From the NCBI RefSeq assembly GCF_005221325.1, contig NZ_CP039888.1, positions 1,116,001 through 1,180,000 on the forward strand: a stretch of 64,000 nucleotides of DNA, in the 5' to 3' direction. The stretch's first letter is position 1, and each line of letters begins with the position of its first letter. The notes beneath the pieces are model-generated. The model was given only the letters and a program-made list of their open reading frames with translations. It searched no databases and was not told the origin of the DNA. Of the stretch, positions 1 to 64,000 are shown piece after piece. Both the position numbers and the translations under genes were made by a program. Source of the DNA: Agrobacterium tumefaciens (lineage in GTDB: Bacteria > Pseudomonadota > Alphaproteobacteria > Rhizobiales > Rhizobiaceae).

Positions 1-471
1 GTGCAGCATGGTACGGCGGCCGGCAAGATCAAGGTCGATCTGCCGGTTGCCGGCAAAACGGGCACCACCAATGATGAAAAGGACGCCTGGTTCGTCGGTT
101 ACACGCCGGACATGGTTGCCGGCCTTTATATCGGCTTTGACTCTCCCGCACCGCTCGGTCGCGGCGGCACGGGTGGTTCGCTGTCGGCGCCGATCTTCGG
201 TGAATTCATCGCCGATGCGGCCAAGCATCTGGAGCCGAGCAAGTTCATTGTTCCTGCTGGCATGAACTTCGTCGCCGTCAACCGCAAGACGGGCATGGCG
301 GCGGCTGAAGGCGAACCGGACACGATCATGGAAGCCTTCAAACCCGGCACGGGTCCGGCTTCCACCTTCTCGGTGATCGGTGCGGAAGGCTACATGTCGC
401 AGGAAGACATTCTGAAGACTTCGCCGCAGGCGCAGCAGGCCATCACCGGCGGTGGCGGCGGTCTTTATTGA
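1..471 (+). CDS. mrcA: Penicillin-binding protein 1A, C-terminal fragment
   Basis: This is the end of a class A penicillin-binding protein, a periplasmic enzyme anchored in the inner membrane that polymerises and cross-links peptidoglycan. The reading frame is open from base 1, so the transglycosylase domain and most of the transpeptidase domain lie outside the window. The fragment keeps the transpeptidase KTG box (AGKTGTT, about residues 18-24), followed by a DAWFVGYTPD segment typical of these proteins, and ends in a glycine-rich tail. The GTG at base 1 is not a credible start. The family is clear; PBP1A (mrcA/ponA) as the specific member is inferred from the tail and from its position ahead of prfB. 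Confidence 0.88.
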   Translation: MQHGTAAGKIKVDLPVAGKTGTTNDEKDAWFVGYTPDMVAGLYIGFDSPAPLGRGGTGGSLSAPIFGEFIADAAKHLEPSKFIVPAGMNFVAVNRKTGMAAAEGEPDTIMEAFKPGTGPASTFSVIGAEGYMSQEDILKTSPQAQQAITGGGGGLY

Positions 472-491
472 TCTCAAGTTCCGGGATCATC

Positions 492-523
492 GGGGGGCGT
501 GGGTCTTTACATCCGCGCCCCCC
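492..523 (+). terminator. GC-rich hairpin after the PBP gene
   Basis: GGGGGGCG at 492-499 pairs with CGCCCCCC at 516-523 around a 16-base loop, 20 bases after the PBP stop codon. The trailing sequence is only moderately T-rich, so termination is plausible but not certain. Confidence 0.45.
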
Positions 524-570
524 GCATTTATTTGAGCAGCAAGTTTCAATGAAGGCGAAGAACCAGCGAA

Positions 571-1702
571 ATGCGCAATGAAATCGTGAACGTAGTCGAC
601 GAAATCAAGCAGGCCATAAGCCTGCTGAGGAGGCATCTTTGACTGGGACCAGGCGATAAGACGACTGGACTGGTTGAATAACAAGGCAGAGGACCCGACC
701 CTCTGGAACGATGCCTCCGAGGCCCAGAAGCTGATGCGCGAACGCCAGCAGCTGGATGACAGCATCAACGGCGTCAAGGCCCTGGAGCAGCAGCTCAAGG
801 ATAACATCGAGCTGATCGAACTCGGCGAGATGGAAGGCGACGACGAGATCGTCAAGGACGCCGAAGATGCGCTGAAGGCGCTGAGAAGCGAGGCGAACCG
901 CCGTCAGGTGGAGGCCATGCTTTCCGGCGAGGCCGACAGCAACGACACCTATGTGGAAGTGCATTCCGGCGCAGGCGGCACCGAAAGCCAGGATTGGGCG
1001 AACATGCTGCTGCGCATGTACACCCGCTGGGCCGAGCGTCAGGGCTTCAAGGTAGAAGTTCTCGAAATCCACGATGGCGATGAGGCGGGCATCAAGTCGG
1101 CCACGATCCTGGTCAAGGGCCATAACGCCTTCGGCTGGATGAAGACGGAATCAGGCGTGCACCGCCTCGTTCGCATCTCGCCCTATGACAGCAATGCCCG
1201 GCGTCACACCTCGTTTTCTTCCATCTGGGTCTATCCGGTGGTCGATGATTCGATCCAGATCGACATCAATGAAAGCGATTGCCGCATCGATACCTATCGT
1301 TCCTCAGGCGCGGGCGGACAGCACGTCAACACCACCGACTCGGCCGTGCGTATCACGCATATTCCGACCGGTATCGCCGTCGCCTGCCAGCAGGAGCGCT
1401 CCCAGCACAAGAACCGCGCCAAGGCGTGGGACATGCTGCGCGCCCGTCTCTATGAGGTGGAACTGCAAAAGCGGGAAGAGGCGGCAAATGCGCAGGCCGC
1501 ATCCAAGACCGATATCGGCTGGGGCCACCAGATCCGCTCCTACGTTCTGCAGCCTTATCAGCTGGTCAAGGATCTGCGCACCGGCGTGGAAAGCACTGCG
1601 CCAGGCAACGTGCTGGACGGTGACCTGAACGAGTTCATGGAAGCCGCACTCGCCCATCGCATCAGCGGCGGCGCGGATGTGGAAGTCTCGGATATCGATT
1701 AA
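571..1702 (+). CDS. prfB: Peptide chain release factor 2 (programmed +1 frameshift)
   Basis: RF2 reads UGA and UAA stop codons and triggers peptide release. The gene is in two frames. ATG at 571 opens 23 codons ending CTT-TGA (637-642). A +1 slip at CTT skips T640 and continues GAC-TGG-GAC at 641 to the stop at 1700-1702, giving a 376-residue product; E. coli RF2 is 365. The catalytic GGQ is at residues 248-250. The stop-codon recognition motif reads SPY (203-205), where E. coli has SPF. A later ATG at 674 would remove the conserved N-terminal helix and is not the natural start. The gene lies about 100 bases after the PBP gene and ends at a strong hairpin terminator. Confidence 0.95.
628..643 (+). 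promoter_or_regulatory. prfB: RF2 autoregulatory +1 frameshift site
   Basis: AGGAGG (628-633), a Shine-Dalgarno-like sequence, lies three bases ahead of the slippery CTT (637-639). CTT is followed by an in-frame TGA and a C (640-643), a poor termination context. The spacing matches the E. coli prfB site, AGGGGG-TAT-CTT-TGA-C. Low RF2 makes the ribosome pause at UGA and slip +1, producing full-length RF2; ample RF2 terminates there. Confidence 0.95.
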
Positions 1703-1731
1703 GACGCCCCGGCGCGTCGATTTGAAAATTA

Positions 1732-1761
1732 CCCCTCGCAAACCGATTGCGAGGGGTTTTT
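1732..1761 (+). terminator. Rho-independent terminator of prfB
   Basis: CCCCTCGCAA (1732-1741) pairs perfectly with TTGCGAGGGG (1747-1756) around a 5-base loop, followed by TTTTT. It ends 15 bases before the next start codon, so it sits against that gene's ribosome binding site. Confidence 0.9.
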
Positions 1762-1776
1762 CGTTGGAGGACAAGC

Positions 1777-2247
1777 ATGAAACAGGCGCTTTATATCGTT
1801 GATGTCCAGCCGAGCTTCAATCCGCCGGCCTCGCTGGTGGCGGAGATATCCGCGCTTGCCAGAACCATGCCCAGCATCGCCACCGTCGAACGCCATGATG
1901 AAAGCGTAACACCCTTTGAACGGCAACTGGGATGGAAACCGGGCAGGGATGATGTGTCGCTAGTGCCGGCAGACCGCGTATTCATCAAACACGGTTACGG
2001 ACCACCCCGGGAGGTGATCGATCACCTCCTGTCCCTGAAACTCGACCGGGTGCTGGTCTGCGGCATTCAGGCCGATACCTGCGTGCTGGCGGCCGGTTTT
2101 GCCCTGTTCGATGCGGGGCTGCATCCCACGCTTCTGCCGTGGCTGACGGTGGGCTCCAGCCTCGACCGCAGCGGTGAACTCGGCGCGAGATTATGGAAGC
2201 ATCATTTCGGAGCGGTTATCACCGGGCCGCATGGGCTGTACGACTAG
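1777..2247 (+). CDS. Isochorismatase-like cysteine hydrolase
   Basis: This 156-residue protein has the isochorismatase/nicotinamidase-like fold of small cysteine hydrolases. The expected catalytic triad is visible: Asp9 in IVDVQPSF, Lys71 in FIKHGYG and Cys102 in CGIQADTCVLA. The substrate cannot be told from sequence; relatives act on nicotinamide, ureidoacrylate, N-carbamoyl compounds or isochorismate. The ATG at 1777 is preceded by TTGGAGGACAAGC, a good ribosome binding site, and is preferred to an in-frame GTG or ATG further upstream, which would lie inside the prfB terminator. The gene appears to be monocistronic. Confidence 0.85.
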   Translation: MKQALYIVDVQPSFNPPASLVAEISALARTMPSIATVERHDESVTPFERQLGWKPGRDDVSLVPADRVFIKHGYGPPREVIDHLLSLKLDRVLVCGIQADTCVLAAGFALFDAGLHPTLLPWLTVGSSLDRSGELGARLWKHHFGAVITGPHGLYD

Positions 2248-2308
2248 AGTATTCCGGCACACCTGTTAGGGGTGTCCAGAGGCCGCTTTGGACTGGCATT
2301 TTCCTCTC

Positions 2309-2423
2309 CCGTCATACCGGCCTTGAGCCGGTATCCAGTCGACGCGCGTCGGCGCGGCGGGAAAAATTCCTTCAGCCCAAGGACTTGGGCTGGCTAGATT
2401 CCGGCTCAGGGCCGGAATGACGG
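2309..2423 (+). repeat. RIME-like 115-bp mosaic intergenic repeat, intact copy
   Basis: The element begins CCGTCATACCGGC and ends with the related inverted sequence GCCGGAATGACGG. Inside are four palindromic blocks: an ACCGG-CTTGAG-CCGGT hairpin (2315-2332), a CG-rich block, GCCCAAG-GA-CTTGGGC (about 2376-2391) and TTCCGGC-TCAGG-GCCGGAA. The same block order recurs around the IS110 element at 32086-33337. This fits the Rhizobium-specific intergenic mosaic elements (about 108 bp, two large palindromes) known from rhizobia. No protein is expected here. Confidence 0.82.
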
Positions 2424-2448
2424 AAGAGAATGAACCCGCAATACCGGG

Positions 2449-2949
2449 TTAGTTCGACGCTTTCTCGACCTTCATCTCACCCAGTTCGTCGATCAGGATC
2501 GTCCAGCTTTCCGCTTCCTTGGCCATCGGGTCCGTTTTCAGATAAACGGTCACGAACAGGCCGGGTGAGGCGGGGGCGCCATTTGAGCTTTCGGGACGGA
2601 TATCCGTGACATAGGACTTCATCTGGCTGAATTCTTCCAGCTCAATATTTTCGAGAAGGTTCGGTCCGTCGGCGGTAAAGACGATACGCTGCAGGTAGAT
2701 TTTCGCCGTACCGTCGTCCTGGCGGATTGCAATGACCTTGTAATAGCCCCGTGTGGGCGAGGCAGGCGGCGGCCGCAATTGTCCGTCAGTGCCTTTTACC
2801 GGCTCAAGGCTCCGGTCTTCCCACATGCCGCTGCTGACGACGAATATGGCGGAAACGGGCAGCGTGTCGATCGCCTGCGTCTGCGCCCGCGCGGGCAAGA
2901 CGGCCGTGGCGAAAAGCAGAGCAGCGAGGAGCGATTTTTTGACGTGCAT
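2449..2949 (-). CDS. Hypothetical exported protein
   Basis: I do not recognise a named family. The 166-residue product starts MHVKKSLLAALLFATAVLPARAQ, a typical signal peptide with predicted cleavage after ARA, so the mature protein should be periplasmic. The rest is a small beta-rich-looking domain with no cysteine and no obvious catalytic motif. It starts 19 bases after the nadK stop codon on the same strand, so the two are probably co-transcribed. Function is unknown. Confidence 0.72.
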   Translation of the reverse strand: MHVKKSLLAALLFATAVLPARAQTQAIDTLPVSAIFVVSSGMWEDRSLEPVKGTDGQLRPPPASPTRGYYKVIAIRQDDGTAKIYLQRIVFTADGPNLLENIELEEFSQMKSYVTDIRPESSNGAPASPGLFVTVYLKTDPMAKEAESWTILIDELGEMKVEKASN

Positions 2950-2968
2950 GGCAATCGTGGTGGTTGGT

Positions 2969-3742
2969 TTAATTGTTGAACTGTTCGGCCAGAACCCGGT
3001 CCGACCATGAACGATCCGGATCCGAGAGAATTTTCGCCGTCCTGTCCTGCGATTGTGCGATCCTGACGTGACGAACGGATTTCACCTCGGTGTGATCGGC
3101 CACCGCATTCACAGGACGCTTGTCGCGCTCCAGGACATGAATATCGACGGTTACCTTATTCGGCAAAAGCGCGCCGCGCCAGCGTCGTGGCCGGAAAGCG
3201 CTGACCGGGGTCAGCGCCAGAAGCGGTGATTCAAGCGGCAGGATCGGCCCATGGGCGGAGAAATTGTAAGCCGTCGATCCCGCAGGGGTCGCCACCATCA
3301 TGCCATCGCAGATCAGCTCCTCCAGCCGCACCTTGCCATCCACCTCGACACGCAGCTTGGCTGCCTGATGCGACTGACGAAACAGGCTGACTTCGTTCAT
3401 TGCGAGCGCGGTAAACTCGTCGCCGTCGGAATCCGTCGTCGTCATGCGCAAAGGATGGAAATCATTGCCACTCGCCACCGCGATGCGCTGGGTGAGGCCT
3501 TCCACCCGGTAGTCATTCATCAGGAAACCGACGGACCCCCGGTTCATGCCATAGACACGCTTGCCGGAATTCATCGTTTCGTTGAGGATTTGCAGCATGA
3601 AACCGTCGCCGCCGAGTGCAACGATCACATCAGCCTCTTCGAACGGCGTATCATCATAGACGGCTTTCAGCTCGTTCAGCGCCGTCTGAGCCTCCTCGGT
3701 TGGGGAGGCAACGAAGGACAGTGAATAGGTAGAATGCGACAT
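2969..3742 (-). CDS. nadK: NAD kinase
   Basis: NadK phosphorylates NAD+ to NADP+ using ATP or polyphosphate, and is the only route to NADP in most bacteria. The 257-residue protein carries the GGDG nucleotide-binding motif (VALGGDGF) and the conserved block around MNRGSVGFLMN, NEV, and CDGMMVATPAGSTAYNFSAHGPI. The ATG at 3742 follows GAGGGAAGCGA, a good ribosome binding site. Longer in-frame extensions to 3976 are arginine-rich and not conserved-looking, so they were rejected. The exported-protein gene follows directly. Confidence 0.94.
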   Translation of the reverse strand: MSHSTYSLSFVASPTEEAQTALNELKAVYDDTPFEEADVIVALGGDGFMLQILNETMNSGKRVYGMNRGSVGFLMNDYRVEGLTQRIAVASGNDFHPLRMTTTDSDGDEFTALAMNEVSLFRQSHQAAKLRVEVDGKVRLEELICDGMMVATPAGSTAYNFSAHGPILPLESPLLALTPVSAFRPRRWRGALLPNKVTVDIHVLERDKRPVNAVADHTEVKSVRHVRIAQSQDRTAKILSDPDRSWSDRVLAEQFNN

Positions 3743-4046
3743 TCGCTTCCCTCGACAGCGGCACAAACCGGAACCGGCCCGCGCAGGACGCTGTAAACCG
3801 TTGAAGCGGCTCGAAATCTTCAAACCTCGCCCAAGAGGTAGACGACAAACCGCCAGACGCATCCTTGGTACATGAAGACGGCGGCAGGCGACAAGGCCTT
3901 TCGCACCGCCAGGCGTTCCGTTGCGACGGGCCTTGCTGTTCCGGTCCACAGCTTCTTGATTTGCGCCCGCCGACAAGGGTTGCGATGCGGGGCGACGTGA
4001 TGCAGTTTGCCAAAGCAGCCGGAATGACGAGTGGCAGGAGACGGAT
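3743..4046. other. Intergenic region between nadK and the PhzF gene
   Basis: These 304 bases separate divergent genes and should hold both promoters. I see no convincing open reading frame. A 12-base piece at about 4018-4030 (GCCGGAATGACG) resembles the end of the RIME-like repeat, but it is too short to call a copy. Confidence 0.5.
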
Positions 4047-4964
4047 GTGGCGCTGAACTACGATATCTATGATGTCTTTACCGAGACGAAAATGGCGGGA
4101 AATCCGTTGGCGGTCATGTATGACGCCGATGATCTTTCCCAGGATACGATGCAGGCGATTGCGCGGGAAATGAACCTCTCCGAGACGGTTTTCATCAACC
4201 GCTCCAGCAATCCGTCACATGCGGCTTCGCTGCGCATCTTCACGCCGTCAGGCGAATTGCCCTTCGCCGGCCATCCGACCGTTGGTGCGGCAGTCGCCAT
4301 TGCCGAGCGCAATCGCGGCGAGGGTGATGACGATATCGATATGGTCTGCGTGCTGGAAGAGAAGGTGGGTCCGGTGCGCTGCGCGGTGAAGATGCGCGCC
4401 GGCGCCGTCAGCTTCGCGGAATTCGACCTGCCGCGCAAATCCTCCCGTGTCGAGTTGCCGCTCAATCACGCCGCACTCGCCGATGCGCTTGGCGTCAGTG
4501 AGGGGCATCTAGGCTTCGAGAATCATGTGCCCTCGATCTGGACCGCCGGCGTGCCTTTCCTGCTGGTGCCGATGCACAATATCGCCGCCGTGCGCGACAT
4601 GGATTTCGACGCCAATCTGTGGCTGCGCACCGCGCCGCTGGTCGAGGGGCGCCTGACGGCGGCCTATATCTACTGTCGCGGTGGCGTCAATCACGCGGCG
4701 AAGTTCCATGCCCGCATGTTCTCCCCGGAAATGGGGATTGCGGAAGACCCGGCCACCGGTTCCGCGGTCGCCGCCCTTTCCGGCGCCATCCACCATTTCG
4801 ACGGGCTGCCGGACGGCCACCATCCGCTCCTGATAGAGCAGGGCGTGGAGATGGAAAGACCATCCCACATCCACTTGCGCATGGACATCAAGGACAACGA
4901 AATCGCCCGCGCCCGCATTGGCGGTCATGCGGTGCGGGTTGCGTCGGGCACGTTCGAGATTTGA
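4047..4964 (+). CDS. PhzF-family isomerase
   Basis: The 305-residue protein belongs to the PhzF/diaminopimelate-epimerase-like fold, whose members isomerise small acids; PhzF itself acts in phenazine synthesis. Hallmarks are YDVFTETKMAGNPLAV at the N-terminus, NLSETVF with the catalytic glutamate, FTPSGELPFAGHPTVGAA, and the second-half EDPATGSAVAALSG. No phenazine genes are nearby, so the true substrate is unknown. The start is GTG at 4047, eight bases after AGGAG; the overlapping ATG at 4045 runs straight into a stop. Confidence 0.88.
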   Translation: MALNYDIYDVFTETKMAGNPLAVMYDADDLSQDTMQAIAREMNLSETVFINRSSNPSHAASLRIFTPSGELPFAGHPTVGAAVAIAERNRGEGDDDIDMVCVLEEKVGPVRCAVKMRAGAVSFAEFDLPRKSSRVELPLNHAALADALGVSEGHLGFENHVPSIWTAGVPFLLVPMHNIAAVRDMDFDANLWLRTAPLVEGRLTAAYIYCRGGVNHAAKFHARMFSPEMGIAEDPATGSAVAALSGAIHHFDGLPDGHHPLLIEQGVEMERPSHIHLRMDIKDNEIARARIGGHAVRVASGTFEI

Positions 4965-5028
4965 TTTAAACGTAACAGGATAAGTTCGCCTCGTTGAAGC
5001 GCGACGAAATTGCCAGCAAGCTCAAAGA

Positions 5029-5054
5029 AAAACCCCGGTCAAGACCGGGGTTTT
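5029..5054. terminator. Bidirectional terminator between the PhzF gene and gpr
   Basis: AAAACCCCGGT (5029-5039) pairs with ACCGGGGTTTT (5044-5054) around CAAG. The A-run and T-run make it usable from both strands, which suits two convergent genes. Confidence 0.9.
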
Positions 5055-5075
5055 GTCATTTCAGCACGATTTATT

Positions 5076-8000
5076 TCAATTAAACCGGCCCGCCGCATGG
5101 GCAAGCATCGTATAGACCTTGCCGGTATCCGAGGTGAGATAGGACTGGGTGACGCTCCGGTCGCGGTCGGTGCGGGCCACGTCGGCGAGCAGCTTCTCGA
5201 AATCGGTGATGTAGCGGTCCACGGCGGTGCGGAACTCGGCTTCCCGTTCATATTTGCGCTTGATCTCGTCAAACGTCGTCTGGCCCTTCAGCGTGTAGAG
5301 GCGGCGGGTGAAGACGTCTCGCTCGCCGCGCTGGTAGCGCCGCCACAGTTCCACGGAGGCATCGTGATCGATGGCGCGGGCGATATCCACCGAAAGTGAA
5401 TTCAGCGATTCCACCATGTGGCGGGGATTGCGGGTGTCGGCCGCACGGGTGGGCTGCTGCTCGGTGCTGGCGCGCGGTGTGGATGCTGCTGGCGTCTCCT
5501 GGGATGCGCCGCGCAGGAGATCGCTGATCCAGCCGCCACCTTCTTCCCGGCGTCCGGCCGGGTTGGTTGCGACCGGCTGTGCCGGGGCGGGCGCCTGACG
5601 GTTTTCGACCTGGCGGTTCTCAAGCGGCAGTGTGCCACGCAATGCGGGGGCAGGCTGCGGCTGCGCCGGGCGCTGCTGCACCGGAGCTGTTGCCGCCGGC
5701 CGCGGACGCGGTTCGACGCGGCGTTCTGCGGCTGGCTGGGTTGCAGCGATGGCGCGGGCCACGGGTTCGGACACTTCCATCTGGTGGGTCGAACGACCGA
5801 CGAGCTGCGAAATATCCTGCAGGGCCTTAATCTGTTCGGAAACGGCGCGGCGCATGGCGGCCGCACTTTCCTTGGCTTCTTCCGGCAGGTCAAATGCACC
5901 ACGCTTCAGTTCGGCGCGGGTTGCATCCAGTTCGCGGCGGATATCGTGGCTGGAGCGGCGGATTTCGTCCGTCGCACCGGCAAAGCGGCTGACGGCCTCC
6001 TCAACGGCCTGACGCAGTGTCTCCTTGAGGTTGGCTGCGGCCGCATTGGACTTTTCGGAAGCACTGCCCAGAAGGTTGTCGACTTCAGAGAGCGAGGATT
6101 CGACACCGCCGCGCAGGCGGTTGACCAGTTCGTCGGAATATTTCTGGGCATCGGAGAGCGTGCTTTCGATCGAGCGGCTGGCATCCTGACCGGCGGAGAG
6201 CAGGGCGCCCCGCATTGTCTGTGCCGCCGAGCGGGCGCGCTGCTCCGTCTCGTCGAGCGAGCGGCCGATATCGGAGAAGGAGGCCTGCAGATTGTCACGC
6301 AGATTACCCGCGACATTCTGCGAACGCTCTTCGGCCTCGTTAAGGGTGTTCTCCACCACGCCAACGACGTTGCGCATGGCGCTTTCGATTTCTTCGGAGC
6401 GCTTGACGAGGCCGACCGACAGGCTGCGCAGCGCATCCTGACGCTCTTCCAGCGTGCCGACGAGGCTCGACTGCGCGGCGTTGAGCAGCTCGGACGCCTG
6501 GCTCAGCACCTTCGAATGTTCCTCGAAGCGGCCGACGATACCGGCGACCTGCGCCAGCGTCTGGCCGGAAATATTCGACAGGCGGTCGATCTTTCCTTCC
6601 AGCAGACGGCTGGAGCTGGAGACCATGTCCGCCGCCTGCGAGGCAGATTCGGAGAAGCGGGTCGCAGAGGCGTTCAGTGCTTCATCGGCCGCGCCGAAGC
6701 CCTGAGCGGCACGTTCCACGGCGGAGTTGAAGTTGGTTGCCGACTGCTCGACGATCTCGGCCATGCTGTTATGGGTCTGCGACAGCATATCCGTGCTCTG
6801 GCGGGTGGCGGCAACAAGCTTGTTGGCCGCATCGCTGCTCGAGCGGGCATATTTCTCGATACCCTCTTCGACGGCATCCGCCATGGCGGTATGGGTCTGC
6901 GATAACATGTCGGTGCTCTGGCGGGTGGCCGCAACGAGCTTGCTTGCCGCATCCGTGCCGGCGTTGGCGTAATCGCTGATCGCCTGTTCCACCATGCCGA
7001 CCATGCCGCTGTTGCTCTGCGACAGAAGTTCTGCGCTCTGCTGGGCGGCGGAAACGATCTTTTCGGCGGCCTCGCGGCCGATGGTGGCATATTCGTCGAC
7101 GACGGGCTTCGCCTTCTCCTCGATCAGGCGCGACAGTTCGGCAGAACGGCTGGCCAGCATTGAGTTGAGTTCGCGGGTCCGGTTGTCCAGTGCCGAGCGG
7201 ATGGATTCGCCGCGTGCGTCGAGGGCGGATTCGACGCCCGTCAGCGTTTCGGAGATGACGCCGACCTGTGAGCGGACGACGGCTTCAGCTTCGGCCACCT
7301 TGTTGACGATGATGTTGCCCGCTTCGGAGAAGGTTTGGGCGACGGCGGCGGCTTGGCCGGAGAGGCGTGTCTGCGCATCGGAAATGCGATTGACGATCTC
7401 GCCGGAACGTTCCTCGATGGCCTTGGTGAAGGCTTCGTTCTGCGCCTGCACCTGTTCGGCGAATTCCGAACCGGATTTCGACAGCAGGGCAGAGGAGCGA
7501 GCCGCTTCATCGCCGATGTTCTGGGTGGCGGAGACAACGGCGCCGCGCAGGCTGACTGCGAGATCGCTCGCCTTGCCTTCAATGGTGCGGTTGACGTTTT
7601 CGAGGCCGATCGTCAGCGCCCGGTCCATGGTGCCGAGGCGTTCGTCGATACGGGCCGTGCCGGCATCGAAGGTTTCGGCCAGACGGCTGGTGCGGTTTTC
7701 GAACGTGTCTGCGACGCGTGTCGTCTGCTCGTCCAGAATGCCGGTGATGCGCTCGGCGGCCTCGTCGCTGGTACGGGCGAACACGGCCGTCTTGTCTTCC
7801 AGCGCGTCGGCGAAGCGGCGTCCGGCATCTTCGATCGAACTGTTGACGTTGGCCAGATCGCCGCCGACGCGGATCTGCAGGGCGTCGAGCGAGGTCTCGA
7901 TGCGGGCGCCGGTCTCATCGAGGCGGGTGGTGACATTGCCGATCGAGGTTTCGATACGGGAGGAGAGGGCGTCGGTCGCCCCGCCGATTTCGCGGGCGGC

Positions 8001-11000
8001 TTCGCCGATCTTGACGGCGATATCGCCGGCGCTGTTGCGAAGACGCTCTTCCAGCGTTGCAGCGCTTCCGTCGATTGCCTTCTGCAGCGTGTCCTGCTGG
8101 GTTTCGAGCGATAGTTCCAGCATGCTGGCGCTGGAGGCGACAGTGGTGCCGATCATCATCGCCTGCTCGGAGAGCATGTCGCCCATCTGGGTGGTGGCGG
8201 AGCTAAGCGTCGCGGCAAGGTCTGCCTGGCGCTGGTCGAGCGCGGTGCGGATATCCTCGTGCGATTGCGACAGATTGCTTTCGAGGCGCGAGACGCCTTC
8301 TTCCACCGTCTGCGCAAAACGGCTGCTGCCGTCTTCCACGACGCTTTCGATGCGGTTGGCGGCACCCGAAACGCTCTGCTCGATCAGGCCGCTATTGCGC
8401 TCCAGCGAACCGGCAATGCGTTCCGCCTGCGAACCGAGCATGGTTTCCAGCCGCTCGTGGCCGCTGGCAAGGGCATTCTCAAGCGTGAAGGCCGTGGCTT
8501 CAAGTCGCTGGCCGACGCCGGCAGCGGCGAGCGAAAGCGACGAGGCTCTCGCATCCATTGCCTCGGCGATCCGCTCTTCGACACCCGAAATCGTCATGTC
8601 GAGCGCCAGAGTGCGGCTATCAAGCGCATCGGCGATGCGTTCTTCCGCGCCTGACACGATGCCGGAAAGGGCAGCGGTACGGCTGTCCAACGCACCGGCA
8701 ATGCGGTCCTCGACACCGGCAACGGCGCTGTGCAGGGCGGCGGTGCGGCCGTCGAGAATATCGGTGATCTTTTCCTCGACACCGGAGAAGCTCATGTCGA
8801 GCGCCATGGTTCGGCTGTCGAGCACATCGGTGATCCGCTCTTCCGCGCCGGAAACAACGGTTTTCAGCGAATCCGTGCGACTGTCGAGCGCACCGGCAAT
8901 GCGGGTCTCCGCGCTTGCCACCAGCTCGCCAAGGGCTGCGGTGCGTGTGTCGAGCGATTCTGCGATCTTTTCCTCGGCGCCGGAGAACGCCATGTCGAGT
9001 GCCATCGTGCGGCTGTCGAGAGCATCCGCTATGCGCTCTTCGGCACCGGAAACCACGGCATTGAGGGCTGCGGTGCGGCCATCAAGCGTTTCGGCGATAC
9101 GGGTCTCAGCGCCGGCGACGACGTCGCCGAAGGTTGCCGTGCGGCTGTCTAGCGCGCCGGCGATTTTTTCTTCGGCGCTTGCAACAATGCCCGTCAGAGC
9201 GGAGGTGCGGTTGTCGAGGGTCTCGGAAAGCCGTTCTTCGACATTGGCGAAGGTCATGTCAAGAGACAGCGTGCGGCTGTCCATCGTGTCGGCAATGCGT
9301 TCCTCGACGCCGGAAATCGCGCTGGAGAGGGCGGCGGTGCGGCCGTCAAGCGTATCGGCGATACGGCTTTCCGCGCCGGAGACGACATCATGCAGGGCGG
9401 CCGTGCGGCTTTCCAGTGTGTCGGAGATGCGGTCCTCGATGCCGGAGACGGCGCCGGTGATGGCTGCGGCGCGGGTTTCGAGTGTTTCCGTCAGGCGGCG
9501 TTCGACATCGGCAACGACGCTGTTGATCGCGGCGGCGCGTTCGTCCAGCATCGCGGCAAGGTGTTCGGCCGTGCCGGAAACCGAGCCGGTAATGGCGAGA
9601 GAACGGCTGGCGAGTGCTTCGTCGAAACGGTCCTGGCTGGCCGAAAGCGCGCCGAACAGGGCGTTGCTGCGTTCCGCCAGAACGGTATCGATCTTCGCGT
9701 GCGAACTGGTGAAGGCATCGGTGATTTCGGCTGTGCGCTGGCCGATGGCGTCGCTGAAGGCCTGGGTCCGGCTTTCAAGCGCACTTTCCAGCATTTCCTG
9801 ACCCGTGCCCAGCGCCGTTGCGAGCGCCAGCGACTGGTCGGTCATGGTGCTGCCGATCCGCTCCAGACCGGTATTCAGCATGGTATCAAGCGCTTCAGAG
9901 CCGCCGGCAACGGTTTCGTTGATGCGGGCGAGGCTTTCCATCAGCTTGCTGTCGAGGCTGCCGGCGCGCTGATCGAAGGCGCTGGCAAACTGCGCCACAT
10001 GCTCGTCGAAGGCCGAATTGACCTGACCGACCGTCGCCTGCATGCGCTCTTCATAGAGGCCGGAGCGAAGATCGAGATCCATGATCGCATCGTCGGCCGT
10101 GCTCTGCAGGCTCTGGCGGAAGGAGAGCCCCTTTTCTTCAAGTGTCGTGGACAGCTTGTCGAGAACCGTATCCAGCGAACCGCCGATGACCTGCTGGCCG
10201 CGTTCGATATTGCGGTTGAGTTCCAGCGAGCGCGTTGACAGCGTCTCATTGAGTTGGCGGGTGCGTTCCTCAAGCGCGCTGTTGAGGCTTTCCACACCGC
10301 TATCCAGCGTCGAAGCATGGATCGCGAAACGCTCCAGCAGCACTTCACCGCGCTCGTCGAGCGTCGAGGTGAGATTGTGCAGGCGCATGTCGAATTCGTT
10401 GGAGATCGTCGAGCCGGAGGAGTTCAACGCCTGCAGCAGGTTTTCGGTCTTGGCGGCGATCAGGCTGCCCATCGCTTCGGTCGAGGCGCGCGATTTTTCG
10501 AGCAGCGCGGCCGAGCGCGTGTCGATCATCGATGCAAAAGCCTCGCCGGTCGTGGCGATCCGCATGGAAAGCTCTTCGCCGACGATGGACAGTTCTTCCT
10601 TGATCTGTTCCTGCGCGCCGACGATGGAGGAGCGGATGCGCTCGGCGTGGTTGACGATGGCGTCGCGCTCGGCGGTCAGTTCCTGCACGAGGCTGCGCAC
10701 GCGCAGTTCGTTGTCGGCATAGCTGCGCTCAAGCGCGTTGACTTCGGAATGCACGAGGGTTTCGAGTTCCGTCGCACGGGCAATGGTGCGCTCGATGCCG
10801 TCATTCATGGCCGAAACTTCGCGGCGAACCGCCTGGCCGACGGACATGATGCGGTCGGACGCCACTGTTTCCGGCTCCGCGAGGCGAAGGGCGACTTCGG
10901 CCATGGAGCGGGCGGCATTCCGCAGATCGCGGGCGCGCGCCATCATGATGGCGAAGGCGAAGAACAGCATGACGGGAACGAGGATGCCGACGACGATCGC

Positions 11001-11423
11001 CATCAGGCCGGGGATTGCAGTGAGATCGGCCAGCGAGCCGATGTTCCACAGCGCATTGCCGTAAAGAAGATGTGCGATGCCGAGGCCGCCGAGCGCCCAG
11101 ATCACCGACATGATCGTGGCGTTGCGCAATGCGCCGCCGATGGAGCCGCCTTCCAGCGATTTCAGGATCATCGCCGGGCTGCGCTTGGAGCCGTCATTGG
11201 CGGCTTCGAGATTGGGCGATCTGGGTGCCTGTTCGGCAGGCGCGCGGGCGGCCTCGGGAGCAGGGGTTTGTCTGCTTGCTTCCTTCACTCTGGCCTCCGG
11301 CTGCTTCGGCGCTGCAGTCTTCCGCGTCTCCGGCTTTTCTTCGAAAGCGCCAAGCTGCAAGGCATCTTCCAATGCCTGAAATGCAGTCTCGTCGACAGAG
11401 TCGCTGATCTTGTTATTCGCCAT
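5076..11423 (-). CDS. gpr: Growth pole ring protein GPR
   Basis: I recognise this 2115-residue protein as GPR of Agrobacterium, which forms a ring at the growing pole and organises unipolar growth. Residues 1-100 are polar and proline/alanine-rich. Two membrane segments follow at about 102-122 and 136-161. Most of the rest is continuous amphipathic helix, including sixteen 22-residue apolipoprotein-like repeats at 618-969. A proline/glutamine/arginine-rich linker leads to a conserved-looking C-terminal helical domain of roughly the last 110 residues (HMVESLNSL to GRFN). The ATG at 11423 (MANNKISD) gives the known GPR length; an extension to 11612 is rejected. It is transcribed alone. Older annotations would call it a kinesin-like or apolipoprotein-like protein. 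Confidence 0.88.
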   Translation of the reverse strand: MANNKISDSVDETAFQALEDALQLGAFEEKPETRKTAAPKQPEARVKEASRQTPAPEAARAPAEQAPRSPNLEAANDGSKRSPAMILKSLEGGSIGGALRNATIMSVIWALGGLGIAHLLYGNALWNIGSLADLTAIPGLMAIVVGILVPVMLFFAFAIMMARARDLRNAARSMAEVALRLAEPETVASDRIMSVGQAVRREVSAMNDGIERTIARATELETLVHSEVNALERSYADNELRVRSLVQELTAERDAIVNHAERIRSSIVGAQEQIKEELSIVGEELSMRIATTGEAFASMIDTRSAALLEKSRASTEAMGSLIAAKTENLLQALNSSGSTISNEFDMRLHNLTSTLDERGEVLLERFAIHASTLDSGVESLNSALEERTRQLNETLSTRSLELNRNIERGQQVIGGSLDTVLDKLSTTLEEKGLSFRQSLQSTADDAIMDLDLRSGLYEERMQATVGQVNSAFDEHVAQFASAFDQRAGSLDSKLMESLARINETVAGGSEALDTMLNTGLERIGSTMTDQSLALATALGTGQEMLESALESRTQAFSDAIGQRTAEITDAFTSSHAKIDTVLAERSNALFGALSASQDRFDEALASRSLAITGSVSGTAEHLAAMLDERAAAINSVVADVERRLTETLETRAAAITGAVSGIEDRISDTLESRTAALHDVVSGAESRIADTLDGRTAALSSAISGVEERIADTMDSRTLSLDMTFANVEERLSETLDNRTSALTGIVASAEEKIAGALDSRTATFGDVVAGAETRIAETLDGRTAALNAVVSGAEERIADALDSRTMALDMAFSGAEEKIAESLDTRTAALGELVASAETRIAGALDSRTDSLKTVVSGAEERITDVLDSRTMALDMSFSGVEEKITDILDGRTAALHSAVAGVEDRIAGALDSRTAALSGIVSGAEERIADALDSRTLALDMTISGVEERIAEAMDARASSLSLAAAGVGQRLEATAFTLENALASGHERLETMLGSQAERIAGSLERNSGLIEQSVSGAANRIESVVEDGSSRFAQTVEEGVSRLESNLSQSHEDIRTALDQRQADLAATLSSATTQMGDMLSEQAMMIGTTVASSASMLELSLETQQDTLQKAIDGSAATLEERLRNSAGDIAVKIGEAAREIGGATDALSSRIETSIGNVTTRLDETGARIETSLDALQIRVGGDLANVNSSIEDAGRRFADALEDKTAVFARTSDEAAERITGILDEQTTRVADTFENRTSRLAETFDAGTARIDERLGTMDRALTIGLENVNRTIEGKASDLAVSLRGAVVSATQNIGDEAARSSALLSKSGSEFAEQVQAQNEAFTKAIEERSGEIVNRISDAQTRLSGQAAAVAQTFSEAGNIIVNKVAEAEAVVRSQVGVISETLTGVESALDARGESIRSALDNRTRELNSMLASRSAELSRLIEEKAKPVVDEYATIGREAAEKIVSAAQQSAELLSQSNSGMVGMVEQAISDYANAGTDAASKLVAATRQSTDMLSQTHTAMADAVEEGIEKYARSSSDAANKLVAATRQSTDMLSQTHNSMAEIVEQSATNFNSAVERAAQGFGAADEALNASATRFSESASQAADMVSSSSRLLEGKIDRLSNISGQTLAQVAGIVGRFEEHSKVLSQASELLNAAQSSLVGTLEERQDALRSLSVGLVKRSEEIESAMRNVVGVVENTLNEAEERSQNVAGNLRDNLQASFSDIGRSLDETEQRARSAAQTMRGALLSAGQDASRSIESTLSDAQKYSDELVNRLRGGVESSLSEVDNLLGSASEKSNAAAANLKETLRQAVEEAVSRFAGATDEIRRSSHDIRRELDATRAELKRGAFDLPEEAKESAAAMRRAVSEQIKALQDISQLVGRSTHQMEVSEPVARAIAATQPAAERRVEPRPRPAATAPVQQRPAQPQPAPALRGTLPLENRQVENRQAPAPAQPVATNPAGRREEGGGWISDLLRGASQETPAASTPRASTEQQPTRAADTRNPRHMVESLNSLSVDIARAIDHDASVELWRRYQRGERDVFTRRLYTLKGQTTFDEIKRKYEREAEFRTAVDRYITDFEKLLADVARTDRDRSVTQSYLTSDTGKVYTMLAHAAGRFN
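8517..9572 (-). repeat. gpr: Array of sixteen 66-bp (22-residue) repeats inside gpr
   Basis: Residues 618-969 are sixteen consecutive 22-residue units with a core such as AEERIADALDSRTMALDM. The LDM anchor codons fall at 8595, 8793, 8991 and 9255, exactly 198, 198 and 264 bp apart, so the register is strict. The 22-residue period with regular E/R/K and hydrophobic spacing is that of apolipoprotein A1/A4/E helices. Confidence 0.93.
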
Positions 11424-11900
11424 GCGGTTACGCCTCGTTACACTTACGCCCGGCTTCATGCCGTTGACCCACTTGCGATCAGCAAGCGGACTGCCGCCAT
11501 CATGCCAGCGGAACTTATCCCTCAAGAGAGAACAGTTCCGCCATTTACCAAATCCCGAATTGCTGGTGGTCCAGCTTTCCGGCGAAATTACATCACTGTG
11601 CCGCAATAACAAAGCTTGAGCTTAAGCCCTGCGAGAACGGCAGTACCGTAGTGACACATTTAGGTGTTCGAAACAATTAATGCGGATTTGCGACGGCGGC
11701 GAAGTGTCGGCTTTTTAACAGTTTTTAAGCCTGAGTTTCGCGCTGAACGCCTTGTTTCGCATAAGTTTAACATAAATTAACCATAGCAGAAGATTTTCGC
11801 CCGCGTCACGCCGTAATTTAAGCCGATCGCATCTGCCAGCATGCGTGAATACGACACATATGTGACATGAAACAGGAAACGGTGAGACAGGATTCCAGCC
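11424..11900. other. Divergent promoter region between gpr and the HPt gene
   Basis: This 477-base gap is AT-rich around 11650-11800 and should contain the promoters of both genes. Two pairs of TTAA tetramers occur (11715/11725 and 11767/11777), each spaced 10 bases start to start, one base short of the CtrA consensus. No credible gene is visible. Confidence 0.5.
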
Positions 11901-12269
11901 ATGGCAGCGGTCAGTATTGTTTTCGAAGCTCCCGATAACTACGGCGGCGCACCTGCTGCCAGCAAGAAGCCAATCGATTTCGATCATCTTGCGCAGCAGA
12001 CTATGGGCGACAAGAATCTGGAAATCGAGGTGTTGCAGCTGTTCAGCCGCAGCGCCCGCGCAGCCCTGCATGAAATGGCGGGCGCAGACAGCAAGACCGT
12101 CGTGGCCACGGCCCACCGCCTGAAGGGATCGGCGCAGGCCGTCGGCGCCTCCGCCGTTTCCACGGCCGCAGCAGCGGTGGAGGAAAAGGGCAATGACAGC
12201 GCGCTGATCGCAAAACTCGCGGCGACCATTGTCGAAGCTGAAAATTTCATCCTCAAGCTCTGCCGCTGA
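11901..12269 (+). CDS. Histidine phosphotransfer (HPt) domain protein
   Basis: The 122-residue soluble protein is essentially one HPt domain, which relays phosphoryl groups between response regulator receiver domains in multistep phosphorelays. The phosphorylatable histidine is His72 in AHRLKGSAQAVGA, and the flanking helices (DFDHLAQQTMGDKNLEIEVLQLF and a C-terminal AENFILKL helix) fit the fold. There is no kinase or receiver gene next to it, so its partners cannot be assigned from context. Confidence 0.86.
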   Translation: MAAVSIVFEAPDNYGGAPAASKKPIDFDHLAQQTMGDKNLEIEVLQLFSRSARAALHEMAGADSKTVVATAHRLKGSAQAVGASAVSTAAAAVEEKGNDSALIAKLAATIVEAENFILKLCR

Positions 12270-12398
12270 GGCGCAAGCCATCAAATTTGCCATTTTGCAA
12301 GGCCGGTTCAGCCTGCGCACCCTGAAGCGGGTTGCCAAGGCGGGTCGGCCTTTCTATGTGTTTAGAACAATTCTCAGATCACATTTTGGATTTCCGGC

Positions 12399-12719
12399 AT
12401 GACAAAACTGACCATCGTTGCCTTTGACGGCACCCCCCATGAACTCGATGTGAGCAACGGCTCCACCGTCATGGAGAATGCTGTGCGCAACTCCGTTCCC
12501 GGCATCGATGCGGAATGCGGCGGCGCCTGCGCCTGCGCCACCTGCCACGTCTATGTCGACGATGCCTGGACAGAGCGCGTCGGCGGACCGGAGCCGATGG
12601 AAGAGGACATGCTGGATTTCGCCTTCGACGTTCGCCCTACCTCGCGGCTTTCCTGTCAGATCAAGATGAACGAAGAACTTGACGGGCTCGTCGTTCATGT
12701 TCCCGAACGTCAGGGCTGA
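12399..12719 (+). CDS. 2Fe-2S ferredoxin, adrenodoxin type
   Basis: This 106-residue electron carrier has the cluster-binding pattern C-x5-C-x2-C (Cys40, Cys46, Cys49) and a fourth ligand at Cys86 (RLSCQIKM). Cys44 is an extra cysteine inside the loop. The fold and length match adrenodoxin/FdxB-like ferredoxins, which serve Fe-S assembly or P450-type oxygenases. No isc genes or oxygenase are adjacent, so the partner is unknown. Confidence 0.92.
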
Positions 12720-12744
12720 AAATTTTCGGCATTGCGCCACACAG

Positions 12745-12780
12745 AAAAAGCCCCGCTCACCTGATAGCGGGGAGCGGGGC
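12745..12780 (-). terminator. Terminator-like hairpin reading on the minus strand
   Basis: GAGCGGGGC (12772-12780 on plus) pairs with GCCCCGCTC (12750-12758), and the minus-strand product is followed by TTTTT (complement of 12745-12749). It lies about 240 bases beyond the DUF922 stop codon, and 25 bases after the ferredoxin stop on the other strand, where the T-run is missing. Confidence 0.6.
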
Positions 12781-12959
12781 GAGGCGGGTACGCAGCATGC
12801 AGGCGAGGGAGGAAACACCTGCGAGCCCTCAAGTGCGCACCGGGAGAACCGGAGAGGAATAGAACCTTCAAACCGTCTGGCTGAATGGTCCGATACCGTA
12901 CGAAGAACCTATAATGAGTCTTGCCAACCGCACCATGACGAGAAGTCACGGGTGAGATA

Positions 12960-12982
12960 GGACATGACGTAACGTCATGTCC
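12960..12982. promoter_or_regulatory. Perfect 11-bp inverted repeat
   Basis: GGACATGACGT (12960-12970) is followed by a single A and then its exact reverse complement ACGTCATGTCC (12972-12982). No T-run follows, so it is more like an operator or RNA hairpin than a terminator. Its role is unknown. Confidence 0.5.
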
Positions 12983-13023
12983 GCGCTTGATATTCGAACA
13001 TTATGGATGGGGCATGAAGCCGC

Positions 13024-13650
13024 TCAGCGGCGGGTCTGACCCTGCTCCAGCCGGTTTTTCAACAGCCGGGTCATGCGGGCATCGAAGTTTTTCGATTCCA
13101 CCACGTCAAAGCGCATCTGGTCGCGGTCGTGCTCGTCCATCACGGTCTGGGTGATTTTGCCAACCTTTCCCTGCAGCGCCTCGCAGCTTTTCTGCGGGTG
13201 GAGCGACGTCAGCTGTCTTTCCAGCGAACGGGCATGGGTGCGGGCGATTTCGGCGTGGCGTTCCTCGTGGCGCTTGATATCGGCAAGCAGCGTATCCCAG
13301 ATGAAGGCCAGTTCCGCCGAGGTGCGGCGGCGGTTTTTCCACTGCGGCAGCAGAATGCGGGTGTTCAGGAGCACCTTCGCCGTTCCCACGCTGCACATGC
13401 CGTTCTTCTCGACATAGGTGAGCTCGCCGCCGAATTTGATTTCGGTCGCACCGGGATGGCGCGCGCCGGTATTGCGGGTGAGCGGGCCATGCTTGGAAAG
13501 CTGCTGGTCGAGATCGGCTGCGGTTTTGCCGCTGACCGAAAAATAGGAGTAGGTCTTGCGAACGATGGTTTCGGAAAAAGCCGGTCCGGACAGGGAAAGG
13601 GCCAATGCGCCTGCGAAAACGGCGCAGAGAGCGCTTGATGATTTGGTCAT
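13024..13650 (-). CDS. DUF922 family exported protein, putative zinc protease
   Basis: The 208-residue product has a signal peptide (CAVFAGALALSLSGPAFSE) and the DUF922 pattern: an aromatic N-terminal YSYFSVSGKTAADLDQQL, then W-x-n-HEERH within DIKRHEERHAEIARTHA. The HExxH-like HEERH suggests a zinc metallopeptidase, but activity has not been shown here and is inferred from the motif. It should be periplasmic. It is alone on its strand. Confidence 0.82.
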   Translation of the reverse strand: MTKSSSALCAVFAGALALSLSGPAFSETIVRKTYSYFSVSGKTAADLDQQLSKHGPLTRNTGARHPGATEIKFGGELTYVEKNGMCSVGTAKVLLNTRILLPQWKNRRRTSAELAFIWDTLLADIKRHEERHAEIARTHARSLERQLTSLHPQKSCEALQGKVGKITQTVMDEHDRDQMRFDVVESKNFDARMTRLLKNRLEQGQTRR

Positions 13651-13754
13651 GACCCGGCCTTCCGGTTGAACTTGAAAAAGGTTTGCTGCATAGGCGGAGC
13701 GGAACTTATAAGAATTGACATAACACTCCGTTATTCCCGAAAGGCGCGTGTTAC

Positions 13755-14615
13755 GTGATAACAGTCGGCAGCAACGCGTGGCAAGCGGCCCATGGCCGCT
13801 CCCTGAAACTTGATGGGCATGGCCGTATTATGGCCATCGTCAATGCAACGCCTGATTCCTTTTCCGATGGCGGCCGTTATCTTGCCGTCGATGCGGCTTT
13901 TTCCCATGCGCTGACCTGTGTGGAGGAGGGAGCCGACATCATCGATATCGGCGGCGAATCCACACGGCCGGGTGCTGCCGCGGTCACGGAGGCGGAGGAA
14001 CAGGACCGGGTACTGCCGGTCATCGAAAAATTGCGCCGCGAGACCGATGTGCTGATTTCCGTCGACACCTATCGCGCCTCGACGGCAAAGCTGGCAATCG
14101 GCGCCGGCGCGCATATCGTCAATGACGTCTTCGGTCTGCAAAAGGACCCTGATATGGCGGGCGTGGTTGCTTCCACCCGCGCCGGCATCTGCATCATGCA
14201 TACCGGCCGCGACCGGCAAAAGCTTGCCGATGTCATCGAGGACCAGTTTGAGTTTCTCAATCGCTCGCTGGAGATTGCCGAAGATGCCGGCATTGCCCGT
14301 GATGCCGTGGTTCTCGATCCCGGTTTCGGTTTTGCCAAGGATGAGATCGAAAATGTCGCGCTGATGGCGCGTTTCGGTGAACTTGCGGCTTTTGGCCTGC
14401 CGGTTCTTGCCGGCACGTCGCGCAAGCGTTTCATCGGGTCGCTGACGGGCAGGGATGTGGCGGAGGAACGCGATATCGGAACGGCTGCGACCACCGCGAT
14501 CCTGAGGCTCGCGGGTGCTTCGATTTTTCGCGTGCATAATGTCGCCGCGACCCGCGACGCACTGGCTATTGCCGATGCGGTTCTTGCCAAAGCGTCGGCA
14601 AAGGCCGATGCGTAG
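13755..14615 (+). CDS. folP: Dihydropteroate synthase
   Basis: FolP condenses 6-hydroxymethyl-7,8-dihydropterin pyrophosphate with p-aminobenzoate, and is the sulfonamide target. The 286-residue protein shows MAIVNATPDSFSDGG, IDIGGESTRPGA, VSVDTYRAS, NDVFGL, LDPGFGFAK and the C-terminal SRKRFIGSLTGR. The start is GTG at 13755. The gene heads a folate cluster with folB and folK immediately downstream. Confidence 0.96.
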   Translation: MITVGSNAWQAAHGRSLKLDGHGRIMAIVNATPDSFSDGGRYLAVDAAFSHALTCVEEGADIIDIGGESTRPGAAAVTEAEEQDRVLPVIEKLRRETDVLISVDTYRASTAKLAIGAGAHIVNDVFGLQKDPDMAGVVASTRAGICIMHTGRDRQKLADVIEDQFEFLNRSLEIAEDAGIARDAVVLDPGFGFAKDEIENVALMARFGELAAFGLPVLAGTSRKRFIGSLTGRDVAEERDIGTAATTAILRLAGASIFRVHNVAATRDALAIADAVLAKASAKADA

Positions 14616-14693
14616 ATCAACGAGTGCTGGAGTGCCGTGTCCCGAAGATGGCGCGGCTCTCAGGCGAAACAATCCTGCCATGGAGGCGATGCG

Positions 14694-15059
14694 ATGAGCC
14701 GCTATACCATCATCCTGAAAAACTGTTCCTTTTTCGCCCGTCATGGCCTTCTCGAGCAGGAGGAGGTGCTGGGCCAGCGCTTTTTCGTCGATGCCGAGAT
14801 GGAAGTCGAGGCGGGTGATGCGCTGGAAACCGACGATATCGAAAATACCGTCGATTATGGGGTGGCCTTCGCCGTCATCGAAAAGATCGTTGTTGGGCAG
14901 CGCCGTTATCTCATCGAGGCGCTGGCGAACGACATCGCCAAGGCGCTGCGGGCGCGTTATCCCCAAATCGTCTGGCTGAGGATCACGGTGCGCAAACCCT
15001 CCGCGCCGGTTCCGGGCATTCTCGATTACGCACAGGTGAGTGTTGAACACCGTGCCTGA
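14694..15059 (+). CDS. folB: Dihydroneopterin aldolase
   Basis: FolB cleaves 7,8-dihydroneopterin to the hydroxymethyl pterin that FolK activates. The 121-residue length is normal. Recognisable segments are FFARHGLLEQEEVLGQRFFVD, TVDYGVAF, LIEALANDIA and the RKPSAPVPG loop. The ATG at 14694 follows TGGAGGCG. Its stop codon overlaps the start region of folK, which suggests translational coupling. Confidence 0.94.
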   Translation: MSRYTIILKNCSFFARHGLLEQEEVLGQRFFVDAEMEVEAGDALETDDIENTVDYGVAFAVIEKIVVGQRRYLIEALANDIAKALRARYPQIVWLRITVRKPSAPVPGILDYAQVSVEHRA

Positions 15060-15579
15060 AAAGATGACCGTCGCCGCACTGGGCCTTGGTGGCAATATCG
15101 GCGATCCTGCCTCTGCTATGGCGCGGGCGCTGCGCGAACTCGACGCGCATGACGACTGCCGGGTGCAGGCCGTTTCCGGCCTTTACCGCACGCCGCCCTG
15201 GGGAAAGACGGATCAGGCGGATTTCTTCAATTGTTGCGCGCTCGTTGAGACTTCGCTGACCGCGCCCGCGCTGCTGCAACTCTGCCTCGATATCGAAAGG
15301 GGCATGAAGCGGGTGCGGACGGAACGCTGGGGTCCGCGCACCATCGATATCGATGTGCTGACCTATGGGAATGAGGGTATCGTAACGGAAAGCATCGAGG
15401 TGCCGCATCCGCGCATGACGGAGCGCGCTTTCGTGCTGATGCCGCTTGCCGACATCGCGCCCGATCTCGAGGTCAAGGGAAAGCCCGTCCAGGAATGGCT
15501 AAAGCAGGCGGACAGGAGCGGCATTGTCCGCGCAAACGAAAAGCGGGAGTGGTGGACACTCCCGCTCGGCAATGGCTGA
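15040..15579 (+). CDS. folK: HPPK, hydroxymethyl-dihydropterin pyrophosphokinase
   Basis: FolK transfers pyrophosphate from ATP to 6-hydroxymethyl-7,8-dihydropterin. Family marks are LGLGGNIGDP, YRTPPWG, DFFNCCALVET, RWGPRTIDIDVLTYG with the catalytic aspartates, and VPHPRMTERAFVLMPLADIAP. The start is uncertain: GTG 15040, GTG 15052 and ATG 15064 are all in frame, and any of them overlaps or abuts the folB stop at 15057-15059. Confidence 0.94.
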   Translation: MLNTVPEKMTVAALGLGGNIGDPASAMARALRELDAHDDCRVQAVSGLYRTPPWGKTDQADFFNCCALVETSLTAPALLQLCLDIERGMKRVRTERWGPRTIDIDVLTYGNEGIVTESIEVPHPRMTERAFVLMPLADIAPDLEVKGKPVQEWLKQADRSGIVRANEKREWWTLPLGNG

Positions 15580-15593
15580 GAAGATTACGGTTT

Positions 15594-16154
15594 TTACGGC
15601 TTGATCGAGCCGACAGCGATCTGGTCGATATCGCGCGCCAGGGTGACGCCGATGACCGGGATCATCTGGTCGGCGACCTTGACCGAAATGGTGATGTTCA
15701 TCGAATTGTCGCTCGAGACGCGGGCGACCATCGCGCCGTTGAGCTTGGCGCGGTTAATGCCGACGACGACCTTGTCGCCGCTCACCTGTCCGGAAGTGAT
15801 ATCGAGACCCTTGCCGGCGGAGCCGTCGAGGAACTTGCCCTCGTAGCTGTTGCCCTTCTGGCTGATGACGGCCGACATGGGCTGGCTGAAGACGCCGACG
15901 CGGCAGGTGCCGCCGAGCTTGATGCCGGTCTGCTTGTCATCGAGCGGTTCGCCCGTCAGATCACAGGTGAATTTCGTGCCCTTGTATTTGCCAGCGACGA
16001 TTTCACCGGGGCCTTTCCAGCTGCCGGCCACCGAGCGGAAGAATACGTCGTCGCGATCGCGTGATGCCGCATGGACGTCAGACATGCCGAAACCGCCGCT
16101 GACGGACAAAATGGCGGCAAGTCCGCCCATAAGCGAAAAGAAGCGCGAATACAT
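15594..16154 (-). CDS. Hypothetical exported protein
   Basis: I do not recognise a family. The 186-residue product begins with a signal peptide (about residues 1-29, ending DVHAA), followed by a beta-rich domain starting VAGSWKGPGEIVAGKYKG with two cysteines (TCDL and TCRV) that could form a disulfide. The pattern resembles small periplasmic lipocalin-like proteins, but that is only a guess. It converges on folK, with 14 bases between the stops. Confidence 0.75.
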   Translation of the reverse strand: MYSRFFSLMGGLAAILSVSGGFGMSDVHAASRDRDDVFFRSVAGSWKGPGEIVAGKYKGTKFTCDLTGEPLDDKQTGIKLGGTCRVGVFSQPMSAVISQKGNSYEGKFLDGSAGKGLDITSGQVSGDKVVVGINRAKLNGAMVARVSSDNSMNITISVKVADQMIPVIGVTLARDIDQIAVGSIKP

Positions 16155-16283
16155 GATACTTTCCCCGGCGAAGAAGCCTGTTCGATAGGCTGCAATCTAC
16201 CGGCGGAATGGTTAATGCTTGGTTTATTTCGCTCTCATTTGCGGCTTTGTCCGTAACCTTTTGGACCGACAATGCCCGGCAGA

Positions 16284-17363
16284 TCAGGCTTTTTCCGCGT
16301 TTTTTCCACCGCTTAAATCGGGCGTGAGGTCGGACATGAAATCGCCGATGCCCGGCCGCTTCACGGCCCTGAACGGCAGCGGACGGCAAAGATCCATGGC
16401 GGCAATGCCGATTCGCGCCGTCATCAGCCCGTTGATGACGCCTTCGCCGAGACGGGCGGAGAGTTTCGAGGCAAGGCCATGGCCGAGAACCTGCTGGGCA
16501 AGCCCGTCACCCACGGCAATCGAACCCGTGACGGCAAGATGCGCGACGACATCGCGCAGGAGCTTCAGCATGCCGAGCGTGCCGGGGCGGCCGCCATAAA
16601 GCTCCGCCATGGCACGCACCAGCCGCGTCACCTCGAACAGCACATAAGCGAGATCGACCACGGCGCGCGGGCTGACGGCAGTGACGACGGAGACACGCTT
16701 GGAGGAATTGAGAATGAGGGCGCGGGCCTGCCTGTCGAGCGGCACCAGCAGTTCGCGCTCGGCAAGCTCGATCAGATGCGGGCCGTCGATGACGTCATTT
16801 TCCGTTTCCTTCAGCGCCGCGCGCCCCTTGGCCGTTTCAGCCCGGTGGGAAAGGACGGCATTCAGGCGGGTGACGATGGCGCGCGCGGGTTTCGGGCTCT
16901 TGTCGAGGCTCGCCGTTTCAGCGTCGGCCTTGAGGGATTGTACGGCATTGAGCCGCATGATGCCGAAGACCTCGCGGCCGACGAGGGCGAGAACCGCGAA
17001 AAGCGCCACGATGAGCGCGATCGTTGCCGTATAGCCTAGCCAGTCCGAGCGGGAGAAGAGATCGCGGATAAGCTGATCCGCCCAGAGCCCGAAGGCGAGC
17101 GAGAACAGGACACCGAGCGCCCCGAGCGCGAGCTTGCCGAAGGAGAAGCGGCTTTTCTTCGGCGTCGCCACCGGCAATGCGGCGGCGTCGATGTCCACAG
17201 GCGCCAGAAACGGATCCTCCTCGTCTGGCGTCAGCGAAATCTCGGCGTCGAAGCTGCGCGGTGCGCGTTTTTGTGTGGCGGACGGCCGTGCCGTCTCCTC
17301 GGTCTCTAGCGTGAAAGCCGCGGGGCGGCGTGTCTGCGGATCGTTTTGTGTGGGAGCCTTCAT
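16284..17363 (-). CDS. YcjF-family (TIGR01620) inner membrane protein
   Basis: The 359-residue protein has a charged N-terminal 75 residues, two membrane helices (about LALGALGVLFSLAFGLWA and ATIALIVALFAVLALVG), and a DUF697-type C-terminal domain. It is the constant partner of YcjX; in enterobacteria both belong to the phage-shock regulon, and their function is poorly understood. Its ATG overlaps the ycjX-like stop by four bases (ATGA), so translation is coupled. Confidence 0.86.
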   Translation of the reverse strand: MKAPTQNDPQTRRPAAFTLETEETARPSATQKRAPRSFDAEISLTPDEEDPFLAPVDIDAAALPVATPKKSRFSFGKLALGALGVLFSLAFGLWADQLIRDLFSRSDWLGYTATIALIVALFAVLALVGREVFGIMRLNAVQSLKADAETASLDKSPKPARAIVTRLNAVLSHRAETAKGRAALKETENDVIDGPHLIELAERELLVPLDRQARALILNSSKRVSVVTAVSPRAVVDLAYVLFEVTRLVRAMAELYGGRPGTLGMLKLLRDVVAHLAVTGSIAVGDGLAQQVLGHGLASKLSARLGEGVINGLMTARIGIAAMDLCRPLPFRAVKRPGIGDFMSDLTPDLSGGKNAEKA

Positions 17364-18838
17364 GCGAGCTTGTCTCCGAACAGGAACTGCATGGCGCGGT
17401 CGAGCCTGATATGGGGAACGGAAAGCCGGATGCCGCCGCTTCCAGGCTCGTCGATATTGGGCGGGCGAAAACGCACGACATTGACGTCAGGCAGTGTCGC
17501 CTTGTCGCCATCCTGGTCTATGCTGCGGAACAGCGGTTCAGGGTCCTCCGGCAGGTCGCCCGGAAAGATCGCCGTTTTGCGGTTGCCGTCGAAGGTCTCG
17601 CCATTGATGGTTTCACCGGCCATGGGCGTGCCGACGATAACGGGTAGCTCATGGCCGTCCTGGCGCACACTTGCCTCTCTGGTGGCGCGCACGGAAGCGA
17701 GCGCCATCACTTCGATGCCGGCGCCATTCATGCCGATGGTGGTGATGGCGCGGTCGACTAAACGGCGGGTCAGTCGCTCCAGCCGGTCATGGCTTTCATG
17801 ATGCAGATGATCGGCCTTGGTGGCGGCAATCAGCACCTTGTCGATGCGCCGGCGGATCAGCGACGACATTATGCTATTGGTGCCGGGGCGGAAACAGGCA
17901 AGCACGTCGCCTAAGGCCCGCTCCAGATCCTGCACGGCCTCCGGGCCGCGATTGACCGCCTGCAGCGTGTCGATCAGCACGATCTGCCGGTCGAGACGGG
18001 CGAAATGCTCGCGGAAGAAGGGTTTGACCACGATCGACTTATAGGCGTCGTAGCGCCGTTCCATCATCGCGCGCAGCGAACCCTTCGGCGCCTTTTCGTC
18101 GGTCAGGCCCGGCAGGGGTGCAAATGTCAGCGCTGGCGACCCTTCCAGATCGCCCGGCATCAGGAAACGGCCCGGCGGCAGGGTGGAAAGCGATCTCTCG
18201 TCGGACTTGCAGGCCTTCAGATAGGCCGCAAAACTTTCCGCCAGCCGCCGCGCCGTCATTTCCTCGGCGGGCGCATTGATATCGAGCGAGGAGGCGATCG
18301 ACAGCCATTCCTGCGCGAGTTCTGCGCGGATGCCGCTCCCGGCAAGTGCGACGGTTGCATCGCTGAACTGCTTGTAGTCCTGCGAGAGCAGCGGCAGGTC
18401 GAGCAGCCATTCGCCGGGATAGTCGACGATATCGATGGAGAGCTTGCCGGCCGAAAACCACCGTCCCCAGCCGCTGGCGCTCTGATAATCGAGCGTGATC
18501 CGGAGTTCCGAGATCGCCCGTGTCGAATCCGGCCAGAACCTGTCACGCACCAGTGCCTGAATATGGTCTTCATATTGGAAGCGGGGAATGGCGTCGTCCG
18601 GCTGCGGTTCCAGGCGCACATTGGAGACGCGCCCGGATCGCATCGCCTCGAACAGCGGCAACCGGCCGCCATTCAGCAGGTTATGTACGAGGGAGGAAAT
18701 GAAAACCGTCTTGCCCGCCCGCGAAAGGCCGGTGACGCCAAGCCGCAATGTCGGATGGGTGAGGTTGCTCGCGCGGTCGGCCAGATTATCGAAAGCGATC
18801 AGCGCGCTGTCTGTCAGGGACGTAAGAGAAGGCGGCAA
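17360..18838 (-). CDS. YcjX-family predicted nucleotide-binding protein
   Basis: The 492-residue protein matches the YcjX family (DUF463), predicted P-loop NTPases associated with envelope stress. The Walker A motif is visible in TGLSRAGKTVFIS near residue 40. Other marks are LDYPGEWLLDL-like IVDYPGEWLLDLPLL and the VLIDTLQAVNRGPEAVQDL segment. It is first in a two-gene operon with the YcjF-type gene. Confidence 0.88.
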   Translation of the reverse strand: MPPSLTSLTDSALIAFDNLADRASNLTHPTLRLGVTGLSRAGKTVFISSLVHNLLNGGRLPLFEAMRSGRVSNVRLEPQPDDAIPRFQYEDHIQALVRDRFWPDSTRAISELRITLDYQSASGWGRWFSAGKLSIDIVDYPGEWLLDLPLLSQDYKQFSDATVALAGSGIRAELAQEWLSIASSLDINAPAEEMTARRLAESFAAYLKACKSDERSLSTLPPGRFLMPGDLEGSPALTFAPLPGLTDEKAPKGSLRAMMERRYDAYKSIVVKPFFREHFARLDRQIVLIDTLQAVNRGPEAVQDLERALGDVLACFRPGTNSIMSSLIRRRIDKVLIAATKADHLHHESHDRLERLTRRLVDRAITTIGMNGAGIEVMALASVRATREASVRQDGHELPVIVGTPMAGETINGETFDGNRKTAIFPGDLPEDPEPLFRSIDQDGDKATLPDVNVVRFRPPNIDEPGSGGIRLSVPHIRLDRAMQFLFGDKLA

Positions 18839-18966
18839 TGGCAGTTTCCTGGCTGTGTTTCACGGTCACGGCTGCATATAGGAAGTTGCGGCTGCCCAAA
18901 AAAGAAGCGCTCCAGCGGATTTTCGGCAGCACTGCTTTCCGGCGCCTTTGTTGCAAGCGGCGGCGG

Positions 18967-19476
18967 TTATTTGCCCGGAGCAAGGAAATCGATCAGCCGC
19001 CAGCGATTTTTACCGCTTGCCGCGCCGCCGTCCTGATCCAGAACCGCAAGACCCGAGGTGGGAAAACCCGAGGGCAGGGCGGCATGCAACAGGTCCTCGC
19101 CGATCATGGCCTCCAGCGTTGCTTCCATGGTGGGGTTGTGCCCCACCAGCATCACCGACTGCACCTCCGTTTGCGCGGCGATGAGCGACAGATAGGTTTC
19201 GCTGCGGGCATTATACATCTCATCGATGTAGACGATATCGATGCCTTCGTTGAAAGCCCGCTGCCAGGCCTGCGTGGTCTGCCGGCAGCGCGCGGCCGTG
19301 GATGACAGGATGAGATCGGGGCGGTAGCGCCGGTCGGCGGCAAGGTCGGCGATGATCTCCGCTTCGGCAAAACCGGCCTCGTTCAATCCCCGGTCGAAAT
19401 CCCGTTCTCCCGGCGCCGCCCAGGCGGCCTTGGCGTGGCGCAGAAGATAAACTCGGCTCGGGAAAGATGCTGTCAA
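18967..19476 (-). CDS. SixA-like histidine phosphatase family protein
   Basis: This 169-residue protein belongs to the histidine phosphatase superfamily, closest to SixA, which dephosphorylates HPt domains. The phosphate-accepting motif is LLRHAKA near residue 11, with the second histidine in VGHNPTMEATLE and arginine in SSTAARCRQT. The only available upstream start is TTG at 19476 and no ATG is near, so the N-terminus is uncertain. Whether it acts on the HPt protein at 11901 is unknown. Confidence 0.82.
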   Translation of the reverse strand: MTASFPSRVYLLRHAKAAWAAPGERDFDRGLNEAGFAEAEIIADLAADRRYRPDLILSSTAARCRQTTQAWQRAFNEGIDIVYIDEMYNARSETYLSLIAAQTEVQSVMLVGHNPTMEATLEAMIGEDLLHAALPSGFPTSGLAVLDQDGGAASGKNRWRLIDFLAPGK

Positions 19477-19745
19477 GGGCGGGGACCGGCGTTCGAATGT
19501 CAGGACACGAACTGAATGCTACAGGATAGGGTTGCAGGACCGCAAGTCCTCTTTCCTGTTGGTAAGTCGCGTTGACGTGATTGAAGAAGAGATCGCTTCA
19601 ATACGAATAAAGGATAAAAATTAGTCATTTAGATGATTTTTGTGTCAGTTTTAAAAATGCCCGAAAACTGATCTGTAGACTTGAATCGGCCACTATCATT
19701 GGAGTATACACCGCCGCATTGAGATGTTCTTCGAGGAGAATCGCG

Positions 19746-20165
19746 TTGAGTGAGAAGATCGATCTTAGCAAATATGTGCTCTCGGAAGACGATGAGTTCA
19801 TGAATGCCAGCCAGCGTGCCTACTTCCGCGCGAAGCTGGTCGCCTGGAAAAATGACATCCTGAGAGAAGCGCGCGAGACCCTCGGACATCTCGCCGAAGA
19901 AAGCGCCAACCATCCCGATCTGGCTGATCGGGCATCTTCCGAAACAGACCGGGCGATCGAGCTTCGCGCCCGCGACCGTCAGCGCAAGCTGATCTCGAAG
20001 ATCGATGCAGCCCTTCAGCGGATCGATGACGGCACTTACGGTTATTGTGAGGAGACGGGCGAGCCTATCGGCCTCAAGCGTCTGGACGCCCGCCCGATCG
20101 CAACGCTGTCCATCGAGGCGCAGGAGCGTCACGAGCGCCGCGAAAAAGTCTATCGCGACGAATAA
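19746..20165 (+). CDS. dksA: DksA-family RNA polymerase-binding transcription factor
   Basis: DksA inserts its coiled coil into the RNA polymerase secondary channel and works with ppGpp in the stringent response. The 139-residue protein has the long helical hairpin (about 25-100) with the acidic tip region (ESANHPDLADRASSETD). In the zinc-finger region, only one of the usual four cysteines remains: GYCEETG, then LSIEA instead of a second CxxC pair. The TTG at 19746 is chosen because AGGAGA sits six bases upstream; no ATG fits. A strong terminator follows. Confidence 0.93.
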   Translation: MSEKIDLSKYVLSEDDEFMNASQRAYFRAKLVAWKNDILREARETLGHLAEESANHPDLADRASSETDRAIELRARDRQRKLISKIDAALQRIDDGTYGYCEETGEPIGLKRLDARPIATLSIEAQERHERREKVYRDE

Positions 20166-20202
20166 GGCGTTTCCGCCGACAGGCTGAAAACCGCATCAAT
20201 TG

Positions 20203-20237
20203 AAAAAGGGCACGGAAGTCGTTTCCGTGCCCTTTTT
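20203..20237. terminator. Bidirectional terminator after dksA
   Basis: AAAAAGGGCACGGAA (20203-20217) pairs perfectly with TTCCGTGCCCTTTTT (20223-20237) around a 5-base loop. It serves dksA and the converging minus-strand gene. Confidence 0.95.
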
Positions 20238-20272
20238 GCTGTCGTGAATTTATTTCGGAAGACCCGCGCCCG

Positions 20273-21523
20273 TCAGCGGTCGCGGGTGACGGAAAGCTCT
20301 CCGAAGATACGCGCCATTTCCTTCTGCACGTCTCCATCCGGTGTAGCGCCGGTGACGGGCGGAGAGGCGGGCTGCGTTTTGACCTGCCTGTCGGCCGCAG
20401 GCGTGACAGAAGGTTCATTCTCCGATTCCTTGCTCTTGGCGATTTCCGCTTCCAGAAAGCTTTCGAAATCACTGGCGAGCTCGTCGGAAAATTTCGGTTC
20501 GGCGTCGGCTAAAGCCACAGCCGGGTTTTCGGGCCTCGGCGGAAAAGGGGCGGGCGGCGTATTCTGGCCCGGCTTCAGGTCGGGAAGAACCCGGTCGCGG
20601 GCAGCGTCGAGAAAATCGGCGGCGATGGATTGGTCGATCACCGGCTCACGCGCTGCAAAGACCGACGGGGCAAGCTCCACAGGTCGCTCTTCCGATACCT
20701 TTGCCTGTTCGGGCACCTGTGCGGGGATTGGCGGCGCGACGGGTGCAGGCGCCGGAGCCGGCACGAAAGGCTCGGCCCGCTTTGGCTCCGCTGGTGCCGC
20801 TGCCATGTCGAGCGATGCAGCGGCCACGGGCAGGATGGTTGCGGCCGGGGCAACTGCCACCGGGATAGGTGGCGGCGCGGGGCGAGCACGCTCGGGCGCT
20901 GCCTGTCTTGCCGGCGAAGCGGGCTCTCGCGAGATCGGGGCGGGCGGCACGGGTTGTGGCGGTGTCGATGCACGCGGCGGCACCGGGGCGGCGGTTGCCG
21001 CAACAGGTGCGGGACGCGAAACCGGCGCGGGTGCAGGCGGCTCTGGCCGCTGCGGTTGCTTCATGGGCTCTTCGGGGGCGGAAACGGGAGTTGCGGCCAC
21101 AATGGGCTGCTGGGGCAGGGCGGCGCGGCGTTCCTGCGGGACCGACGGCTCGGCCCTCTTCTGTTCGCTCTCCTGGCGCGGCAGCGCCGTCAGTTCCGGC
21201 TCCTGTACGTCCCGGACAATCGGGATCGCGCCGATACCGCTCTCGATGACGATATCGGTTGGGCCTCCGATCATGACCAGATGTTCGACATTATCGCGAC
21301 GCACGAGAACCAGACGGCGGCGCGCATCCACGGCCGTCGCGTCGAGAACCTGCAGGCGCGGCTGCCGGTTACGACCGCCACGGATAAAGGGCGCCGAACC
21401 GCCGCGCCTGCGCAGAAGCCACAAAGCGATCGCCAGAACGAGAAGCGCCACACCCACACCGACAACGGCGACGATGAGATTGTTGCCATAGGTGCCGATA
21501 AAATCTTCCATCATGGAGATCAT
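20273..21523 (-). CDS. FliO/MopB-like membrane protein with long Pro/Ala-rich tail
   Basis: The 416-residue product has one membrane helix near its N-terminus (NLIVAVVGVGVALLVLAIALWLL), followed by a FliO-like cytoplasmic segment (LQVLDATAVDARRRLVLVRRDNVEHLVMIGG). From about residue 110 on it is low-complexity, rich in proline, alanine and glutamate, with a helical C-terminal end. FliO helps assemble the flagellar export gate, but no flagellar genes are near and this tail is far longer than in FliO, so a non-flagellar role is likely. Start choice among ATG 21523, 21514 and 21511 is open. Confidence 0.72.
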   Translation of the reverse strand: MISMMEDFIGTYGNNLIVAVVGVGVALLVLAIALWLLRRRGGSAPFIRGGRNRQPRLQVLDATAVDARRRLVLVRRDNVEHLVMIGGPTDIVIESGIGAIPIVRDVQEPELTALPRQESEQKRAEPSVPQERRAALPQQPIVAATPVSAPEEPMKQPQRPEPPAPAPVSRPAPVAATAAPVPPRASTPPQPVPPAPISREPASPARQAAPERARPAPPPIPVAVAPAATILPVAAASLDMAAAPAEPKRAEPFVPAPAPAPVAPPIPAQVPEQAKVSEERPVELAPSVFAAREPVIDQSIAADFLDAARDRVLPDLKPGQNTPPAPFPPRPENPAVALADAEPKFSDELASDFESFLEAEIAKSKESENEPSVTPAADRQVKTQPASPPVTGATPDGDVQKEMARIFGELSVTRDR

Positions 21524-21757
21524 CCCTTCAGATTTTCGGGCATTTTAATGTCTTGGACACTTAATATTGCCGTGGTTCTTATAGTGTGAACGCGAAACAG
21601 GAAAAGACGATTTTTTTAAGTGCGATACAAGGTTTATTCATTTCGCCCCACAGGATAGCCGCATCAATCGCAACGACGCCACCAAAACACCATATCCTCT
21701 CCTTCAATGCTGAGAGACAACGAAAGTTGCAATCCTTTCGCTTGAGGAGCGATCTAA

Positions 21758-22036
21758 ATGGTCAAGGTATCGCGCGGTGAAGGGTTTCCTGCGCTGCGTC
21801 TCATTGCCGTTGTTTTCTGGGCGCTGGCGATTTTCGGTTCTCCGCACCTGGCAATGGCGGGGGAAGACAAAGCGGCGGAAAATTTCGCAACCATGACGGA
21901 CTTCGTGCGGGACAATCCGTCCTGCATCGATTTCACGGACGGATGCTCGGTCTGTACCGTGACTAACGGCAAGATCGTCTGCTCCGCGCCACGCATTCAA
22001 TGCCAGGTGAAAGAGCTGAGCTGTACGCGACGGTAG
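21758..22036 (+). CDS. Small cysteine-rich exported protein
   Basis: I do not recognise this 92-residue protein. It has a signal peptide (about 1-34, ending HLAMAG), then a short mature region with six cysteines in the last 40 residues (SCIDFTDGCSVC, VCSAP, QCQVKELSC), which probably form disulfides in the periplasm or outside. GAGGAG eight bases before the ATG supports real translation. Confidence 0.68.
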   Translation: MVKVSRGEGFPALRLIAVVFWALAIFGSPHLAMAGEDKAAENFATMTDFVRDNPSCIDFTDGCSVCTVTNGKIVCSAPRIQCQVKELSCTRR

Positions 22037-22209
22037 CCTTTGAGGCATTTATACAGCTTTCAGGCTGTTTTCGCTGTGCGTTTTTAAGCCTTTGTGTCGT
22101 AGCGGAGCTTTTTGACGGTCAAGCGAGTTGCTACAACAAATCCTGCTGCCCGATTCCGTTAAGGAAATAAGGCTGACCGAATGATGACCTGCACGACTGC
22201 GAGGCCAAG

Positions 22210-24795
22210 ATGACACGGGTGCGCGAGACAAGCGACAACGACCTTCCGCTGGTGGACAGGCGTGCCCGTTCCGGCACGGTCTTGCGCATTCTGCTTCTGG
22301 CGCTGGTTCTGATCGCGGCGGCGGCCGCTTTCGTCTATTTCAAGGATTCGCTGGAAAACGAAATCGTGCTCGGCATTCTCGGCGTACTGGCCATGATGGG
22401 CATCTTCTTTCTGGTCTCGTCCATCATCGGTTTCATCGAGGTCATGCCGCAGTCGCAGTCGGATGGGCTCGCCCGCCGGTTTCTCTCGGCCCACCCCGAA
22501 GGCACGCTGATCACCGATGCCAAGGGGCATATGGTCTATGCCAACGCCACCTATTGCCGCATGAGCGGCACCACCAAGGCGAGCGATATCCAGAGCCTCG
22601 AGACGCTTTTATCGCGCAGCCGCGAATCGACAGAAGCGCTGTACCGGCTCATCAACGTGCTGCGCGAAGGCCGCGACGGTTATGAGGAATTCCGGCTGCT
22701 GAAACCGCTCGGCGAGGATTCTGGTGCGGGGCCACATTGGTACAGGTTGAAGGGCCGGGTGCTGAAGGATGCGAGCGGCGAGGGGCTGCACGTTTTCCAG
22801 ATCGCCGATATCACGCCGGAGCGCGAGGACCAGGAGCGTTTCTTCCGCGAATTGCAGAACGCCATCGATTATCTCGATCATGCACCGGCCGGTTTTTTCT
22901 CCGCCAGCCGCAAGGGCGAGATCGTTTATCTGAACGCCACCCTGTCGGAATGGCTCGGCATCGATCTCGCGCAGTTTTCGCCGGGTTCGATGACCATCTC
23001 GGATATCGTCGCCGGTGAAGGCATGGCGCTGATCGAATCCGTCCATCCGCAGGGCACGGCCAAGCGCACCGAAATCCTCGATCTCGACATGCGCCGGGTG
23101 AACGGCCAGAGCATGCCGGCCCGCCTCGTGCATCAGGTCACCGCAAAGGATGGCGCGCCGGGTGAGAGCCGGACGATCGTCCTGATGCGTCCAAAGGGGC
23201 AGGAGGACACGGAATCCTCCTCGGCCATGCGCTTTACCCGTTTCTTCAATAATACGCCGATGGCGATCGCCTCGCTCGACGGCGAAGGCCGCATCCTGCG
23301 CATCAACGCGCCGTTCCTCAAGCTCTTTTCCGGCGTTGTCGGGCGTGACGATATCGACCGTGGAGTGGCGCTCGAAACAGTTCTTCACGACAATGAGAAG
23401 CCGCGGCTCGAACAGGCTTTGGCTGAAGCCAAGGATCGCCAGGGCGATATCGCGCCGTTCGATTCCCGCCATCCGAGTGACGAGGGCCGGCATTTCCGTT
23501 TCTACGTCAACGCTGTCATCGACCAGGACGACGAAGCACCGGAAGAAGTGGCGATCGTTTACGCCATCGAGGTGACCGAGCAGAAAGCGCTCGAAACCCA
23601 GATGGCGCAGACGCAGAAGATGAATGCGGTCGGCACGCTCGCAGGCGGCATCGCCCACGACTTCAACAACGTTCTCACCGCCATCCTGCTGTCATCAGAC
23701 CATCTGCTGCTGCAGGCGCGGCCCGCTGATCCTAGCTTTGCCGATCTCATGGAGATCAAGCGCAATGCCAACCGTGCCGCTGTGCTGGTGCGCCAGCTTC
23801 TCGCCTTCTCCCGCAAGCAGACGATGCGTCCGGCCGTTCTCAACCTGACCGACGTGATCGGCGATCTGCGCATGCTGGTCGACCGGTTGATATCAGGCAC
23901 CAACGTCAAGCTGGAGGTCGATTATGGCCGTGATCTCTGGCCGGTGAAGACCGATCTTTCGCAGTTCGAGCAGGTGCTCATCAATCTCTGCGTCAACGCG
24001 CGCGACGCCATGCCTGACGGTGGCAAGATCACCATCAGCACGCGCAACGTCGACGCCAAGGAAGTGGCAGCGCTCGGCCGCCCCGAATTCCCGGCCGAAG
24101 ATATGGTCATGGTGGAGGTTGCCGATAATGGCACCGGCATTCCGCCTGAGATCATGGACAAGATTTTCGAACCCTTTTTCACCACTAAGGAAGTCGGCAA
24201 GGGCACGGGCCTTGGCCTTTCGATGGTCTATGGCATCGTCAAGCAGTCGGGCGGCTACATCTATCCCGAATCGGAAGTGGGCAAGGGAACCGCCTTCCGC
24301 ATCTATCTGCCGCGCCATGTGGTCGAGGTCGTTCAGGTGATGGGGCAGGACGGTGAGCTGATTGCCGCGCCGGTCATCGCGGCGGAGCCGGTGAAAGAAG
24401 AACCGCTGGATCTCACCGGCAAATCCGCCGTCGTGCTGCTGGTCGAGGACGAGGAGGCGGTGCGGCGCGGTGGCAAGCGCATGCTGGAAACCCGCGGTTA
24501 CACCGTGCACGAGGCCGGTTCCGGCACCGAGGCACTGGAAGTGATGGAGGAACTGGAAGGCAAGGTCGACATCGTCGTGTCCGACGTCGTGATGCCGGAA
24601 ATGGACGGTCCGTCGCTGCTGAGAGAGTTGCGTAAATCCTATCCGGACCTGAAGTTCATCTTCGTTTCCGGTTATGCCGAGGACGCCTTTGCCAAGAACC
24701 TGCCGGCGGACGCCAAATTTGGTTTCCTGCCCAAACCCTTCTCGCTGAAGCAGCTCGCCATCGCCGTTCGCGAAATGCTCGACGACAAGGAGTGA
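22210..24795 (+). CDS. cckA: Hybrid sensor histidine kinase CckA
   Basis: CckA is the bifunctional kinase/phosphatase at the top of the CckA-ChpT-CtrA phosphorelay controlling the alphaproteobacterial cell cycle. The 861-residue protein has two membrane helices (about 25-45 and 52-72), three PAS-like regions (about 85-185, 215-330, 345-460), a HisKA domain with phospho-acceptor His483 in [11 protein letters not shown], a HATPase domain with [10 protein letters not shown] and [13 protein letters not shown], and a C-terminal receiver with Asp792 in [12 protein letters not shown]. The HDFNN kinase type and domain order are characteristic. It appears to be transcribed alone. Confidence 0.94.
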
Positions 24796-25079
24796 ATCGG
24801 GCGGCGGTAAACCGGATTCGCCTGCGTCATTGCTCTGCATAACGGGCTTGCGTGCGGCCTGAGTTGCGCTGTCCCCGCCGGCTTGTTCCACTCTTGCGTC
24901 ATATGCTGCCGCCGCACCCTCACTTTTCCCGAGGTTTGCCTCTTCGCAAACGCAATAGTGATTGCACCGTTTCACAAGGGGCTTAAAATCTCATCTTAAC
25001 GACCTAGATATGGAGAGGCGAAGTTCTCCCTCCTGGCAATCAGCTGTCGGTTTGAGAACAGTTTGGAGAATGATGAAAG

Positions 25080-25433
25080 ATGATCGCTAAGCCGATCTAC
25101 ATGCAGGGCGAGGGCGACGGGGAAGACGGCGGCACCAACCGCGGAACGTCTGTTATCACCCGCGTTAAGCCGAAAACGAAAAGACCGAATTTGTACCGTG
25201 TTCTTTTACTGAATGACGATTACACTCCCATGGAATTCGTCATCCATATTCTGGAGCGTTTTTTCCAGAAGGATCGCGAGGCGGCAACCCGCATCATGCT
25301 GCACGTGCACCAGCACGGCGTGGGCGAATGCGGGGTGTTTACATATGAGGTCGCAGAGACGAAAGTAAGCCAGGTCATGGATTTCGCCCGACAGCACCAG
25401 CACCCGCTGCAGTGCGTCATGGAAAAGAAATGA
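25080..25433 (+). CDS. clpS: ClpS, N-degron adaptor of ClpAP
   Basis: ClpS binds proteins bearing destabilising N-terminal residues and delivers them to ClpA. The 117-residue protein has a disordered N-terminal extension followed by the folded core with [20 protein letters not shown], the binding-pocket region, and the [19 protein letters not shown] segment. It sits 10 bases upstream of clpA, the usual arrangement. Confidence 0.96.
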
Positions 25434-25443
25434 GGATCGCAAC

Positions 25444-27954
25444 GTGCCAACTTTTTCCCCGAGTCTCGAGAAGGCGCTGCACCAGGCACTGACCTTTGCG
25501 AATGAGCGTCATCACGAATATGCGACGCTTGAACACCTGCTTCTGGCGCTGATCGACGACGCGGATGCCGCCGCCGTCATGGCCGCCTGCAATGTCGATC
25601 TCGATGCGCTGCGCAAGACCGTCAGCGATTATGTCGATAACGAACTGACCAACCTCGTCACCGGTTACGACGAGGATTCCAAACCCACATCCGGCTTCCA
25701 GCGTGTCATCCAGCGCGCCGTTATCCATGTGCAGTCATCCGGCCGCGAAGAAGTGACCGGCGCTAACGTGCTTGTGGCCATTTTCGCCGAGCGCGAAAGC
25801 CATGCCGCCTATTTCCTGCAGGAACAGGAAATGACCCGGTATGACGCGGTCAACTACATCTCCCATGGCATCGGCAAACGTCCTGGCACGTCGCAGACGC
25901 GCGCGCCGCGCGGCGCCGATGAGCCGGAAAGCGAAAGCAAGCCGAGCCGCGGTAATCCCGAGGAAGACGGATCGTCCGCCAAGAAGCAGCAGGATGCGCT
26001 GAAGGCCTATTGCGTCAACCTCAACGACAAGGCGAGGAACGGCAAGATCGACCCGCTGATCGGCCGTCATGACGAGGTCAACCGCACCATCCAGATCCTC
26101 TGCCGCCGCTCCAAGAACAACCCGCTTTATGTGGGTGATCCGGGCGTGGGCAAGACGGCGATTGCCGAAGGTCTGGCCAAGCGTATTGTCGAAGGCAAGG
26201 TGCCGGAGGCGCTCGCCAACGACACCATCTTCTCGCTCGACATGGGCACGCTGCTCGCGGGAACCCGTTATCGCGGTGATTTCGAGGAGCGCCTGAAGCA
26301 GGTCGTCAAGGAACTCGAGGAGTTTCCAGGCGCGGTTCTGTTCATCGATGAAATCCACACCGTCATCGGTGCCGGCGCGACTTCCGGCGGCGCAATGGAT
26401 GCATCGAACCTCTTGAAGCCGGCGTTGTCCTCGGGTGCGATCCGTTGCATTGGTTCGACCACCTATAAGGAATATCGCCAGTTCTTCGAAAAGGACCGCG
26501 CGCTTGTGCGTCGTTTCCAGAAGATCGACGTCAACGAGCCGTCGATCGATGACGCCATCGCGATCATGAAGGGCCTGAAGCCCTATTTCGAAGACTATCA
26601 TCACCTCAGGTATTCCAACGAGGCGATCAAGGCTGCCGTCGAACTGTCGGCTCGTTACATCTCCGACCGCAAGCTGCCGGACAAGGCGATCGACGTGATC
26701 GACGAGACCGGCGCGGCGCAGATGCTGTTGCCCGCTTCCAAGCGCCGCAAGCTGATCACCGAACGGGAAATCGAGGCCACCATTGCGACGATGGCCCGTA
26801 TTCCTCCGAAGACGGTTTCCAAGGATGACGAGATGGTTCTCGCCAATCTCGAAAAGGAACTGCGTTCGGTCGTTTACGGTCAGGACATCGCGATTGAGGC
26901 GCTGGCGACCGCCATCAAGCTGGCGCGTGCGGGCCTGCGCGAACCGAACAAGCCGATCGGCTCCTACGTCTTCTCCGGCCCGACGGGCGTGGGCAAGACG
27001 GAAGTGGCCAAGCAGCTTGCCGCTTCGCTCGGCGTCGAAATGCTGCGCTTCGACATGTCGGAATATATGGAACGGCATACCGTGTCGCGTCTGCTCGGCG
27101 CACCTCCCGGTTATGTCGGCTTCGATCAAGGCGGTCTCTTGACCGATGGCGTCGATCAGCACCCACATTCCGTGGTGCTGCTGGACGAAATCGAAAAGGC
27201 GCATCCCGACATCTACAACATCCTGTTGCAGGTGATGGACCATGGCTCGCTGACCGACCATAACGGCAAGAAGATCGACTTCCGTAACGTCATCCTGATC
27301 ATGACGACCAATGCGGGTGCGTCCGAAATGGCGAAATCGGCGATCGGTTTCGGCTCTTCGCGACGCACGGGTGAAGACGAAGAGGCGATCAACCGGCTGT
27401 TCACGCCGGAGTTCCGCAACCGTCTGGATGCGATCATTCCGTTCTCGCCGCTGCCGACTGCCGTCATTCACAAGGTTGTGCAGAAGTTCGTCATGCAGCT
27501 GGAAACCCAGCTCTCCGAACGCAACGTCACCTTCGATCTGCATGAAGATGCGATCTCCTGGTTGGCGGAGAAGGGTTACGACGAGAAGATGGGCGCTCGC
27601 CCGCTGTCGCGCGTGATCCAGGAGAACATCAAGAAGCCGCTCGCCAATGAAATCCTCTTTGGCAAGCTCAAGAAGGGCGGCGTCGTCAGCGTCACCGTAG
27701 GCAAGAAGGATGATGGCTCCGACGGTCTGATCCTCGAGGTTCTGCCGGAGACCGCACCTGTGAAGCCGCAGCCGGAGGCTGAGCTCAAGGCGGCGAAATC
27801 GCCGGGCAAACCTAAGGCCAAGGCGAAAACAGCTTCCAAGGCGGCAAAGGCCGCTGACGAGGCTGAGGTTCTGGTGGCCGAGGCCGACAAGTCCGATGAG
27901 GACAAGCCGCGCCGTAAGGCCAATACGGTGCCAAAAGTACCGAAGAAGAAGTAA
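25444..27954 (+). CDS. clpA: ClpA, ATPase subunit of the ClpAP protease
   Basis: ClpA is a hexameric AAA+ unfoldase that feeds substrates to ClpP. The 836-residue protein has an N-terminal repeat domain, Walker A of the first ATPase at 231-238 (GDPGVGKT), Walker B in VLFIDEIHT, and Walker A of the second ATPase at 512-519 (GPTGVGKT) with VVLLDEIEKAHPD. The last 65 residues are lysine/alanine-rich and unstructured. The start is GTG at 25444 with GAGGATCGCAAC just upstream. A hairpin terminator follows. Confidence 0.97.
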   Translation: MPTFSPSLEKALHQALTFANERHHEYATLEHLLLALIDDADAAAVMAACNVDLDALRKTVSDYVDNELTNLVTGYDEDSKPTSGFQRVIQRAVIHVQSSGREEVTGANVLVAIFAERESHAAYFLQEQEMTRYDAVNYISHGIGKRPGTSQTRAPRGADEPESESKPSRGNPEEDGSSAKKQQDALKAYCVNLNDKARNGKIDPLIGRHDEVNRTIQILCRRSKNNPLYVGDPGVGKTAIAEGLAKRIVEGKVPEALANDTIFSLDMGTLLAGTRYRGDFEERLKQVVKELEEFPGAVLFIDEIHTVIGAGATSGGAMDASNLLKPALSSGAIRCIGSTTYKEYRQFFEKDRALVRRFQKIDVNEPSIDDAIAIMKGLKPYFEDYHHLRYSNEAIKAAVELSARYISDRKLPDKAIDVIDETGAAQMLLPASKRRKLITEREIEATIATMARIPPKTVSKDDEMVLANLEKELRSVVYGQDIAIEALATAIKLARAGLREPNKPIGSYVFSGPTGVGKTEVAKQLAASLGVEMLRFDMSEYMERHTVSRLLGAPPGYVGFDQGGLLTDGVDQHPHSVVLLDEIEKAHPDIYNILLQVMDHGSLTDHNGKKIDFRNVILIMTTNAGASEMAKSAIGFGSSRRTGEDEEAINRLFTPEFRNRLDAIIPFSPLPTAVIHKVVQKFVMQLETQLSERNVTFDLHEDAISWLAEKGYDEKMGARPLSRVIQENIKKPLANEILFGKLKKGGVVSVTVGKKDDGSDGLILEVLPETAPVKPQPEAELKAAKSPGKPKAKAKTASKAAKAADEAEVLVAEADKSDEDKPRRKANTVPKVPKKK

Positions 27955-27976
27955 TGCAGGTCTTTGACCGATAGAC

Positions 27977-28002
27977 AATGCCGGGCGAGAGCCCGGCATT
28001 TT
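27977..28002 (+). terminator. Terminator of clpS-clpA
   Basis: AATGCCGGGC (27977-27986) pairs with GCCCGGCATT (27991-28000) around GAGA and runs into TTTTC. Confidence 0.88.
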
Positions 28003-28120
28003 CGTGCTTGAAGCATTCCGAGGAAACTGGATTCCGGTTTTTCGTCCGGGAATGCGTAAAACAAAGAGACAAAGCGTTTCGCAATTCGAAGAAAAGCGGA
28101 AACGCTCTAATGGAATTCAA

Positions 28121-28879
28121 ATGCAGACAGCCGAAAGCGAAGCCATCCCCCTCAGCGGCTGGTTTTTCCGGGGAATGCGGGGCATATTTTCGCTGCCCTC
28201 GCTCATCCTCATGACATCTTTCGTCGGTTTCAGCGCCTTTGCGCTGGAATCCGGGGTGGCGCGCGGTGAGGCGGTGTTCATGACGCTTGTCATCTGGGCT
28301 CTGCCGGCCAAGATGATCCTGATCGGCTCCATGGTCGGCGGCGCCAACCTTGCGGCCTGTTTTCTTGCCGTCACACTATCTTCGGTTCGGATGATGCCGA
28401 TGGTCGCCTCCATTGTGCCAGAGATGCGCGGTGCGAAGACGCCGACATGGATTTTGCTGTTTCTCTCGCATTTCGTCGCCATCACGGCTTGGGTTTTCGC
28501 CACGCAAAATCTCTCCAAGGTGCCGCGTGAAGCACGCGCGGCCTGGTTCGCCGGTTTCGGCATCACGCTCACGGTCGTCAACGCCATCATCGTTGGTCTG
28601 TGTTACGGCGTAGTCGCCGCCTTTCCGCCGCTCGTTGCGGGTGTTCTCTTCTTTTTGACGCCTGTCTATTTCATCGCATCCATCTGGGCCTCGGCCCGCC
28701 ATTCCGTCGTCAAGGTCGCCTTCGTCATCGGTGTGATTGCCGGACCCGCCTTTGCGGTGATCGCGCCGGAATTCGATATTCTCTATGCCGGTATCGGCGG
28801 CGGCACTCTGGCCTATGTGATCGACCGCTTCGTCTTTCGCCGCCGGATCAAACCTGTCTCACCGGAGGGCGAACCATGA
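28121..28879 (+). CDS. azlC: AzlC-family branched-chain amino acid exporter, large subunit
   Basis: AzlC and AzlD form an inner membrane exporter for branched-chain amino acids. The 252-residue protein is highly hydrophobic with about seven membrane segments and the family core region (LPAKMILIGSMVGGANLAACFLAVTLSSVRMMPM). The ATG at 28121 gives the normal length; the earlier in-frame start at 28004 overlaps the clpA terminator. Its TGA overlaps the azlD start by four bases. Confidence 0.87.
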   Translation: MQTAESEAIPLSGWFFRGMRGIFSLPSLILMTSFVGFSAFALESGVARGEAVFMTLVIWALPAKMILIGSMVGGANLAACFLAVTLSSVRMMPMVASIVPEMRGAKTPTWILLFLSHFVAITAWVFATQNLSKVPREARAAWFAGFGITLTVVNAIIVGLCYGVVAAFPPLVAGVLFFLTPVYFIASIWASARHSVVKVAFVIGVIAGPAFAVIAPEFDILYAGIGGGTLAYVIDRFVFRRRIKPVSPEGEP

Positions 28880-29220
28880 TGACCGACAACTGGTGGGCGC
28901 CCTATCTGTTCATCGCCATCGCCGGCTGGCTGGCGACCGATCTCTGGCGCTGGCTCGGCGTCCTCGCCGGTAACCGCTTGAAAGAGGATTCCGAAGCGCT
29001 TTATTGGGTGAGGGCGGTCGCCACCGCACTCGTCATGGCCGTCACCGCCAAGCTCATCGTCTTTCCAACCGGATCGCTGGAAGCCTCGCCCATGTGGCTG
29101 CGCATCGGCGCGGCCGTCCTTGGTTTCCTCGCATTTCTGGTAGCTGGGCAGCGCGTCATCGTCGGGGTGGTGGTTCCGATTTTGCTTTTGGCGGGTGGGC
29201 TTTTCGCGCTCGGTCCTTAA
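28876..29220 (+). CDS. azlD: AzlD-family branched-chain amino acid exporter, small subunit
   Basis: The 114-residue hydrophobic protein has about four membrane helices and the AzlD pattern (VRAVATALVMAVTAKLIVFPTG). It is the partner of the preceding gene, with ATG at 28876 inside the azlC stop (ATGATGA), so the two are translationally coupled. Confidence 0.86.
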   Translation: MMTDNWWAPYLFIAIAGWLATDLWRWLGVLAGNRLKEDSEALYWVRAVATALVMAVTAKLIVFPTGSLEASPMWLRIGAAVLGFLAFLVAGQRVIVGVVVPILLLAGGLFALGP

Positions 29221-29291
29221 TGCGAACCTTATCCCAATATTAAGTCCATCTCCCGTATCCTATCCCTGTTTGGGGACAGGAACGGGATTTG

Positions 29292-30224
29292 ATGCAGCTA
29301 TTTGCGGCAGAGCGATTTGTACTGTGTGCGGTGATAATATTATTTGTTTTTGATGTCGCGCTGATCACAATCAAGGGTATCAAGCTTGACTATGTCGGAT
29401 ATTTTTTATGCGGAATGGCGGGTATTGGCGTGTTTGCCCTTGGCCAATTCTATCGTAACAGCGGCCGTGATCTTCATATCGCCGCTGCCTTGATCTCGAG
29501 TGGATTGTTTATCCTGTTCTCGTTGGTCGGTGCTGTCTTTAACTACATGTTCCTGCCCGTGTCTTTTCCGGCAATCGACCCCGTGCTGATCCGCGTGGAC
29601 AGGGCTTTGGGTTATAGCTGGCCCGATATGGTGACTTGGGCAGCGACATATCCCTGGCTCGGCAAAATGCTGTTCCTGGTTTATACGACCTCCTTGCCGC
29701 AGCTCCTGTTGATCATCGTCGCGCTCGGCTTCACAGGCAAGGACAGGATGTTGCATCATTTTATCGTCACTGGGGTGATGGGTGCGATGGCCAGCATCAT
29801 CTTCTGGATATTTTTTCCCACCTATGGGGCAAAAGCCTATTACGAGTTGCCGGAATGGGTTACGCAGGCCATTCCTTTGATGGTGAATCCCGCCTACGGG
29901 CGCGAATTGATGCGACTTGGGCAGGAGGGAGTGACCTATCTCTCTCCCAAGGACGTGCTGGGCCTCATCGGCTTCCCTTCTTTTCACATCTTCATGGCGG
30001 CAATGTCCGTCTGGTTCGTGCCACGCCATCGGCTTGTGATAGCGGTGATCCTACCGCTGAACCTTCTGATGCTGCCGGCCGTTCTCGTGCAAGGCGGACA
30101 TCATCTTTCGGATGTTTTCGGCGGTCTGATCGCGTTTGCCGTCGTCTGCGCAGCCTCCGGCCGGCTGCTTGATTGGCTGTCGGCGAGGGAGCGCATGGGC
30201 AGAGCGGTAACGGTTCCGGCTTAA
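29292..30224 (+). CDS. PAP2-superfamily integral membrane phosphatase-like protein
   Basis: The 310-residue protein has about seven membrane helices. The C-terminal half carries PAP2 motifs: GFPSFHIF (motif 2 histidine) and GGHHLSDVFGG (motif 3). Motif 1 (KxxxxxxRP) is not clear, which is common in the inositolphosphoceramide-synthase-like branch. It probably acts on a lipid phosphate at the membrane, but the substrate is unknown. The ATG at 29292 lies one codon after a TTG. The gene converges with the LysR gene, the ends overlapping by four bases. Confidence 0.8.
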   Translation: MQLFAAERFVLCAVIILFVFDVALITIKGIKLDYVGYFLCGMAGIGVFALGQFYRNSGRDLHIAAALISSGLFILFSLVGAVFNYMFLPVSFPAIDPVLIRVDRALGYSWPDMVTWAATYPWLGKMLFLVYTTSLPQLLLIIVALGFTGKDRMLHHFIVTGVMGAMASIIFWIFFPTYGAKAYYELPEWVTQAIPLMVNPAYGRELMRLGQEGVTYLSPKDVLGLIGFPSFHIFMAAMSVWFVPRHRLVIAVILPLNLLMLPAVLVQGGHHLSDVFGGLIAFAVVCAASGRLLDWLSARERMGRAVTVPA

Positions 30225-31105
30225 GTCGCCGAACTGGAATAACCGCTCTGGCTTGCATGGGCTTCCGCCACCAGCCAGTCGGCTAGAAGGCGGGCCGATG
30301 CGGTCATCTCTTCCGCCTCCATCAGCCAGTAATATTTATCCGTGTCGGCGGCCCGGTCGAAAAGTACGGTCAGCTGGCCGTCGGCGATCTCTTCGCGAAG
30401 AAGCGCCGTCGGGCAGAGGCCGATACCTTGTCCTGCCTTCAAGGCCGTAACGAGCAGATTGAAATCCGCGAAAATCGGACCTGCGCCATAGGGCAGCGAC
30501 ATATCGCCAACCGCAAACCAGTCACGCCAGGCCGTCTCGGTATCGTCATGCAGCAATTCCGCCCGCAATAGGCTGGACTCATCATCGAAAGGGCCGGAAT
30601 TGGCGATATAGCCGGGAGCGCAGGTTGGGCGTGTTTCGGCGCTGAAAAGGGCAACGGAATTTTCGCCGAAGGATATCCCGTGCCCGATGGTGAGATCGGT
30701 CGAGCCTGCATGTTGAGCCCCGGAATAGCTGATCGACACCTGTATGTCGGGATGCAAGGCCCGGAAGCGGGGCAGCCGGGGTGTCAGAAAATGCGCCACC
30801 ACCGAAGGCAGGCTGGCAAGGCGCACGGTCATGCCATCGTGACCCCGGCGCAGGCGTTCCGCGCCGGAAGCGATCTGCCGCAGGCTGGTGGAGATCGTGT
30901 GGCCAAATTCCTTTCCGGCAGGGGTGAGCCTGACGCCGCGCGCGTGGCGCTCGAAAAGCGCGATCCCAAGCCATGCTTCCAGATTGCGCACATGCTGGCT
31001 CACCGCAGTCGCCGTCATGCCGAGCTCCTGCGCGGCCAGGGCAAAACTTGCCTTTCTGGCGGCGGATTCAAAAGCACGAAGGGTGGCGAGTGGCGGCAGT
31101 GTCAT
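30221..31105 (-). CDS. LysR-family transcriptional regulator (GcvA-like)
   Basis: The 294-residue protein has an N-terminal winged helix-turn-helix (PPLATLRAFESAARKASFALAAQELGMTATAVSQHVRNLEA) and a substrate-binding effector domain, in the GcvA/AmpR-like branch. It is divergent from the DUF1989 gene, with 110 bases between starts, the usual arrangement for a LysR regulator and its target. The ligand is unknown. Confidence 0.9.
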   Translation of the reverse strand: MTLPPLATLRAFESAARKASFALAAQELGMTATAVSQHVRNLEAWLGIALFERHARGVRLTPAGKEFGHTISTSLRQIASGAERLRRGHDGMTVRLASLPSVVAHFLTPRLPRFRALHPDIQVSISYSGAQHAGSTDLTIGHGISFGENSVALFSAETRPTCAPGYIANSGPFDDESSLLRAELLHDDTETAWRDWFAVGDMSLPYGAGPIFADFNLLVTALKAGQGIGLCPTALLREEIADGQLTVLFDRAADTDKYYWLMEAEEMTASARLLADWLVAEAHASQSGYSSSAT

Positions 31106-31215
31106 GATCGACAAGGGTAAGTGGAACTTGGTCTGAGCGCAAGAAAAACCCGTCTTGTCAGCGGGGTAGCCATGGCGCATTTATCACCGCAATAATGTCT
31201 TTCTCCGAGGATTTC

Positions 31216-32070
31216 ATGACCCCCATACCTGCTGCCGAACCCGTGGATGCCGCCGAGCGCCGTGCCATCCGTCCCGTCGTCGTTTATCCGAATGGCACAC
31301 TTGAGACACCGGACCTTGCGCGCCTGGAGCAGGCAAAGAACGGCATGGAGAAGATCGACGAAGTCATCGTACCCGCGCGTGACGGCCGCACCTTCAATGT
31401 CCCCAAGGGGCATTTTTTCCGCATCGTCAGCATCGAAGGCCCGCAGGTGGGGGATTTGAACCTCTGGAACGCCCATGATCTGAACGAGCGCTTTTTCAGC
31501 GGCAAGACGCGCGCGCTGCATGCCACCCATGTTTCCGTCGGCAACCGGCTGTGGAGCAACCTGCCGTCGCTTCGGCCGATGGCGACCATCACCCATGATA
31601 CGCTGTCCTGGTGCGGCTTCGACGAGGACGGGGGCGGCGTGCATGATGTGATCGGCACCCGCTGCGATCCCTATACCAACAAGCTGCTGAGTGGTGGCGA
31701 TTATCACCATTGCTGCCATTCGAACCTGACGAATGCGCTTGCTTCGGCCAAAGGCCTATCGTTCTGCGAGGCCGAACCGCATGTACATGACGTGCTGAAT
31801 GTCTTTATGTGCACCGGTTTCACCCGTAATACACACCAGTATTTCATGAAGGCTAGCCCGGTGCGGCCGGGTGACTATCTGGAATTTTTCGCGGAAATCG
31901 ACCTCATCGGCGCGCTTTCCGCGTGTCCCGGCGGCGACTGCAGCGCCACGCATTCAAGCGACACGGCGGCCTGTTATCCGCTGAAGGTGGAAATATTCCG
32001 GCCTGATATGTCGGTGCTGGAAGGTTGGCCATGGCCGGAGCGGAATGCGTACCGCAATCCTGTGGAATGA
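31216..32070 (+). CDS. DUF1989 (urea carboxylase-associated) family protein
   Basis: The 284-residue protein belongs to the DUF1989 family, named for its association with urea carboxylase genes. Conserved segments include GDLNLWNAHDLNERF, the TLSWCGFDEDGGGVHDVIGTRCDPYTN stretch, HHCCHSNL and FMCTGF; the Cys/His richness suggests a metal site. No urea carboxylase gene is adjacent. The ATG at 31216, after CGAGGATTTC, is preferred to ATG 31195, which has no obvious ribosome binding site. The divergent LysR gene probably regulates it. Confidence 0.84.
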   Translation: MTPIPAAEPVDAAERRAIRPVVVYPNGTLETPDLARLEQAKNGMEKIDEVIVPARDGRTFNVPKGHFFRIVSIEGPQVGDLNLWNAHDLNERFFSGKTRALHATHVSVGNRLWSNLPSLRPMATITHDTLSWCGFDEDGGGVHDVIGTRCDPYTNKLLSGGDYHHCCHSNLTNALASAKGLSFCEAEPHVHDVLNVFMCTGFTRNTHQYFMKASPVRPGDYLEFFAEIDLIGALSACPGGDCSATHSSDTAACYPLKVEIFRPDMSVLEGWPWPERNAYRNPVE

Positions 32071-32127
32071 TGAGAAACGCCACAGCCGTCATGCCGGACT
32101 TGTGTGGACGTAATATGGTTTACTGGA

Positions 32128-32277
32128 GCATTGGCCGGGATGCGCATCCCGGCCAATGCAGGCAGGAGGCCGTATTTCCGGACTGGTTGAAACAGCCGAG
32201 ATCAAGCAAGGCCCTGCCTGCTCCCTTTGACCCCGAACGGTTGCTCGGGCTTTCGCCCGCACCACAAGCCTGGGAGC
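32128..32277 (+). ncRNA. Candidate IS110 bridge RNA
   Basis: A 32-base perfect palindrome (half-site GCATTGGCCGGGATGC, 32128-32159) forms a 5' stem-loop. GCAGGCAGG (32158-32166) pairs with CCTGCCTGC (32213-32221) to close the target loop, and GCTCCC (32220-32225) with GGGAGC (32272-32277) to close the donor loop. The target guides are CCGGACT (32178-32184) and GATCAAG (32200-32206). The donor guides are ACGGTTGCT (32237-32245) and CACAAG (32263-32268). Small hairpins GGTTG-AAA-CAGCC and CGGGC-TTTC-GCCCG cap the two loops. The exact RNA ends are estimates. Confidence 0.82.
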
Positions 32278-32283
32278 AAGGCC

Positions 32284-33222
32284 ATGATACAGGAACTTCT
32301 CTTCGTCGGCATCGATGTTTCCAAAGCCCGCTTCGATATCGTTGTGCATCCTTCCGGCAAGTGCTGGAGTATAGGCAGTTCACCTGCACAGATCGCGGCT
32401 CTCATTGAGCGCCTTCAGGCGCTTGGACAGGTCATCGTTGGGCTGGAGGCATCTGGCGGTTACGAGCGCAGGCTGGCTGACAGTCTGCATGCGGCAGGCC
32501 TGAAGGTTTATATCCTGCCGCCCGCAAGGGTTCGCAACTTTGCCAGGGCCATGGGCCAGCTGGCAAAGACCGATAGGATCGACGCCGCCGTGATCGCCCG
32601 CTATCTGGCGACGGTACACAATAGTCTCACGCCCTATGAGCCAGACGCTGCCCGCAGCAGCCTCAGCGCTCTGGCGGCTCATAGACGCAGGCTGGTCGCC
32701 GAAAAGAGCGGCCTGACGAGCCAGCTCGATACCATCGAAGAGCCGCTGGTGCGTGAGATGCTGGAGGTGCGTCTGCGTACCATCGCCACTGATATCGCCA
32801 CCCTCGACCGCGCCATGCGCGACCTGCTGAAGGCGACACCCGCCCTGCGAAAACGTCACGACAGGATGTGTGAGGTCACCGGTGTCGGCCCGATGCTAGC
32901 CACCGCGCTCCTTGCCGATCTGCCCGAACTTGGCACCGTTTCGTCAAAGGTCATCGCTGCCCTGGTCGGCGTCGCACCGCATGCGCGCCAATCCGGATCC
33001 TCCAACCGCCAGGGCAAATGCTCCGGCGGCCGCAAGCATCTGCGCGACATCGCCTACATGGCCGCCCTCAGTGCCATCAAGATAAAAGACCCGGTCCTCG
33101 GCGCTTTCTACCAGCGCCTGCGCAGCAAAGGAAAACCCTTCAAGCTGGCCATAGTCGCAACAATCCGAAAACTCGTCACGATCCTCAACGCCATCGCCAG
33201 AACAGACCCCGCGTTTAACTGA
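32284..33222 (+). CDS. IS110-family transposase (DEDD recombinase)
   Basis: The 312-residue transposase has an N-terminal RuvC-like DEDD domain with Asp11 (VGIDVSK), Glu55 (GLEASGG), Asp97 and Asp100 (KTDRIDA), a central coiled coil, and a C-terminal Tnp20 domain (VTGVGPMLATALLADLPEL, GVAPHARQSGSSNRQGKC) that carries the catalytic serine in this family. The ATG at 32284 follows GGGAGCAAGGCC. The reading frame is complete and uninterrupted, so the element may still be active. Confidence 0.95.
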   Translation: MIQELLFVGIDVSKARFDIVVHPSGKCWSIGSSPAQIAALIERLQALGQVIVGLEASGGYERRLADSLHAAGLKVYILPPARVRNFARAMGQLAKTDRIDAAVIARYLATVHNSLTPYEPDAARSSLSALAAHRRRLVAEKSGLTSQLDTIEEPLVREMLEVRLRTIATDIATLDRAMRDLLKATPALRKRHDRMCEVTGVGPMLATALLADLPELGTVSSKVIAALVGVAPHARQSGSSNRQGKCSGGRKHLRDIAYMAALSAIKIKDPVLGAFYQRLRSKGKPFKLAIVATIRKLVTILNAIARTDPAFN

Positions 33223-33385
33223 GCATCCACGGTTGCTTGATCCGGCATCCAGCCACGGCGCGTCTGCGCCGTGAAAAGAATCTTTCGCGATCAAGGACTT
33301 GATCGCACTGGACCCCGGACCAAGTCCGGGGTGACGGCGTGGGATATGTTACGGCTTTGTCAGATAAGCATGTGCGAGGCCGACA

Positions 33386-33814
33386 TCAGGAAGCGAGCGC
33401 CGCCTTTATCTTCTCCGCATGAGCCTTCAGCACCTCGCCATCGGCCATCACGCCGGAATGCGGCTTCAGCGGCTCGCCTTCCTTGCGCGGAATGACGTGG
33501 AAATGCAGATGGAACACGGTCTGGCCAGCCGCCGGCTCGTTGAACTGGGCGATGAAGACGCCATCCGCATCGAAGGCTTCCTTGGCGGCCACAGCCAGTT
33601 TCTGCACCACGGGAATGGTTCTTGCCAGCACTTCAGGGTCGGCATCGAGCAGATTGCGAGAGCCGGTCTTGGGAACGACGAGCAGATGGCCGGGGGCCTG
33701 CGGCATCACATCCATGAAGGCCAGCGTGTGCTCATCTTCGTAAAGCTTGTGGCTCGGAATTTCGCCGCGCAAGATTTTTGCGAAGATATTGTTATCGTCA
33801 TAGGCGCTGGTCAT
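33386..33814 (-). CDS. HIT-family nucleotide-binding protein
   Basis: The 142-residue protein is a histidine-triad hydrolase; relatives split AMP-linked or dinucleoside phosphates. The triad HLHFHVI is at about residues 99-105, and the N-terminal NIFAKILRGEIPSHKLYEDE is typical of the HinT/HIT branch. It is last in a four-gene minus-strand run, 21 bases after the GNAT-like gene. Confidence 0.92.
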   Translation of the reverse strand: MTSAYDDNNIFAKILRGEIPSHKLYEDEHTLAFMDVMPQAPGHLLVVPKTGSRNLLDADPEVLARTIPVVQKLAVAAKEAFDADGVFIAQFNEPAAGQTVFHLHFHVIPRKEGEPLKPHSGVMADGEVLKAHAEKIKAALAS

Positions 33815-33835
33815 CGGTGATCTCCTCATCGCGGA

Positions 33836-35035
33836 CTATGCGTCCGGTTCGTGTTCCTGTCTCTCGCCCTTGCGGAAGGGCGTGTGTTCGTCAAGATAAT
33901 CGCCGATATGCTCGACCTCTTCGCGCTCGCGCTGAAGATAATCGGCAATGGCGCGGCGCAGGCCCGGATGGGCGATGAAATGCGCCGAATGGGTGGTGAC
34001 CGGCACGTAACCGCGCGCCAGCTTGTGTTCACCCTGGGCGCCGGCTTCGACCCGTTTCAATCCTTTCGCCAGCGCGAAATCGATCGCCTGATGGTAACAG
34101 ACCTCGAAATGCAGGAAGGGGTGATCCTCGATGCAGCCCCAGTGGCGGCCATAAAGCGCATCCGAACCGATGAAGTTGATCGCCCCGGCAATATAGCGCC
34201 CCTCGCGTTTCGCCATCACCAGCAGCACATCGTCAGCCATGCGCTCGCCGATCAGCGAGTAGAATTTCCGCGTCAGATAGGGCCGGCCCCATTTGCGGCT
34301 ACCGGTATCCATGTAGAAGGCGAAGAACTGGTCCCAAATATTCTCGGTCAGATCGCTGCCGGTCAGCCAGTCGATTTCGATGCCGCGTTCCAGCGCCGCG
34401 CGGCGCTCCTTTTTCAGCCCTTTGCGCTTGCGCGAGGAAAGGGCGTCGAGAAAATCATCGTGGTCACGATAACCGTCATTGATGAAGTGGAACTGCTGGT
34501 CTTTCCTGTGCAGGAAATCGCGCGGCAGCAGGGCGGACAGATCGTCCTCTTCCAGAAACGTGACATGCGCGGAGGAAACGCCGATCTTTTCCGTCACCTG
34601 CGCGAGACCGGAAGCGAGGAGCGGTTTGAAACGCGTGGCGTCCACGGTTTCGGAGACGAGCAGCCTCGGCCCCGTCGCCGGCGTGAAGGGAACCGAACAT
34701 TGCAGTTTCGGATAATAATGGCCGCCGGCCCGCTCGAAAGCGTCTGCCCAGCCGTGGTCGAATACATATTCGCCCTGGCTGTGGTTCTTCAGATAGGCCG
34801 GCACGGCGCCGACGAGCGTGCCCGCGGCATTCTGGAGCAGCAGGTGATGTCCAAGCCAGCCGGTCTTTGCCGTCGCCGAGCCGGAATCCTCCATGGAGGA
34901 TAAAAACGCATGTGAAACAAACGGGTTGTAGTATTTTCCTGATGTATCGCGTGATGTTCCGGAAAGCCGTTTCCAGCTTTCCGGATCGATATCCCCAAGG
35001 GATTGCGCAATGCTTATGGAATAGTCTTCTGTCAT
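33836..35035 (-). CDS. GNAT-like / peptidoglycan-type acyltransferase (COG3146, DUF482)
   Basis: The 399-residue protein matches the COG3146 family, which has a tandem GNAT-like fold related to Fem-type transferases. Recognisable blocks are WNPFVSHAFL-like YYNPFVSHAFLSSMEDSGS, YVFDHGWADAFERAGG, YYPKLQCSVPFTPATGPRLL and the C-terminal YGRHWGCIEDHPFLHFEVCYHQAIDFAL. The enzymatic activity is not established. Its start overlaps the GDPD stop (35032-35035). Confidence 0.82.
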   Translation of the reverse strand: MTEDYSISIAQSLGDIDPESWKRLSGTSRDTSGKYYNPFVSHAFLSSMEDSGSATAKTGWLGHHLLLQNAAGTLVGAVPAYLKNHSQGEYVFDHGWADAFERAGGHYYPKLQCSVPFTPATGPRLLVSETVDATRFKPLLASGLAQVTEKIGVSSAHVTFLEEDDLSALLPRDFLHRKDQQFHFINDGYRDHDDFLDALSSRKRKGLKKERRAALERGIEIDWLTGSDLTENIWDQFFAFYMDTGSRKWGRPYLTRKFYSLIGERMADDVLLVMAKREGRYIAGAINFIGSDALYGRHWGCIEDHPFLHFEVCYHQAIDFALAKGLKRVEAGAQGEHKLARGYVPVTTHSAHFIAHPGLRRAIADYLQREREEVEHIGDYLDEHTPFRKGERQEHEPDA

Positions 35036-35772
35036 GCCGTGGCGGACGGGTTCTCTCTCGGGTCGAAACCTTCGAATGTCATCTGATCCGCATATTTATA
35101 GGTAGTCGCGCGCGCATTTTCATCCCTTACCGTCCAGGTAATCACCGGAAGTCCGAGTTTTCTTTGGGCTTCGATGAAGCTGTTGGGCAGATGACCCCAG
35201 TGATAGGAGATGAAATCAAGCCCCTGCTGCATCGCTTCGTCATGTTTAAAGAAGTCTTCCGGCTTGTCGCCTTCGGCCGTCAGACCCAGCGGCCAGGGGG
35301 AACCCGCAGTCTTCAGGTCCTTCAGCAGATGATGATCGAAGCTCATCAGCGCCACATGGCCCTTGTAGCCCTCGAGGTCTTCCAGCACCGCCTCGGCAAA
35401 ACCATCGTCGACGCCTTCGCCTTCGCGGCCTTTCAGCTCTATCACGAGCGGCACCTTGCCGGCGCAGAGCGTCAGAAGCTGCTTGAGGGTGGGAACGCGG
35501 TCCTTGGTCTGTCCAACGGAGAGCATGGCCAACTCAGCTGATGTGCGTTCGCGCACGTCGCCCTTGATGCCGGTCAACCTTTCCAGATCGTGGTCATGGA
35601 AAACCACCGGCACGCTGTCGGCGGCCAGCTGCACGTCGCATTCGATGGCGAAACCGGCCTCGATGGCGCGGGAAAAGGCGGAAATCGTGTTTTCCCAGAC
35701 CGCCTTGTTGAGATCATGATAACCGCGATGGGCGACGGGTTGCGCCGTCAGCCAGGAAAGCTTGAGCGTCAT
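35032..35772 (-). CDS. Glycerophosphodiester phosphodiesterase family protein
   Basis: The 246-residue protein has the GDPD barrel motifs: AHRGYHDLNKAVWENT at the start, ECDVQLAADSVPVVFHDHDLERLTG, and VIELKG. These enzymes hydrolyse glycerophosphodiesters from membrane lipids to glycerol-3-phosphate and an alcohol. No signal peptide is visible, so it is probably cytoplasmic. It overlaps both neighbours by four bases, in a tightly coupled operon. Confidence 0.92.
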   Translation of the reverse strand: MTLKLSWLTAQPVAHRGYHDLNKAVWENTISAFSRAIEAGFAIECDVQLAADSVPVVFHDHDLERLTGIKGDVRERTSAELAMLSVGQTKDRVPTLKQLLTLCAGKVPLVIELKGREGEGVDDGFAEAVLEDLEGYKGHVALMSFDHHLLKDLKTAGSPWPLGLTAEGDKPEDFFKHDEAMQQGLDFISYHWGHLPNSFIEAQRKLGLPVITWTVRDENARATTYKYADQMTFEGFDPRENPSATA

Positions 35773-36239
35773 ACGTCAATTTCCACGATGGCGTCGATTT
35801 CGACTGACGCATTGAAAGGCAGGGAAGCCATGCCGACGGCGGCACGGGCATGTCTGCCGGGCTCACCCAGAACGGTGGCAATGAGATTGGAAGCACCGTT
35901 GATGACGAGATGCTGCTCCACGAACTCCGGAACGGAGGCAACGAAGCCATTCAGCTTGATGACGCGGCGGATTTTCGAGAGGTCGCCATTCAATGCGGCC
36001 TTGACCTGTGCGAGAATGTTGACGGCGCATAATTCGGCCGCGCGCTGGGCGCTCGCAACGTCGACATCGCGGCCAACAAGGCCCGTCACCGCAATCTTGC
36101 CCGATTCCATCGGCAGTTGACCTGATACATAAAGAAGATTGCCGCTGATGGTGAACGGAACGTAGTTTGCAGCTGGTGCTGCGGCGACAGGAAGCGTAAA
36201 GCCAAGTTCCTTGAGGCGGCCTTCGATGACGTCAGACAT
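35769..36239 (-). CDS. RidA/YjgF-family protein
   Basis: The 156-residue protein belongs to the RidA family; RidA itself deaminates reactive enamine/imine intermediates from threonine dehydratase. The segments YVSGQLPMESGKIAVTGLVGRDV and AAVGMASLPFNASVEIDAIVEI are typical. It belongs to the longer subfamily with an N-terminal extension, in which the canonical arginine (usually in R-AAVGV/ARPAV) is seen here as RHARAAVGM. It heads the minus-strand operon. Confidence 0.9.
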   Translation of the reverse strand: MSDVIEGRLKELGFTLPVAAAPAANYVPFTISGNLLYVSGQLPMESGKIAVTGLVGRDVDVASAQRAAELCAVNILAQVKAALNGDLSKIRRVIKLNGFVASVPEFVEQHLVINGASNLIATVLGEPGRHARAAVGMASLPFNASVEIDAIVEIDV

Positions 36240-36355
36240 TTTCGTCTCCGGTTTTGTTGTAAATCCTTCAAGAATCCGGCATTCAGAAGATGTTGATCCA
36301 AAAGCCGGGCGGTTGCTTGTACAATATGAGCAGCGAGTCCAACAGGAGATATTGC

Positions 36356-37198
36356 ATGTTTGTCAGGACGCTTGGTTTCGTTGCCGCAACAGGGCTTATG
36401 ACCGGCCTGTCAAACGCTGCCAGTGCCTTGCCCATCAGCGTTCCGGATCTCGTCGCCCATCGCGCCGTCTACGATCTCGAGCTCAAGGATGCGTCCGACC
36501 GCTCCGGCATCGAGGGCATGACCGGCCGTATGGTCTATGAATTCACCGGCTCGGCTTGTCAGGGTTACAAGACGGATTTCCGGTTCGTGACCCAGATCAA
36601 CACCGGCGATGCGGTTCGCATGACCGACCAGCAGACCAGGACCTTCGAGGACCTGGCTTCCAAGAAATTCACCTTCGAAACCAAGTCCTATACCGACGAC
36701 AAGCTGGACAAGGAAGTGCAGGGGGCGGCAATCGACGGCACCGACGGCGTGAAGGTCGATCTGACCCGCCCGGATGCCCGCCAGGTCAGCCTCGTCGCCA
36801 GCGAATTTCCGACGCAGCACATGTTTCAGGTCATCGAGCATGCAAAGCAGGGAAAACGCATCTTCGAATCGCGCATTTTCGACGGTTCGGACGACGGTGA
36901 CGAAAGCCTGATCACGTCCACGCTCGTCGGCAAGTCGCAGATGCCGAAGGATGGCGATGCCGACGCAGGCAAGGCTGGCGAATTCGCCAAGGCCGCATTC
37001 TGGCCGGTGACCATCGCTTATTACAACGACAAGACCGGCACCGACGCCCTGCCGATCTACCGCATGTCGTTCAAGCTTTACGAAAACGGAATCACCCGCG
37101 ATCTGACGATGGATTACGGCGATTTCGTCCTGACGGGAAAGCTTGCGAAGCTTGATATTCTCAAGCCCGAAACCTGCGAAAACAAGCCGGTTCGCTGA
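36356..37198 (+). CDS. eipB: Cell envelope integrity protein EipB (DUF1849)
   Basis: EipB is a periplasmic beta-spiral protein needed for envelope integrity, described in Brucella. The 280-residue product has a signal peptide (about 1-25, ending ASALP), the ISVPDLVAHRAVYDLELKDASDRSGI start of the mature domain, and two cysteines, Cys68 and Cys274, placed to form the known N-to-C disulfide. The ATG at 36356 follows AGGAGATATTGC. It appears to be transcribed alone. Confidence 0.9.
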   Translation: MFVRTLGFVAATGLMTGLSNAASALPISVPDLVAHRAVYDLELKDASDRSGIEGMTGRMVYEFTGSACQGYKTDFRFVTQINTGDAVRMTDQQTRTFEDLASKKFTFETKSYTDDKLDKEVQGAAIDGTDGVKVDLTRPDARQVSLVASEFPTQHMFQVIEHAKQGKRIFESRIFDGSDDGDESLITSTLVGKSQMPKDGDADAGKAGEFAKAAFWPVTIAYYNDKTGTDALPIYRMSFKLYENGITRDLTMDYGDFVLTGKLAKLDILKPETCENKPVR

Positions 37199-37391
37199 AA
37201 CGCGGGCCGTTCTCGCGGTTTTTTCGCATAAATGCTTGCATTTTCATGTGGGCGACTGTATGCGGCTCACCATTCCACACGCGAAGCTTGGGATGTTCCG
37301 GGAGAAATCCGGTTCGTTCCGCCCGGTGGTGTCGATGAAAATCGGCGCTGTTCGCTTCGCGGGGGTTAAACCGGAAAAGGAGTAACAAGGC

Positions 37392-38159
37392 ATGGCATTG
37401 CCCGATTTTTCTATGCGTCAGCTTCTCGAAGCTGGTGTTCACTTCGGCCACCAGACGCACCGCTGGAACCCGAAGATGAAGCCGTACATCTTCGGCGACC
37501 GTAACAACATCCACATCATCGACCTGGCTCAGACCGTTCCGATGCTGTCGCGCGCCCTTCAGGTCGTGTCCGACACCGTCGCCCGTGGCGGCCGCGTTCT
37601 GTTCGTCGGCACCAAGCGCCAGGCGTCGGAAATCATCGCCGACAGCGCAAAGCGTTCGGCCCAGTACTACGTCAACTCCCGCTGGCTCGGCGGCATGATG
37701 ACCAACTGGAAGACCATTTCGAACTCGATCCAGCGTCTGCGCAAGGTTGACGAAATCCTGAACTCGGAAGGCTCCGGCTATTCCAAGAAGGAACGCCTGA
37801 ACCTTGAGCGCGAGCGCGAAAAGCTTGAAAAGGCTCTCGGCGGTATCCGCGATATGGGCGGCGTTCCGGACCTGATGTTCATCATCGACACCAACAAGGA
37901 AAAGATCGCGATCGAAGAAGCCAAGCGTCTTGGCATTCCGGTCGTTGCGATCATCGACAGCAACTGCGACCCGGATCACATTGACTACCCGATCCCCGGT
38001 AACGACGATGCCTCGCGCGCCATCTCGCTTTATTGCGACCTGATCGCCCGCGCTGCCATCGACGGTATCGCACGTCAGCAGGGCGCTTCCGGCCGCGACA
38101 TCGGCGCTTCTGAAGAAGCTCCGATCGAGCCCGCTCTCGAAGACGAGGCTGGCGCCTGA
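37392..38159 (+). CDS. rpsB: 30S ribosomal protein S2
   Basis: S2 bridges the head and body of the small ribosomal subunit. The 255-residue protein shows [28 protein letters not shown], the [15 protein letters not shown] block and [40 protein letters not shown] precedes the ATG. It opens the conserved rpsB-tsf-pyrH-frr order, with a long hairpin-bearing gap before tsf. Confidence 0.98.
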
Positions 38160-38215
38160 TATAGGCCCTGTCTGGCGGCGATTTCTCAATCGCCGTCTCC
38201 TCGACCAGGATATGA

Positions 38216-38260
38216 CAAGGCCGTCAAAGACCTTCAATGGGTTGACGGCCTTGTTCGTTT
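38216..38260 (+). terminator. Terminator-like stem after rpsB
   Basis: CAAGGCCGTCAA (38216-38227) pairs perfectly with TTGACGGCCTTG (38242-38253) around a 14-base loop, followed by TTCGTTT. It may terminate or attenuate transcription between rpsB and tsf. Confidence 0.7.
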
Positions 38261-38403
38261 CTAACCGCTCCGCCACGTTGTTGAAGAAACCGCTGGCGTC
38301 TGATGTGGTTGGAACGGCAGGCAGTCTTCATAACGCTGTCACACTAGAGCGGCACCCATCATTTCGATGTATGGAGACGCCGCAGCACTTGGGAATGCGC
38401 ATG

Positions 38404-38437
38404 CCCCTTTCCTGAAACCTCTGAGGTTTCAAAGGGT
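38404..38437 (+). promoter_or_regulatory. tsf: Long hairpin in the tsf leader
   Basis: GAAACCTC (38414-38421) and GAGGTTTC (38423-38430) form the inner stem, and CCCTTT (38405-38410) with AAAGGG (38431-38436) extends it, leaving a 3-base bulge. No T-run follows, so it is a leader structure or protein-binding site rather than a terminator. Confidence 0.5.
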
Positions 38438-38520
38438 GTGCGGCCGGGTACAGTCATCACCCAGAACTTCGGCACGGCAAATTCCGCCGGCTGACCGATC
38501 GAACCGATAAGAGGCAAACA

Positions 38521-39447
38521 ATGACCGAAATCACAGCCGCAATGGTGAAGGAACTGCGCGAGAAGTCTGGCGCAGGCATGATGGACTGCAAAAAGGCTCT
38601 TGCTGAAACCAATGGCGACATGGAAGCGGCGATCGACTGGCTGCGCGCCAAGGGCATCGCAAAGGCCGACAAGAAGTCCGGCCGCACGGCTGCCGAAGGT
38701 CTGATCGGCGTTGCCACCATGGGTCACAAGGCTGTCGTCGTTGAGCTCAACTCCGAAACCGACTTCGTTGCCCGTAACGATGCGTTCCAGGACCTCATCC
38801 GCGGGATCGCCCAGGTTGCCCTCACCACCGATGGCACGGTTGACGCTGTTTCCGCTGCCACCTATCCGGCAACCGGCAAGTCTGTTGCCGACAGCATCAA
38901 GGACGCGATTGCAACGATCGGCGAAAACATGACGCTGCGCCGCTCGGCTGCACTCGAAGTGCCGCACGGTGTTGTCGCGACCTACGTTCACAACGCTGCC
39001 GGTGATGGCATCGGCAAGCTCGGTGTTCTCGTTGCCCTGAAGTCGGAAGGCGACAAGGCTGTTCTGAACTCCATCGGCCGTCAGGTTGCCATGCACATTG
39101 CTGCAACCAACCCGCTCGCTATCCGCGCTGAAGAAGTCGATGCCGCGGTTGCTGAGCGCGAGCGCAACGTCTTCATCGAACAGGCCCGCGAATCCGGCAA
39201 GCCGGAAGCCATCATCGAAAAGATGGTTGATGGCCGCATGCGCAAGTTCTTCGAAGAAGTCGCCCTTCTGTCGCAGGCTTTCGTCATCAACCCCGACCTG
39301 ACCGTCGGCGACGCCGTCAAGGCAGCCGAAAAGGAAGCCGGTGCTGCCATCGAAGTGACGGGCATGGTTCGCCTGCTGCTCGGCGAAGGCGTCGAGAAGG
39401 AAGAAAGCGATTTTGCAGCAGAAGTCGCCGCAGTCGCCAAGGGCTGA
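38521..39447 (+). CDS. tsf: Elongation factor Ts
   Basis: EF-Ts is the nucleotide exchange factor for EF-Tu. The 308-residue protein has the N-terminal UBA-like domain ([20 protein letters not shown]), the TDFVARN motif in [13 protein letters not shown], and the dimerisation domain. It is normal in length. GAGGCAAACA precedes the ATG. Confidence 0.98.
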
Positions 39448-39476
39448 TTATATTTACCCAATCTTGGGAAAACGGG

Positions 39477-39502
39477 AGGGCATCGCGTGACAACGCGGTG
39501 CC
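39477..39502 (+). terminator. Hairpin between tsf and pyrH
   Basis: GGGCATCGCGT (39477-39487) pairs with ACGCGGTGCCC (39492-39502) around GACA, with one G-T wobble, and is followed by TTCGTGT. With a weak T-run it could be a partial terminator tuning the step between tsf and pyrH. Confidence 0.5.
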
Positions 39503-39542
39503 CTTCGTGTATCCGCGTTTCGGTTACATTTCCCGAGGAGTC

Positions 39543-40268
39543 ATGATGTCTTCCAAGCCGATCTACAAACGTGTTCTTCTCAAGGCTTCCGGTGAAGCCC
39601 TCATGGGCGATCAGGGTTTCGGTATCGATGTGGCGGTGGCCGACCGTATCGCCTCCGATATTGCCGAAGCGAGGGCGATGGGCGTTGAAGTCGGCGTCGT
39701 CGTCGGCGGCGGCAATATTTTCCGCGGTGTCGCCGTGGCATCCAAGGGTGGCGATCGCGTCACCGGCGACCACATGGGCATGCTGGCAACCGTGATCAAC
39801 GCGCTGGCGCTCGCAACCTCCCTGCGCAAGCTCAGCATCGACACCGTCGTTCTCTCGGCAATTGCAATGCCCGAAATCTGTGAAAGCTTCTCGCAGCGCG
39901 CTGCCCTTCACCATCTGGCCCAGGGTCGCGTGGTGATTTTTGCCGGCGGCACGGGCAACCCGTTCTTCACCACCGATTCTGCTGCAGCCTTGCGCGCCGC
40001 GGAAATGGGCGCCGAGGCGATCTTCAAGGGTACGCAGGTGGACGGCATTTATTCCGCCGACCCGAAGAAGGATCCGACGGCCACCCGTTTCGACGAACTG
40101 ACCCATAGCGAAGTGCTCGGCAAGGGGCTGGCGGTCATGGATATCGCGGCTGTTGCGCTCGCCCGCGAAAACCACATCCCGATCATTGTTTTCTCGATCC
40201 ACGAGAAGGGTGGCTTCGCGCAGATATTGACCGGCGGTGGTCGCAAGACCATCGTGCACGACAAATAA
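39543..40268 (+). CDS. pyrH: UMP kinase
   Basis: PyrH phosphorylates UMP to UDP for pyrimidine nucleotide synthesis. The 241-residue protein has the amino acid kinase fold with YKRVLLKASGEALMG, VVVGGGNIFRG, FAGGTGNPFFTTDSAA and KGTQVDGIYSADPKKDP. Two adjacent ATGs (39543 and 39546) follow GAGGAG; the second has the better spacing. Confidence 0.97.
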   Translation: MMSSKPIYKRVLLKASGEALMGDQGFGIDVAVADRIASDIAEARAMGVEVGVVVGGGNIFRGVAVASKGGDRVTGDHMGMLATVINALALATSLRKLSIDTVVLSAIAMPEICESFSQRAALHHLAQGRVVIFAGGTGNPFFTTDSAAALRAAEMGAEAIFKGTQVDGIYSADPKKDPTATRFDELTHSEVLGKGLAVMDIAAVALARENHIPIIVFSIHEKGGFAQILTGGGRKTIVHDK

Positions 40269-40334
40269 TCAAAAAACGACGTCGCCTCCGAGGCGGATTC
40301 CGGCCGCCTTGGCCGATAGAGATGGAGTATCAAG

Positions 40335-40892
40335 ATGAGTGGTATTGACCTCAACGATATCAAGCGCCGCATGGATGGCGCCATCAATGCATTCAAGAGC
40401 GATATCGCATCGCTGCGCACCGGCCGTGCTTCGGCCAATATTCTCGACCCGGTGACCATTGAGGCCTATGGCTCGCGCGTTCCGCTCAACCAGGTGGCTA
40501 ACATCACCGTCCCCGAGCCGCGCATGCTCGGCGTCAACATCTGGGACAAGTCGATGGTCAATGCCGTCGACCGTGCGATCCGCGAATCCAATCTCGGCCT
40601 CAACCCGATCGTCGACGGTCAGAACCTGCGTATTCCACTGCCTGAACTCAACGAAGAGCGCCGCAAATCGCTCGTCAAGGTCGCCCACGAATATTCCGAA
40701 AAAGCAAAAGTGGCGATTCGCCATGTGCGCCGCGACGGCATGGATGGCCTGAAAAAAGCCGAAAAGGACGGTGACATCGGTCAGGACGAAAGCCGTGCAC
40801 AGTCCGAAAAGGTTCAGAAAATGACCGACGACACGATTTCGGAAATTGAACGCTTGCTTGGCGAGAAGGAAAGAGAAATCATGCAGGTCTGA
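40335..40892 (+). CDS. frr: Ribosome recycling factor
   Basis: RRF splits the post-termination ribosome together with EF-G. The 185-residue protein shows the two-domain pattern with [46 protein letters not shown] and the C-terminal helix. It functionally complements the release factor gene at the left of the window, though the two are far apart. Confidence 0.98.
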
Positions 40893-40956
40893 TATCGCTT
40901 GCGATAGACCTGTATTTTATTCGTTTTAATTCCGCGCTGCCTGTTACTGGATCGAT

Positions 40957-41700
40957 ATGCCGACGACGACACGTTCCTCCATACCCGAGCACGTCGCCAT
41001 CATCATGGATGGCAATGGCCGCTGGGCAAAGCAGCGCGGACTTCCGCGCGTGATGGGGCATCGCCGTGGGGTTGAGGCCGTGCGCGAGACTGTGCGTGCG
41101 GCCGGCGAATGCGGCATCAGCTATCTGACACTGTTCGCCTTCTCTTCGGAAAACTGGCGCAGACCCGAATCCGAGGTGAGCGATCTGATGGGCCTTTTGA
41201 AGGCTTTCATCCGTCGCGACCTTGCGGAACTGCATCGCGAAAATGTCCGCGTGCGAATTATCGGCGACCGGCAGGGGCTGAAGACTGATATACGCTCTCT
41301 CCTCGAAGAGGCGGAGCAGATGACGGCTGATAATACCAAGCTGACACTGGTGATCGCCTTCAATTACGGCAGCCGTGACGAGATTGCCCGCGCGACAGCC
41401 TCAATCGCCCGTGATGTCGCCGAAGGCCGGCTCAGTGCTGACGCCATTACGCCTGACATGATTTCGACAAGGCTCGATACATCAGGAATGCCGGATCCGG
41501 ATCTCATCATCCGCACCAGCGGCGAGGAGCGCCTGTCGAACTTCCTGCTCTGGCAGGCGGCCTATTCCGAATTCCTGTTCGTGCCCGAATATTGGCCCGA
41601 CTTCGACCGCCAGCGATTCTTCTCCGCAATTGAGCAATATGCAACGCGTGACCGCCGCTTCGGTGCTCTGGCCGAGCAGGTTGCCGTGGCAGGCGCCTGA
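40957..41700 (+). CDS. uppS: Undecaprenyl (isoprenyl) diphosphate synthase
   Basis: UppS extends farnesyl diphosphate to undecaprenyl diphosphate, the lipid carrier for peptidoglycan and O-antigen. The 247-residue cis-prenyltransferase has the [14 protein letters not shown] motif with catalytic Asp18, [24 protein letters not shown], and the C-terminal [26 protein letters not shown]. The cdsA start overlaps its stop codon. Confidence 0.97.
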
Positions 41701-42533
41701 TGAGCCGTGAACTCAGACTGCGGATAGTCTCCGCAATCGTCATGGCCGCGGTCATTCTGGCCGCGACCTGGTATGGCGGCATTCTCTTTCGTATCGTCGC
41801 GGGTCTTCTGGCGATCCTCATCTATTATGAGTGGTCGACGATTACCCGGATGTCTGAGACCAATCCGACTGGCAATGCCTGGGGCTGGTTCTCGGTCGCC
41901 GTCATCGCCGGCAATACGATCTTTGGCGAATCCTCACTCGATCTACCGCTTCTCTCCGGCTTCACGCTGACTGCGGCGCTGTTTCCGGTTTTACGCGGCA
42001 AGAACTGGTGGCTGGTGGGCGGCATTCTCTATGCGGGTCTGAGCGGCATATCGCTGGCGGCCATTCGCGGTGACGAACTTGCCGGCTTCGCTTCCATCCT
42101 GTTCATTTTCGCCGTCGTCTGGTCGACGGATATCCTGGCCTATTTCGTTGGACGCGCCATTGGCGGGCCGAAACTTGCGCCTTCCATTTCGCCCGGCAAG
42201 ACCTGGTCCGGCGCCATAGGCGGTGCTGTGGCGGCCGTGATCGGCGGCGCTGCGGTCTCCATGGCCTATCACGGCAGGATCAGCCTGCTGGTGCTGGGGC
42301 TCGCGCTTGTCCTTTCGGTGTTCAGCCAGATCGGCGATCTTTTCGAATCCTTCGTGAAACGCCGTTTCCAGGTCAAGGATTCCAGCCATCTCATCCCGGG
42401 CCATGGCGGCTTCATGGACCGTGTTGACGGTCTTGTTTTCGCCTGCTTTACGGTATTCCTCATAGCTTTCGTGCATGCGGCGGCAACCGGAGACGTGCCC
42501 GGATCGGGCGGCGGTCTGTTGCCCGGTTTCTAG
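41700..42533 (+). CDS. cdsA: Phosphatidate cytidylyltransferase
   Basis: CdsA makes CDP-diacylglycerol, the precursor of all membrane phospholipids. The 277-residue integral membrane protein has about eight hydrophobic segments and the signature near its C-terminus (SQIGDLFESFVKRRFQVKDSSHLIPGHGGFMDRVDG). The ATG at 41700 overlaps the uppS stop, giving ATGA coupling. Confidence 0.95.
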   Translation: MSRELRLRIVSAIVMAAVILAATWYGGILFRIVAGLLAILIYYEWSTITRMSETNPTGNAWGWFSVAVIAGNTIFGESSLDLPLLSGFTLTAALFPVLRGKNWWLVGGILYAGLSGISLAAIRGDELAGFASILFIFAVVWSTDILAYFVGRAIGGPKLAPSISPGKTWSGAIGGAVAAVIGGAAVSMAYHGRISLLVLGLALVLSVFSQIGDLFESFVKRRFQVKDSSHLIPGHGGFMDRVDGLVFACFTVFLIAFVHAAATGDVPGSGGGLLPGF

Positions 42534-42570
42534 GCGGCGCGAAAACTCACGATATAAAGGGCAGATTGTC

Positions 42571-43704
42571 ATGAACACAGTAATGGCGGCGACGGGTTTT
42601 CTGACCGGCTATATCGTGCCCTTCATCCTGGTCCTTTCCCTGCTCGTTTTCGTCCACGAGATGGGGCATTACCTTGTCGGCCGCTGGTGCGGCATCCGTT
42701 CCACCGCATTCTCCATCGGCTTTGGTCCGGAGCTGATCGGTGTCACCGACAAGCGCGGCACGCGATGGAAGATTTCGGCGATTCCGCTCGGCGGCTACGT
42801 CAAGTTCTTCGGCGACGAAGATGCGGCGAGCAAGCCTGATAGTTCCGGCCTGTCGCACATGTCGCTGGAGGAGAGGGCGCAGACGCTCTCCGGCGCAAAG
42901 CTGTGGAAAAGGGCGGCGACGGTTGCCGCCGGCCCGATCGCCAATTTCATTCTCGCAATTCTCATTTTTGCGGTGCTTTTCGGCATCTACGGCCGGATGA
43001 TCGCTGATCCGGTCGTGGCGGAGGTGCGTGAAAACAGCGCTGCCGCCGCCGCCGGCGTAAAGCCCGGTGACCGGCTGGTGGCTATCGATGGTGAAAAAGT
43101 GATGACCTTCGAGGATGTCCGCCGTTATGTCGGCATCCGGCCGGGCACGCCGATTACGGTAACCGTCGAAAGGGCAGGCGAGGAGCTTAAGCTGCCGATG
43201 GTTCCGACCCGTACCGAAACTACGGATCAGTTCGGCAACAAGCTGGAAATGGGTATCATCGGCATTGTCACCGACCAGACCAGCGGCAATTTCCGTCACA
43301 TTGAATATTCGCCGTCCGCGGCGGTGGTTGAGGGCGTGCGCGAAACGGGCCACGTCATCACCGGCACCTTCAACTATATAGGCAATCTCGTGACCGGCCG
43401 CATGAATGCCGATCAGCTGGGTGGCCCGGTACGTGTGGCGCAGGCATCCGGGCAGATGGCGACGCTCGGTATTTCCGCCGTTATCCAGCTCGCCGCCGTT
43501 CTTTCCGTCTCGATCGGTCTGTTGAACCTCATGCCTGTCCCGGTGCTGGACGGTGGCCATCTGGTGTTCTACGCCATCGAGGCCATCCGTGGCAGGCCGC
43601 TCGGTGCGGGCGCGCAGGAAGTGGCGTTCCGCATCGGCATGATGATGATTCTGGGACTTATGGTTTTTGCAACATGGAATGATATCAGCAGCTTGATCGG
43701 CTGA
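42571..43704 (+). CDS. rseP: RseP, site-2 zinc metalloprotease
   Basis: RseP cleaves membrane-spanning segments such as those of anti-sigma factors and remnant signal peptides. The 377-residue protein has the zinc motif HEMGH (29-33) in the first membrane helix, a PDZ domain in the periplasmic region (VRENSAAAAAGVKPGDRLVAIDGEKV), and the second metal ligand in the conserved MPVPVLDGGHL segment. It sits directly before bamA, as in many proteobacteria. Confidence 0.95.
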   Translation: MNTVMAATGFLTGYIVPFILVLSLLVFVHEMGHYLVGRWCGIRSTAFSIGFGPELIGVTDKRGTRWKISAIPLGGYVKFFGDEDAASKPDSSGLSHMSLEERAQTLSGAKLWKRAATVAAGPIANFILAILIFAVLFGIYGRMIADPVVAEVRENSAAAAAGVKPGDRLVAIDGEKVMTFEDVRRYVGIRPGTPITVTVERAGEELKLPMVPTRTETTDQFGNKLEMGIIGIVTDQTSGNFRHIEYSPSAAVVEGVRETGHVITGTFNYIGNLVTGRMNADQLGGPVRVAQASGQMATLGISAVIQLAAVLSVSIGLLNLMPVPVLDGGHLVFYAIEAIRGRPLGAGAQEVAFRIGMMMILGLMVFATWNDISSLIG

Positions 43705-43903
43705 GGATTGTGTTTTAACGGTTTTGTTAGTTGTTTGTTTACCGTGTTTTTATGCCGAAGTGGCGAATGAGCCACTCTGGAGCACGAAGTAAACAGAATT
43801 TAACGTTCACGCTTGCTTGTAGGGGAAAAGCAGGTAAAACGACGCACATGGCCGGAGTCGGGTTCCGCCCGCTGAGGGACAACGTAAAAAGGTAAGAATT
43901 GAA

Positions 43904-46228
43904 ATGAAGGCTGGTTCAAGATTTTTGAACGCTGTGTCGGCGGTTGCTCTGTCTGCCGGTGTTTCTTCGGTTGCGGGCCTTGGCGTGCTTGCCTCTGCTG
44001 GCGTTGCAAATGCAGCCGTCATCAGCAGGATTGATGTTCGCGGGGCCGAAAGGTCCGGCGCGGACTCCGTGCGTTCCAACATCACCATTGCGCCGGGTAA
44101 GAACTTTTCCAATTCCGACATCGATGAATCGGTGAAGCGTCTTTACGCCACTGGTTACTTCTCGAATGTCGCTATGCGCGTTTCCGGTAGCACGCTGGTC
44201 GTGACGGTCAATGAGAACCAGCTTGTCAACCAGGTGGTCTTCAACGGTAACCGCAAGATCAAGGACGACAAGCTCGCCGGCATCGTGCAGACCCAGCCGA
44301 TGGGCCCTTTCAATCAGGCAATCGTGACTGCGGATATTGCCCGTCTCAAGGAAGCCTATTCCGCCATCGGCCGTAGCGATGTGGAAATCACCACGCAGAC
44401 CGTTTCCGTCGGCCAGGGCCGTGTGAACATTGCTTTCGTCATCAACGAAGGCGAGCGCACGAAGATCGGCCGCATCGATTTCGTCGGCAACAATTCCTAC
44501 AGTGACGGTCGTCTGGCTGCTGTTCTCAATACCAAAAAGTCCAACATGCTGTCGTTCCTGACGCGTAAGGACGTTTATAATGAGGACAAGCTGCGCGCCG
44601 ACGAAGAGTCGCTGCGCCAGTTCTACTACAACCGCGGTTACGCCGACTTCCGGGTCGTGGGTTCCGAGGCCGTGCTTGACGAGTCCAAGAACGAATACAA
44701 CATCACCATTACGGTTGATGAAGGTCAGCGTTACAACTTCGGTGGCGTCGCAGTCGAATCGACCGTTCCGGGTGTCGATGGCTCGGAATTGCAGGGTCTC
44801 GTCGAAACCCGCCAGGGTGCAAGCTACAGCGCCAAGGAAGTTCAGCAGAGCATGGAAGCGATTTCCAAGCGCGTAGCCGGTGAAGGTTATCCCTTCGCCC
44901 GTGTTACGCCGCGCGGCGACCGCGACATGGCTGGCAACACCATTGGCGTGACCTACATCGTCGATCAGGGCGAGCGCGCTTATGTCGAGCGTATCGAAAT
45001 CCGGGGCAACACCCGTACGCGTGACTATGTCATCCGCCGCGAATTCGATATTTCCGAAGGCGATGCGTTCAACCAGACGATCATCACCGCGGCAAAGCGT
45101 CGCCTCGAAGCGCTCGGTTATTTCTCCAAGGTCAATATCTCGACCGCCGGCGGCAGCGCGCCTGACCGCGTCGTGATCGTGGTCGACGTTGAAGATCAGT
45201 CGACGGGTTCGTTCGGTATCGGTGCCGGTTACTCGCAGAACGACGGCGTGCTGCTCGAAGCATCTGTCGAAGAAAAGAACTTCCTCGGTCGCGGTCAGTA
45301 CATCCGTGTCGCCGCCGGTGCGGGTGAAGACGATGCGCGTACCTACTCGCTGTCCTTCACCGAGCCTTATTTCCTCGGCTACCGTCTGGCTGCAGGTTTC
45401 GACCTGTTCAAGAGCCAGAGCCGCAGCGAAGACTATTACGACTACGACGAACAGGGCTTCTCGCTGCGCGTGACCGCGCCGATCACGGAGAACCTCTCGA
45501 CGACGTTCAAGTATACCTACAAGCAGCTCAACTATGACGGCGAGGGCGACTGGGAAACCGGCAGCAACCTTGCTGAGCCGTACAAGGATCTGATCCGCGG
45601 CGGTGATTGGACCCAGTCCATCATTTCTAACACGTTGAACTACAATACGCTCGATGACCGCAACATGCCGCGTGAAGGCTGGCAGGCTGCTCTGACGAAC
45701 GAATTTGCAGGCCTCGGCGGCGATTCCGAATATTACAAGATTTACGCCAAGGCGCGTTATTTCTATACACTGTCGGATGAGTACGATGTCATCGGCTCGA
45801 TCACCGGTCAGGCGGGTCACGTCGTTCCGACGGGCGACAATCTGCTGGTCTTCGATCAGTTCAAGTTCGGCGGCCGTCAGGTTCGCGGCTTCAAGAACGA
45901 TGGTATCGGTCCGCGCATTGGTTCGGACGCCATCGGCGGCACGACCTATTTCGCCGCGTCTGCTGAAGTTACGGCTCCGATGCCCGGCGTTCCCGAAGAT
46001 TTCGGCCTGCGTCTCGCTGGCTTCGTGGATGCCGGTACGCTTTACGGCAACAAGGTCGCTAACAGTGCAGGCGTGAAGGATGACAACTCCATCCGCGCTT
46101 CTGCGGGTGTCGGCGTGATGTGGGCATCGCCCTTCGGTCCGATCCGTGTTGACTACGCAGTGCCGATTGCCAAGGAAGACTACGACGAGGAACAGCGTTT
46201 CCGGTTTGGCATGTCCAACACTTTCTGA
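43904..46228 (+). CDS. bamA: Outer membrane protein assembly factor BamA
   Basis: BamA is the essential core of the machinery that folds beta-barrel proteins into the outer membrane. The 774-residue precursor has a signal peptide (about 1-37, ending ANA), five POTRA domains (roughly 40-410) and a 16-stranded barrel ending in the required C-terminal phenylalanine (RFGMSNTF). The barrel VRGF motif appears as RQVRGFKNDGIGPR. It is first in the lipid A cluster. Confidence 0.97.
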   Translation: MKAGSRFLNAVSAVALSAGVSSVAGLGVLASAGVANAAVISRIDVRGAERSGADSVRSNITIAPGKNFSNSDIDESVKRLYATGYFSNVAMRVSGSTLVVTVNENQLVNQVVFNGNRKIKDDKLAGIVQTQPMGPFNQAIVTADIARLKEAYSAIGRSDVEITTQTVSVGQGRVNIAFVINEGERTKIGRIDFVGNNSYSDGRLAAVLNTKKSNMLSFLTRKDVYNEDKLRADEESLRQFYYNRGYADFRVVGSEAVLDESKNEYNITITVDEGQRYNFGGVAVESTVPGVDGSELQGLVETRQGASYSAKEVQQSMEAISKRVAGEGYPFARVTPRGDRDMAGNTIGVTYIVDQGERAYVERIEIRGNTRTRDYVIRREFDISEGDAFNQTIITAAKRRLEALGYFSKVNISTAGGSAPDRVVIVVDVEDQSTGSFGIGAGYSQNDGVLLEASVEEKNFLGRGQYIRVAAGAGEDDARTYSLSFTEPYFLGYRLAAGFDLFKSQSRSEDYYDYDEQGFSLRVTAPITENLSTTFKYTYKQLNYDGEGDWETGSNLAEPYKDLIRGGDWTQSIISNTLNYNTLDDRNMPREGWQAALTNEFAGLGGDSEYYKIYAKARYFYTLSDEYDVIGSITGQAGHVVPTGDNLLVFDQFKFGGRQVRGFKNDGIGPRIGSDAIGGTTYFAASAEVTAPMPGVPEDFGLRLAGFVDAGTLYGNKVANSAGVKDDNSIRASAGVGVMWASPFGPIRVDYAVPIAKEDYDEEQRFRFGMSNTF

Positions 46229-46277
46229 TATCGGCAGTCCAGAACTGCAACTTTGAACGTTCTGGAGTTTCCGGCTG

Positions 46278-47345
46278 ATGGAATACAACGCATTTTTTCC
46301 GCCCCACGAGGGACTGCGATTGAAAGACATCGCAGACCGTTTTGGGGCGGAACTGTCTGATGACACGGCGGGCGAGCGGATTATCAGGTCCGTTGCACCG
46401 GTCTACCGGGCAAAACCGGATCAGCTCTGTTATATTCTTTCTCGCAAGAGCAGCGAAGAGTTGCTGACCTGTGAGGCGGGTGCAGTCATTTGTGACGCGG
46501 CCCTGAAGAATCTGATTCCTCCCCATATTCCCGCATTGATATCGAAGACCCCGCATACGCTGTTTGCGCAGGTCGGTGCTCTGCTTCACCCCTCTGCCAT
46601 GCGGCCCTCGATCGTTGCGCCGATGGAAGCGGAAATTTCCCCGGCTGCGTATGTCGATCCGTCGGCGAAGCTTGAGCCGGGCGTCATCGTGGAACCGCTG
46701 GCCGTGATCGGCGCCGGTGTCCACATCGGCGCGGGTACACGCATTGGACCGGGCGTCGTTATTGGCCCCGATGTACAGATCGGCCGCGATTGCACGATTG
46801 CCGGTGGAGCAAGCATTCTGGTGGCGCTGCTCGGCAATAATGTCATTATCCACAACGGTGCACGCATCGGCCAGGATGGTTTCGGTTATGCGCCGGGTCC
46901 GCGTGGCATGTTGAAGATCGTACAGATCGGCCGGGTCATCATTCAGGACAATGTCGAGGTTGGCGCCAATACGACGATCGATCGCGGCACGATGGATGAC
47001 ACCGTTATTGGTGAAGGCACCAAGGTCGACAATCAGGTGCAGATCGGTCACAACGTTCGCATTGGCCGCCATTGCGGCATCGTCAGTGGGGTTGGTATTG
47101 CGGGCAGTACCCGCATAGGCGACGGTGTGATGATTGGCGGCGCAACCGGCATCAACGGCCATATCACTATTGGCGACGGTGTGCAGATCGCCGCGATGAG
47201 CGGTGTGGTTTCTGATGTTCCGGCTGGCGCCCGTTATGGTGGAATACCGGCGCGTCCGATGAAACATTTCCTGCGCGATATGGCCGATATTCTGGCGCGC
47301 GCCGAAGAGCGTGATAAAAAAACAGGAGAAAAAAACAATGGCTGA
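46278..47345 (+). CDS. lpxD: UDP-3-O-acylglucosamine N-acyltransferase
   Basis: LpxD adds the N-linked hydroxyacyl chain to UDP-3-O-acylglucosamine, the third step of lipid A synthesis. The 355-residue protein has an N-terminal uridine-binding domain and a left-handed beta helix built of hexapeptide repeats ([20 protein letters not shown]). Catalytic His lies in the [15 protein letters not shown] region. Its end overlaps the fabZ start. Confidence 0.96.
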
Positions 47346-47805
47346 CGAAACGAAGGCGACGCTTGGCGCGGCTGACATTCTGGAAGTCATGAAGCTTTTG
47401 CCGCATCGTTACCCGTTCCTGCTGATCGACAAGATCATCGAGATCGATGGTAATAATTCGGCGATCGGTATCAAGAATGTGACGGTTAACGAGCCACATT
47501 TCACCGGCCATTTCCCGGACCGGCCGATTATGCCGGGCGTTCTGATCGTCGAAGCCATGGCTCAGACGGCAGGTGCGATATGCGCTCGCAGCCAGGGCGA
47601 GGGTGGTCACCTGGTCTACTTCATGACGATCGACAATGCGCGTTTCCGCAAGCCGGTGATCCCCGGTGATCGTCTGGAAATCCATGTCACCAAGCAGCGT
47701 CAGCGCGGCAATGTCTTTAAGTTCCACTGCGAAGCGAAGGTGGATGGCGCGCTTGTGGCGGAGGCTGATGTCGGTGCTATGATGATCCCCGAGGATCAGC
47801 AATGA
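47338..47805 (+). CDS. fabZ: 3-hydroxyacyl-ACP dehydratase
   Basis: FabZ dehydrates 3-hydroxyacyl-ACP in fatty acid elongation and competes with LpxA for hydroxyacyl-ACP. The 155-residue hotdog-fold protein has [14 protein letters not shown] with catalytic His, [22 protein letters not shown] with the glutamate, and [10 protein letters not shown]-like [14 protein letters not shown]. The ATG at 47338 overlaps the lpxD stop. Confidence 0.97.
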
Positions 47806-48617
47806 GCACGATCGCGGCCTCGGCCAGAATTCACCCGACGGCCGTCATTGAAGACGGTGCGGTGGTCGGTGAAAACGTCGTCATCGGTGCGCTCAGCTAT
47901 GTCGGTGCGAAAGTCACCTTGCATGATGATGTCCGGCTGCATAATCACGCCGTGGTGTCCGGCCTGACGGTGATCGGCCGCGGATCGGTCGTTCATTCCA
48001 TGGCGGTCATCGGCGGCACGCCCCAGGCGGTTCGCCACGATGGTTCGGAAACGACGCTCGAAATCGGTGAACGCTGCGTCATGCGCGAAGGCGTGACTAT
48101 GAATGCCGGCAGCTCCGATGGCAGCGGCAAGACCATTGTCGGCGACGACAATCTCTTCCTCGCCAATTCGCATGTGGCGCATGATTGCCGCCTCGGCAGC
48201 CATATCATCCTGTCCAACAATGTGATGCTGGCTGGCCATGTTACCATCGAGGACCGCGCTATTTTGGGTGGCGGTTGTGCCGTGCATCAGTTCACCCGCA
48301 TCGGCCGGCAGGCTTTCATCGGCGGGCTGTCGGCGGTCAATTATGACGTCATTCCCTATGGCATGCTGAACGGCAACCCCGGCATTCTCGGTGGCCTGAA
48401 CGTCGTCGGCATGACACGCGCCGGCATCGAGCGCGCGGACATCCACAAGGTCAGGCGCGTCTACAAGGCGATTTTCGAGGCCGAAGGTACTATCCGCGGC
48501 AATGCGGCGGCTATCGATCGTAACGACTATCTGGATTGCCCGCAGGCGCTTGAAGTCATCGATTTCATCGGTGCGGGCAGCGACCGCGCAATCTCTTCGC
48601 CCAACCGGGGCAAGTGA
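47802..48617 (+). CDS. lpxA: UDP-N-acetylglucosamine O-acyltransferase
   Basis: LpxA catalyses the first step of lipid A synthesis, adding a 3-hydroxyacyl chain to UDP-GlcNAc. The 271-residue protein is a hexapeptide-repeat beta helix with [20 protein letters not shown] and the catalytic-histidine region [16 protein letters not shown]. It overlaps fabZ by four bases. Confidence 0.97.
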
Positions 48618-48620
48618 GCC

Positions 48621-49502
48621 GTGACAGGCGGCGGGCGTCTCGCCATCGTGGCCGGCAGCGGCCAGTTGCCGCTTTATGTGGCCGCCGCTGCCCGTGAGAT
48701 GGGCGAGAACCCCTTCATCGTGCGCTTGCGCGATGATTCCCGTTTCGACTGGAGCGGTTTCGACAATGCCGTCATCAGCGTCGGCGATGTCGCGGGTCTT
48801 GGCCGTCTGCTGCGCGAAAACCAGGTAGACCGTGTCGTGTTGTCCGGAGCCGTGGCACGGCGGCCGGAATGGCGGGAAATCCGCCCCACCGCCGGCATCC
48901 TGCTAAAACTGCCATCCATCGTCAAAACGCTGCTGTCCGGTGGCGATGATGCGGTTCTGCAGATGGTGATCAAGATCATCAGCACGCTCGGCGCAAAAGT
49001 CATCGGCGCTCACGAAATTGCGCCCGGCCTGCTGTCAACGACCGGCCCTTTCGGCGGGCAGAAGCCTGCTGAAGAGGATCTGAAGGATATTCGCAAGGCG
49101 GCTGAGGCGGCACTTGCGCTCGGCAAACTCGATGTCGGGCAGGGGGCCGTCTCTGTCGGTGGCCGCATCGTGGCGCTGGAGGGTGTCGAGGGCACGGATG
49201 CCATGCTGGCGCGCGTCGCGGCGCTACGTGCCGAAGGGCGTATATCGCCGCGCCGTAAAGGCGTGCTGGTCAAGCTCTGCAAGCCGCAGCAGGATGTACG
49301 CGCCGATCTGCCGACCATCGGCATCGAAACAGTGGAAAATGCGAAAAAAGCAGGACTGGCGGGCATTGCCGTCGAAGCCGGGCGCGCGCTGGTGCTCGAT
49401 CGTGAGGCGATGTTGAAAGCAGCCGACGAGGCGGGCATATTCGTCTGCGGCATCGACACGTCACTCGGCGGAGATATGGTGGGCGGAGATATGATCGGAT
49501 GA
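48621..49502 (+). CDS. lpxI: UDP-2,3-diacylglucosamine hydrolase LpxI
   Basis: LpxI (DUF1009) cleaves UDP-2,3-diacylglucosamine to lipid X and UMP, and replaces LpxH in most alphaproteobacteria. The 293-residue protein shows LAIVAGSGQLPLYVAAAA, GAVARRPEW, TLLSGGDDAVL, and VKLCKPQQDVRADLPTIGIETVENAKKAGLAGIAVEAG. The start is GTG at 48621, three bases after the lpxA stop. Confidence 0.94.
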   Translation: MTGGGRLAIVAGSGQLPLYVAAAAREMGENPFIVRLRDDSRFDWSGFDNAVISVGDVAGLGRLLRENQVDRVVLSGAVARRPEWREIRPTAGILLKLPSIVKTLLSGGDDAVLQMVIKIISTLGAKVIGAHEIAPGLLSTTGPFGGQKPAEEDLKDIRKAAEAALALGKLDVGQGAVSVGGRIVALEGVEGTDAMLARVAALRAEGRISPRRKGVLVKLCKPQQDVRADLPTIGIETVENAKKAGLAGIAVEAGRALVLDREAMLKAADEAGIFVCGIDTSLGGDMVGGDMIG

Positions 49503-50683
49503 CGGTGGCATTAAAAGTGGCGGTGATTGCCGGCGAAGTATCCGGCGATCTTTTGGGCGCGGATCTGATCCGCTCGCTCAAAGCCCGATTTGCGGGCTCC
49601 GTCGAACTGGTGGGCGTTGGCGGCGAAGCGCTGGAGGCGCAGGGGCTCACCTCGCTGTTCGACTATTCCGAACTCTCCATCATGGGCTTCACGCAGGTTC
49701 TCAAGAAGCTGCCGAAACTCATTGCACGGATCAACCAGACCGCCGCGGCCATCGTGGCCGCGAAGCCGGATATTCTGCTGATCATCGACAGCCCGGATTT
49801 CACCCATCGCGTCGCGAAAAAAGTCCGCAAACAATTGCCGCAGCTGCCGGTCGTCAATTATGTCTGCCCGAGCGTATGGGCGTGGAAGGAATATCGCGCC
49901 ACCGCGATGTTGTCCTATGTCGACCACGTTCTGGCTCTGCTGCCCTTCGAGCCCGAGGCCATGCGGCGTCTTGGCGGCCCACCGACGACATTCGTCGGCC
50001 ACCGGCTCAGCGTCGATCCCGAAGTGCTGGCGGTGCGGCAGAAGCGGGCGGAGCGGCTTCTTCCGGAACCGGGCCAGCTGAAGACCATCCTTCTCCTGCC
50101 GGGATCGCGCTCCACTGAGACGACGCGGCTGATGGAGCCGTTTCAGGAAGCGGCAAAAGCCTTCGTGGAGCGCAACGGCCCCACGCGATTTCTGCTGCCC
50201 ACCGTGCCACGTCAGGAAAACCGTATCCGGGAACTGGCTGCAACATGGCCGGAAGAAATCAGGCCTCAGATCGGCGCCGACCCCGCATTTAAATGGAATG
50301 CCTTCGCGGCGGCCGATGCGGCAATCGCCGCTTCCGGCACCGTCATTCTCGAACTGGCGCTCGCCGGCGTGCCGACGATCTCTGTCTACAAGACCGACTG
50401 GATTTTCACCATGCTGAGCAAACGGGTGAAGACCTGGACGGGCGCGCTGCCGAACCTGATTGCCGACTACGCCATCATCCCGGAATATTTCAACGAGGTG
50501 GTACGATCAGGCTCGATGCTGCGCTGGGCCGAGCGCCTGTCTTCCGATACCACCGAACGGCGGGCGATGCTGGAAGGTTATGCGCTGGTGCAGCAGCGCC
50601 TGCATACGGACGTGCCTCCCGGCGAAACCGGCGCAGCCATTCTTCTCGATGTCCTGAAGACCAAAAATAGCCGCTTAGCCTGA
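49499..50683 (+). CDS. lpxB: Lipid A disaccharide synthase
   Basis: LpxB joins lipid X and UDP-2,3-diacylglucosamine to form the lipid A disaccharide. The 394-residue GT-B-fold protein has GEVSGDLLGADLIRSLK, IDSPDFTHRVAKKVRK, YVCPSVWAWKEYR, LLPGSRSTE and ASGTVILELALAGVPTISVYK. Its start overlaps lpxI by four bases. It ends the lipid A block. Confidence 0.96.
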   Translation: MTVALKVAVIAGEVSGDLLGADLIRSLKARFAGSVELVGVGGEALEAQGLTSLFDYSELSIMGFTQVLKKLPKLIARINQTAAAIVAAKPDILLIIDSPDFTHRVAKKVRKQLPQLPVVNYVCPSVWAWKEYRATAMLSYVDHVLALLPFEPEAMRRLGGPPTTFVGHRLSVDPEVLAVRQKRAERLLPEPGQLKTILLLPGSRSTETTRLMEPFQEAAKAFVERNGPTRFLLPTVPRQENRIRELAATWPEEIRPQIGADPAFKWNAFAAADAAIAASGTVILELALAGVPTISVYKTDWIFTMLSKRVKTWTGALPNLIADYAIIPEYFNEVVRSGSMLRWAERLSSDTTERRAMLEGYALVQQRLHTDVPPGETGAAILLDVLKTKNSRLA

Positions 50684-50776
50684 TCATATTTCTCCTGTCC
50701 GAGCGCCGGAATTTCGGTTCGTGGGCAGGTACATCTGCCGCCGATCGAGGCAGGCGAGGGCTCTGTTTTAGCGCAA

Positions 50777-50810
50777 CTGATCGTTAGGGCGGCACGCAGC
50801 TGATCATTAG
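50777..50810 (+). promoter_or_regulatory. Two near-identical 11-bp direct repeats
   Basis: CTGATCGTTAG (50777-50787) and CTGATCATTAG (50800-50810) differ at one base and lie 23 bases apart, about two helical turns, upstream of the GntR gene. They could bind a regulator on one face of DNA, but the factor is unknown. Confidence 0.4.
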
Positions 50811-50857
50811 ACGCCCGCGAGCTGCCAATTTTTCGTCTGGCACGGCTCTTGCTTTCA

Positions 50858-50873
50858 ATCTTGTATGCAAGAT
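50858..50873 (+). promoter_or_regulatory. Candidate GntR operator overlapping the start codon
   Basis: ATCTTG-TATG-CAAGAT is a perfect 6-base inverted repeat with a 4-base spacer, close to the TTGTATACAA-type sites bound by FCD-class GntR regulators. The ATG of the regulator gene (50865) lies within it, which suggests autorepression. Confidence 0.65.
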
Positions 50874-51575
50874 AGCCATACATCCGAAAGCGCCCAGAGC
50901 GCGGTAGAAGACGCCATCATCTCAGGCATTCTTTCCGCCCGCATTCGTCCGGGAACCCGCCTCAGCGAGAACCAGCTCGCCAGCCTTTTCGGCGTGTCGC
51001 GCACGCGCATCCGCGAGGCGATGATGCGACTTGAGACACGCGGCATCGTCACTGTCAGCCCACGCCGCGGCTGGTTTGTGGTGGAGCCTTCCGCTGAAGA
51101 ATCCATCAAGGTCTATGAGGCGCGCCGCATCATCGAATATGGACTTCTGCGCAATCTTTCCACTGTGAGCGCGGAAGGCATTGCCCTGCTTGCCGATCAT
51201 CTCGACGAGGAGAAGGTGGCGATTGCCAAAGGTGATCGCCAGCGCCTGACCTGCCTGATGGGTGATTTTCACATTCGCATCGCCGAAATCGCCGGAAACG
51301 ACATCATCGTCGAAGCACTCCGAGACCTCACGGCCAGAACCATCCTTATCTCCATGCTCTACCAGTCCGATTTCCATGCGCAGCAATCGCATGACGGGCA
51401 CTGCCGCATCTTCGAGGCGATCAAAGCAACCGATTTCCATGCCGCCGCCGAACTCGCTATCCGCCATCTCGACGAAGTCGAAACCGGTCTCGATCTCACC
51501 CGCAGGCCGGACCCGCTTTATGAGCTTCGTAACTCACTTTCATTGCAGCCCCTTTCCTCAAGCCCCAAGGAGTAG
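50865..51575 (+). CDS. GntR-family transcriptional regulator (FCD subfamily)
   Basis: The 236-residue protein has an N-terminal winged helix-turn-helix (GTRLSENQLASLFGVSRTRIREAMMRLETRGIVTVSPRRGWFV) and a helical FCD ligand domain, with the metal-ligand pattern suggested by DFHIRIAEIAGN, HDGHCRIFEAI and AIRHLDEVE. It is the first gene of a five-gene run with an amino acid ABC transporter and probably controls it. An inverted repeat over its start codon fits an autoregulatory site. Confidence 0.9.
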   Translation: MQDSHTSESAQSAVEDAIISGILSARIRPGTRLSENQLASLFGVSRTRIREAMMRLETRGIVTVSPRRGWFVVEPSAEESIKVYEARRIIEYGLLRNLSTVSAEGIALLADHLDEEKVAIAKGDRQRLTCLMGDFHIRIAEIAGNDIIVEALRDLTARTILISMLYQSDFHAQQSHDGHCRIFEAIKATDFHAAAELAIRHLDEVETGLDLTRRPDPLYELRNSLSLQPLSSSPKE

Positions 51576-51581
51576 TTTCCC

Positions 51582-52367
51582 ATGTTGTCCAGACGTTCAT
51601 TGCTCGCCATCGCTGCCATTTCCGCAACGCTTGGTTTTTCGCCCGCAGCTTTTGCCGATGCGCTCGGGGATATTTCCTCGCGCGGCACGATCCGCGTTGC
51701 GGTCCCGCAGGATTTCCCGCCCTTCGGCAGCGTCGGCACGGATATGGCCCCGCAGGGTTATGATATCGACGTTGCCAATCTGATCGGCGAGAAGCTTGGC
51801 GTGAAGGTCGAACTGGTACCGGTCACCAGCGCCAACCGCGTTCCCTATCTGCAGACCAACAAGGTCGATCTTGTCATATCGAGCCTAGGCAAGAATCCGG
51901 ACCGTGAAAAAGTCATCGACTTCTCCACGGCCTATGCGCCTTTCTTCAACGGCGTGTTTGCACCTGACTCGGTTACTGTGGCCAAGGCGGAAGATCTTTC
52001 GGGCAAGACCATCGGCGTTACCCGTGGCGCTGTCGAGGATCTGGAACTGACCAAGGTTGCTCCGGCCGACACGACCATCAAGCGTTACGAGGACAACAAC
52101 GGCACGATCTCCGCCTTCCTCGCCGGTCAGGTGGAAGCCGTGGCCACGGGCAATGTCGTGGCCGCCGCCATTCTTGCCAAGAACCCGCCGAAGCGTCCCG
52201 AGCTGAAATTCCTGATCAAGAATTCCCCCTGCTATATCGGCCTCAACAAGGAACAGCCGGCGCTGCTGGAAAAGGTCAACGCCATCATCGCGACTGCAAA
52301 GACTGATGGTTCGCTGAACACGATCGCGCAGAAGTGGCTGAAAACCGATCTTCCGAAGGATCTCTGA
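51582..52367 (+). CDS. Polar amino acid ABC transporter, substrate-binding protein
   Basis: The 261-residue protein has a signal peptide (about 1-26, ending AAFA) and the SBP family 3 fold: RGTIRVAVPQDFPPFGSVG, GYDIDVANLIGEKLGVKVELVPV, VDLVISSLGKNPDREKVIDFS. It should bind an amino acid or related solute in the periplasm. The substrate cannot be read from the sequence. AAGGAGTAGTTTCCC precedes the ATG. Confidence 0.92.
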   Translation: MLSRRSLLAIAAISATLGFSPAAFADALGDISSRGTIRVAVPQDFPPFGSVGTDMAPQGYDIDVANLIGEKLGVKVELVPVTSANRVPYLQTNKVDLVISSLGKNPDREKVIDFSTAYAPFFNGVFAPDSVTVAKAEDLSGKTIGVTRGAVEDLELTKVAPADTTIKRYEDNNGTISAFLAGQVEAVATGNVVAAAILAKNPPKRPELKFLIKNSPCYIGLNKEQPALLEKVNAIIATAKTDGSLNTIAQKWLKTDLPKDL

Positions 52368-52447
52368 CCAACCCGGCAAATCCATGCGCCGGTCCTGTCT
52401 GATCCCGGTCCGGCGCATGGTTTGTCCTCCCCGAAAGGATATATCGG

Positions 52448-53119
52448 GTGAAATACACATTCGATTTTGGATGGCTTCTCGATTATTACCCGCAGATCGC
52501 CAAGGGCATTGCCATCACGCTGGAATTGATTGCCATCGGCGGCGTTCTTGGCATCGCGCTCGGTATATTCTGCGCCTGGGTGCGCGCGCTCGGGCCCAAA
52601 TGGTTGCGGCCGCCGGTTGCGACCTATGTGGAGCTCATTCGCAATACGCCATTTCTCATACAATTGTTTTTTATCTTTTTCGGCCTGCCATCGCTTGGCC
52701 TGCAGCTGTCGGAACTGAGCGCGGCCAACATCGCCATGGTGGTCAATCTCGGAGCCTATAGCTGCGAGATCATTCGCGCCGGTATTCAGGCGACGCCCAA
52801 GGGGCAGTTCGAGGCCGGGGCAAGCCTTGCCATGACCCGTTTCGAAACTTTCCGCCATGTGGTGTTGGTGCCCTCCTTGCAACGCATCTGGCCTGCGCTT
52901 TCCTCGCAGGTGGTGATCGTCATGCTCGGCTCGTCGGTCGTGTCGCAGATCGCCGCCGAGGACCTGACTTTCGCCGCCAACTTCATCCAGTCGCGCACTT
53001 TCCGCGCTTTCGAAGCCTACATGGTCTCCACCATCATCTATCTCGTGCTGGCCATTCTGTTGAGGCAGGTGCTGGTCATGGGCGGCAACCTCATCTTTCC
53101 GCGCAGGAGTGTCCGATGA
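52448..53119 (+). CDS. Polar amino acid ABC transporter, permease
   Basis: The 223-residue inner membrane protein is a HisM/GlnP-type permease with about five membrane helices, YVELIRNTPFLIQLFFIFFGLP near the front, and the coupling EAA-like segment EAGASLAMTRFETFRHVVLVPSLQRIWPAL. Its end overlaps the next permease by four bases. An 80-base gap after the SBP gene may hold a weak attenuating hairpin. Confidence 0.92.
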   Translation: MKYTFDFGWLLDYYPQIAKGIAITLELIAIGGVLGIALGIFCAWVRALGPKWLRPPVATYVELIRNTPFLIQLFFIFFGLPSLGLQLSELSAANIAMVVNLGAYSCEIIRAGIQATPKGQFEAGASLAMTRFETFRHVVLVPSLQRIWPALSSQVVIVMLGSSVVSQIAAEDLTFAANFIQSRTFRAFEAYMVSTIIYLVLAILLRQVLVMGGNLIFPRRSVR

Positions 53120-53775
53120 TCGAATTCTCCACCTGGGATATTCTCAGAAACCTGCTGCTCGCCACGCGCTGGACCGTGCTGCTCTCGCTCGTTTCCTTTG
53201 CCGGCGGCGGTCTTGTGGCGCTGCTTCTGCTGTTCATGCGCATTTCCCGCAAAAAATCGATGCGGGTTTTTGCGCGCTATTATGTCGAGCTTTTTCAGGG
53301 AACGCCGCTTTTGATGCAGCTTTTCATCGCCTTTTTCGGCCTCGGCCTGGTCGGCATCGATGTGCCGGCCTGGCTGGCGGCGGGCCTGACGCTGATCCTG
53401 TGGGCGGCCGCCTTTCTCACTGAAATATGGCGCGGCTGTGTCGAATCTGTCGCGAAAGGCCAATGGGAGGCATCGGCAAGCCTTGCCATGGGCCGCCTGC
53501 AGCAGATGCGCTACGTCATCCTGCCGCAGGCCATGCGGGTGGCCATTCCGCCGACCGTCGGTTTCTTCGTACAGGTCATCAAGGGAACGGCCGTGACCTC
53601 GATCATCGGCTTCGTGGAATTGTCCAAGGCCGGCACGGTCGTCACCAACGCCACCTTCCAGCCCTTCACCGTTTATGGCCTCGTCGCCCTCATCTATTTC
53701 GCGCTGTGCTGGCCTCTGTCGAAGAGCAGCCAGATCCTCGAAAGGAAGCTCAATGTCGCTCATCGAAATCACTGA
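53116..53775 (+). CDS. Polar amino acid ABC transporter, permease
   Basis: This 219-residue permease is the second membrane subunit, with YVELFQGTPLLMQLFIAFFGLGLVG and the coupling segment EASASLAMGRLQQMRYVILPQAMRVAIPPTVGF. It overlaps the previous permease (ATGATG) and the ATPase gene that follows, so the three are translationally coupled. Confidence 0.92.
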   Translation: MIEFSTWDILRNLLLATRWTVLLSLVSFAGGGLVALLLLFMRISRKKSMRVFARYYVELFQGTPLLMQLFIAFFGLGLVGIDVPAWLAAGLTLILWAAAFLTEIWRGCVESVAKGQWEASASLAMGRLQQMRYVILPQAMRVAIPPTVGFFVQVIKGTAVTSIIGFVELSKAGTVVTNATFQPFTVYGLVALIYFALCWPLSKSSQILERKLNVAHRNH

Positions 53776-54487
53776 AGTCCGCAAAAGCTATGGCAGCAAC
53801 GAGGTTCTGAAAGGCATCAACCTCGATGTGGAGCCCGGCGAGGTCATCGCCATCATCGGCAAGAGCGGATCGGGCAAGTCGACCCTGCTTCGCTGCATCA
53901 ACGGGCTGGAGACGATTTCGGCCGGCTCCATATCGGTCGCCGGCGCGCAACTTCTCGAGGATGATCTGCATCTGAAAGCTCTGCGGCTGAAGGTCGGCAT
54001 GATCTTCCAGCAGTTCAACCTCTTTCCGCACCAGACGGTCGGCGGCAACGTCATGCTGTCGCAGACCGTTGTGAAGAAGACACCGAAACCGGAAGCGGAA
54101 GCCGTTGCCCGCAACATGCTGGAACGCGTTGGGCTGGCGCATAAGTTCGATGCCTATCCCGACGAATTGTCCGGCGGTCAGCAGCAACGTGTCGCCATTG
54201 CCCGTGCGCTCGCCATGCAGCCCATCGCGCTCCTCTGCGACGAAATCACATCGGCGCTCGATCCCGAGCTGGTCTCGGAGGTGCTGGCGGTGGTGCGTGA
54301 ACTGGCCGGCGAAGGCATGACGCTGCTGATGGTGACGCATGAAATGAAATTTGCGCGCGACGTCTGCTCCCGCGTCGTTTTCATGCATGAGGGCAGGGTG
54401 CATGAAATCGGACCGCCGGAAGAGGTGTTCTCCAATCCCGCAACGCCCGAGCTCAAGCAGTTTCTGGGCGTTGCTGCGCGCCACTGA
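53753..54487 (+). CDS. Polar amino acid ABC transporter, ATP-binding protein
   Basis: The 244-residue ATPase has Walker A IIGKSGSGKSTLLRCIN, Q-loop FQQFNLFPH, signature LSGGQQQRV, Walker B ALLCDEITSALDPE and the H-loop VTHEM. This is the HisP/GlnQ branch. It ends the operon, followed by a strong bidirectional terminator. Confidence 0.94.
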   Translation: MSLIEITEVRKSYGSNEVLKGINLDVEPGEVIAIIGKSGSGKSTLLRCINGLETISAGSISVAGAQLLEDDLHLKALRLKVGMIFQQFNLFPHQTVGGNVMLSQTVVKKTPKPEAEAVARNMLERVGLAHKFDAYPDELSGGQQQRVAIARALAMQPIALLCDEITSALDPELVSEVLAVVRELAGEGMTLLMVTHEMKFARDVCSRVVFMHEGRVHEIGPPEEVFSNPATPELKQFLGVAARH

Positions 54488-54511
54488 GAACCCATTCGGA
54501 CGGCGCTCAAC

Positions 54512-54545
54512 AAAAAGGCCGGCGGGTGAAAACCTGCCGGCCTTT
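54512..54545. terminator. Bidirectional terminator between the ABC operon and gltA
   Basis: AAAGGCCGGCGGGT (54514-54527) pairs with ACCTGCCGGCCTTT (54532-54545) around a GAAA tetraloop, with one G-T wobble. It suits the convergent genes on either side. Confidence 0.9.
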
Positions 54546-54566
54546 GATCTTACAGGGTTTCGCGGC

Positions 54567-55856
54567 TTAACGCTTGGAAACCGGAACGTAATCGCGCTTG
54601 CCGGCGCCCGTGTAGAGCTGGCGCGGACGGCCGATGCGCTGCTGCGGATCTTCGATCATTTCGTTCCACTGGGCGATCCAGCCGACGGTGCGGGCAAGAG
54701 CGAAGAGAACGGTGAACATGGTCGTGGGGAAGCCGAGCGCCTTCAGCGTGATGCCCGAATAGAAGTCGACATTCGGGTACAGCTTCTTTTCGACGAAGTA
54801 GGGGTCGGAAAGGGCGATCTTTTCCAGTTCCAGCGCGACCTGCATGATCGGATCGTCGGAATTGCCGGTGGCTTCCAGCACTTCGTACATCGTCTTCTGC
54901 ATGATCTTGGCGCGGGGGTCGTAGTTCTTGTAGACGCGGTGGCCAAAGCCCATCAGGCGGAACGGGTCGTTCTTGTCCTTGGCGCGGGCGATATATTCCG
55001 GAATACGGTCAACCGTGCCGATTTCGTTCAGCATGTTGAGCGCTGCTTCGTTGGCGCCGCCGTGAGCCGGGCCCCAGAGGCAGGCGATGCCAGCCGCGAT
55101 ACAGGCGAACGGATTTGCACCAGACGAACCGGCAAGACGCACCGTGGAGGTGGAGGCGTTCTGCTCGTGATCGGCATGCAGGATGAAGATGCGGTCCATG
55201 GCGCGGGCCAGAACCGGATCCACCTTGTAGTCCTCGCAGGGCACCGCAAAGCACATGTGCAGGAAGTTGGAGGCGTAATCCAGATCGTTCTTCGGGTAAA
55301 CGAAGGGCTGGCCGATATGGTACTTGTAGGCCATGGCTGCGATCGTCGGCATCTTCGCGATCATGCGCAGCGAAGCGACCATGCGCTGGTGCGGATCGGT
55401 GATGTCGGTCGAGTCGTGGTAGAAGGCCGAGAGCGCGCCGACCGTGCCGCACATGACGGCCATCGGGTGTGCGTCGCGGCGATAGCCGGTGAAGAAGCGG
55501 CTCATCTGCTCATGCACCATGGTGTGGCGCGTGACGCGGGTGTCGAAATCCTTCTTCTGCGCAGCCGTCGGCAATTCGCCGTAAAGCAGCAGATAGCAGG
55601 TTTCCAGGAAGTCGCCCTGTTCAGCCAGCTGCTCGATGGGGAAGCCACGGTGCAGGAGAACGCCCTCGTCACCGTCGATATAGGTGATCTTGGATTCGCA
55701 GGAGGCCGTCGACGTGAAACCCGGGTCGTAGGTGAAGGAGCCCGTGTGCTTGTAGAGCGTGGCGATATCGACGACGCTTGGTCCAATCGTGCCTTCCCTG
55801 ACCGGGAGTTCCACCTGCTTTTCGCCAAGTGTCACTGTAGCGCTTTTTTCCGTCAT
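54567..55856 (-). CDS. gltA: Citrate synthase
   Basis: GltA condenses oxaloacetate and acetyl-CoA to citrate, entering the TCA cycle. The 429-residue type II (Gram-negative, NADH-sensitive class) enzyme shows [61 protein letters not shown] and [20 protein letters not shown] upstream of the ATG at 55856 serves as ribosome binding site. In related rhizobia gltA lies near lpxB; here an ABC transporter cluster lies between them. Confidence 0.97.
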
Positions 55857-56058
55857 ACTGATCCTCCGAGAACATGCGGGTGGAGGCGTTGAGACACGCC
55901 TCGCGGTTAAGCGTCTACCGATTAGCTATATGATCCTGGCGCCGATGCCAAGCTATCCAAAGGTCAAATTGTGCATTGCGGCAAACGCAATTGTGTTCCT
56001 TTTCCCTTTCTCCATCATAGCAATTCAATCTCGGTCAACACAGGGTTAAAGGAAAGCA

Positions 56059-58593
56059 TTGCAATCCCGCGCGTCCACCTGCAAACCTGTTTCCAGTGCG
56101 GCAGGGGCGCGGCGCAGATTGCTTGGTCAAGGGGAAAAACAGCATTTCGGATATGCCGAAACGATGCAGGGCGGCTTGCCCCGCACGGCGGATATCCTGT
56201 CACCGCTGCGCCGGACCGGCGAGGTCGCGACATATGATCTGCCGGCCCTTGTCAGCAGGCCGAAACCGCAAACTGCCATTGTCCAGAAAATCACCGCCTG
56301 CCTCGCCGAGGAACGCGCATTCGGCCATGATTTTCTTTTCGTGCCTGTTTTCATCGGCTGCGGAGCGATCCTCTGGTTTTCACTGGATGCAGCACCTTCA
56401 TTGCCGCTTCTCGTCGTTCTTTTTTTGCTCGCTGCCGGCCTGGCAGTCGCCACCCGATATCGCGTGACCCTGGCAGCCACGGCCTGCAGCATCGCCGCGC
56501 TGTTGTTGCTGGGCATGCTTTTTGCCGAATTCGAAACGCGGCGGGCAGGGACAGTGGTGCTGGATACGCCCGTCACCACCACCATATCAGGCACGGTGAT
56601 ACGCCGGGAGGTCGATGCCCGCGGCGACTGGCGGTATGTGGTGCAACTGGCCGTGACGGAAACGCCGACAGTGTCACGCCCGCCGGGAAAGGTTTCTTTG
56701 CTGGCCCGTGGCGGCGGCGAGCCTGCGGCACTCGGTGCGACCATCCGCGGCAAGGCGTGGCTTTCGCCGCCATCCGGTCCGGCTTTGCCCGGTCTCAACG
56801 ATTTTGCCTTCTCCTCCTATTTCAAGGGCATCGGCGCGACCGGCTTTTTTTACAAGCCGCCGCAGACGGTCACTGCCCCTGATATCGGCGCGAAAAAGGA
56901 CTGGCTGGAATGGGCCGATATGCGGCTCTACGGCCTGCGCACCGCCATTGCCGAGCGCATCCGCAACACTATCGGCGGTGACGCCGGCGCTTTTGCCGCC
57001 TCCATCGTCACCGATGAGAGACAGGCCATATCGGCCGGGACGATGGAAGCCCTGCGGCTTTCCGGCCTTGCCCATATCGTCGCCATATCCGGGCTCAACA
57101 TGGCGCTGGCATCAGGTATATTCTTCGTTGGACTGAGGCTCGCCTTCAGCCTGTTCCCGGCCTTTGCCCAGCGCTGGCCGGTGAAGAAGATGTCGGCCTT
57201 TGCGGCGCTGCTGATGACGCTCGCCTATTATCTGATTTCCGGTTTTGCCGTCTCTGCCGAACGTGCCTGGCTGATGATGTCGGTGATGCTGATCGCCGTT
57301 CTTTTCGACCAGCCCTCGCTCAGCCTCAGGAATGTTGCGCTGTCTGCCCTGGTCATCCTTGCTCTGTCTCCTTCGGAAATCATGGGGCCGAGCTTCCAGA
57401 TGTCCTTTGCCGCGACGATCGCGCTTGTTGCCGCCTATGCCGCCTGGAGCCGCTGGCGCACCGACCGGGAGCGTCTGTTCATCGGGCGCAAATCGGTGTG
57501 GATGACGGTGGCGGGAACGGCAGGCGCCGTCATCGGCGGCGTCGTCACCACATCGCTGATCGGCGGGCTTTCGACGGCGATCTATTCCGTCGAGCATTTC
57601 CAGCGTGTCACCACCTATGGACTTTTCGCCAATCTGGCAGCTATGCCGCTGATGTCGCTGATCGTCATGCCCTTCGGCCTCATCGCGATGCTGTTGATGC
57701 CCTTCGGGCTGGATGCGCCCTTCCTGAAGGTCATGGGTTACGGCATGGCGCTTGTCATCGAGGTTGCGCAGGAGGTGGCGTCCTGGGGCGGCAGCGCTGC
57801 GACCGGGCGGCCGCATGACTGGTTCATAGGCATCGCCTCGGCCGGCTTTCTGTTGCTGACATTGCTGCGCAGCCGGCTGGCGCTTCTTGGAATTCCGCCT
57901 CTGCTCCTCGCCTTCGGCCTCTCTGGAGCCGTCGCCCAACGCAGTCTGCCTGATCTGCTTATCCATGAGGAAGGCAAGCTGGTGGCGCTTCTGGACGATG
58001 GCAAGGTCTACACCACCAAAACGCGGCCGCAGGGCTTCATTTATGAGCAATGGCAGAGGGCGCTGCTGTTGCCTGAGAAACCGCTTCCACCGGTCCTTCT
58101 CAAGACGGCGGCTCCTACAACCACAGTTGCTCTCAGCACAAAATCGAAGCTCGCGCCCGAGGATATGAAGGCCGTGGCGCGGGAGATGATAGCTGCGCTG
58201 AGGGATGCTGCGCCTGGAGTCTTCACCTGCAGGACAGGAATCTGGTGTGTGGCGCGGGCGAGAAGTGGCGAATTTATCATAGTGCTGGAAGACGGCCGGT
58301 TCGCAGGGAAAGCCTGTGATATTGCCGATATCGTCATCGTTTCCCGCAGAACCTCGTTTGCGCAATGCCGCTCGGGCGCGTTGCTGCTCAATCGCGACAC
58401 ATTAAGGCGCATCGGCTCGGTGGAGATAAATTTCGCCGGCAGCGATCAAGCGGGGGTCGTCGGACAGATGCGCGCGGCAACTGGCGGCACCGACAGGCCG
58501 TGGAGCGAACATCGCTATTTCGACTGGAAGAGTGGCCGTTTTGACCGTGAGGTGCCTGAAGCCGTCACCCGGTTGCTGACGGCATCGCAATGA
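56059..58593 (+). CDS. comEC: ComEC/Rec2-family membrane protein
   Basis: ComEC forms the inner membrane channel for DNA uptake in competent bacteria. The 844-residue protein has an N-terminal membrane region, a DUF4131-like soluble domain, and a multi-helix competence domain with the typical SIVTDERQAISAGTMEALRLSGLAHIVAISGLNM segment. The C-terminal 200 residues occupy the place of the metallo-beta-lactamase domain, but I see no HxHxDH motif. The start is uncertain: TTG 56059 has GGAAAGCA upstream, while ATG 56164 is also in frame. Confidence 0.86.
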   Translation: MQSRASTCKPVSSAAGARRRLLGQGEKQHFGYAETMQGGLPRTADILSPLRRTGEVATYDLPALVSRPKPQTAIVQKITACLAEERAFGHDFLFVPVFIGCGAILWFSLDAAPSLPLLVVLFLLAAGLAVATRYRVTLAATACSIAALLLLGMLFAEFETRRAGTVVLDTPVTTTISGTVIRREVDARGDWRYVVQLAVTETPTVSRPPGKVSLLARGGGEPAALGATIRGKAWLSPPSGPALPGLNDFAFSSYFKGIGATGFFYKPPQTVTAPDIGAKKDWLEWADMRLYGLRTAIAERIRNTIGGDAGAFAASIVTDERQAISAGTMEALRLSGLAHIVAISGLNMALASGIFFVGLRLAFSLFPAFAQRWPVKKMSAFAALLMTLAYYLISGFAVSAERAWLMMSVMLIAVLFDQPSLSLRNVALSALVILALSPSEIMGPSFQMSFAATIALVAAYAAWSRWRTDRERLFIGRKSVWMTVAGTAGAVIGGVVTTSLIGGLSTAIYSVEHFQRVTTYGLFANLAAMPLMSLIVMPFGLIAMLLMPFGLDAPFLKVMGYGMALVIEVAQEVASWGGSAATGRPHDWFIGIASAGFLLLTLLRSRLALLGIPPLLLAFGLSGAVAQRSLPDLLIHEEGKLVALLDDGKVYTTKTRPQGFIYEQWQRALLLPEKPLPPVLLKTAAPTTTVALSTKSKLAPEDMKAVAREMIAALRDAAPGVFTCRTGIWCVARARSGEFIIVLEDGRFAGKACDIADIVIVSRRTSFAQCRSGALLLNRDTLRRIGSVEINFAGSDQAGVVGQMRAATGGTDRPWSEHRYFDWKSGRFDREVPEAVTRLLTASQ

Positions 58594-58612
58594 GTGCCGC
58601 CAGCGTGGTTCG

Positions 58613-59290
58613 TCAGGCCTTTACCCGCAGGTCCGCGATCAATTCGCCAATACCGCCGATCTCCTCTTCGTGTGGCAGATCGCGCCAGATTTCCTTCACT
58701 CCGGCCTCGTACCATTCGCGCATGGCAGGCAGGGCAAGCAGCCGGTCGCAATAGGCCTTCGCCGCCTGCGAAAGATCGGCGCCATAGGTCTGGAAACGGA
58801 ACGCCACCGGGCAGAAGAAAGCATCGACCGCCGTGAATTTCTGACCGGCGAGAAAAGGTCCGCCGAATTTTGTGAGGCCTTCGCTCCAAAGCGCATCGAT
58901 GCGCTTTATGTCGGCCGTTAGCCCAACGTCGCCGCCCTTCGGCTTTACCCGGACGCCGACCGACATGGGGTAGAGATTGCGCAGCGAAAAGAAGCCCGCA
59001 TGCATTTCACTCGCCGCCGAGCGTGACCAGGCCCGTGCCTGCTTGTCGCTTGCCCAGACGCCCTGATGTCTCTCAGCCAGATATTCGGCGATCGACAGCG
59101 TCTCCCAGACCGTCACGCCCTCATCGACAAGGCAGGGCACCTTGCCGGTCGGCGAAAAGCTGGAGAAGGAAACGCCTTGGCCGAAGGGAACGAGTTTTTC
59201 ATCAAAGGCGATGCCGAGCGTGCGCATCAAAACCCAGGGCCGCAGCGACCATGAGGAATAGTTCTTGTTGGCAATATAAAGATCATACAT
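58613..59290 (-). CDS. Glutathione S-transferase family protein
   Basis: The 225-residue protein has the thioredoxin-like N-terminal GST domain (YIANKNYSSWSLRPWVLMRTLGI, PTGKVPCLVDEGVTVWETLSIAEYLAE) and a helical C-terminal domain. SSWSLRPW suggests a serine active site of the zeta/beta-like type. The substrate is unknown. It converges on comEC with 19 bases between stops. The start at 59290 is preferred to 59317, which adds a weak extension. Confidence 0.9.
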   Translation of the reverse strand: MYDLYIANKNYSSWSLRPWVLMRTLGIAFDEKLVPFGQGVSFSSFSPTGKVPCLVDEGVTVWETLSIAEYLAERHQGVWASDKQARAWSRSAASEMHAGFFSLRNLYPMSVGVRVKPKGGDVGLTADIKRIDALWSEGLTKFGGPFLAGQKFTAVDAFFCPVAFRFQTYGADLSQAAKAYCDRLLALPAMREWYEAGVKEIWRDLPHEEEIGGIGELIADLRVKA

Positions 59291-59543
59291 GGCGTTTTCC
59301 CCCGATAGGACGCGCATTTCTATACCAGCGAAGGGGCGTTGGAATATCGCAAAGAATCCATGACTCCCATAACGCCAATTGATGGATGGGACGTCGTCAA
59401 CGACGGTATTTCGCAGCGACTAGCGGGTTTGCCATTTCAAAAAGAAAAGGCGCATCAATTCAACAGAATGACACGCCCTTCATCTTGCAGGCCAGATATG
59501 CCGCTCTTCAACCGATTCGGTTTTATCCAAACCGTCGGCAGCA

Positions 59544-60266
59544 TCAATGATATCTGCGGATCAGCCCCACCAGCTTGCCCTGTATCTTCACCCGATCCGG
59601 TCCGAAAATGCGGGTCTCATAGGCCGGGTTCGCCGCCTCCAGCGCTATGGAAGCGCCCTTCCGGCGGAAGCGCTTCAGCGTGGCTTCTTCATCATCCACC
59701 AGCGCCACGACGATATCGCCCGGATTGGCCGTGTTGCCGTTGCGGATAATGACGGTATCGCCGTCAAAAATGCCGGCCTCGATCATCGAATCGCCTTTGA
59801 CCTCGAGCGCGTAATGCTCGCCTGAACCCAGCATATCCACCGGCACGGCCACATCATGGGTATTGTTCTGGATGGCGGAAATCGGCACACCGGCAGCGAT
59901 ACGACCCATGACGGGAACGGTGGCGGCTCCGGCGAAATCATTGGCGGGCGCCTTCGCGGCAGGGGCCTGTTCCGGCTCCTTCGGTTTTCCAAGGCTGCCT
60001 TCGATAACGCTCGGCGAAAAGCCGCGCTGTGGCCTTGCGCCCGGCGTGTAAGCCTCGGGTAGCTTGATGACTTCCAGCGCTCGCGCCCTGTTAGGTAGCC
60101 GGCGAATGAACCCGCGCTCTTCAAGCGCGGTGATCAGCCGGTGGATGCCGGATTTGGAAGCAAGATCGAGTGCGTCCTTCATTTCATCGAAGGAGGGCGG
60201 CACGCCGGACTCTTTCATTCTTTCATGAATGAAGAGAAGCAATTCCTGCTGTTTGCGCGTGAGCAT
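59544..60266 (-). CDS. lexA: SOS response repressor LexA
   Basis: LexA represses DNA damage genes until RecA filaments trigger its self-cleavage. The 240-residue protein has an N-terminal winged helix ([33 protein letters not shown]), the cleavage site Ala125-Gly126 ([10 protein letters not shown]), the nucleophile Ser160 (KGDSMIEAG) and general base Lys198 (ATLKRF). The linker around 65-115 is longer than in E. coli LexA (202 residues). A SOS box lies 64 bases upstream. Confidence 0.97.
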
Positions 60267-60329
60267 GAGGAAAACACCCTTGAGAATCGTCGTTGAAGTC
60301 GCGAAACAAATACAGAACGAACACTATAT

Positions 60330-60344
60330 GTTCCATATGTGTTC
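60330..60344. promoter_or_regulatory. lexA: SOS box upstream of lexA
   Basis: GTTC (60330-60333), CATATGT, GTTC (60341-60344) matches exactly the alphaproteobacterial LexA site GTTC-N7-GTTC. It lies in the promoter region of lexA, implying autoregulation. Confidence 0.9.
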
Positions 60345-60558
60345 CGCAATCCCCTAAAATTTCGTGAAGGATGCATCTCAGATCGTGATTCAATCTTCGA
60401 AACCGGAAGGAGAACAGGCAGATGACACCAGCGGCGTCGTGAATAGACGCCGGTGGCGGATTCCCATCGATGAAATTGTCGACCGCAGAGCCGGAAACGG
60501 TGCGCGCCGCAGGTTCGGAGACTGCATTCGCTCACCGGCTCTCTGAACGAACAACTGG

Positions 60559-61290
60559 CTATTTCACGCCATTGGAGAGAAAGGCCTGCAGCTCGGGCGT
60601 TTGCGGTTGCTCGAACAGCTGTTTCGAAGCGCCCATTTCCCAGATCTTGCCCTGATGCATGAAGACGGTCACATTTGCGACACTGCGGGCAAAGCTCATT
60701 TCATGGGTCACCAGCAACATCGTCATGCCTTCCCGCGCCAGCTGTTCCATGACGAGAAGCACTTCTCCCGTCAGTTCGGGATCGAGAGCGGATGTCACCT
60801 CATCGAACAGCATGACTTTCGGCCGCATCGCCAGCGATCGGGCAATGGCCACGCGCTGCTGTTGCCCGCCTGACAACATGTCGGGATAGGCGTCGAATTT
60901 TTCCGCCAGCCCCACCTGTGCCAGCACCTTGCGCGCCAGGGCATCGGCATTCGCCTTTGCGACATCCTGCGTTATCTTCGGAGACAGCATGATGTTTTCG
61001 CCGACGGTCAGATGTGGGAAGAGATTATAGCTCTGGAAGACGATGCCGACGTCCTTGCGCAGCTGTCTGAGCTTGGTCTGGTCCTGCTCCACCCTGTGTC
61101 CCGCGGCGGTGATACTGCCGGACTGAAACTCTTCGAGACCATTGATGCAGCGCAGCATCGTGCTCTTGCCGGAGCCGCTGCGCCCGATGATGGCAACGAC
61201 CTGTCCCGCCTCGACGGTCAGCGATACACCCTTCAGAACTTCAAGGGCGCCATAACGCTTGTGCACCTGATCAATTGTTACGACCGACAT
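60559..61290 (-). CDS. Polar amino acid ABC transporter, ATP-binding protein (second system)
   Basis: The 243-residue ATPase has Walker A IIGRSGSGKSTMLRCIN, signature LSGGQQQRV, Walker B VMLFDEVTSALDPE and VTHEM, in the GlnQ/HisP branch. The ATG at 61290 lies inside the end of the preceding permease gene, so translation is coupled. It is a paralogue of the ATPase at 53753. Confidence 0.94.
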   Translation of the reverse strand: MSVVTIDQVHKRYGALEVLKGVSLTVEAGQVVAIIGRSGSGKSTMLRCINGLEEFQSGSITAAGHRVEQDQTKLRQLRKDVGIVFQSYNLFPHLTVGENIMLSPKITQDVAKANADALARKVLAQVGLAEKFDAYPDMLSGGQQQRVAIARSLAMRPKVMLFDEVTSALDPELTGEVLLVMEQLAREGMTMLLVTHEMSFARSVANVTVFMHQGKIWEMGASKQLFEQPQTPELQAFLSNGVK

Positions 61291-61924
61291 GAAGAACCCT
61301 TTCGAGATGGCGGCTGAGGCGCGATAGCGGGAAGCAGATCGCGAAATAAAGAAGGGCGACGATGAAGAACACCTGGAAGGGTCTGAACGTCGCATTGTTG
61401 ACGAGCTGGCCTGCCCGTGAAAGTTCCACGAAGCCCACCACGGATACGATGGAGGTGTTCTTGACGAGTTGGACAAGGAAACCCACCGTCGGAGGCAGGG
61501 AAAGCCGCAGCGCCTGCGGCAGGATGACGTAGCGATACTGCTGGAAACGCGTGAGCGCCAGCGAGGCCGAGGCCTCCCATTGCTGCTGAGGCACCGCCTG
61601 AATGGAGCCGCGCCAGATTTCCGCCAGATAGGCCGAGACATAGACCGACAGGGACACCGATGCGGCCAGTAGTGGCGGTATCTCGAACCCGAACAGCGTC
61701 AGCCCGTAATAGGACATGAACAGGATCATCAGCACCGGTATCGACTGGATGATGGTGATGTAACCTGCCGCGACGCTGCGGACCGATCCGTATTGAGAAA
61801 GCCGCATGATGGCGAAGAAGCCGCCAGCCAGCGAGCCGATGCTGAAGGCGATGGCCGTCAGGACGATGGACCAGCCGGCCGCACGAAGCAGGAAAAGAAA
61901 TTCAGGCCAACCGAATGTGGACAT
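61271..61924 (-). CDS. Polar amino acid ABC transporter, permease (second system)
   Basis: The 217-residue permease has TIIQSIPVLMILFMSYYGLTLFGFE and the coupling region EASASLALTRFQQYRYVILPQALRLSLPPTVGFLVQLVKNTS. The ATG at 61924 overlaps the stop of the other permease (ATG at 61924 is the last base of that gene's frame). It is the second membrane subunit of this transporter. Confidence 0.92.
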   Translation of the reverse strand: MSTFGWPEFLFLLRAAGWSIVLTAIAFSIGSLAGGFFAIMRLSQYGSVRSVAAGYITIIQSIPVLMILFMSYYGLTLFGFEIPPLLAASVSLSVYVSAYLAEIWRGSIQAVPQQQWEASASLALTRFQQYRYVILPQALRLSLPPTVGFLVQLVKNTSIVSVVGFVELSRAGQLVNNATFRPFQVFFIVALLYFAICFPLSRLSRHLERVLHVGRNN

Positions 61925-62628
61925 CAGGCAATTCCTTCCTTGACGGTCATCGCGGACAGGACCGTGACGCGGCGGCGGAATAGCCAGTGACCGAGCCATG
62001 CGAGGATGATTTTCAGCGCCAGCGCCAGAAGCAGGTAGATGACGGTCACGACGATGTAGGTCTCAAAGCTGCGAAACGTCCGTTGCTCGATGATCGAAGC
62101 CGCACCGGATAGCTCTGGCACCGAGATGAAGGAGCAGATGCTAGATGCGAGAAGCATCAGCACGAACTGGCTGGACAGCGCCGGCCATATTTTTGCAAAG
62201 GCCGGTTTCATCACCACGTAACGAAACACCTGAAGGCGGCTGAGCGAGAGCGACAGGCCCGCCTCGACCTGGGAGCGGTGTATGGACTCCACCCCGGCGC
62301 GAATGATCTCCGTCGCATAGGCCGAAAGGTTGAGCGTCATGGCAAAGAGCGCCGCCTGTGTTCCGGACATGCGAAAGCCCACGAGCGGCAGCCCGAAGAA
62401 GACCATGAACAGCTGGACGAGAAACGGTGTGTTCCTGAGCAATTCGACATAGGAATCGACGCCGAAGCGGATGGCTCCATTTCCGAGACTGCGCATGGCG
62501 ACCAGCGCCACGGCGATCATTGTGCCGAGGACGATAGCGGTTGCCGACAGGCCTATCGTCAACATGATGCCGCGCCAGATCATATCCGATTCAGCAAACA
62601 CGGCCTCGAAGTGAAGTGAAAAATTCAT
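61924..62628 (-). CDS. Polar amino acid ABC transporter, permease (second system)
   Basis: The 234-residue permease starts MNFSLHFEAVFAESDMIW and contains SYVELLRNTPFLVQLFMVFFGLPLVG and the coupling segment EAGLSLSLSRLQVFRYVVMKPAFAKIWPAL. The ATG at 62628 lies 68 bases after the SBP stop and follows GGAGGAGCCAGC. Confidence 0.92.
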   Translation of the reverse strand: MNFSLHFEAVFAESDMIWRGIMLTIGLSATAIVLGTMIAVALVAMRSLGNGAIRFGVDSYVELLRNTPFLVQLFMVFFGLPLVGFRMSGTQAALFAMTLNLSAYATEIIRAGVESIHRSQVEAGLSLSLSRLQVFRYVVMKPAFAKIWPALSSQFVLMLLASSICSFISVPELSGAASIIEQRTFRSFETYIVVTVIYLLLALALKIILAWLGHWLFRRRVTVLSAMTVKEGIA

Positions 62629-62696
62629 GCTGGCTCCTCCCGAATAAGCGGTTCCGGCGCGCCTGTGGAAGGGCGCGCCGGAGTTTTGCCGTCCGA

Positions 62697-63503
62697 TCAG
62701 AACGTCGGGAGAACGGGCAGGGGCGTGCCGACCCATTTGCGGGCAATCGCGTCCAGCTCTCCATTCTGCTTGATGTAATAGATCGTATTGTTCAGCCACT
62801 GATGCAGGTCCGCGGCGTCCTTGCGAACGGTCATCGAGTTCGGCTGCATGGAGAAGAAGAATTTCACCTCCGTCGTCGTATCGCCGCGCAGCTTGATGGC
62901 CGCGTTGGCCTGCGCATCCGGGCCGGCGATCGCTTGCACCTGACCCGAGAAAAGAGCCTGCATGGTCGTCGCGTCATCATCAAAGCGCAGGATCGTCAGG
63001 CCCAGTTCCTTCTCGCGGTTGACGAATTCGCGCTCGACGCTCGATCCGCGATTGACCCCGACAGTCATGCCCTTCAGGTCTTCCCATTTTTCAATCTTGG
63101 TATCCTTGTGGGAATAGATCCCCACCTGGAAGGCGCTGTAGGGATTGGTGAACATCACCGCCTTGGCGCGCTCCGGCGTCGGCGCCAGCGTCGCGACGAG
63201 GAAGTCCACCTTACCGGATTCCAGGGCCGGAATGCGCGACGGTGGCGTCAACTGGACCATCGTGACCGGTACGCCGAGATATTTGCCGATAAGCGTTGCG
63301 ACATCGGCATCATACCCGACCGGATTTCCCTGCGCATCCACCGAGCCGAAGGGCGGCGCACCGACCAGCACGCCGATCTTCACCGAGCCGCGCTTGACGA
63401 TGTCATCGACGCTCTGTGCATTTGCCGAAAAACCGGCGAAGATACCGGCACAAACCCCGATCGCGGCAGCAACGGATTTAAAAGACTGAAAGATGCTCAT
63501 CAC
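62697..63503 (-). CDS. Polar amino acid ABC transporter, substrate-binding protein (second system)
   Basis: The 268-residue periplasmic protein has a signal peptide (about 1-30, ending SANA), then the family 3 SBP fold: RGSVKIGVLVGAPPFGSVDAQG, GYDADVATLIGKYLGVPVTMVQL, VDFLVATLAPTPERAKAVMFTNPY. The ligand is not predictable from sequence. No dedicated regulator is visible in the window; the operon probably continues upstream through the dehydrogenase. Confidence 0.92.
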   Translation of the reverse strand: MMSIFQSFKSVAAAIGVCAGIFAGFSANAQSVDDIVKRGSVKIGVLVGAPPFGSVDAQGNPVGYDADVATLIGKYLGVPVTMVQLTPPSRIPALESGKVDFLVATLAPTPERAKAVMFTNPYSAFQVGIYSHKDTKIEKWEDLKGMTVGVNRGSSVEREFVNREKELGLTILRFDDDATTMQALFSGQVQAIAGPDAQANAAIKLRGDTTTEVKFFFSMQPNSMTVRKDAADLHQWLNNTIYYIKQNGELDAIARKWVGTPLPVLPTF

Positions 63504-63565
63504 TCTCTCCCTGGTTGATTGAGCTTTGGTTTACGGCCGGCTCCTCCCGGCCATGCGGTGATCTG

Positions 63566-64000
63566 CTATTCAGACGCTGTGCGGACGATGTTGATGCAGT
63601 CTTGCCCCTTCAGTCGCCGATTGACGTTTTCCGCGATCGTCTGCTGACGCCGCCGCACCGTTCCGCTGGTCCAGCCGGACATGTGCGGCGTCATGATGAT
63701 GTTATCGAGTTCATTGAATGGCAGTGCGGACGGTTGTTTCGTCGGCGCGTCTGGCGACGGATAGGCGTACCAGGTATCGATGACCGCACCGCCGATCATT
63801 CCGCCCTTCAGCGCGTCGTAAAGCGCCTCTTCGTCTATGGTCGGGCCGCGCCCGACATTGATGATGACGGCATCGGATTTCATCGCTGCGAAAGCCTTCG
63901 CATCGACGATCCCGCGCGTCGTGTCCGTTAATGGCACGGACACGACGATGAAATCTGCGGTCAGCCAGAATTCGTTCAACTGATCCAGTGTGAAGGAGCG
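63566..64000 (-). CDS. D-isomer-specific 2-hydroxyacid dehydrogenase, C-terminal fragment
   Basis: The frame is open to the window edge, so the N-terminus lies outside. The fragment has the second half of the NAD-binding domain (SVPLTDTTRGIVDAKAFAAMKSDAVIINVGRGPTIDEEALYDALKGGMIGGAVIDTW) and the family HMSGWT segment with the catalytic histidine. Family members reduce or oxidise 2-hydroxyacids; formate dehydrogenase-like members also exist. A 62-base gap leads to the second ABC transporter, so the two are probably co-transcribed. Confidence 0.88.
   Translation of the reverse strand, partial: RSFTLDQLNEFWLTADFIVVSVPLTDTTRGIVDAKAFAAMKSDAVIINVGRGPTIDEEALYDALKGGMIGGAVIDTWYAYPSPDAPTKQPSALPFNELDNIIMTPHMSGWTSGTVRRRQQTIAENVNRRLKGQDCINIVRTASE

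Follow-up and report, generated by a model that had tools for sequence, protein, structure and literature searches.

Guides matching the target site and the element ends in a predicted bridge RNA of an IS110-group element from Agrobacterium tumefaciens

The window, by which we mean the whole stretch of 64,000 nucleotides of Agrobacterium tumefaciens DNA that was analysed (assembly GCF_005221325.1, contig NZ_CP039888.1, positions 1,116,001 to 1,180,000 of the forward strand), contains an IS110-group insertion sequence with a recombinase gene and a noncoding left end. The host genome comprises six contigs (6.1 Mb) and has four copies of this insertion sequence, identical over the element. Its neighbours in the window are ordinary: a DUF1989 protein is encoded at 31195-32070, and a HIT-domain protein at 33386-33829. 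The features discussed below are listed here in window coordinates.

32094..32100, plus strand: left target arm CCGGA followed by the CT core (core 32099-32100), from the sequence and from the repeat common to all four genome copies
32101..33235, plus strand: IS110-group element, 1135 bp between two CT cores; four identical genome copies, outer flanks differ
32119..32124, plus strand: TTTACT, candidate -10 element, in the circle 17 nt after a TTGCTT that spans the joined ends
32128..32159, plus strand: 5' hairpin of the predicted bridge RNA; fold z -5.9 (on 32126-32162), two-sided changes in 6 of its 14 pairs in relatives
32160..32219, plus strand: target-binding loop and stem, from the fold, shuffles and pair changes in relatives
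32178..32184, plus strand: left target guide CCGGACT, identical to the left target arm and core (32094-32100); tracks the target in relatives
32200..32206, plus strand: right target guide GATCAAG, reverse complement of CTTGATC (33236-33242); T/C/G variation tracked in relatives
32220..32277, plus strand: donor-binding loop, closing stem GCTCCC (32220-32225) with GGGAGC (32272-32277), from the consensus structure; pairs invariant, hence no covariation support
32237..32245, plus strand: left donor guide ACGGTTGCT, identical to the right end of the element and core (33229-33237); the right-end 7-mer recurs in the donor-loop region of 33 of 33 elements
32263..32268, plus strand: right donor guide CACAAG, reverse complement of CTTGTG at the left end (32099-32104)
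32272..32276, plus strand: GGGAG, likely ribosome-binding site of tnp, within the donor-loop closing stem and 7 nt before ATG
32284..33222, plus strand: IS110 recombinase, 312 aa, from PF01548, PF02371, NF033542 and the IS621 and ISCro4 homologues
33236..33242, plus strand: CT core (33236-33237) and right target arm TGATC, from the sequence
32141..32288, minus strand: antisense match to Rfam sX15 (RF02234) that spans the full model, 27.3 bits where the gathering score is 55, E 0.0072

The recombinase contains the DEDD RuvC domain (PF01548, 84.5 bits) and the Transposase_20 domain (PF02371, 59.4 bits), and scores 198.7 bits, against a cut-off of 140, for the NCBIfam family NF033542, 'IS110 family RNA-guided transposase'. 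The recombinases of IS621 and ISCro4 are structurally solved homologues. The five residues that form the catalytic set of IS621 (D, E, D, D and S, as named in PMC11208158) all align in register with the window recombinase, and the ISCro4 alignment does likewise. The element reaches 183 nt to the left of the recombinase gene and 13 nt to the right of its stop codon. It has no long terminal inverted repeats; a CT dinucleotide core is found on both sides, and a short subterminal repeat, CCAC/GTGG, can be seen by eye on the joined ends. In recombinase, catalytic residues, ends, target guides and donor guides alike, the element agrees with the IS110 group (IS621 type). The element does not fit the IS1111 group, with its guide RNA in the right end and its long subterminal repeats, as the RNA lies in the left end and the right end extends so little beyond the stop codon. 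A second IS110-group element is present in the host genome in two copies (L062 and L064, at G000:C1:576037-576942 and G000:C2:1274332-1275237), and its target guide GGAATCC matches the REP-like site GGAAT-CC-AGCC; a CT core was tried for this second element and rejected, its core being CC.

The preliminary description of this DNA had proposed an IS110 element whose left end folds into a 5' hairpin and two guide loops, with a target loop matching both target arms, a donor loop matching the element's own ends and core, and all four guides in the order and orientation of the IS621 bridge RNA model. Each part of this proposal was borne out. A check of positions by script found CCGGACT and GATCAAG to match the two target arms exactly, and ACGGTTGCT and CACAAG to match the ends of the element and the core in the same manner; taken over 7 letters, the right donor guide fits in 6. 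Chance, which had been judged an unlikely source of these matches, fares poorly: of 200,000 versions of the left end shuffled by mononucleotide, 15 had both target guides in the observed order, and none of 1000 random CT-core targets fitted the left end as well as the element's own target. The two letters that follow ACGGTTG in the donor loop are CT only in the window element and in G257, and AT or AC in the other six aligned copies; the core letters of the left donor guide are thus not conserved.

The RNA as a whole folds better than all of 200 dinucleotide shuffles (z = -3.6). Taken by part, z is -5.9 for the 5' hairpin alone, -2.0 for the target loop and only -0.5 for the donor loop alone, which means that the signal comes mainly from the 5' hairpin and the target stem and that the donor loop alone folds no better than shuffles. 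We also examined changes in the stems among seven aligned copies, which represent six distinct elements, as G026 is counted twice. Both sides have changed in 7 of 45 pairs (six in the 5' hairpin and one in the target stem) and 98.7% of cells pair, neither of which was reached by any of 500 shuffles. One of the five structure measures, the number of further pair types, showed no excess over shuffles, 407 of 500 reaching the observed value. The donor-loop stems are invariant and so say nothing on covariation.

Insertion is at the centre of a palindrome, ATGCCGGACTTGATCCGGCAT, which is repeated at dispersed places in the genome, and all four host copies lie in sites that are exact over the 12 guided bases. 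Unoccupied CCGGACTTGATC sites number 7 when exact and 93 with one mismatch, and with the setting unchanged the reversed pattern has 22 matches. By our own arithmetic, if each of the four insertions were equally likely to use any of the 11 exact and 93 near sites, all would be exact with a chance of about 7 in 100,000. If instead the 21-bp repeat is taken with up to 2 mismatches, there are 24 empty repeats, of which 3 have the exact 12-mer, and the chance is about 0.002 (again our own arithmetic). Both figures assume independence, and the four copies may not represent four independent choices.

If the guides direct insertion, they should differ among relatives as the targets differ; as evidence against a bridge RNA the preliminary description had named related copies with guide loops that fail to fit their targets. 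The close relatives, whose proteins are 62-82% identical over the part that matches, were found in two genomes from the host's genus and in one from its family, and also in Shinella, in a Novosphingobium MAG and in Devosia limi. The window guides CCGGACT/GATCAAG match their site CCGGA-CT-TGATC in full, as do the guides TCGGGCT/GGTCAAG in the two copies of G026, which lie on TCGGG-CT-TGACC (the corresponding site is TCGGGCTTGACC). In G008 the right guide GCTCAAG matches TGAGC in full and the left guide has one mismatch; the Shinella element has one mismatch in the right guide, the Novosphingobium element one left mismatch and a G-T wobble, and G257 one mismatch in each guide. The Devosia right guide fits six of six right flanks, and its left guide ACGGGCT fits two of five left flanks in full and the other three in 6 of 7 letters. 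Over seven close elements, one row each, 64 of 70 guide letters fit (permutation p 0.017, or 0.038 with the least favourable Devosia flank), with a permutation maximum of 66, above the observed value. In both copies of G026, L041 and L049, the transposase frame is broken by one additional C in a run near codon 22; that the two share it suggests movement in trans or frame slippage.

A wider test covered 33 elements, including that of the window, out of 43 that were set up. Donor-end motifs served to define the ends, and each left end was scored by its best 7+7 match to the element's own target and to foreign ones. Eight elements were dropped because an end was missing or not definable (L047, L068, L069, L077, L079, L085, L086 and L088), along with L080 (of L076 type, right flank cut) and L082 (the same as L081 in all that was compared); Devosia is not among the 33, each of its copies having at least one end out of view. 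Roughly twelve elements had already been inspected by eye when the formal test was run, and the end motifs were written after some had been seen. For L045 the left end was placed by homology with L062, L056 and L070; among several left-end candidates, one was chosen for its likeness to the ends of relatives and to the donor loop.

The scores for own targets sum to 392, compared with 343 in the best permutation, and none of 20,000 permutations reached 392, with the reservation that the 33 elements are partly related and the rows not independent. The mean score is 11.9 for own targets and 9.5 for foreign targets. A score of at least 12 of 14 was found in 26 of the 33 elements; lower values were obtained for L067, L045 and L070 (11 each), L089 (10) and L087 (8), and for L052 (8) and L056 (7), both of which are without a left flank. 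The own target was better than every foreign one in only 11 elements, at least one foreign target tying with it or beating it in the other 22. The right guide is complete (7 of 7) in 18 of 33, and the two guides are spaced 21-26 nt apart in 27 of 33. Among the misfits, L065 has one mismatch per target guide, L040 and L092 one each, L093 one mismatch and one G-T wobble, and L087 is without a match. At the donor side, the right-end 7-mer is found in the donor-loop region of every element, in six motif variants, and the right donor guide is partial, with 4-7 of 7 letters. Guide loops thus vary with target and donor sequences among relatives, which the preliminary description had asked to be tested, and the paired stem changes point the same way; taken as a whole, with its misfits, the comparison favours guidance.

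L075, whose protein identity is 39%, has wholly different guides, TCATCCT/GCCCGAG, with 14 of 14 letters matching, and inserts at another position of a similar palindrome. It belongs to G173 (L075, L090, L145 and L146), where a palindrome like that of G026 is used at CATC-CT-CGGG instead of CGGG-CT-TGACC, and the guides match. An IS110 subgroup formed by L089, L142, L143 and L144 (G254) together with L046, L072 and L073 has its insertions where a T-rich stretch begins. A GC-rich hairpin precedes that stretch in the four G254 copies, so that the site looks like a transcription terminator; in L046, L072 and L073 the right guides are rich in A, in keeping with their T-rich sites.

From what is known of IS621, the element would leave as a circle, in which the joined right and left ends, CCACGGTTG-CT-TGTGTGG, would make a promoter of TTGCTT, 17 nt and TTTACT. 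Such a junction promoter would transcribe the bridge RNA from just upstream, and integration would swap TTGCTT for GGACTT. The recombinase would use the RNA to pair circle and target, with strand exchange at CT. TTTACT is kept in all seven aligned copies. The junction has 7 of 12 consensus letters by our own count, and a consensus promoter scan of the integrated form found none; the junction promoter is for these reasons put forward as a proposal. As the donor-loop stem GCTCCC/GGGAGC contains the likely ribosome site of tnp, the folded RNA should hide that site, so that folded bridge RNA and translated mRNA may exclude each other.

The opposite strand of the same stretch resembles a known RNA family. 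The sX15 match is the best Rfam match of the stretch, yet it lies under the gathering threshold; the plus-strand scan gave chance-level matches only, the best having 19.1 bits against a gathering score of 86. The whole sX15 model likewise aligns to the antisense of the bridge RNA in three relatives, with 25.2 bits in L041, 33.3 in L075 and 47.0 in L108 when each was scanned alone; when 18 loci were scanned together at E 0.05, L100 was the only one to match sX15. In L100 one strand has a score of 120.2 bits and the opposite strand 35.8 bits; palindromic stems make this possible, and it is a caveat to a clean reading of the strand. When 398 genomes of the phylum were searched with RF02234, 5 of them yielded 13 matches, of which one, L100, is over the cut-off. 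An IS110 transposase is in view at six of the 13 loci (L100, L102, L103, L104, L106 and L108, with L102, L106 and L108 being copies of one element), and in all six the transposase match begins 15-41 nt from the sX15 5' end, on the opposite strand and running the other way. At the other seven loci (G710) no transposase was found at E 1e-5, the loci being cut to 1596 bases with contig ends near the match.

Guide fit on the strand opposite sX15 was tested in three distinct elements. This strand matches its own site in 13 of 14 letters in L108 and in 12 of 14 in L103, where 2 of 32 foreign targets score as well as the own target. In L100 it has TAACGCCT in the target loop, and the left flank is TAACGC-CT (by eye, left side only). 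The sX15 consensus, when reversed, contains ACAGTTGCT, which equals an IS110 donor end and core. Read at the level of sequence, RF02234 describes the complement of an IS110 bridge RNA. The original sX15 paper is reportedly that of Schmidtke (2012). The one further paper found on sX15 in Xanthomonas (PMC6337395), as far as it could be consulted, gives only the name.

On this evidence, all of it from sequence comparison, we consider that the IS110-group element almost certainly carries a genuine bridge RNA in its left end; judged by its relatives, this RNA would specify both the landing site and the ends of the cargo. That one is found here is expected, given that bridge RNAs are predicted in 85.7% of IS110-group elements (PMC11208160). 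The left end might instead be only a structured 5' untranslated leader of tnp, its guide matches being due to chance or to a target copied into the element. A stem over the likely ribosome-binding site would suit such a leader, and that of ISPpu9 can control translation (PMC8450116); however, guides that track differing targets and donor ends in relatives would be left unexplained by a plain leader, and this explanation appears highly improbable. It is less probable still, to the point of being negligible, that the protein reads the palindrome to choose its target and that the RNA match merely follows from the repeat content of the palindrome. All four copies do lie in one palindromic repeat, and a preference of several IS families for REP sequences has long been known (PMC1525189), but in relatives whose insertions lie away from the palindrome axis (G173) or at terminator-like positions (the G254 group) the loops still match, in full in L075 and in part (10-13 of 14) in L046, L072, L073 and L089, and the guide spacing of 21-26 nt in 27 of 33 elements also speaks against it.

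The functional RNA might also be the antisense strand, similar to sX15 or Asr9, in place of a sense bridge RNA. For this speak the end-to-end minus-strand position of the best Rfam match and the existence of Asr9 of ISPpu9, a proven antisense RNA over the tnp leader (PMC8450116). Asr9 is about 180 nt long and complementary to the 244-nt leader, has its promoter within the first eight tnp codons, and raises tnp translation (PMC8450116). The guides of the window element, however, have the sense order and polarity of the IS621 model; the scan found no antisense promoter, and by eye there is only a TATCAT without a -35 element. Nor is a conserved antisense promoter in the first tnp codons supported, as no sigma-70 site was found in the scan and codons 1-24 are only mildly more conserved at silent sites: identity there is 0.55, compared with 0.47 for the rest and 0.33-0.62 for other 12-codon blocks (five elements, without G026, whose frame is broken). 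We therefore give the antisense strand as sole functional RNA hardly more than token weight, comparable to that of the leader. A sense bridge RNA and an antisense RNA could coexist, and by analogy an Asr9-like antisense regulator over the window bridge RNA is plausible.

Bridge RNAs have been known as a kind since 2024 (Durrant 2024, PMC11208160; Hiraizumi 2024, PMC11208158), as have seekRNAs (Siddiquee 2024, PMC11187229); our search of the literature found no paper on the window element itself. With the bridge RNA of IS621, that of the window shares its position in the left end, the succession of 5' hairpin, target loop and donor loop, and guide polarity, CT core, a REP-type target and a DEDD/S recombinase (PMC11208160, PMC11208158). 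The two differ in guides, target palindrome and host, and the recombinases are only remotely similar (phmmer E 2.3e-21); the subterminal repeat, seen by eye, has 4 bp in the window element, and the IS621 paper reports 2-3 bp. The seekRNAs of ISEc21 and IS1111 elements (PMC11187229) have in common with it that a noncoding region directs the site and that natural reprogramming is seen among relatives; in IS1111 the RNA lies downstream with guides in reverse order, whereas it is upstream in the window element. ISPpu9 (PMC8450116) shares the IS110 family, REP sequences and a leader that hides the ribosome site. It has an antisense RNA over the leader and a second sense RNA downstream, whereas in the window an antisense RNA is a candidate suggested by the sX15 match. 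Among ISRm19 and the other REP-targeting IS described in PMC1525189 are IS110 elements in rhizobial palindromes, like that of the window. A table in that 2006 paper includes an unnamed IS110-type element with a PivNM-type transposase, in REP of A. tumefaciens C58 (1 of 5); as far as it could be consulted, the paper gives the site preference and no RNA.

The element is likely to be rare among genomes of the order and class: with 5-7 candidates scored per genome, an RNA-model search at E 1e-4 found it in 1 of 397 genomes of the order and a protein search at E 1e-65 in 1 of 385 genomes of the class, in both cases the host's own. On plasmids, no close relative above 60% protein identity was found at E 1e-40, and there was one short DNA match; the exact donor-loop pattern gave 0 matches in viral contigs. 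The window element is a clean, readable addition to the bridge-RNA family, and its close relatives, with guides and sites one or two letters apart, form a natural series that is useful for deriving mismatch rules.

In our view the sX15 link weighs more than a new bridge RNA. Should the Rfam strand be correct, the catalogue entry for an antisense partner is older than the knowledge of bridge RNAs; should it be wrong, the RNA so catalogued was the bridge RNA itself. On either strand the RF02234 entry is open to reinterpretation, and antisense control of RNA-guided recombination can be tested directly. We tentatively suggest, while rating it as somewhat short of an even chance, that IS110 bridge RNAs are accompanied by an antisense RNA beginning next to the tnp start codon and covering both guide loops; sX15 and Asr9 would be examples, and the window element has the same layout. 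By freeing the ribosome site of tnp and disarming the guide as well, such an RNA would act as a switch between production and use of the recombinase. The ISPpu9 paper (PMC8450116) predates bridge RNAs, and the text of the seekRNA paper (PMC11187229) has neither 'antisense' nor 'ISPpu9'; a search by title and abstract found no literature joining Asr9 or antisense RNA with bridge RNA, the ISPpu9 paper itself aside. At L100, around 1680-2050, the sX15-type element seems by eye to lie in an integron attC-like site (TAACGC-CT), and further attC-like sequence is seen near 2000.
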